A DNA stretch of 22,962 nt, taken from a virus. Position 1 is the first letter of the stretch. Each line of letters opens with the position of its first letter. Made by a program: the position numbers and the translations under genes. The stretch is from IMG/VR virus record IMGVR_UViG_3300021508_000006, positions 1 through 22,962 of that record; one strand, given 5' to 3'. This document shows positions 1 to 22,962 of the stretch, in pieces. A model generated the notes under the pieces. The model saw nothing but the letters and a program-made list of their open reading frames with translations, was not told where the DNA came from and ran no database searches.

Positions 1-450
1 TAGCGTCTCAAGAGTGCTGGCGCCTACGTTGCCTGCTGCGCCTGCTGCAACGGCGTTTGCCGTGACCGTACCAACTGCGAGCGCCCCGAGGATAAGTTGG
101 GCGGTTGTCGCGAACTGGATGGCGTCAGCGCCCGAGCCGGTCTTCACGATGGTGCCAGCGGGGATGGTCGCGCCTGCGCCGGTTGCTGTGAACTCAAGTA
201 CGACGGTGGCAGTTGTCGCATCTGCCGGGATGATGTTCAGGAATTCGAGCAACTGGAGCTGGAGTTTTGCGGGCACCTGGTTGAGCTGGTAGACGAGCGC
301 GGCGTAGAACGCACCACACGCCTCAAGCAAGGCCACGGCAAAGCTGGCGTCGTTGCGGTCGCTGATTTCGGCAGGGAGCGCGTCAACCGCCTCGGCGACC
401 AGTTGGTCTTCGTTGCGTGGGTCAAGGTCGGGGATGTCGATGGTGGCCAC
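1..450 (-). CDS. baseplate J-like protein (N-terminal 150 aa; runs off the left edge)
   Basis: GTG at 450 with GAGG about 6 bases upstream; the frame is open to base 1, so the gene is cut by the window edge. The product begins MATIDIPDLDPRNEDQLVAE, has a helix rich in hydrophobic residues (AVALLEACGAFYAALVYQLN, then LLEFLNIIP), then the diagnostic baseplate J beta module (TVVLEFTATGAGATIPAGTI ... FATTAQLILGALAVGTVTAN ... GAAGNVGASTLETL). J forms the baseplate wedge arms joined to gp25. Genes such as gpI and tail fibres would be expected further left. Confidence 0.9.
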   Translation of the reverse strand, partial: MATIDIPDLDPRNEDQLVAEAVDALPAEISDRNDASFAVALLEACGAFYAALVYQLNQVPAKLQLQLLEFLNIIPADATTATVVLEFTATGAGATIPAGTIVKTGSGADAIQFATTAQLILGALAVGTVTANAVAAGAAGNVGASTLETL

Positions 451-460
451 AGGCGCCTCG

Positions 461-853
461 CTATTGAATGCGGTAGACCGGAAAGATTTTGTTCACGGCG
501 TTGTTGGTGCCGATTGGTGTGATGCCAATGCGCAGTTCGATAGTGCCACCAACAACCCGCTGAATGTCTACCACGATGTCGCGAGCTCGCGGCTCGCCTC
601 GCGCGATGGCGTTGCCAATCTGCCAGGCGACGGCGCGCGGGTCGGTGGCCAGTTCATAGACCATGGGCGGCACGCCAAACCGTGGGTTGAACGGGCGCGA
701 GCCAAGCGGCGTGTCGATAATCTCCTGCACGGCCTGCCAGATACGGGCTTCGCCCTCACTGGTGCGAAGCCGACCAGCCGAATCAACAGCCAACGGCATC
801 TTGACGCCGAAGCCAAAGAGGTCGTTGAGCGGAAGCGCGAGGTTTGTGGTCAT
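461..853 (-). CDS. baseplate wedge protein (gp25/gpW-like)
   Basis: A 130-aa protein, the usual length for the family. The pattern GRLRTSEGEARIWQAVQEII, GSRPFNPRFGV and ELATDPRAVAWQIGNAIARG, then RDIVVDIQRV, is that of gp25-like lysozyme-fold wedge proteins that start the sheath on the baseplate. It overlaps the hub gene stop (ATGA), and the baseplate J gene follows 10 bases after its stop, matching the gpW-gpJ order of P2-like and Mu-like baseplates. Confidence 0.93.
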   Translation of the reverse strand: MTTNLALPLNDLFGFGVKMPLAVDSAGRLRTSEGEARIWQAVQEIIDTPLGSRPFNPRFGVPPMVYELATDPRAVAWQIGNAIARGEPRARDIVVDIQRVVGGTIELRIGITPIGTNNAVNKIFPVYRIQ

Positions 854-1878
854 GACGCACCGCCGTTGAAGATGGTGAATGAGGTCGTGTTGCTCGCGAA
901 GCTTAGCTGAATCCCCTCGATATTCCAGACGCCTGACAGTCGGGCCCCGAATCGCTCAAGCACCACCTGGTCATCTGTGTCGACGTCGACGAAGAGCCCT
1001 GCCGCCGTGACGCGTCCAGTGAACACCTTCTTCGCACGCGCCTGTGCCTTCTTCGCCTTGAGCAACACCCCTTTCGTAAAGCTCGGAAAGTCGGCATTGG
1101 CCAGCGCAAGACCAGCTCGCTCGATGCGCACGGGCCTATCCTCAGCCTCGTCATCGTCACTTGCAAAGACCTCTTCACCGTCGAAGTCGAAGACGTTTGG
1201 CGTGGTGCGGCTGGTGCGCTCTTGCACGTCGAAGCTGAATCCTGCCTGCACGTTGAGGCCATACGTGAGTGTAGTAATCTGCCCGTCAGGCCGCACCGCA
1301 CCGACCTCTTCGATGTACAACGTATCACCGCGCACCTTCACCTTGTGCCCGGCCGCAGCCATCAGACGCACCAACAACGCCCAGTCCGTCTCGCCGTGTT
1401 GCACGGCACGGCTGAACTCGATGTCGGCGATGTTCGCACGGGTGCTGTCGACACCATCAAGGCCAGCGTCGTGCGCCACCTGAATAGAGAGCTGGTCAAG
1501 GCTGGTGAACCGACGGATGCGAGCGCGCTTCTTCCTGCGTGCACCCTTCGCCTTGTCTGTTGCCTCGATAGTGACCTGGTTGCCACCGAGTGAGTTGGTA
1601 GGCTCGATGCCCTGCACATATCCAGCAAACACCTTCGTCGGGATTGCCACACCTTCTGGAGCAATCCATACGGTCATCGTTGTGCGGCTCTTCTTCGTCG
1701 GCAGTGGCAAGGCGTCGAATAACAAAAACAGTGGGTCAGCGAGGATGACGCTTGCATTGCTTGCCTTCTTTCCCTCAGCGAGACCCACGGTCACATCAAC
1801 GAACACATCATCGGCGTTCTCGAATCGGAAGCTCTCACCGCTACCGTCGTCGATTTCCACGATGGCCTGCCGCGTCAT
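850..1878 (-). CDS. baseplate hub protein (gpD/gp44-like)
   Basis: A 342-aa protein with AGGGGTGA before its ATG and ATGA overlaps at both ends. The order of elements fits late-control gpD/Mu gp44 hubs: an N-terminal barrel (ASVILADPLFLLFDALPL ... VFAGYVQGIEPTNS ... NQVTIEATDKAKG), a helical part (RRFTSLDQLSIQVAHDAGLD ... GETDWALLVRLMAAAGHKVK ... GDTLYIEEV), an acidic linker, and a C-terminal barrel (VFTGRVTAAGLFVD ... LSGVWNIEGIQLSFASN). The hub trimer connects the tube to the membrane-piercing spike. No spike gene lies directly after it in this window. Confidence 0.85.
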   Translation of the reverse strand: MTRQAIVEIDDGSGESFRFENADDVFVDVTVGLAEGKKASNASVILADPLFLLFDALPLPTKKSRTTMTVWIAPEGVAIPTKVFAGYVQGIEPTNSLGGNQVTIEATDKAKGARRKKRARIRRFTSLDQLSIQVAHDAGLDGVDSTRANIADIEFSRAVQHGETDWALLVRLMAAAGHKVKVRGDTLYIEEVGAVRPDGQITTLTYGLNVQAGFSFDVQERTSRTTPNVFDFDGEEVFASDDDEAEDRPVRIERAGLALANADFPSFTKGVLLKAKKAQARAKKVFTGRVTAAGLFVDVDTDDQVVLERFGARLSGVWNIEGIQLSFASNTTSFTIFNGGAS

Positions 1879-2567
1879 GCGTCACCCCTACCGCGTGGCA
1901 GCTCAAGCGTCGGCACCGTCAACCATGCACGGGTCTCATTGCCGAGTGGTTGGAACGTGAGCGGCATGCAACGCATCAGCCACGCGATGAGGAACGTATC
2001 GATGTTGAGCTCAATGTCGACGGCGTACTCACCAGACTCGCTGAAGAGCAGTGTGCGCTGGGTGACAGACGTGTCGCCGTTCGGGCCCTTGAACAGGCTG
2101 AGCTTGAGGTCGACCCACACCCCTTGAGCTGCATCACCCGGAGCCTGGAACGCGAGCTGGAAGTGTTCACCAGGCGGCGCCACGGCCGGGTCAGGTGAGA
2201 TTGGCGCGACGTCTTGCACCCACAGGTAACCAGTCCCCTGCAACTCGGGCGCGAGGTATTCGAGGTCGTACGATTGCCCAAGGTCGGTCGTGAGGTTTTC
2301 ATCTTCGAAGCCGCTGCCATCGGCAAGTGGGAAGCGTTGGAGGATGGGTTGTGATAGCTGCCGTGACGGGAACCCACGCAGGTTGAGCGGGTCGTCGATG
2401 GCGTTGGTCTCACACACACGTCGCCATTCGCGCCACTCACCCACGGTGGCGTGCGCTACCCAGAACACGTGCTCCGTGCCCGTGATTTCGTACAGGCGAC
2501 GACGTTGCTGCACGGTCTCATCAGCCCGCGCGTTACGTGAGTATGGGGATTCGCTTGGGTCAGTCAT
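1875..2567 (-). CDS. LysM-like domain baseplate protein
   Basis: A 230-aa protein. Residues about 15-70 (RRRLYEITGTEHVFWVAHATV, WREWRRVCETNAIDDPLNLR) fit the tail-type LysM pattern (WR.I...N.I.DP..L), a fold used by phage baseplates to bind hub proteins or peptidoglycan. The remaining part (about 85-230) is beta-rich and unrecognised, with PISPDPAVAPPG as a linker. It is translationally coupled on both sides (TGATG before, ATGA after). Together with the upstream gene it may form the two-chain equivalent of a single gp53-LysM protein. Confidence 0.6.
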   Translation of the reverse strand: MTDPSESPYSRNARADETVQQRRRLYEITGTEHVFWVAHATVGEWREWRRVCETNAIDDPLNLRGFPSRQLSQPILQRFPLADGSGFEDENLTTDLGQSYDLEYLAPELQGTGYLWVQDVAPISPDPAVAPPGEHFQLAFQAPGDAAQGVWVDLKLSLFKGPNGDTSVTQRTLLFSESGEYAVDIELNIDTFLIAWLMRCMPLTFQPLGNETRAWLTVPTLELPRGRGDA

Positions 2568-3088
2568 CAGCCAAAGCCTTTCGCGTTTGAGACCATGTTG
2601 AACTGTATCTCTACCACCTCAGGGTCGCCGCTCTCGACTGTGCGTATGAAGTCCGTGCTCAGCCCTGAGATGTGCCCCACGAAGTCGTATGCCCCAGCAA
2701 TGAACTGCCACAGTTCAGGCGCGCCAGTCGTCTCAACAATAGAGGTCGCCGCCCCCTTGAGGGCCGTCACGAACGATGCGGTCTCTTCTGGGTCGTCGAG
2801 TTGCAGCAGGTATCGCACATCAAGTCCACCAGATTCGTTGCGCACCCAATCATGGATTGGCTCGGTGCGGCCTGGCAAGTTGCGGTCGGCCCATGTCGGG
2901 CTCAACGTCTCACGGTAGCTCTCAGCGTTGTACGGGAACACGATACTGCGGCCGCTGTTGAGGCCGATGAGCTGCATTTGATATGGCTTGGCAGGGGTGA
3001 TGGCACCAAGCTTTGTGATGAGTCTGGTGTTTGGGTCAGCCAGCGCAGTCGATGGCGGGATGCGGCTGTCTGTGACTCGTACGCCCAT
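2567..3088 (-). CDS. baseplate/hub-associated tail protein (gp53/CIS-like)
   Basis: A 173-aa protein with AAGGAG before its ATG. The stretch PYNAESYRETLSPTWADRNL, GRTEPIHDWV and GGLDVRYLLQLDD (about residues 52-98) matches the first domain of gp53/Pvc7-type contractile-injection-system proteins that join the tube end to the baseplate. In many relatives a LysM domain is on the same chain; here it seems to be on the next gene, which starts inside this stop codon (TGATG). Position just after the tape measure supports a baseplate-initiation role. Confidence 0.65.
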   Translation of the reverse strand: MGVRVTDSRIPPSTALADPNTRLITKLGAITPAKPYQMQLIGLNSGRSIVFPYNAESYRETLSPTWADRNLPGRTEPIHDWVRNESGGLDVRYLLQLDDPEETASFVTALKGAATSIVETTGAPELWQFIAGAYDFVGHISGLSTDFIRTVESGDPEVVEIQFNMVSNAKGFG

Positions 3089-3233
3089 GGCTCCATCTCC
3101 TTGCGGTCCTGAAGACGTGCGGCTGCCGACGTCGACGTCGCCACTGTATCAGGTTTGTTGCCAGCGCCAAGACGGCCAACACGGCAAGCGCTGTCTGCAG
3201 GATGAGTGCGGCTTCTAACGTGAGGGTTATCAC
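3036..3233 (-). CDS. small single-span membrane protein (65 aa)
   Basis: GTG at 3233 overlaps the tape measure stop as GTGA. Residues about 8-29 (AALILQTALAVLAVLALATN) form one strong hydrophobic helix followed by WRRRRRQ, giving an N-out/C-in orientation by the positive-inside rule, then a basic His/Arg tail. The last 53 bases overlap the next gene, whose ribosome binding site (AAGGAG) lies inside it. It fills the only gap in the tail cluster. A tail-associated membrane peptide or a holin/antiholin-like protein is possible; sequence alone does not decide. The tail beyond the overlap may be under weak constraint. Confidence 0.5.
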   Translation of the reverse strand: MITLTLEAALILQTALAVLAVLALATNLIQWRRRRRQPHVFRTARRWSHGRTSHRQPHPAIDCAG

Positions 3234-5266
3234 CGGTTCTGCCCCTCGCGTTTGGTGAGCGTTTCGAGCTGCTTCTCAAGCTCACGACGACTTCGAGCGA
3301 CAGCGGTTGCGGCGTCCTTTGCGGCATCACCAGTGCCGACGATGTTGACGACCACCGCGCCTTTCTCAACACGCACCTGGTTGAGCGCTTTGCCAACAGA
3401 CTCCGCTCGCCCTCGTAGCGTCGCCAACTGCTCAGCCTCTGCGACAAGACCGCTGAGCTTCCCCTCACGGTCAAGTTGCTGCGCGGCCTGTGGGTTGGAC
3501 TGCAACTGGCGGTCGAACTCGGTCAGTTCGTGAAGCCGTCGCGTCAACCCTTCACGCTGCTTGAACTTCACACGCCCACCTTTCACGGACGCCTCAAGTC
3601 CGAACGCCTCCAAGCCCATGTTGAGGTCGCGAACGACAGCAGCATTGCCCTCCTTCGAGCCACCCCCACGCTCAAGCGCGCCTTGTGCAGCAGACACAGC
3701 ACCAGGGATATCGCCGACGTCGAGCGCCTGGCGAAAGCCACCTGTGCGTTGTTGGAGGTTGACGACCTCTTGTTCCCGTCTTGCTTGTGCGACGCGCGCA
3801 GCCACACGCTCACTCGCTGGCGCCTGCGCTTGCTTCTCAAAAAACTGACCGCGCTTTTCTGCCCGCTCGATGATGCCCTGTGTTCGCTGTGTGACATCGA
3901 CGAACGTCGCAGCAGCGAGCATGAACGAGCCGAGAATAGCGCCACCGGCCGCGACACCGCCCACGCCAATCTGACCGACAAGACCACCGCCGCCGAACTT
4001 TCCGAGCTGGCTTGGCGTGAACTTGCCGCCACCAGCCTTCTGGCTGACTGCACGTTGGAGCTGCCCGCCATCACCACCACCAAGCCCTGACGGGAAGTTG
4101 ACGACGTGCACGGGTTGCACGTCACCACCAATGCCGGATAATGCACCGACACCGCCACCGCGCTTTCCGAATAGCGCTCGGCGCCCAAGGGCCACACCCC
4201 CCTCAACAAGACCACCACCCGTGAGTTTGTTTGCGGCGAACAGGCCAACGCCGATGCCGATTGCGGTCTTGTGCTCTTCGACGAACTCACGCAGTGAGCG
4301 CACAGCCGACGGTAGTTTGCGCACCAGTTCGATGCTCATCTTTGCGGCATCTGCGATGATACGGCTGAGGTCGGTCATGTCCTGACGAAACTGTGGGTCA
4401 GCACGCAGCGCTTGGAAGTCTTCTTGAATGTCGACCAAGCCCTGAGACAACACGCCGAACGCCTCTTCGCCGGTCTCTTGAAACACCTTCTTCACGGTGT
4501 CGATGAACGTCGACTTGCGCCCCTTGAACGATGTCGACAGCTCATCAACCAGCCCTTCGGCGCCCATGTCTTTGATGCGGGCTTGGATGGCATCAACAGC
4601 AGCTGTGCCCAGTTCTGTGCCGCTCTTCACGGCCTTGTCGAGGTCCTTCTTGCGCAGCTTGATGCTGAACTCTTTGAGTCGTTCGAACTCACCAAGCTGG
4701 GCGTCAAGGATTGCCTCGGCCGCATCTGTGACCGTGCGCTCTGGGTTGAGGGCGGCGAGCGTCTGTGCCTGCTCAACGAGCTGCATGTTGAGCTCAATGT
4801 TGCTGCCGGTGCTCCGCAGGAGGCGTTTGCCCGCCTCCAAGATGTCCTCTTCGGCGAACGGTGTTGCAGCAGCCTGAGCGCGCAACCCACTGATGAGCTT
4901 GCTTGCCTTGTCGACATCGCCGACCAACGTGTTGAACGTGAGGCGCGAGGCCTCCAAGCGCTCATTGCTGCCGATGAGCATGTCGCCAATGGTGCCGCCG
5001 CCACGCGCGAGACCAGACAGCCCGATGGCGATGTTGTGGAGCTGGCCGAGCGCCCGGCCCGCGAGACCACCACCACGCGCCATGGACACCAGACTGTTGC
5101 CGATACGGTCGTACGCACCTTCGAGCTTGCGTGCGCTGCGTTCGGCGCGAGTGTTCGCCGTGCGTTGTGCGTCTCCGAATCGTGCTGCCTGTCCCCCCAG
5201 CTTGCGGAAGTCAGACCCGACTGACCCGACCAGCGTCGGCTTGATTCTCAGCTCTACTTCACTCAT
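3230..5266 (-). CDS. tape measure protein
   Basis: A 678-aa protein starting inside the end of the frameshifted chaperone extension. Residues about 90-200 (GSNERLEASRLTFNTLVGD ... AAATPFAEEDILEAGKRLL ... NPERTVTDAAEAILDAQLGE) are the conserved tape-measure N-terminal domain. Hydrophobic Gly/Ala segments at about 335-347 and 428-456 (GQIGVGGVAAGGAILGSFML) are typical membrane-inserting stretches; the remainder is helical and Gln/Arg/Glu-rich. It sets tail length and fills the tube lumen until DNA ejection. With the common rule of about 0.15 nm per residue, the tail would be roughly 100 nm. Its TGA overlaps the next start (GTGA). Confidence 0.93.
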   Translation of the reverse strand: MSEVELRIKPTLVGSVGSDFRKLGGQAARFGDAQRTANTRAERSARKLEGAYDRIGNSLVSMARGGGLAGRALGQLHNIAIGLSGLARGGGTIGDMLIGSNERLEASRLTFNTLVGDVDKASKLISGLRAQAAATPFAEEDILEAGKRLLRSTGSNIELNMQLVEQAQTLAALNPERTVTDAAEAILDAQLGEFERLKEFSIKLRKKDLDKAVKSGTELGTAAVDAIQARIKDMGAEGLVDELSTSFKGRKSTFIDTVKKVFQETGEEAFGVLSQGLVDIQEDFQALRADPQFRQDMTDLSRIIADAAKMSIELVRKLPSAVRSLREFVEEHKTAIGIGVGLFAANKLTGGGLVEGGVALGRRALFGKRGGGVGALSGIGGDVQPVHVVNFPSGLGGGDGGQLQRAVSQKAGGGKFTPSQLGKFGGGGLVGQIGVGGVAAGGAILGSFMLAAATFVDVTQRTQGIIERAEKRGQFFEKQAQAPASERVAARVAQARREQEVVNLQQRTGGFRQALDVGDIPGAVSAAQGALERGGGSKEGNAAVVRDLNMGLEAFGLEASVKGGRVKFKQREGLTRRLHELTEFDRQLQSNPQAAQQLDREGKLSGLVAEAEQLATLRGRAESVGKALNQVRVEKGAVVVNIVGTGDAAKDAATAVARSRRELEKQLETLTKREGQNR

Positions 5267-5899
5267 CGGTGCGCTCCATGGCTAGAATTGCAGCCCGCTG
5301 CCAGGCAACGAACTCAGGCAGCGGCATCGCGACCAGCTCAAGCACGGGTATGCCGGTCGCCTTGTGTAGACCTATGACCCGAGCGCGCGCCGCGATGCCT
5401 TTTTTTCGATGGCTACCCGCTCGGCATGCCGCTCAAGCGCATCCATCGCCTGCCACAACCTCACCGAATCGAAGCGAGACAACGCCGCCATGTGCTCATC
5501 AATGTCTGGCATGGGTACGCCCGGCCAGTTCACGATGACCTGTTTGACCATCATCATCAGCGCAAGCCCACTGCCATCATTCGTCATGCCACGCGCGGCA
5601 AGCGCAGCGTCCGTCTTCCACTCGTCCGAGGTCGTTGGTACCCGGATGCGCACCACGTCTGCGTACGATTCAACACCATGCTCATCTGTGGTCACGAGGC
5701 CCTGAGACAACGCTACAACAGCCGTGAGGCGGCCGCCGAACTCCTCAATTTTCAACGCCTCCTCATCAAGCTCCAGAAGGTTGAGCAGGAATTGCCCGGC
5801 CTTCTGCACCTTCTCGATATGCAGCACATCGTATTCAGGAAGGCTGTTCATCTTGTTGATGTAGGTGGTCATCAGGTCGGTTGCTTGTTTGCGGTCCAT
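5259..5899 (-). CDS. tail assembly chaperone, -1 frameshift product (gpGT-like, 213 aa)
   Basis: Slippage by -1 on A AAA AAG (5405-5399) joins the first 167 residues of the short form to a 46-residue extension read from 5399 to the TGA at 5259-5261. The extension (GIAARARVIGLHKATGIP ... MPLPEFVAWQRAA ... MERTDE) has the Pro-Glu-aromatic-Trp pattern seen in gpT-type extensions of contractile-tail phages. Its stop overlaps the first codons of the tape measure gene, the usual layout. In phage lambda and others this long form bridges tape measure and tube protein, and the G:GT ratio matters. Frameshift efficiency cannot be judged; no clear downstream stem was found. Confidence 0.8.
5372..5899 (-). 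CDS. tail assembly chaperone, short form (gpG-like)
   Basis: A 175-aa mostly helical protein between tube and tape measure, the usual place for the gpG-like chaperone. GGAG lies about 6 bases before the ATG, right after the terminator U-tract. It is acidic in the centre and ends VAIEKKASRRALGS. Codons 165-167 are GAA AAA AAG, forming a slippery heptamer A AAA AAG near its end, the hallmark of the G/GT system. Chaperones of this kind bind the tape measure protein and recruit tube subunits; they are absent from the mature virion. Sequence family not recognised on its own; the call rests on place plus the frameshift design. Confidence 0.85.
   Translation of the reverse strand: MDRKQATDLMTTYINKMNSLPEYDVLHIEKVQKAGQFLLNLLELDEEALKIEEFGGRLTAVVALSQGLVTTDEHGVESYADVVRIRVPTTSDEWKTDAALAARGMTNDGSGLALMMMVKQVIVNWPGVPMPDIDEHMAALSRFDSVRLWQAMDALERHAERVAIEKKASRRALGS
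5399..5405 (-). promoter_or_regulatory. programmed -1 ribosomal frameshift slippery site (A AAA AAG)
   Basis: On the minus strand a run of seven A followed by G (…GAA AAA AAG GCA…) sits in the zero frame as X XXY YYZ with X and Y both A and Z a G, among the most efficient bacterial -1 slip sites. The -1 frame after it stays open for 46 codons and ends at the tape measure start, while the zero frame stops 8 codons later. Confidence 0.85.
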
Positions 5900-5913
5900 A
5901 GTTACTCCATTGC

Positions 5914-5939
5914 AAAAAAAGCCCGGCGAAGTGCCGGGC
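5914..5939 (-). terminator. rho-independent terminator after the tube gene
   Basis: The minus strand shows 7-base perfect arms GCCCGGC (5939-5933) and GCCGGGC (5927-5921) around a 5-base loop ACTTC, followed by seven T (5920-5914). It lies 26 bases after the tube stop and 15 bases before the chaperone ATG, so it separates the abundant sheath/tube genes from the chaperone and tape measure genes. Confidence 0.93.
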
Positions 5940-5965
5940 GTGTGATTCAGGTGGGCCCGTATGGC

Positions 5966-6397
5966 CTACCCGAGGGTTTCCGGCTGCACAATGATGGTCA
6001 TCACGCTCGCCTCAGCAGAGCCTTTGTTCACGTCGGGGAACGCGAAGTCGACCAGGCTGCACCGTGAGTAGGTCACCGGCTCGCCGTTGGGAAGACCCGC
6101 GGCATTGACCGGCTGCTTGATGAGCGTGAGCTTGACGCGGATGCCGTTGTGCCAGGCGCGTGCCCACGTCTTCAGGCCACCGTCCACAATGTGGTCGAGC
6201 GGCTTGCTGGCCGTGACCTGACCGATGCGTGTGGGGCCGTCGATATTCTTTGGCGGCCCGCCACCTCCGGGGAACTGTTGGGTGTTGTCGCCTGTGATGT
6301 TGCCGCCAGTGACGGACGTGAACTTGCTGGCGGGGAACTCCACGAACCACGACACGTAGTCGTGCTGGGCGTGAAATGTATCGATTCCGAGTGGCAT
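5966..6397 (-). CDS. tail tube protein
   Basis: A 143-aa protein next to sheath with GGAG about 8 bases before ATG. The motif string FHAQHDYVSWFVEF ... SKPLDHIVDGGLKTWARAW ... VKLTLIKQPVNAAG ... YSRCSLVDFAFPDVNKGS ... ASVMTIIVQPETL is that of T4 gp19-like tube proteins. The Gly/Pro-rich loop (about residues 30-50, PGGGGPPK) is an unusually flexible insert near the N-terminus. The tube is a stack of hexameric rings around the tape measure protein and carries DNA into the cell. A strong terminator follows its stop. Confidence 0.92.
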   Translation of the reverse strand: MPLGIDTFHAQHDYVSWFVEFPASKFTSVTGGNITGDNTQQFPGGGGPPKNIDGPTRIGQVTASKPLDHIVDGGLKTWARAWHNGIRVKLTLIKQPVNAAGLPNGEPVTYSRCSLVDFAFPDVNKGSAEASVMTIIVQPETLG

Positions 6398-6411
6398 TAT
6401 CTTGCTCCGGC

Positions 6412-7968
6412 TTAGACTTCGTTCTGTTTGGCGACTTCAGTGAGGATGGTCTCAGCCGTGCCCGCAGGCCGATACCAGATTTTGACGCGCACGTTGCCTG
6501 TGGCGATGTCCACAGGCGTGAGCAGGTCGGCGCTCGCCTCAACAGCGAATGCGTGGATGGATGGGTCAGGCTCTTCGTTGGGGCCGGGGATTGAGCCATT
6601 GAACGCGCCCTTGGCGTGCAGGTCGACCATGAATGCCCGAATGCCAAGCCGCAGGTTCACGAAGAAGAGGTCGTCGGCGACCTCGTAGATGAACTGTTGC
6701 AGGTTGGTGTAGGCGGTGAACCCGATGAGGTTGAACAGGTACGCGGCGTTCATGTAGAGCCACGCCGTCTCAGTCGTGGCGCTGCGAGCACCCATGACCT
6801 GGTTGCCAGTGCCCGTCGGGTCCCACAGCGGGTTGACGCCAGCGGCGAGCAACGTTTCGGCCACACCACTGTCGACGAGCGGTTGCCCGTTGATTTGCGT
6901 CTCAAGCCCAAGCCCGTGGGTAAGGCGGAAGTCGAGGCCCGCAGGGTTTTTGCCGGGCCCCTTCTCGTTCGCCACACGCGTCCACACGCCAGCAACAAGA
7001 CCGACGATTGGGATGGTCTTGATTTCGTCGGTACGCACGTCTTGCACGCGCCAGCGCGGGAAGTAGAAGCCCACCTCAACGCTGTCGTGTGCAGCACGCT
7101 GCGTTTGAGCAGTCGCCACCGTAGCGCCTTCGTCAGCGCTCGTGAGGTACTGCCGGAAGTATGGCTCGGTCTGCGCCTCAAGCTCGGACACCACCAGCGC
7201 ATCAGCGTCGAGGTCGGGAGCTGCAATCCAACCCCAACCAAGACCACCATCGCGAAACGCCTTCAGGCCAGTCTTCACACCACTAACGCTTGTGCCAACG
7301 ATGTCGGCGGCTGCTGGTGCGTTGTTGTCGACACCCAGCGTTGCAGCACTGCCATCCGTGCCGAGGTCGTACGTGCCGTTTGCGGGTCGGTTGGCCGGGG
7401 CTGCCGTAACGCTGGCGAGGTCTGTCAACCGCACATAACGGCTTTGGTTGTTCACCGTGTTGAGCAGCCCACTGACCATCTTGAGGTTGTCGAACACCTC
7501 GGTGTCGATGAGCGTCGTGTCGTCGAAGTCGTAGGCCTGCACGGTCAGCTTGAACGTGTCGGCGTTCGTGCCGTCGGCGATGGTGACATCAATCCGATTA
7601 CCCCACGTGCCAGCTCCCTTCGCGGTGATGGTGAGAGTGTCGAGCGGGGCGCCCGCGCGGTCGACGAGGGTCGAGAGTGCAGCCACGGCACTGGCGCCGA
7701 CGATGCGGGACACAACACACCTGCGCCCTTGCTTGGCGAAGAAGTGCTTCAGCACCTCATACCCCACGCTGTAGCGGTCGCCGTCAGCGAAGCGCGTGGC
7801 GCCCCCGAACTTGTTCACGAAGTCGCCCTCACTCGTGATGAGTGTTGGAACATCTTCCTCGCCTCGGTTTGCCAGAACAGCCAAGAACAACTTGGGGCCG
7901 TCCACCGGGCCAAAGCTGATGGGGCCCGCAGTGCCCCGGCTGACGATTACTTCTGCTCGATTTCCCAT
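6412..7968 (-). CDS. contractile tail sheath protein
   Basis: A start at 7968 (MGNRAEVIVSRGTAGPISF) fits sheath N-termini and has GGTGG upstream; the in-frame start at 7998 overlaps the previous gene. The 518-aa product has the typical sheath layout: an N-terminal strand, an early domain (LITSEGDFVNKFGGAT; HFFAKQGRRCVVSRIVG), a variable central domain with GTWGNRIDVTI, and the conserved C-terminal core (VPIVGLVAG-type strand, LDFRLTHGLGLETQING, LVDSGVAETLLAAGVNPLW, then RLGIRAFMVDLHAKGAF and VRVKIWYRPAGTAETI). The sheath surrounds the tube and contracts to drive it through the host envelope. The tube gene follows 14 bases later. Confidence 0.95.
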   Translation of the reverse strand: MGNRAEVIVSRGTAGPISFGPVDGPKLFLAVLANRGEEDVPTLITSEGDFVNKFGGATRFADGDRYSVGYEVLKHFFAKQGRRCVVSRIVGASAVAALSTLVDRAGAPLDTLTITAKGAGTWGNRIDVTIADGTNADTFKLTVQAYDFDDTTLIDTEVFDNLKMVSGLLNTVNNQSRYVRLTDLASVTAAPANRPANGTYDLGTDGSAATLGVDNNAPAAADIVGTSVSGVKTGLKAFRDGGLGWGWIAAPDLDADALVVSELEAQTEPYFRQYLTSADEGATVATAQTQRAAHDSVEVGFYFPRWRVQDVRTDEIKTIPIVGLVAGVWTRVANEKGPGKNPAGLDFRLTHGLGLETQINGQPLVDSGVAETLLAAGVNPLWDPTGTGNQVMGARSATTETAWLYMNAAYLFNLIGFTAYTNLQQFIYEVADDLFFVNLRLGIRAFMVDLHAKGAFNGSIPGPNEEPDPSIHAFAVEASADLLTPVDIATGNVRVKIWYRPAGTAETILTEVAKQNEV

Positions 7969-7981
7969 GGGTCCACCAGTG

Positions 7982-9346
7982 TTACGCCAGGCCCGCAAGG
8001 GCGTGGATTCGGATTGCCTCGGCGTCGGTCAACGCCTTCTTGATTACGCAAACAAACTGCACGACGCCTTCGAACGGGTCAACAACGGCTGTTGGAAGCT
8101 CGGCGACCAACGGGCCCTGTGCGAACGCCCCAACCCCGAAGAGGTCCGTTGGCGTGCTGACCTCAAACGTGTCCGCGAGCGTGGCCAGCGAGCCGAGTGT
8201 AGCCACTTGGTTCCCATCTTGGTAGACCCTCACCTCGTCGGCAGCGCGGTCGATGACGGCCACGTGCGTCTGAAGCGTGTTGCGAGCTGCACCGCCACCA
8301 CCGATGTCTTGCTCAGCGCCGCCAGTCGTCCGAAAGCGAAAGCGCGTCTCACCAGTGTCGTTTGTGAAGAGTTGCCAGTATGGGGTGTTCGGGCCGCGCC
8401 ATCCGGCGATGTGCTGGTTGGCACCAAGGTCACCGATGCGAAGCGTGAAGGCCACAATGCTGAAGCTCGTGTCGGCATTCATGACGCCAAGCTCATCAAG
8501 GCGCGCGAAGTCTTTGAACGCGGCGCCACCGCTGAACAGTGTGGCGTGTCCGGCCTTTGGGTACAGCGGCGCCATCTGCACCTCAACATCACCAGTAAAT
8601 TCCAGACTGTTGGTTGGCGGGTCCACGAAGTCTGTGGGGTCCTCGCCGTTGCCTACATTGCTTGCGTCTACCAGGCGGCGGACAGAATCGTGTGGGTACA
8701 TGGCGGCGAGGCCGTGAGCAGGCCGCAACTTCAGCATCATGCTCACGAGGTCGTCTAGCTCAAGGTCGACTGTTCGTGCCCACTCACGATGGATGCCTAC
8801 GTCCTGTGGCTGGATGCACAACGCCATGGTGCGCCAATCAGACATCGTTCTGGTATCGAGGCAGTCCGTGGTGCGTGGCTCAATCATGATGCCGAATCGC
8901 ACCCACGGCGCATCAACAGGAAGGTTGCTCACGCGGAACGTGCCCGCAACATCTTTGGCATGCGCTTGCGGCTCGGTCTCATCATCGAGCTGCACAACGA
9001 GCGTTGGGTTGTTCGCAAGCTCAAGCATCACACGACGTGCAAATGTCTCGCGCAGTGTAGCCACGTTTGCGTAGGCCTCACGGCCTGCGACGTAGTTGGC
9101 CACAGCGTGGCAGTCGAGCACTACCGAAGAGCTGCTCTGCATGATGCGTCGGCCATGTCGGTCAAGCCATTCGTATTGTACGGTCGGGTCGTCGATGATG
9201 ATGGCGGGCGTCTCACTATCAGACAGCGCCATGTTCATCGTGGGTGGTTGGCGACGCACAGTCTTGACGCCTTCGATGCCGAGCAGCACGACGCGCAGGG
9301 CCTCAAGTAGACGCTCACGCGATGATGTTGACCATGCTTGCGACAT
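7982..9346 (-). CDS. tail-terminator-like protein fused to a LamG/ConA-like domain
   Basis: At 454 aa it is far longer than usual tail terminators (about 130-200 aa). Residues about 1-190 (ERLLEALRVVLLGIEGVKTV ... ANVATLRETFARRVMLELAN ... VRFGIMIEPRTT) fit a tail terminator/completion domain by position and pattern. Residues about 265-450 (SFSIVAFTLRIGD ... QHIAGWRG ... YWQLFTNDTGETRFRF ... THVAVIDRAADEVRVYQDGN ... VVQFVCVIKKALTDAEAI) have the beta-sandwich pattern of LamG/concanavalin-A-like domains, which often bind glycans. The fusion would display lectin-like domains at the neck or tail top. Stop and sheath start are 13 bases apart. The N-terminal call is less certain than the C-terminal one. 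Confidence 0.6.
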   Translation of the reverse strand: MSQAWSTSSRERLLEALRVVLLGIEGVKTVRRQPPTMNMALSDSETPAIIIDDPTVQYEWLDRHGRRIMQSSSSVVLDCHAVANYVAGREAYANVATLRETFARRVMLELANNPTLVVQLDDETEPQAHAKDVAGTFRVSNLPVDAPWVRFGIMIEPRTTDCLDTRTMSDWRTMALCIQPQDVGIHREWARTVDLELDDLVSMMLKLRPAHGLAAMYPHDSVRRLVDASNVGNGEDPTDFVDPPTNSLEFTGDVEVQMAPLYPKAGHATLFSGGAAFKDFARLDELGVMNADTSFSIVAFTLRIGDLGANQHIAGWRGPNTPYWQLFTNDTGETRFRFRTTGGAEQDIGGGGAARNTLQTHVAVIDRAADEVRVYQDGNQVATLGSLATLADTFEVSTPTDLFGVGAFAQGPLVAELPTAVVDPFEGVVQFVCVIKKALTDAEAIRIHALAGLA

Positions 9347-9348
9347 AT

Positions 9349-9849
9349 CTAGACCCGGTTGAGGTGGTTGGCGATGGCGTCTCGAACCACTGTGGCCATC
9401 TGCTTGGCATCCTGCCCATTCTCGTCGAGGTCCACAAATCGCCGGTGCGGAATCTTCTGCCTGACACGTGGGTCCTCTTCGAGGCTGGCGTTGTGGTACC
9501 AGGCTATCTGGCCGCGCTCGGCGTTGTTGAAAAACAACAACACATCGCCTTGTGGCGTGACCGTGGCGTCCAATGCGTTGAGCATCTTGCCGCTCATCGT
9601 GAGGTCCACAGGGCTGGCGTTGCGCCCACGGCTGACACGGAAGTCGGCGTACATGTCTGAGTAAGGCTCGAACTTCGCGCCCTTGAAGTCAGCACCCTGG
9701 TTTGTTCTGGTGATGATACGCAACACGTAGAAGTCGCCCAGCTCTTGGAGCACGGGGCGCGAAATCTTCGGGTTGTTGAGAAACGATTGCACGTCTTCAA
9801 CGCTGGCCTTGAGGTCGCTCAGGTCGACTTCGAACACAACCGCTGGCAT
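9349..9849 (-). CDS. virion morphogenesis / tail completion protein (Mu gpG-like)
   Basis: A 166-aa protein with GAGGGTAG before its ATG. The central motif (FEPYSDMYADFRVSRGRNAS, PVDLTMSGKMLNALD, residues about 60-95) and the later IAWYHN ... KIPHRRFVDLDENG are diagnostic of the phage virion morphogenesis/HK97 gp10-like family, which finishes the head-tail joint or the tail's head-proximal end. The C-terminal helix (AKQMATVVRDAIANHLNRV) is usual. It lies between the connector and the tail terminator, the standard order in contractile-tail phages. Confidence 0.88.
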   Translation of the reverse strand: MPAVVFEVDLSDLKASVEDVQSFLNNPKISRPVLQELGDFYVLRIITRTNQGADFKGAKFEPYSDMYADFRVSRGRNASPVDLTMSGKMLNALDATVTPQGDVLLFFNNAERGQIAWYHNASLEEDPRVRQKIPHRRFVDLDENGQDAKQMATVVRDAIANHLNRV

Positions 9850-9852
9850 GAG

Positions 9853-10659
9853 CTACCCTCGGTTAATACGGTGATAGCCGTGACGCATCTCGAACTCTTC
9901 TGCCGACTCCACGCCGTCGTCGTTGACCACCATGACGATGCGGCCGGCGACCATCAGTGCGACCTCTTCTTTGTAGTAGTCGGCGTAGAGTTTGCGCTTG
10001 CCGTTGAACACATCGTCTTCGCGGCTGGTCAAGTTGCGGTAGACCAGCTCCAGTGCGCGGTAGACGGTCGCGCGCGTGAGTTGGTGGTCAACACCACCAG
10101 TGGTCTCGGCATCGTTCACGATGCGGTCGAGTGTGGGCAGCCCTGGTTCGCTTGCGTCGAGATAGGCGAGCTGGCCAGCGGGGATGTTGTGAGGCAAGCC
10201 AGGGTGCTCGGCAGTGACGGCCACAGCGCCGCTTGCGCCAGCGGCCACGATGAGTGCGGCATCAGTTGTGAATACCACCAGCCCCTGCGCAACGTAGTCG
10301 ACATCGCTTGGAGCGAGCGGGCTCACAACGATACGCGTGCCGAGCGGCACCGTGAAACCGCCAGCCGCCGAAGCCGTGAAGGTGAACGCCCCAACGGCTG
10401 TGGCGAAGTCGTTCTCCGGTTCGGCCGCGTCGACAATGGTGCGGTCCAGCGTGCGGTAGTCGTACTGACCATATGCCTGATTGCTGAACTGCACCTTCTC
10501 AAGGTAGCCATGCCCGCGAATCTGCATGCGCACATCCTTGTATGCCTCGGCGTGCGCACGGTGAATCATCGTAGGGTCATTGACCATGTGCTTGACGACC
10601 ATCGCGTCGGTTGAGCGCATGTGTGTGTCGTAGGTGTATCGACCTGGGTCAGCGGCCAT
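9853..10659 (-). CDS. head-tail connector-like protein with baseplate-J-like beta insertion
   Basis: A 268-aa protein with an AAGGAGG site before its ATG. The N-terminal (1-85) and C-terminal (185-268) parts are mixed helical; the C-terminal segment (LTRATVYRALELVYRNLTSR, EDDVFNGKRKLYADYYKEEV) recalls neck/connector proteins that follow minor head genes. Between them, residues about 91-168 (FTVPLGTRIVV ... VVFTTDAALIVAAGASG ... NIPAGQLAYLD) look like the beta module near the N-terminus of baseplate J proteins (compare the J gene at the left edge). It is followed by a tail-completion gene, so a neck role is likely; the exact class (Ad1-like or other) is not certain. Confidence 0.6.
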   Translation of the reverse strand: MAADPGRYTYDTHMRSTDAMVVKHMVNDPTMIHRAHAEAYKDVRMQIRGHGYLEKVQFSNQAYGQYDYRTLDRTIVDAAEPENDFATAVGAFTFTASAAGGFTVPLGTRIVVSPLAPSDVDYVAQGLVVFTTDAALIVAAGASGAVAVTAEHPGLPHNIPAGQLAYLDASEPGLPTLDRIVNDAETTGGVDHQLTRATVYRALELVYRNLTSREDDVFNGKRKLYADYYKEEVALMVAGRIVMVVNDDGVESAEEFEMRHGYHRINRG

Positions 10660-10804
10660 GACCAGCCTCCTTTGCTCGTTTCAGTGGTGACTTGATGACG
10701 CGCTCACGTTGCATGATGCGCAACAGGGCGATGTCCTGTGGTCGCTCTGGGATGAGTTGCACGAGCTTGACGCCTGAGGCGGTGGTCTTCACGATGCGTT
10801 TCAT
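10649..10804 (-). CDS. small basic protein (51 aa)
   Basis: ATG at 10804 with GAGG about 8 bases upstream, 9 bases after the preceding stop; TGA at 10649-10651 overlaps the next gene by 11 bases. The peptide (MKRIVKTTASGVKLVQLIPE ... RERVIKSPLKRAKEAGHGR) has a beta-like start and a basic helical end. It fills the only gap between the 533-aa gene and the connector gene and contains the strong AAGGAGG ribosome binding site of the latter, so translational coupling is likely. Unknown function; perhaps a small neck or assembly factor. Confidence 0.6.
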   Translation of the reverse strand: MKRIVKTTASGVKLVQLIPERPQDIALLRIMQRERVIKSPLKRAKEAGHGR

Positions 10805-10813
10805 GTTGGGGCC

Positions 10814-12415
10814 TCAGAATGGGTACCAGTCGTCATCATCGTCGGCAGCGCTCTCGGCGATGATGGGCTCTTCGCTCCACTCGTCAAAGTTGCCGAAGTC
10901 GTCGTCGACTGTCCAGCCCTGCGGTCTGACGTTTGAGCTGATGGCGTTCTCGAACATGTCGTTGCTCAACTGCCTATCGGTCACATCACGCACATCAACA
11001 CCGGGCTGTGTTTGGCGTGCGAGGTCTATTAGGGCGTCTTTCCACTCCACGCGCTTGTCGCTGAATACCGTGCCATCCTTGTCGATGTACTGCTCAAGAC
11101 GGTCGCCCTGGCGCTTGAACTCGGCGAGGCTCCAACCACCTACTGGTATGCCGCCCTCTTCGTCGGCAAAGCTCGAACCGTGGTGCAAAATCGTGCCTGT
11201 GGGTGCGTGTACCAACCACCAGTGCTGCACATCGTAGATGCCCTGTGCACCATCCAGCGTGGAGAAGATGCCGAAGTTGCCGCGCACATAACCCTTGGCC
11301 TGCTTGATACTGCCGTCGCCTTGGTGGAAACGCAGCTCGTTTGTGCGGCTCCAGCGCGTCTTGTGCTTCCGTGCGCTGGCGGCCTTCGTTGTCGCATGCT
11401 CGCTCTGGATGACTGGCAGTTCGATGCCTCCAAGGTCGAGCCACGTGTCAACATCGCGATAGTCCGGGCCCACAGGCACGTGGCGGCGACGTTGCGTGTA
11501 GGTGGTGATGCTCTCGCGCTCCTCTTCGAAGAAGCCCCGGGCGCTCGTGCCCTCGTCTGGCAACGAGCCACTTGACCCGAGGTAGCGCTCAAGCTGTCCT
11601 GCATGCGCTTCAAGGTCGGCGCGACTAAAGCGGCCCTTGGCAACGACCTCACCAGTTCCCTTGTGAACAAGACGGCCTTCGTGTCCGTCCTGAGTGCGTA
11701 CTACCTCAGCACTCCAGAAGCGCGAGGCGGTGGCGGTAGGGTCGTCGGCTGTCGCGGCCGCGTCAAAGCGCGTGCGAGGCGTGCTGCGCAGGACCGTGTA
11801 ACTACCAGGCGAGCCACCTGCATTGTTGGGCGTGAACAGCACCTGCCGAGCAGGGAACTCTTCGGTGATGTAGTCACCCTGAGGCTCTGTGTTCTGCCAC
11901 AGGTCCATGATGCCGGGTGTCTCATTGAACAGGTCGTCGGTGATAGGGCGGTGCAGCGTGATGACGTCAACACCACCAGCCGCGAACTGCTGCTGTGTGT
12001 CCTGGTAGATAGCTCGCAGGTCATCTTCGTCAAAGGCGAGCTGGTTCGGTGCTGGCTGCACATCGAAGTCGGTGAAGTGCAGACCCTCGACGTCGAACGC
12101 GGTGTGCGCGGCCTGCTGCAGCTCATCACCACGGGCTGTTGCTGGTGACCACCCGCTCACGAGTTCGGCGCGTCTGGCCGTCGCGGCTGCCGGGTCATCC
12201 TGCGCTTCTGCAAGTGGCGGCAACTTACGAGCTTCGGGCTTGTCTTCACCTGTGAGCTCACGCCAGCCATCGGCGTCGAACCACGTCGGGCGGACTGCGC
12301 GCCAGTGGTGGCGACAGCGATACCCGCCAGCGGCCTCCATGGCTGTGCCTCGTCCCGTCTGGTGGTTGTCGAGGTCGTCAATCTGCTCGCGTGTGAGGAT
12401 GCGGCCGCGTGCCAT
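10814..12415 (-). CDS. protein with orphan C-terminal MuF motif and long extension with internal repeat (533 aa)
   Basis: Residues 3-42 (RGRILTREQIDDLDNHQTG ... GGYRCRHHWRAV) are the conserved C-terminal motif of MuF-type minor head proteins, which normally follows the RPFC motif in one chain; here RPFC is in the gene at 12673-14934. The rest is not recognised. Residues 148-200 (VDVITLHRPI ... EEFPARQVLFTPNN) faintly recall ADP-ribosyltransferase-type domains seen after MuF, but I do not see a convincing R-S-E set. Two related segments occur at about 247-279 and 399-443 (LVH..TG ... G.FS/GWS ... QLERYL/RLEQYI). The tail ends in DDDDDWYPF. GAGGT lies 8 bases before the ATG. A virion or injected protein is likely. 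Confidence 0.65.
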   Translation of the reverse strand: MARGRILTREQIDDLDNHQTGRGTAMEAAGGYRCRHHWRAVRPTWFDADGWRELTGEDKPEARKLPPLAEAQDDPAAATARRAELVSGWSPATARGDELQQAAHTAFDVEGLHFTDFDVQPAPNQLAFDEDDLRAIYQDTQQQFAAGGVDVITLHRPITDDLFNETPGIMDLWQNTEPQGDYITEEFPARQVLFTPNNAGGSPGSYTVLRSTPRTRFDAAATADDPTATASRFWSAEVVRTQDGHEGRLVHKGTGEVVAKGRFSRADLEAHAGQLERYLGSSGSLPDEGTSARGFFEEERESITTYTQRRRHVPVGPDYRDVDTWLDLGGIELPVIQSEHATTKAASARKHKTRWSRTNELRFHQGDGSIKQAKGYVRGNFGIFSTLDGAQGIYDVQHWWLVHAPTGTILHHGSSFADEEGGIPVGGWSLAEFKRQGDRLEQYIDKDGTVFSDKRVEWKDALIDLARQTQPGVDVRDVTDRQLSNDMFENAISSNVRPQGWTVDDDFGNFDEWSEEPIIAESAADDDDDWYPF

Positions 12416-12663
12416 CAGGTAACCTCACCGACTTCGAGCACTTCCCAGAACTCGCCGGGGTCCTCTTCGCCAAGCGGCACAAGTTTGGTGCGTGCCGTCC
12501 ACTCCCAGATGATACCGTTGTCACCTTCGATAGGCGTGCTGTGCATCACGACGTTGCGGAAGATGTCGTCCGGGATACCGTCAGGGAATGCTGTGCAAGC
12601 AGCACCTACAGCCGTCTCGCGGTAGTGCTTGCAGGTCAAGCATTGCGGGGTCGTCGTCGTCAT
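12415..12663 (-). CDS. small Cys-rich protein (82-83 aa), found near MuF genes
   Basis: Two adjacent ATGs exist (12666 and 12663); GAGGTG lies only 2 bases before the first and 5 before the second, so I favour 12663. The pattern C8xxC11KHYR...C23xAFPDGIPDDI...H...EGDNG, then EW, matches a small conserved protein often seen just after phage minor head genes. The cysteines and His may bind zinc. Function is unknown to me. It lies between the two genes that carry the separate halves of a MuF domain, and its TGA overlaps the next ATG (TGATG). Confidence 0.7.
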   Translation of the reverse strand: MTTTTPQCLTCKHYRETAVGAACTAFPDGIPDDIFRNVVMHSTPIEGDNGIIWEWTARTKLVPLGEEDPGEFWEVLEVGEVT

Positions 12664-12672
12664 CATCTCACC

Positions 12673-14934
12673 TCAGTCTAGCAAGCCGGTAGCTTGCGCC
12701 AGTTCGGCAGCTATGCGCGCGGTCTTGAACTTCTCAAACGCTGCTTCGGCAAAGGCGACATCGGTGTCTGTCGCGCCCTCGGCCGGGACAAACATATCCC
12801 ACAAGCGCTTGCGCTCGGTCTCAGGGTCTTGCGCCAGAATAGTGCGCGCGAAGCCCATTGCGTCTTCGCGTGCTGACGGCTTGGGTGTTGAGGGTGCCCC
12901 AACATCACCGCGACTGACGCGCTCACGACGAGCGTCAAGGATGACCTGGTACTTCGCATCAGCAGTCGCCTCGAACCTGTCCGCACGCTTGAGTGAAGCA
13001 AGCACTGCTGGCGCCAGCAGGTCGTGCTCACCCTTCACATAGGCCACCATGGCCTCAGCTGCGTACTCTTCTTCCATGCTGGATGCGTACTTGCCAATGA
13101 GCAGACTCCACCCCTGTGGGTAGGTCTTGTTGATAGCCGTGCGATAGTCATCAGCCGTGGCGCTCTTGTGTTCATGGAACCTATGACCAAGCTCGTGCTG
13201 GATGACGCTGGGCGTGGTGCCGCTGATGACAAACCGTTCGTTCCAGTCATCGTCACGGATGAGCATTTCGAGGCGAGCTGCTGCTTCTTCGTTCGCAAAT
13301 CCGCTGTGACGATGCGCGGCAAATACATGTGTGGGTGCGCCAGTGCCAAGGTCACGGCGAAGTGTCGCAACCACTTCAGCAGGTGAGTTCGTGGAGCGCT
13401 GCCGCATTCGGATGTCGCTGAGTTCCTTGTGGGTGCGTATGCGCTTGTCGTCGAACGTTTCCTTTTTGACGAAGAGGCTGTCTGAGGCGTATCCAGCCAC
13501 GGTGTTGCGCGAGCCAGCGCCGCGCACCTTCATGCGGTTGGGCGAGTTGATGTAGTGCTTTTTGTTGAACTCCGCCTGTGTGCCGAAATAGAACATAGGG
13601 CCCATATCGAAACGCTCGTTCATGTCGGACGCTGCGTCTAGCGCGGAGCGCACGCCCTCCATATCCCAGCTGCGCACGATGCGAGCTCGCTCGGTGACGC
13701 CCTCGGATACAGCGAGCGCCATGGCCTGTTTCGATGTGGTGAATGCAGGAAACTGGTCGCCAGTTGATGGGCTCGGCGTGATAGGTGGTTGGGCTGCAGC
13801 TCGTTGTCGCTCTGCTTGTGCGCGCCGCTCTTCGGCCTCACGCTTTTTGCGTTGCGCTTCTTCAGCCTGGCGCTGGCGCTCCTGCTCAACGATGACCTGT
13901 GCTTCAGCTTCAGCAGCGAGGCGTTGTCGCTCGGCTTCCTCTTGACGCTTGCGCTCGGCTTCGCGGGTGGAAAGTGCGGCCTCGTCGCGCTTGCGGCGCT
14001 CTTCGTCAATGCGTGCCTGCTCGGCGGCCTCGGCGGCCCTCTGCGCGTCTTCACGTCGTTGCTCAGCTTCGGCCTCAGCCTTTGCGCGTTCGTCTGACGC
14101 GGCCTGCTGGGCGGCTCTCTCAGCAGCAACGGCTTCGCGCTCGGCTTGCTTTGCTTGCTGCTCGGCTTCGCGCTCAGGCGGTAGGGCCTCGGACGGGCCC
14201 ACCAACAGCGCGGCACAGAACGGGCGTGTGATGGCGTCACGTGGCCCGAAGTACTGGAAATGTTCGTAGCCAAGGCTTGCGGCTTTCTGGTCGTGGATGC
14301 TGCGCGAGTACTGCATGGTGGCGTCGTCGAACACGAACTTGGCACGTGCGGTGGTGGAGTTCGTGAGCTGGGCGAGTTCGGCCGTGAGGTCTGTGGCCCG
14401 TCGTCGACCAAGCACGCCTCGCGTCACGACGTCAGCAACCCTGCGGCGGTGGTCGTCGGTAAGGCTGAAGAAGCGGGCGGCCATGCCGCTGCCTGGTTGG
14501 CGCTCATCAGGCCACAGGCCAATGAGTTGGTCGATGGTTGCCAGTTCGGAATTCGACCAGTCGGCCCGTAGCCGTGAGGCCTGACGGCCATGGTCTGCGG
14601 ATTCACCGAGTTCGAAGTGGTCACGTATCTGGCTACGCACTGTGGTCAGGCGGCCTTGCCACTCTCCCCAGATGCGCTTGAACGGGTCGACGTTGCTGAT
14701 GGCACGGGCACGGGCTTCGGGGATTGCACGGCGAATGACACCACGGTCGCTGACGTACCGGCCATTCGGGTCGGTCTCGAACGGCTCAAGGATGTCGGTG
14801 GCAACACCAGCAATCGCCTGGCTGTACTGCGTCGACAACAAGCGAACGGTGTCGTCTATGAAGTCGTCCTGACGTGCCGTGATTGCGGCGACGTTGCTCG
14901 CGAGTAGTTCGCGCTCTCGGTCGGTCAGTGGCAT
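12673..14934 (-). CDS. MuF-type minor head protein (N-terminal part) fused to coiled coil and HExxH metallopeptidase-like domain
   Basis: I chose ATG 14934; the GTG at 14985 lies inside the terminator hairpin. The product is 753 aa. Residues about 1-245 resemble MuF/SPP1 gp7 minor head proteins, ending in SLGYEHFQYFGPRDAITRPF followed by C240. Where homologs continue with the T-x-EEI...GGYxCRH motif, this protein switches to a highly charged Glu/Gln/Arg/Ala coiled coil (about 250-380). The C-terminal domain (about 395-753) has H580ELGH584 and a downstream EEEYAAEAMVAY (E621-E627 region), the layout of gluzincin zinc peptidases (HExxH plus a later Glu ligand). MuF proteins attach near the portal and may carry effector domains delivered with DNA. 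The protease role and its target (host, capsid or neck protein) are inferred. Confidence 0.75.
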   Translation of the reverse strand: MPLTDRERELLASNVAAITARQDDFIDDTVRLLSTQYSQAIAGVATDILEPFETDPNGRYVSDRGVIRRAIPEARARAISNVDPFKRIWGEWQGRLTTVRSQIRDHFELGESADHGRQASRLRADWSNSELATIDQLIGLWPDERQPGSGMAARFFSLTDDHRRRVADVVTRGVLGRRRATDLTAELAQLTNSTTARAKFVFDDATMQYSRSIHDQKAASLGYEHFQYFGPRDAITRPFCAALLVGPSEALPPEREAEQQAKQAEREAVAAERAAQQAASDERAKAEAEAEQRREDAQRAAEAAEQARIDEERRKRDEAALSTREAERKRQEEAERQRLAAEAEAQVIVEQERQRQAEEAQRKKREAEERRAQAERQRAAAQPPITPSPSTGDQFPAFTTSKQAMALAVSEGVTERARIVRSWDMEGVRSALDAASDMNERFDMGPMFYFGTQAEFNKKHYINSPNRMKVRGAGSRNTVAGYASDSLFVKKETFDDKRIRTHKELSDIRMRQRSTNSPAEVVATLRRDLGTGAPTHVFAAHRHSGFANEEAAARLEMLIRDDDWNERFVISGTTPSVIQHELGHRFHEHKSATADDYRTAINKTYPQGWSLLIGKYASSMEEEYAAEAMVAYVKGEHDLLAPAVLASLKRADRFEATADAKYQVILDARRERVSRGDVGAPSTPKPSAREDAMGFARTILAQDPETERKRLWDMFVPAEGATDTDVAFAEAAFEKFKTARIAAELAQATGLLD

Positions 14935-14953
14935 CGTCAGCGCTCTCAGAAGT

Positions 14954-14990
14954 AAAAAGGCCCGCGAGCACGATAACGCACCCACGGGCC
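14954..14990 (-). terminator. strong rho-independent terminator closing the capsid unit
   Basis: On the minus strand the arms GGCCCGTGGGTGCG (14990-14977) and CGTGCTCGCGGGCC (14972-14959) pair along 14 positions (with G-U wobbles) around a 4-base TTAT loop, followed at once by TTTTT (14958-14954). It lies 29 bases after the stop of the 106-aa gene and about 20 bases before the MuF start, so the MuF gene has no room for its own promoter and probably depends on readthrough. Confidence 0.9.
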
Positions 14991-14991
14991 A

Positions 14992-15021
14992 AGGTCATGT
15001 GAATGGAGTAACACATGACCT
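14992..15021. repeat. 10-base inverted repeat overlapping the stop of the 106-aa gene
   Basis: AGGTCATGTG (14992-15001) and CACATGACCT (15012-15021) are perfect reverse complements separated by 10 bases. The right arm overlaps the TAG stop of the 106-aa gene. It sits directly upstream (in transcription direction) of the intrinsic terminator at 14954-14990. It could form an RNA stem that protects the 3' end or assists termination, or act as a DNA operator dyad. Confidence 0.6.
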
Positions 15022-15340
15022 ATTTGAGAATGCCCTCGCGCTTCCAGTGGGGCGTCGACGTACGGTAGAGCGATGAACCATGCAGCGACTTCGACGGCAG
15101 CGCAGCGCTCATCAGGTCGGCCGCGCGCTTGTTCAGGAACTCCACCAGCTCTTCTTTCGTGAGCTTGGTGGTGCCGAGCCCAAGGGCCTTGTGTACACCT
15201 TCGAGCCCAGCCTTGTTGAGGTCGTCGAAGCGGGGGCGCATGAACATGCCCGTTCCGATGTGCTTGATTGCGGCCTTCGCGGTGACAGCGACCAGACGAC
15301 CATGCGGATTGGTGATGTGGACGGTGGTTGTATCTGGCAT
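15020..15340 (-). CDS. hypothetical protein downstream of coat (106 aa)
   Basis: ATG at 15340 with GGAGAG about 5 bases upstream. The protein has a short beta-like N-terminus (TTTVHITNPHGRLVAVT), then GMFMRPRFDDLNKAG and a helical, charged middle (GTTKLTKEELVEFLNKRAADL, recalling small SAP/Rho-N-type helical folds). Its place between coat and a strong terminator suggests a head protein such as decoration or head-completion factor, since it would share the high expression of coat. I cannot assign a family. Its stop codon is embedded in an inverted repeat. Confidence 0.65.
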   Translation of the reverse strand: MPDTTTVHITNPHGRLVAVTAKAAIKHIGTGMFMRPRFDDLNKAGLEGVHKALGLGTTKLTKEELVEFLNKRAADLMSAALPSKSLHGSSLYRTSTPHWKREGILK

Positions 15341-15369
15341 CTGCTCTCCATTGAGTGCGGGTTATCTGA

Positions 15370-15442
15370 CCTGTTGGCGGCCCTGTCGCTGCAAGCAGCG
15401 GGGGATTACAGGAACGCCAACAGGGCAGGGGACCGAAGTCCC
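15370..15442 (-). terminator. tandem stable hairpins after the coat gene (attenuator/processing structure)
   Basis: Immediately after the coat stop, the minus strand reads GGGAC-TTCG-GTCCC (15442-15429), a stem closed by the very stable C(UUCG)G tetraloop. A larger element follows: 10-base perfect arms CCTGTTGGCG at 15370-15379 (+ strand) and CGCCAACAGG at 15415-15424, enclosing nested stems CCTGT/ACAGG and CGCTG/CAGCG. There is no U-tract after either, so partial termination, 3'-end stabilisation or RNase processing fits better than a full intrinsic terminator. It fills most of the 114-base gap before the next gene. Confidence 0.6.
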
Positions 15443-15454
15443 GAGCCGCTTCGC

Positions 15455-16357
15455 TTAGCTGAGGACGTCGACAGCCAGGCGGTCTTCGTCGATGGCAGCA
15501 ACACCCCAAAGGGCGTCAATGGTGTGAACCATCTTCTGCGCAAGGATGGAGTAGCCACGCGTGTAGCGCAGCGCCAGCCCGGTCTGCGGGTCGACGATGT
15601 AAACGCCTTGGGCGCCACTGCCAGCCTCAGGCAACGGCATGGGCCGGAAGGCCATCATGAACGCGTTGCGGTGGAATGCGATGTTGTGCGTGGTCGGCAC
15701 GCCAGCAACCTCTTCGACGAGCTGGGACATGTAGACATCGAAGCCGTACAGTCGGCCAAGCATGGCCTCGCGCAAACCCTGCGGCGTGCCGCTGCGGTCC
15801 ACGTCGGTGAGCTTGTCGAGTTCAAGCAAGGCCGTCTCATCCTTCGACGAGATGATGAGGTTACGGCCCGACACCGGGCAACGCTGGTCGTTGAGCTGCT
15901 TGCGGGCGGCGAGGATGGTCGCCTCGGTCAGGTCGGTGCCAGCGACACCGACCGTGTTCGCGATGGATGCGTACAGGGCGAACACGGTGCCCTCGATTTT
16001 CTCGGCGAGCGCGTCCATGGCGTCCTCGACATAATCGACGGCCGACTGAACGGCCGTGGCGCTGGCGGTGTCCTCGACCGCCCAAGAGACGTACCAGTGT
16101 TCGTTGAGGACAATCGGCACTTTCGTGTTCGACGGTGCCTCAGGAACGATGTCAGCGCCCTCCACCTTCTGCTGCACGTTGACCGTGCCGCGTTTGGTGA
16201 CGTTGACCGTATCGCCCACGTTGGCAATCTCATCGTCCGCATCACGGTTGATGAGGTTGGTGAACATGAGGTTGGTGCTCAACCGACCAATCGCCGTGTC
16301 GAGCCAGAATTCCGGCACCGCGTCAGCGGCTTCGGTAGATTTGCGGATAACTGCCAT
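15455..16357 (-). CDS. major capsid (coat) protein, P22/gp5-like HK97 fold
   Basis: A 300-aa protein right after the scaffold. The N-terminal region (residues 20-75: AIGRLSTNLMFTNLINRD, NVGDTVNVTKRGTVNVQQ) and the central part (SGRNLIISSKDETALLELDK; ATILAARKQLNDQRCPV) match P22-coat-like capsid proteins. The C-terminus (GVYIVDPQTGLALRYTRGYS) is typical of the P-domain end. It forms the icosahedral shell. GAGAG precedes the ATG. No separate head-maturation protease gene lies between portal and coat, in line with a scaffold-based P22-like pathway. Strong RNA hairpins follow the stop codon. Confidence 0.92.
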   Translation of the reverse strand: MAVIRKSTEAADAVPEFWLDTAIGRLSTNLMFTNLINRDADDEIANVGDTVNVTKRGTVNVQQKVEGADIVPEAPSNTKVPIVLNEHWYVSWAVEDTASATAVQSAVDYVEDAMDALAEKIEGTVFALYASIANTVGVAGTDLTEATILAARKQLNDQRCPVSGRNLIISSKDETALLELDKLTDVDRSGTPQGLREAMLGRLYGFDVYMSQLVEEVAGVPTTHNIAFHRNAFMMAFRPMPLPEAGSGAQGVYIVDPQTGLALRYTRGYSILAQKMVHTIDALWGVAAIDEDRLAVDVLS

Positions 16358-16389
16358 GGTGTTCTCTCACGGTTGTTGGCCGGTCGTGC

Positions 16390-17157
16390 TCAGAGCTTGA
16401 TGAGGCCTGCTTGGGCCGCGTCAATAATGGCCTGTCGATTCTCGCGCATGTACGCGGTATCGCCACTTTTGACGCGCTCAAGGTCGAGGGGTGCGTTTGC
16501 TTTTGGCGGGTTACCACCTGCATTGCCACCACTGTTCGGCTTCGTTCCACTTCCTTGCCCGCTGGCTGCTTTCTTGAAATGCGGATTCTTCTCAAGCCAT
16601 CCCTGCATGAAGGCCTCAGGTGTCATCTGACCACCCTTGCCATCGGTCATCACGGCGCCCTGCCCGTCGACCACGTTGACGCTTCCGTCATCGGCAATCT
16701 TGAAGCTGTTGGCCACCAGGCTCGCAACCTGCTCGGGGTGTAGTGCCCCTGCGATGTTGGCTGCCTGGTTGATGACACGTCGTGCTGTCTCCGTGCGTCG
16801 ATATGCCTGCTCGGTGGCGAGTTGTGTGGTGAGTGCTGCGTTCTCAGTCTGCCGGATGTCCAACAGCTCCTGATATTTCTTCTCATCGAGAAGTTTGCTC
16901 TCCCGCTCGCTCTTCAACTGGTCGGCCAGCGCTTTTGCGTCTGTGGCGTTGTCGAAGCCGAGGTCGTTGAGGACCTTGGCTTGGGCGCCCTTGGATGCTC
17001 GTGCGAGACGTTCTTGGACGATGCGGTCCACGTCTGCCTGGCTGAACTGTGTTGCCGTGTTTTGGCCCCCGTCGGGGTTTGGTTGCGGTTGCTGACCGTT
17101 TGGTGCTGGTTCGCCGTTGGGCTCGCCCTGTTCGCCGCTGTTGCCTTCGTTTTCCAT
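16390..17157 (-). CDS. capsid scaffolding protein
   Basis: The start at 17157 is set by a full GGAGGT 6 bases upstream; an in-frame upstream ATG at 17211 has no comparable site. The 255-aa product begins with a Gly/Asn/Pro/Gln-rich disordered tail (residues 1-40), then FSQADVDRIVQERLAR, a signature of phage scaffold proteins (DUF4355/gp20-like). A predicted coiled coil covers about residues 50-125 (KALADQLKSERESKLLDEKK, TENAALTTQLATEQAY). A Gly/Lys-rich linker leads to a C-terminal helix (RENRQAIIDAAQAGLIKL) of the type that contacts coat protein. Scaffold guides coat assembly into proheads and then leaves. It lies between portal and coat, as expected. Confidence 0.88.
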   Translation of the reverse strand: MENEGNSGEQGEPNGEPAPNGQQPQPNPDGGQNTATQFSQADVDRIVQERLARASKGAQAKVLNDLGFDNATDAKALADQLKSERESKLLDEKKYQELLDIRQTENAALTTQLATEQAYRRTETARRVINQAANIAGALHPEQVASLVANSFKIADDGSVNVVDGQGAVMTDGKGGQMTPEAFMQGWLEKNPHFKKAASGQGSGTKPNSGGNAGGNPPKANAPLDLERVKSGDTAYMRENRQAIIDAAQAGLIKL

Positions 17158-17224
17158 CTTGCTACCTCCGTCCATTTTTGTTGCCTGACGAGCACAGTGG
17201 AGTGCTGGCACGTCCGTGGGTCGG

Positions 17225-17253
17225 ATGCTAGGCGGTGGACAGGCGTATGTAAA
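17225..17253 (-). promoter_or_regulatory. candidate sigma70-type promoter upstream of the scaffold/capsid genes
   Basis: On the minus strand TTTACA (17253-17248; 5 of 6 to TTGACA) and TAGCAT (17230-17225; 4 of 6 to TATAAT) are separated by exactly 17 bases. It lies in the 107-base gap between portal and scaffold, and the next strong terminator comes after the coat-downstream gene. That would give a capsid transcription unit (scaffold, coat, 106-aa protein). The match is moderate and may be chance. Confidence 0.35.
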
Positions 17254-17264
17254 GCGGTGGCGCC

Positions 17265-18887
17265 CTAGTTCGGTTCACCAGACGAGGCTGCGATGGGCTC
17301 TTGCGGTGCTGGTTCGGTGACGTCGGCGAGCACGGCCTGCACCTCAGCCTCGTCCATCCCGAACGCGCTTTGCAAGATGGCAGATGCGCTTTGGCGCGTG
17401 AGCACACCACCGCCAACCTTCTCAACCAGCTCGACCATGGCGCGTACCTGAATGCCGTTGAGCGCTTCATCTGCGCCCGCTGGCGTTACAACATCAACGC
17501 CGAAGCGCGTCTCAATATCGTCCATGACGCGTAGCATTGTTTCGTCAGGCAGCTCCGACAAGTGGCGTTGCGCGGCGAGCTTGAGGCCTTCGAGGCGCGC
17601 AACACCTCCGATGCCCAACGTATCGAACATCAACGCATCCTCAAGGGCGGTCGTCACACTCTCCGGGTTGAAGTCGACGTTGTACACAGGTGGCCGCACT
17701 TCGACCTGTGTTTCCTCCATCCACGCCAACGCCATCGCATCCACGCGGGTCTCGGCGCGCGTCATGCGCTCGCTCATCTTCTTGAGCAGGGCGGTCTTGT
17801 CCATCGTTGCGAACGCCATCGAGCGGCCCGACGTTGCTGCGCGGCTGTCTTCGTTCTGACGGCCAATGCCAGAAAGTACGCGAATCTCACGCATCGTCTC
17901 CTTGAGTTCGGTGCGCAGGATTTCGAGCTGCCCGATGTCCGGGCCGAGATAGAACGGTTTGTGCGTCGCGGTGTCTGGCATGGACATGGAGCCAGCGACA
18001 CTGAAGTTCATGCTCTTGAGCTTGTCGAACATGGAGTCAGGAACTACCAGGATGCTGAACACGTACTGGAACGTCTGCTCATCAATGAGGCTGTACAGGT
18101 TCGTGATGCGTCTGTTCATCGGGGCAAGGTCTTTGATGGCACTCTGGCCGTGTGGCGTGGTGGCGACTCGGTGGCCGTGGCGAATTGTCACAACGGGGAC
18201 CTCGCCCACGGGATGCGTGCCGCTCTCAAGCGTCATCCATACGGTGTTGCCGTCGCCGTCTTCACCGAGCTTGAGGCGGTGCCACTCCGTCTTCGTCCAC
18301 AGCTTGTAGGTAGGGTCTCGGTCTTGCTCGATGTTGCTCAAGGGTGAGCGCATCGTCTGTGGGTCTTCACGGAAAATCGCCCACATGAAGTTGCCGAACA
18401 TGTCGAGCTGCCAATCGACCAATCGTTCTGGCGTGAACACTGTCGCGTAGGGACGACGTCCGGCCTCAAGCTCTTGCGCTCGTGTCTCAGGCTGAGCCGC
18501 ACCATGCTCAGCACCGTCGAACCGGTCAACCACGACATACGCCGCGCCGTACACCATCGCCATGGCAAGCGCGTGTGTGTAGAACTCGTCAGCATCATCG
18601 CCTTGCAGGTTGATGTCGTTGTGCAGCTCGGTGAGCACCTGACTATCGAGTGCTGACGGGCGCGACACCGGTTCGTGGTAGACGTGGGCCACGTAGGTGT
18701 CGATGACTGATGCGACCGCGTTGGGGTAGACCGCGCGCTTTACGCGAGCTTGCCAGTACGCATCCAGCTCTTTTGGGTGCTGGTCGAGGAAGCGCTCAAG
18801 GTAGGTGCGGCCACCTTCGTAGCTCGCGCGGTAGAAAGCCCAGTCGTAGCAGGCCGAGGTGTAAGCGTGATGGAACTGGGTGGTCAT
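17265..18887 (-). CDS. portal protein
   Basis: A 540-aa protein directly after TerL. The N-terminal part (about residues 30-80: YWQARVKRAVYPNAVASVID, then YVAHVYHEPVSRPSALD) and the middle (RRITNLYSLIDEQTFQYVFS, about residue 255 onward) match portal proteins of the SPP1 gp6/DUF4055 type. A helical stretch around residues 335-390 (REIRVLSGIGRQ, SGRSMAFATMDKTALLKKM) is typical of the portal stem/wing region. The dodecameric portal is the DNA channel at one capsid vertex and the docking site for TerL and the neck. The C-terminal 60 residues are Gln/Glu/Ala-rich. The following 107 bases hold a candidate promoter and the scaffold ribosome binding site. Confidence 0.9.
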   Translation of the reverse strand: MTTQFHHAYTSACYDWAFYRASYEGGRTYLERFLDQHPKELDAYWQARVKRAVYPNAVASVIDTYVAHVYHEPVSRPSALDSQVLTELHNDINLQGDDADEFYTHALAMAMVYGAAYVVVDRFDGAEHGAAQPETRAQELEAGRRPYATVFTPERLVDWQLDMFGNFMWAIFREDPQTMRSPLSNIEQDRDPTYKLWTKTEWHRLKLGEDGDGNTVWMTLESGTHPVGEVPVVTIRHGHRVATTPHGQSAIKDLAPMNRRITNLYSLIDEQTFQYVFSILVVPDSMFDKLKSMNFSVAGSMSMPDTATHKPFYLGPDIGQLEILRTELKETMREIRVLSGIGRQNEDSRAATSGRSMAFATMDKTALLKKMSERMTRAETRVDAMALAWMEETQVEVRPPVYNVDFNPESVTTALEDALMFDTLGIGGVARLEGLKLAAQRHLSELPDETMLRVMDDIETRFGVDVVTPAGADEALNGIQVRAMVELVEKVGGGVLTRQSASAILQSAFGMDEAEVQAVLADVTEPAPQEPIAASSGEPN

Positions 18888-18891
18888 GCTG

Positions 18892-20532
18892 TTACCTGAC
18901 TGAGGGGCCTATGCGCGTCTGATTGCTGGTGAGCCATGCCCAGTCGATGAGCTGTGTGAGTGCGTCGAACGCATCGTTGGTGTCACCACCAGGGAAGCTA
19001 GCGCCCTCTTCGACGACCACCTGAGGGTCGAACGTCTCGGGTGTGCCGTCCTCACTGATGGATTCGCCGAAGTCGCCCTCGCGCCATGGCTGTCTGCCGA
19101 GGATAGTAGTCACGTTGTCGGCTGGAAGCCAGATTGAACCACGCTCGATGAACGGCGTGGCGGCCGAGCCCCTGCTCATCTTCGAGCTGTTCGCCTCGAT
19201 TGATACGACCGGCGTACCGTTGCGGCGCAGGAACTGGATGCACGCTGAGCCGTTTGCCTTGTTCTCGATGAGGTCCGCGTCAGTGCGCCACTTCTCCTTC
19301 ATTCCCTTGATGGCTCGCCACGTATCAGGAAAGCCGCTGCGACGTCGATACTGGTCCAGCAGCTCGGCGCGCTCGTGGCCAGGTGTCATGGTGATGCCGT
19401 AGACCGAGCCAACAACAAAGCTGGCCCGCTCGCCCTGCGCGCCAAACGTCGCATCCCATGTGGCCACGATGGCGTCATAGTTCCCGCTGGCCTCTTCGTA
19501 GTAGTTCCACCAGTGGCGCTTCCAGATTCCCCCGTCGCTCTCACTTGGGCGTTGCTGCTCCTGTGCGTTGCGACCGCGCGTGCCAAGGTCGGTCAGGCGC
19601 TTTGCCCACTCATCGGTCGTGAATCGCTCAGGTACGAGGAAGTGACCGACGCTTCGTGTATCCCGCCACTCGATGGTGTTCGATGGGTGAGCTGTGCCGA
19701 GCTTCTTACGCTCGATGATGAGGTGGTCCCAATCGGGGCGGTGCTGCAAACCACCGTGCTCGATGTCGTCGTCAGGCTTACGGCCGAACGGGTCTTGTGC
19801 GTGCAGGCGCTGACCTACGACAAGCAGGCGACCTGTCTGCTCATCGTTGAGACGTGTCGTCATTTTCTCGATGAGCCACTTGAGGGCGGCATCGCGCTTG
19901 GTGCGGCTGTGACGGGCGTCGGCGTCCAAGATGTCGTCAAGAACGATTTCGTCACCACGCCAACCCGTGAACTTCGAGCCCGTGCTGGTTGCGTACCGGA
20001 ACCCACCAGCCGTGGTGCCCCAGTGCTGCTTGGTGTCCTGCCGCTTCGCGATGACCAGCTCATGGCCCCATCGCTCTTGGAACCACTCCGACTGCACCAG
20101 CTCATTGCTCTTGAGGCTGTCGCGAACGGCGAGTGATAGCGCGTTGCTGCCGGTGATGATTTGTAGGCGCGGGTCCATGGCCATCTGCCACGTGGGATAG
20201 ATGACGCTGCACAGCAGGCTCTTCGTGGTGCCTGGTGCGATGTTGATGGCGAGGCGACGGACTACACGGCCGTCTTCGTTGCGCAGCTCATTCGCGCAGA
20301 AGAGCGTCAGGATGCGGCACAGCTCATCAAGATGCTCAGACCACACAAGGGGGCGCGACTCAAGCTGTGGCCATGCACCCTGGAAGAACTCAATGAGTGT
20401 CTGACGCGGGCCGCGCGCTCGCACAGGCGCCGCCGCTCGCTCGGTAGCAGAGTACCGGAGACGTCGTGCACGTCGAGCGAGTGGGGTGTTGGCGGCGATA
20501 CGCCCGAGCAGATGGTTGCGGCGCTTGGCCAT
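18892..20532 (-). CDS. terL: terminase large subunit (TerL): packaging ATPase and nuclease
   Basis: At 546 aa this is a usual TerL length. Residues 95-110 hold the ATPase P-loop in the phage-terminase variant form (NIAPGTTKSLL; K104 and S105 keep the GKS-like end). Residues 195-200 hold Walker B (EIVLDD), followed by the coupling-motif region (GRLLVVGQRLHAQDPFG). The C-terminal half carries nuclease-domain signatures: an Asp in IVATWDATFG, a beta strand ending in LLDQYRRR, IENKANG, and a terminal NDAFDAL. TerL translocates DNA into the prohead through the portal and cuts concatemers. GAGG lies 5 bases before the ATG, and the portal gene starts 4 bases after the stop, the standard order. Confidence 0.95.
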   Translation of the reverse strand: MAKRRNHLLGRIAANTPLARRARRLRYSATERAAAPVRARGPRQTLIEFFQGAWPQLESRPLVWSEHLDELCRILTLFCANELRNEDGRVVRRLAINIAPGTTKSLLCSVIYPTWQMAMDPRLQIITGSNALSLAVRDSLKSNELVQSEWFQERWGHELVIAKRQDTKQHWGTTAGGFRYATSTGSKFTGWRGDEIVLDDILDADARHSRTKRDAALKWLIEKMTTRLNDEQTGRLLVVGQRLHAQDPFGRKPDDDIEHGGLQHRPDWDHLIIERKKLGTAHPSNTIEWRDTRSVGHFLVPERFTTDEWAKRLTDLGTRGRNAQEQQRPSESDGGIWKRHWWNYYEEASGNYDAIVATWDATFGAQGERASFVVGSVYGITMTPGHERAELLDQYRRRSGFPDTWRAIKGMKEKWRTDADLIENKANGSACIQFLRRNGTPVVSIEANSSKMSRGSAATPFIERGSIWLPADNVTTILGRQPWREGDFGESISEDGTPETFDPQVVVEEGASFPGGDTNDAFDALTQLIDWAWLTSNQTRIGPSVR

Positions 20533-20541
20533 GGCGCCTCG

Positions 20542-21048
20542 TTATTCGCGTCGCAAGGCGACGGTGATGAGTCGCTTGGCCTCATCGAGGTCGGCGGTGT
20601 CGAGCGCTCCGCATGGGTAGTCGTCGAGATAGGCCACGTAGACCTGCCCGTCGAACATCATGCTGCCGACATCCAGCCCGCCAAGCGTGACCGCGGTTGA
20701 GTGGTGTGGAGCGTGACCACCATGAATGAAGCGGGTGTGATTGACCTTCCCGAGGTCATGCTGGCCCTTCTTCGTAAATCGAGGCGTGAACCTGATTGGC
20801 GGCTTGATGTCTTCAGGTGAGGCTTTGGCAACATCCCTTGACGGAACACTCATGCCAAGATAGCAGCTCTCCGGGTCGTACATCCCATCGCTCTCGCGCC
20901 AGATTGTGACCCATTCGCTGACGCGCGTGGCCTCATCCCGGTCATCTTCGGCTTGGGTCTTCCTGCTTCGAAGGGCTGTGCCACGGAAGACACGCCCGAT
21001 GTCCTTATACCAGACATCGGCTGGAAACTCGGTGTTTGCGTCAAGCAT
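20542..21048 (-). CDS. hypothetical protein (168 aa) between TerS and TerL
   Basis: I do not recognise a family. ATG at 21048 has GGAGGG about 9 bases upstream, and an in-frame TGA lies shortly upstream, so this start is firm. The protein looks globular: a charged N-terminal half (RSRKTQAEDDRDEATRVSEW), a His-rich stretch (HTRFIHGGHAPHH, about residues 103-118) and a compact C-terminal part (MMFDGQVYVAYLDDYPCG) ending in a basic helix. The His cluster could bind metal. It sits between the terminase subunits, with TerL starting 9 bases after its stop, so a packaging or regulatory role is possible but not shown. Confidence 0.6.
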   Translation of the reverse strand: MLDANTEFPADVWYKDIGRVFRGTALRSRKTQAEDDRDEATRVSEWVTIWRESDGMYDPESCYLGMSVPSRDVAKASPEDIKPPIRFTPRFTKKGQHDLGKVNHTRFIHGGHAPHHSTAVTLGGLDVGSMMFDGQVYVAYLDDYPCGALDTADLDEAKRLITVALRRE

Positions 21049-21050
21049 GT

Positions 21051-21083
21051 TTACGGGCCCTCCATGAGTTCGTTGTCTGTCAT
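21051..21083 (-). other. very short leader-like ORF (10 aa) before the 168-aa gene
   Basis: An ATG at 21083 is preceded by GGAGTGAG at good spacing and opens a 10-codon frame (MTDNELMEGP) whose TAA lies 2 bases before the ATG of the 168-aa gene. The frame's own GGAGGG serves as the next gene's ribosome binding site. It may be a translational-coupling leader, or only the ribosome-binding region of the next gene. Too short to judge from sequence alone. Confidence 0.2.
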
Positions 21084-21087
21084 GTTC

Positions 21088-21249
21088 TCACTCCATTGTA
21101 AGATTGCGAGGCTGAGCCAAGCGCCCAGCCCCGCGTGCCGTCTTTCCGGCTGTCCTGTCAGTCTTGCCACCAAGGTTCGCGCGGCTTCTGACATCACGTG
21201 GGTTCTGGCACACCCTCGCGTGGTGCGGGCAACGCCCTTCTATGACCAC
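21088..21249 (-). CDS. possible small basic protein (53 aa)
   Basis: GTG at 21249, just 3 bases after the TerS stop and in the same frame, running to TGA at 21088-21090. It would fill an otherwise empty gap of about 200 bases. The peptide is rich in Arg, Gly and Ala, with a CPHH...C cluster near the N-terminus (Cys7, His9, His10, Cys14) and GGKTDRTAGKTARGAG in the middle. Because it shares TerS's frame, it could also be a readthrough extension of TerS past its TAA. The Shine-Dalgarno signal is weak (GAAGAAT). No family recognised. Confidence 0.35.
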   Translation of the reverse strand: MVIEGRCPHHARVCQNPRDVRSRANLGGKTDRTAGKTARGAGRLAQPRNLTME

Positions 21250-21252
21250 TCG

Positions 21253-21882
21253 TTATTCTTCGCCACGGCTGTAGTCCAACACTTCGTCGACGCCGAGCGC
21301 TGTGGCAGCAGCTTCTGTGGCCATGGTGCCAACGCTGGCAGCTGCACGCATGAAGCTCGGCAACTTGTCGACGGCCACATGCAGCTTGACCGTGCCATCG
21401 TCCTCAATCGTGTAAGCGGCGTCGAGCATGTGCCGCGCCAGCTCCAACGTCTCTTCAACGCGGTCGAGGCTCTTGTTGTGCATGGCGATGAGGCGGTCAC
21501 GGAATCGCTCAAGCTGGATGGCGTGTTCGTCTTCGAGTGCGTCTTGGTGGTGCTTGAAGACGTGTCGGTCCCACTCGGCTGCGCGCTTCACCCACGAATT
21601 CTTCACAGCCCACACTTCGATATGCCGCATGGTCGAGTGACCGAGCGTGAGGCCGGTGCGTCGGATGCTGCGGCCTGGGCCCAGGCTTTGGTAGATGCAG
21701 AACGCGCGGTACGCCTTCGACGTCTCACCCTTCATGATGTCCCACGGCTGGTTGGCCTTGCGCCCGGTCTTGCCGCGCTTCTTCTGCCTGTTGCGGATGG
21801 TCTTGCTTACTGCCTTCGGGCCGGGCTTCTGCCGCTGTTTGGCCTTCGCTTGTGCAGCTTTAGCCTTGGTGTCCTTCGCCAT
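21253..21882 (-). CDS. terS: terminase small subunit-like protein (TerS)
   Basis: A 209-aa protein with a very basic, Ala/Lys-rich N-terminal tail (residues 1-45), then a helix-turn-helix-like segment around residues 55-100 with the pattern YQSLGPGRSIRR...GHSTMRHIEVWAVKNSWVKRAAEWDRH, typical of small-terminase/DNA-binding proteins in front of TerL genes. The C-terminal half is helical and charged (DALEDEHAIQLERFRDR), suited to oligomerisation. Known TerS proteins form rings that bind the packaging initiation site and present DNA to TerL. The start has a good GGAGG about 8 bases upstream (ACGGAGGTTGACCG-ATG). TerL begins about 720 bases downstream, after two or three small genes. Identity rests on the HTH pattern plus position. 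Confidence 0.7.
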   Translation of the reverse strand: MAKDTKAKAAQAKAKQRQKPGPKAVSKTIRNRQKKRGKTGRKANQPWDIMKGETSKAYRAFCIYQSLGPGRSIRRTGLTLGHSTMRHIEVWAVKNSWVKRAAEWDRHVFKHHQDALEDEHAIQLERFRDRLIAMHNKSLDRVEETLELARHMLDAAYTIEDDGTVKLHVAVDKLPSFMRAAASVGTMATEAAATALGVDEVLDYSRGEE

Positions 21883-21885
21883 CGG

Positions 21886-21981
21886 TCAACCTCCGTTGCT
21901 GGCGTGTATATCCTCCATTTGGCCTGCGGGTTGCCCCTGTGGCCTGCTGACGACGGTATCAGATGTCGGCCGCGTCTTCAT
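21886..21981 (-). CDS. possible small ORF (31 aa) upstream of the terminase small subunit
   Basis: The gap between the zinc-ribbon gene and the terminase small subunit is filled by one ORF: ATG at 21981, TGA at 21886-21888. An AAGGCGG Shine-Dalgarno-like stretch lies about 5 bases before its ATG, and its stop is 3 bases before the next ATG. The peptide (begins MKTRPTSDTVV, ends DIHASNGG) matches no family I know. It may be a real micro-protein or a leader that couples translation into the terminase gene. Its fit to the gap is the main argument; its length is within chance. Confidence 0.35.
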   Translation of the reverse strand: MKTRPTSDTVVSRPQGQPAGQMEDIHASNGG

Positions 21982-21991
21982 CTACCGCCTT

Positions 21992-22216
21992 CTACCTCCG
22001 CCACAGCCGCACCAAGTTGTGGTCCGCTTTCACAAGCTCGTTGTGGCCCGTCATGGTCGGGCGCTGCCTTATCCACAGGCCGCAGTCATCGCACCACGTG
22101 ATTCGCTGGAAGCGCAAGCTTGGTGGTTCTTCGGCTAGCGCGGCTGTGCTGTACCCAACCGTGTTCACGACCCGCACTACGCGCTGGCACCTCCAACAGT
22201 GGTTGCGGGGCGTCAT
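21992..22216 (-). CDS. small zinc-ribbon-like protein (74 aa)
   Basis: The start at 22216 overlaps the upstream stop (ATGA); a GTG two codons earlier is possible but less likely. The protein has two CxxC pairs, C7xxC10 (CWRC) and C42xxC45 (CDDC), about 30 residues apart, the usual spacing of a four-cysteine zinc ribbon. The rest is basic and ends in an Arg-rich tail. Such small zinc ribbons are frequent in phage early and packaging regions and may bind nucleic acid or protein, but nothing here fixes a function. Confidence 0.6.
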   Translation of the reverse strand: MTPRNHCWRCQRVVRVVNTVGYSTAALAEEPPSLRFQRITWCDDCGLWIRQRPTMTGHNELVKADHNLVRLWRR

Positions 22217-22413
22217 GGCCACTCACCAAAGAGAGTGCGGTGCCACAGCACCCCATTATGCTTGGACCATAGCCACTCCCAAACCTCACCGGCCCGGCCA
22301 GTGAACACGACGTCTTCGAGGTCGTTGAGGATGTCCTTGGTGTCGACGCGTTGCCCCGGCCGGGTTGTGTAGCCAAGGTCTGCCAACGTATCATTGAGTG
22401 TGGGCATGCTCAT
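22213..22413 (-). CDS. small hypothetical protein (66 aa)
   Basis: I do not recognise this protein. A longer in-frame start exists at 22494, but the ATG at 22413 overlaps the upstream stop as ATGA, the arrangement used throughout this window, so I chose it. The protein is acidic in the middle (TLNDTLADLGY, then DTKDILNDLEDV) and Trp-rich near the C-terminus (EVWEWLWSK). It ends in another ATGA overlap with the next gene, so the three genes 22962-21992 are probably translated as a coupled set. No signal peptide, membrane segment or metal-binding motif is visible. Confidence 0.6.
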   Translation of the reverse strand: MSMPTLNDTLADLGYTTRPGQRVDTKDILNDLEDVVFTGRAGEVWEWLWSKHNGVLWHRTLFGEWP

Positions 22414-22962
22414 TTCAGCCACCCTTGCCCAGGAAGAACATTCAGCAGCTGAATCGGCCCTGAGGTGGGGCCGAAGTCGTCGTCGCCAATCCATGCTGCG
22501 TCATCAGCCGCCTGACGTACATCGCGCGTCAGGTTGTAGCGGTGCTTCATCATGATGACGTCGCCGATGTTCTGGCCTGCAGGTCCGCAGAAGTGTCTGG
22601 CGATGGACATGGCCATCATGGCGACGTCGGCCAACTCTTCGACCACACGGCCTGCGATGGGCTTGCCTGTGCCATTGCACTTCTGGCAATCGTCAGAAAC
22701 ACCACAGCCATCATTGCTACAGTCCTTGTGGCAGTACCCATGTTCGCGTCTATGCGTTGAGTATCCATCGCCATCGCACAAAGAGCAGTAGATATCGTAG
22801 TCACCGTCGCGGGCGGCCTCGAACACCTCGCTGACCTCCGAGTGCAGGTGCGCGAGGTGGTTGATTAGCTCGCTGAAGGTGCGTGGCGAGCGTCCTGTGG
22901 TGCGGCATCTATCGCACCCAACGCCCTCGCAGTGACGGCACACGTAGAAGCCGTGGTTGCGA
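22410..22962 (-). CDS. MazG-like NTP pyrophosphohydrolase with inserted Cys-rich zinc motifs (5' end outside window)
   Basis: Open to the right window edge, so the N-terminus is probably missing; a GTG at 22943 is in frame, but coding-like sequence (HGFYVCRHC) continues upstream. Counting from that GTG, E36xxE39 (EVSE) and E103xxD106 (ELAD) match the two metal-binding motifs of all-alpha MazG-type nucleotide pyrophosphohydrolases, which hydrolyse (d)NTPs to NMP and pyrophosphate using Mg2+. In the family these motifs are usually about 12-28 residues apart; here the gap is about 64. The extra residues hold C53xxC56xGxG, C71/C75, C80 and C86xxC89xGxG, like DnaJ zinc modules, and another such motif (C2xxC5xGxG, C10xxC13) lies N-terminal. 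Its stop overlaps the next start (ATGA). Family call from motifs only; nucleotide-pool control is inference. Confidence 0.6.
   Translation of the reverse strand, partial: RNHGFYVCRHCEGVGCDRCRTTGRSPRTFSELINHLAHLHSEVSEVFEAARDGDYDIYCSLCDGDGYSTHRREHGYCHKDCSNDGCGVSDDCQKCNGTGKPIAGRVVEELADVAMMAMSIARHFCGPAGQNIGDVIMMKHRYNLTRDVRQAADDAAWIGDDDFGPTSGPIQLLNVLPGQGWLK

Follow-up and report, generated by a model that had tools for sequence, protein, structure and literature searches.

A predicted phage MazG-type NTP pyrophosphohydrolase with cysteine knuckle modules before and between its catalytic motifs

The window analysed here is the entire IMG/VR record IMGVR_UViG_3300021508_000006 (22,962 bp), which belongs to a contractile-tailed phage with its structural genes on the minus strand. 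Its first gene is predicted to encode a MazG-type, all-alpha NTP pyrophosphohydrolase that contains two cysteine modules of paired CxxC(xGxG) knuckles, the first preceding the ExxE motif and the second lying between ExxE and ExxD. Only two phages were found to have both modules: that of the window and the one encoding the relative L013. The explanation that we consider probable is that of an active phage dNTP pyrophosphohydrolase carrying two single-zinc, anti-TRAP-like knuckle modules, which would stabilise or dock the enzyme, and having an altered base specificity. Taken singly, the MazG fold, the MazG genes of phages, and modules of the CxxCxGxG type are already known; what is new is their combination, and no description of zinc modules in MazG was found in the literature searched, the coverage of which was incomplete. 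The preliminary description of the gene product as a MazG-like enzyme with DnaJ-type zinc motifs is supported by the family match, the motif residues, the homologues, and the models. The features used in the analysis, with residues numbered along the open frame, are the following.

22410..22961, minus strand: MazG-type NTP pyrophosphohydrolase gene, 183 aa plus stop, 5' end cut by the contig end (open reading frame, translation, and phrog_3301 match)
22893..22940, minus strand: loop-1 cysteine module C8-G23, CRHCEGVG-CDRCRTTG, upstream of ExxE (aligned with the loop-1 CxxCxGxG pairs of L013 and L167)
22827..22838, minus strand: catalytic motif I, E42-x-x-E45, in HSEVSE (E42 and E45 identical in 58/58 relatives)
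22665..22787, minus strand: loop-2 cysteine-rich insert C59-G99, CSLCDGDG ... CHKDC ... GC ... CQKCNGTG (aligned with the L013 loop-2 pair; loop lengths of the relatives)
22626..22637, minus strand: catalytic motif II, E109-x-x-D112, EELAD (E109 and D112 identical in 58/58 relatives)
22605..22619, minus strand: changed base-pocket positions M115, M116, and S119, which are I, R, and D in the family (from the alignment; equivalent to MazZ I56, L57, and D60)
22524..22547, minus strand: phosphate-side residues K139-x3-N143-x2-R146 (identical in 58/58 relatives; equivalent to MazZ K76, N80, and R83)
22413..22523, minus strand: C-terminal tail, residues 147-183, which replaces the short RPYRHGGK end of the family (from the alignment; low model confidence)
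22213..22413, minus strand: next open reading frame, MSMPTLND..., overlapping the MazG stop by ATGA (from the sequence)

The open frame begins at the contig end (22961), and its stop is at 22410. The visible start is not the real one: since the homologue L013 has a complete N-terminus, helix 1 of the window protein is predicted to lie beyond the contig end and about 22-25 N-terminal residues to be missing. At the other end of the gene, the MazG stop overlaps the next start as ATGA, and therefore the long C-terminal tail is likely real; a family profile search gave no match for the overlapping frame. The earlier numbering, counted from an internal GTG, was correct, with its ExxE (36-39) and ExxD (103-106) corresponding to E42/E45 and E109/D112 of the open frame, and the separation of 64 residues between the two motifs also holds there. 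No close relatives of the window MazG were found in viral contigs by single-sequence search, and no match was found among plasmids. Likewise, the terminase of the window phage has no close relative in viral contigs, the listed known phages matching it at no more than 34% identity, and therefore the missing N-terminus could not be supplied by way of a near phage relative.

Membership of the MazG family is indicated by the phrog_3301 (pyrophosphatase) profile, which matches the window protein at E 5.3e-9 with the insert present, and matches its relatives L013 and L167 at 1.2e-27 and 4.4e-28, respectively. Pfam MazG scores the window protein at 18.2 bits against a cut-off of 22, and then only when the insert is removed. 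Among PDB structures, a profile of the family retrieves those of DCTPP1, MazZ, and other MazG proteins. The phage MazGs of PHROG 3301, such as those of the Mycobacterium phages Indlulamithi and Madruga, the Gordonia phage Niagara/Katyusha group, and Phage nd12, belong to the same family and share with the window protein the ExxE/ExxD motifs, the KxxxNxxR motif, and the position of the variable loops. Conservation was counted in an alignment (A6) of the window protein with 58 viral relatives, in which H40, S44, and R51, like the motif residues listed above, match all 58.

MazZ of cyanophage S-2L is guanine-specific, acts in the 2-aminoadenine pathway, and has its gene between purZ and datZ. The metal and phosphate residues compared in this (d)GTP-specific enzyme (PDB 7ODY) map one to one onto the window protein, where E42, E45, E109, and D112 correspond to the metal ligands E35, E38, E50, and D53. 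As all metal- and phosphate-binding residues are kept, the predicted enzyme looks competent. In the mechanism that we propose, (d)NTP would be split into (d)NMP and pyrophosphate with the help of divalent ions bound by E42, E45, E109, and D112, while K139, N143, and R146 would contact the phosphates.

The predicted structures were considered for both L013 and the window protein. The helices of the L013 model (11-24, 65-84, 123-141, and 146-158) are predicted with high confidence to form a MazG fold: the mean pLDDT is 76.7, and the catalytic helices exceed 90, with block means of up to 96. In VIA-align, all matches of this model at Z 5-7.9 are members of the MazG/HisE superfamily, unrelated rows reaching at most 3.2, and in Foldseek, human and mouse DCTPP1 (RS21-C6, a dCTP pyrophosphatase) rank first, albeit with weak E-values. 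This best Foldseek match has the same bundle and motifs; it is a cellular enzyme without such cysteine modules. The model of the window protein, which is missing helix 1, has a mean pLDDT of 68.7, with the remaining three helices at high confidence and the inserts near 50. Its best matches are MazG structures, with Z up to 6.3, and an unrelated helical chain comes close at 5.3, so that this model is only suggestive of a MazG bundle. A failure of the EVSE and EELAD segments to come together in such a bundle, the outcome that would have counted against the preliminary description, was thus not seen.

The window protein has twelve cysteines, at positions 8, 11, 16, 19, 59, 62, 77, 81, 86, 92, 95, and 125. 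The three clusters first described, CRHCEGVG, CSLCDGDG, and CQKCNGTG, are present; a fourth knuckle, CDRCRTTG, had been overlooked, and the first cluster lies before ExxE, in a loop of its own. This second loop-1 knuckle is without one of the glycines, and only four residues stand between the two CxxC. In loop 2, C77, H78, C81, and C86 could hold a second zinc. The modules are acidic or neutral in charge rather than strongly basic, and the GC3 of the insert is 0.55, against 0.72-0.82 in the rest. Three CxxCxGxG motifs were obtained in none of 100,000 shuffles of the window protein, and chance is also an inadequate source for them because the same motifs stand at equivalent places in the independent phage protein L013.

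L013 (IMGVR_UViG_3300041583_000209) is a complete protein of 168 aa, found by alignment-based scans, with one CxxCxGxG pair upstream of ExxE and another between ExxE and ExxD, in the arrangement of the window protein. A wider scan, from which 80 relatives were kept, yielded L167, which has the loop-1 pair and a loop 2 without cysteine. Complete CxxCxGxG pairs occur in both loops of L013 and in loop 1 of L167, the window protein nearly fits the two-knuckle pattern, and the loop-1 cysteines are invariant across the three proteins. Because L167 has the first module only, the two modules are separable, and each knuckle pair could complete one zinc site alone. Against the Pfam profiles, L013 falls marginally below the thresholds of DnaJ_CXXCXGXG (32.6 bits in two stretches, cut-off 32.7) and Anti-TRAP (30.1 bits, cut-off 32); Pfam DnaJ scores the window protein at 7.9 bits.

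Pattern searches for further members returned little beyond L013. The pattern E..E..E-x10-CxxCxGxG was found at six loci in viral contigs, the contig of L013 holding the sole MazG, and a CxxCxGxG followed by ELAD at the spacing of the window gave no matches. For the E..E..E pattern in genome contigs, the translated ones among the matches listed are DnaJ or unrelated proteins. The three zinc-loop proteins had no counterpart in 396 + 291 whole genomes of two phyla, a result of little weight as the phyla were picked irrespective of host.

The CxxCxGxG knuckles are shared with the cysteine-rich domain of DnaJ, where four repeats form one contiguous two-zinc domain, while in the window protein and L013 two pairs are split by the catalytic helix alpha-2. 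No Pfam match to a J domain or a DnaJ C-terminal domain was found in either protein, and whereas DnaJ has J and client-binding domains, the missing N-terminus of the window protein would be only about 22-25 aa if it resembles that of L013. Anti-TRAP (RtpA/YczA) likewise has a module of two CxxCxGxG knuckles; it is, however, a stand-alone protein of 53 residues that binds TRAP and is not inserted in an enzyme. Its assembly and function require zinc (PMC2896485). In MazZ, a short exposed turn takes the place of the insert and there is no zinc module. None of the PHROG 3301 phage MazGs examined has the CxxCxGxG pair, while Phage nd12 has cysteines in loop 2 as well.

The length of loop 2 varies widely within the family. 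Between the third Glu and ExxD, 66 family sequences have 12-60 residues (median 26), so that the 12-28 residues initially given as usual are too narrow a range. Fifteen sequences have at least four cysteines in this loop, with CxxCxGxG in the window protein and L013 only. The other thirteen (L014, L020, L022, L024, L025, L029, L177, L178, L186, L189, L205, L222, and L231) have four to five loop-2 cysteines and no CxxCxGxG. A tree was built from 101 core columns with the inserts left out; it has few supported forks, and the branch of the window protein is very long (2.63). A single clade of the window protein, L013, and these thirteen sequences was rejected on this core tree (AU p 4.6e-5), and therefore cysteine-rich loops probably arose more than once, the loop of the thirteen looking like an independent gain. 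A clade of the window protein and L013, with or without L167, was neither rejected nor shown by the same columns. The crystal structure of MazZ has, in the place of loop 2, a flexible turn (D43-H46) that is exposed to solvent (PMC8342488). Because of this, and because many relatives carry long unrelated inserts there, the loop-2 site can be taken as a permissive surface site. Consequently, the idea of a module inserted into the active-site loop stands as far as the sequence is concerned, where the insert joins two catalytic helices, but by analogy with MazZ the insert most likely projects from the surface.

The base pocket is where the window protein departs from its family. Among the 58 relatives, the positions of M115, M116, and S119 are occupied by I in 55, R in 58, and D in 57, respectively, and both L013 and L167 follow the family. 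The equivalent MazZ residues I56, L57, and D60 line or read the base (PMC8342488), and the guanine-reading D60 and I56 are absent, their positions being S119 and M115 in the window protein. The conserved C-terminal HG, with H150 in 58/58 and G151 in 56/58 relatives, is also replaced, and the tail amounts to 37 residues. These three pocket changes and the loss of HG belong to the window protein alone, and the changed pocket and the longer tail also set it apart from the PHROG 3301 phage MazGs named above. Since the pocket is altered, the substrate preference of the window protein probably differs from that of its relatives, and altered specificity seems the simplest reading of the changes.

In our proposal, a short module of paired CxxC(xGxG) knuckles would have been added to each of the loops flanking the catalytic helix alpha-2, and each module probably binds one zinc, like half of the DnaJ cysteine-rich domain or a single anti-TRAP module. 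The modules would project from the bundle, and their most likely role would be that of rigid clips, keeping the long loops and the oligomer stable, docking the enzyme to a protein or nucleic acid partner in the DNA-metabolism machinery of the phage, or both. The results show that the protein belongs to the family, that its motifs are conserved, that the modules occupy two positions and recur independently, and, as a predicted model, that the complete relative L013 has the MazG fold. For the window protein we infer zinc binding, activity, the surface position of the modules, and the altered specificity; the stabilising or docking role is the least certain step and is offered as the most economical guess.

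Several other explanations were weighed against this one. It is doubtful that a split DnaJ-like zinc module, with one half in each loop flanking the catalytic helix, gates the active site or recruits a partner while a remodelled pocket recognises an unusual nucleotide. As to the preliminary idea that the zinc module could sense or bind nucleic acid or a special nucleotide, the residues that hint at unusual substrate choice sit in the base pocket (M115, M116, S119) and not in that module. Binding of nucleic acid by the modules, by which the enzyme would be held on DNA or RNA close to the replication fork or the packaging motor, comes near to this idea and is unlikely in our estimation. It would suit the position of L013 within a DNA replication and recombination cluster, and the CxxCxGxG modules of L013 give matches to phage families as well, among them the antiterminator Q-like phrog_127 (E 6e-4), but no significant match to a DNA-binding domain was obtained, the charge of the window modules is acidic or neutral, and CxxCxGxG modules, as in anti-TRAP, also serve as plain protein-protein modules. 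The replacement of R116, D119, H150, and G151 and the very long branch of 2.63 are features that a pseudoenzyme might have, one in which base recognition was lost and the fold only scaffolds the zinc modules, for example for binding a partner as anti-TRAP does. We regard this as rather unlikely: the retention of all metal- and phosphate-binding residues would be unexpected under catalytic decay, and the reading frame is intact, with its ATGA overlap with the next gene.

A housecleaning role on oxidised nucleotides is described for bacterial MazG enzymes (PMC3855555). This role and the presence of cysteine pairs next to the catalytic helices in both loops would agree with redox switches, in which oxidation of CxxC releases zinc and alters the activity on damaged nucleotides during oxidative stress; with CxxCxGxG glycines that are typical of structural zinc sites, such switches seem quite improbable. 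Lastly, the gene touches the contig end and its insert has a lower GC3 than its surroundings, as might follow from an assembly error or a chance frame fusing a MazG fragment to unrelated cysteine-rich sequence. An artefact is very improbable given that L013, on a different contig and in a complete frame, shows both modules at matching positions, and that L167 has the loop-1 module; for the double-module architecture it is refuted by L013.

These findings suggest that phages have, more than once, used both loops of the compact MazG bundle as places for inserting small metal-binding modules: CxxCxGxG pairs in the rare group of the window protein and L013, and in other phages a cysteine-rich loop 2 of a different kind. 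Should the modules steer localisation or specificity, they would account for the retargeting of a common nucleotide-cleaning enzyme by phages. With its altered base pocket, the window protein is a concrete candidate for acting on an unusual substrate.

The genomic surroundings are informative mainly in the relatives. On the L013 contig, the MazG gene is accompanied by genes for an AAA_24 ATPase, an SSB-like protein, a Cas4-type exonuclease, and a Holliday junction resolvase; that of L167 is preceded by two DNA methyltransferases, and in other phages the gene adjoins RusA resolvases, a nucleoside deoxyribosyltransferase, ribonucleotide reductase, or methylases. The window shows no more than the terminase side of the gene, where none of the visible neighbours is a replication gene, and the functional context is therefore taken from L013 and the relatives. 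The established expectation for the role of MazG is dNTP supply during phage DNA synthesis. For the MazG of cyanophage S-PM2, dGTP and dCTP are the preferred substrates, and (p)ppGpp is not hydrolysed (PMC6850273).

Further observations concern other genes of the window, all on the minus strand. Two genes downstream of MazG, a frame of 76 aa (21992-22222) has the CxxC pairs CWRC and CDDC and is possibly a small zinc ribbon. In the 770-aa frame at 12673-14985, the resemblance to head morphogenesis proteins ends after GPRDAITRPFCAAL and is followed by a coiled coil and a segment with HExxH (VIQHELGHRFHEHK), and the next large frame (10814-12415) starts with GRILTREQIDDLDNHQTGRGTAMEAAGGYRCRHHW, a segment that looks like the missing end of the same domain. 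The region 10814-14985, with only weak head-morphogenesis and tape-measure matches, may be a MuF-type gene split by an insertion. Between the two halves lies a cysteine-containing frame of 83 aa (12415-12666) that matches phrog_33375, a family of unknown function, at E 7e-9. In the structural region, the product of the frame at 7982-9346 has a C-terminal concanavalin A-like lectin domain (Pfam Laminin_G_3, E 6.7e-7).
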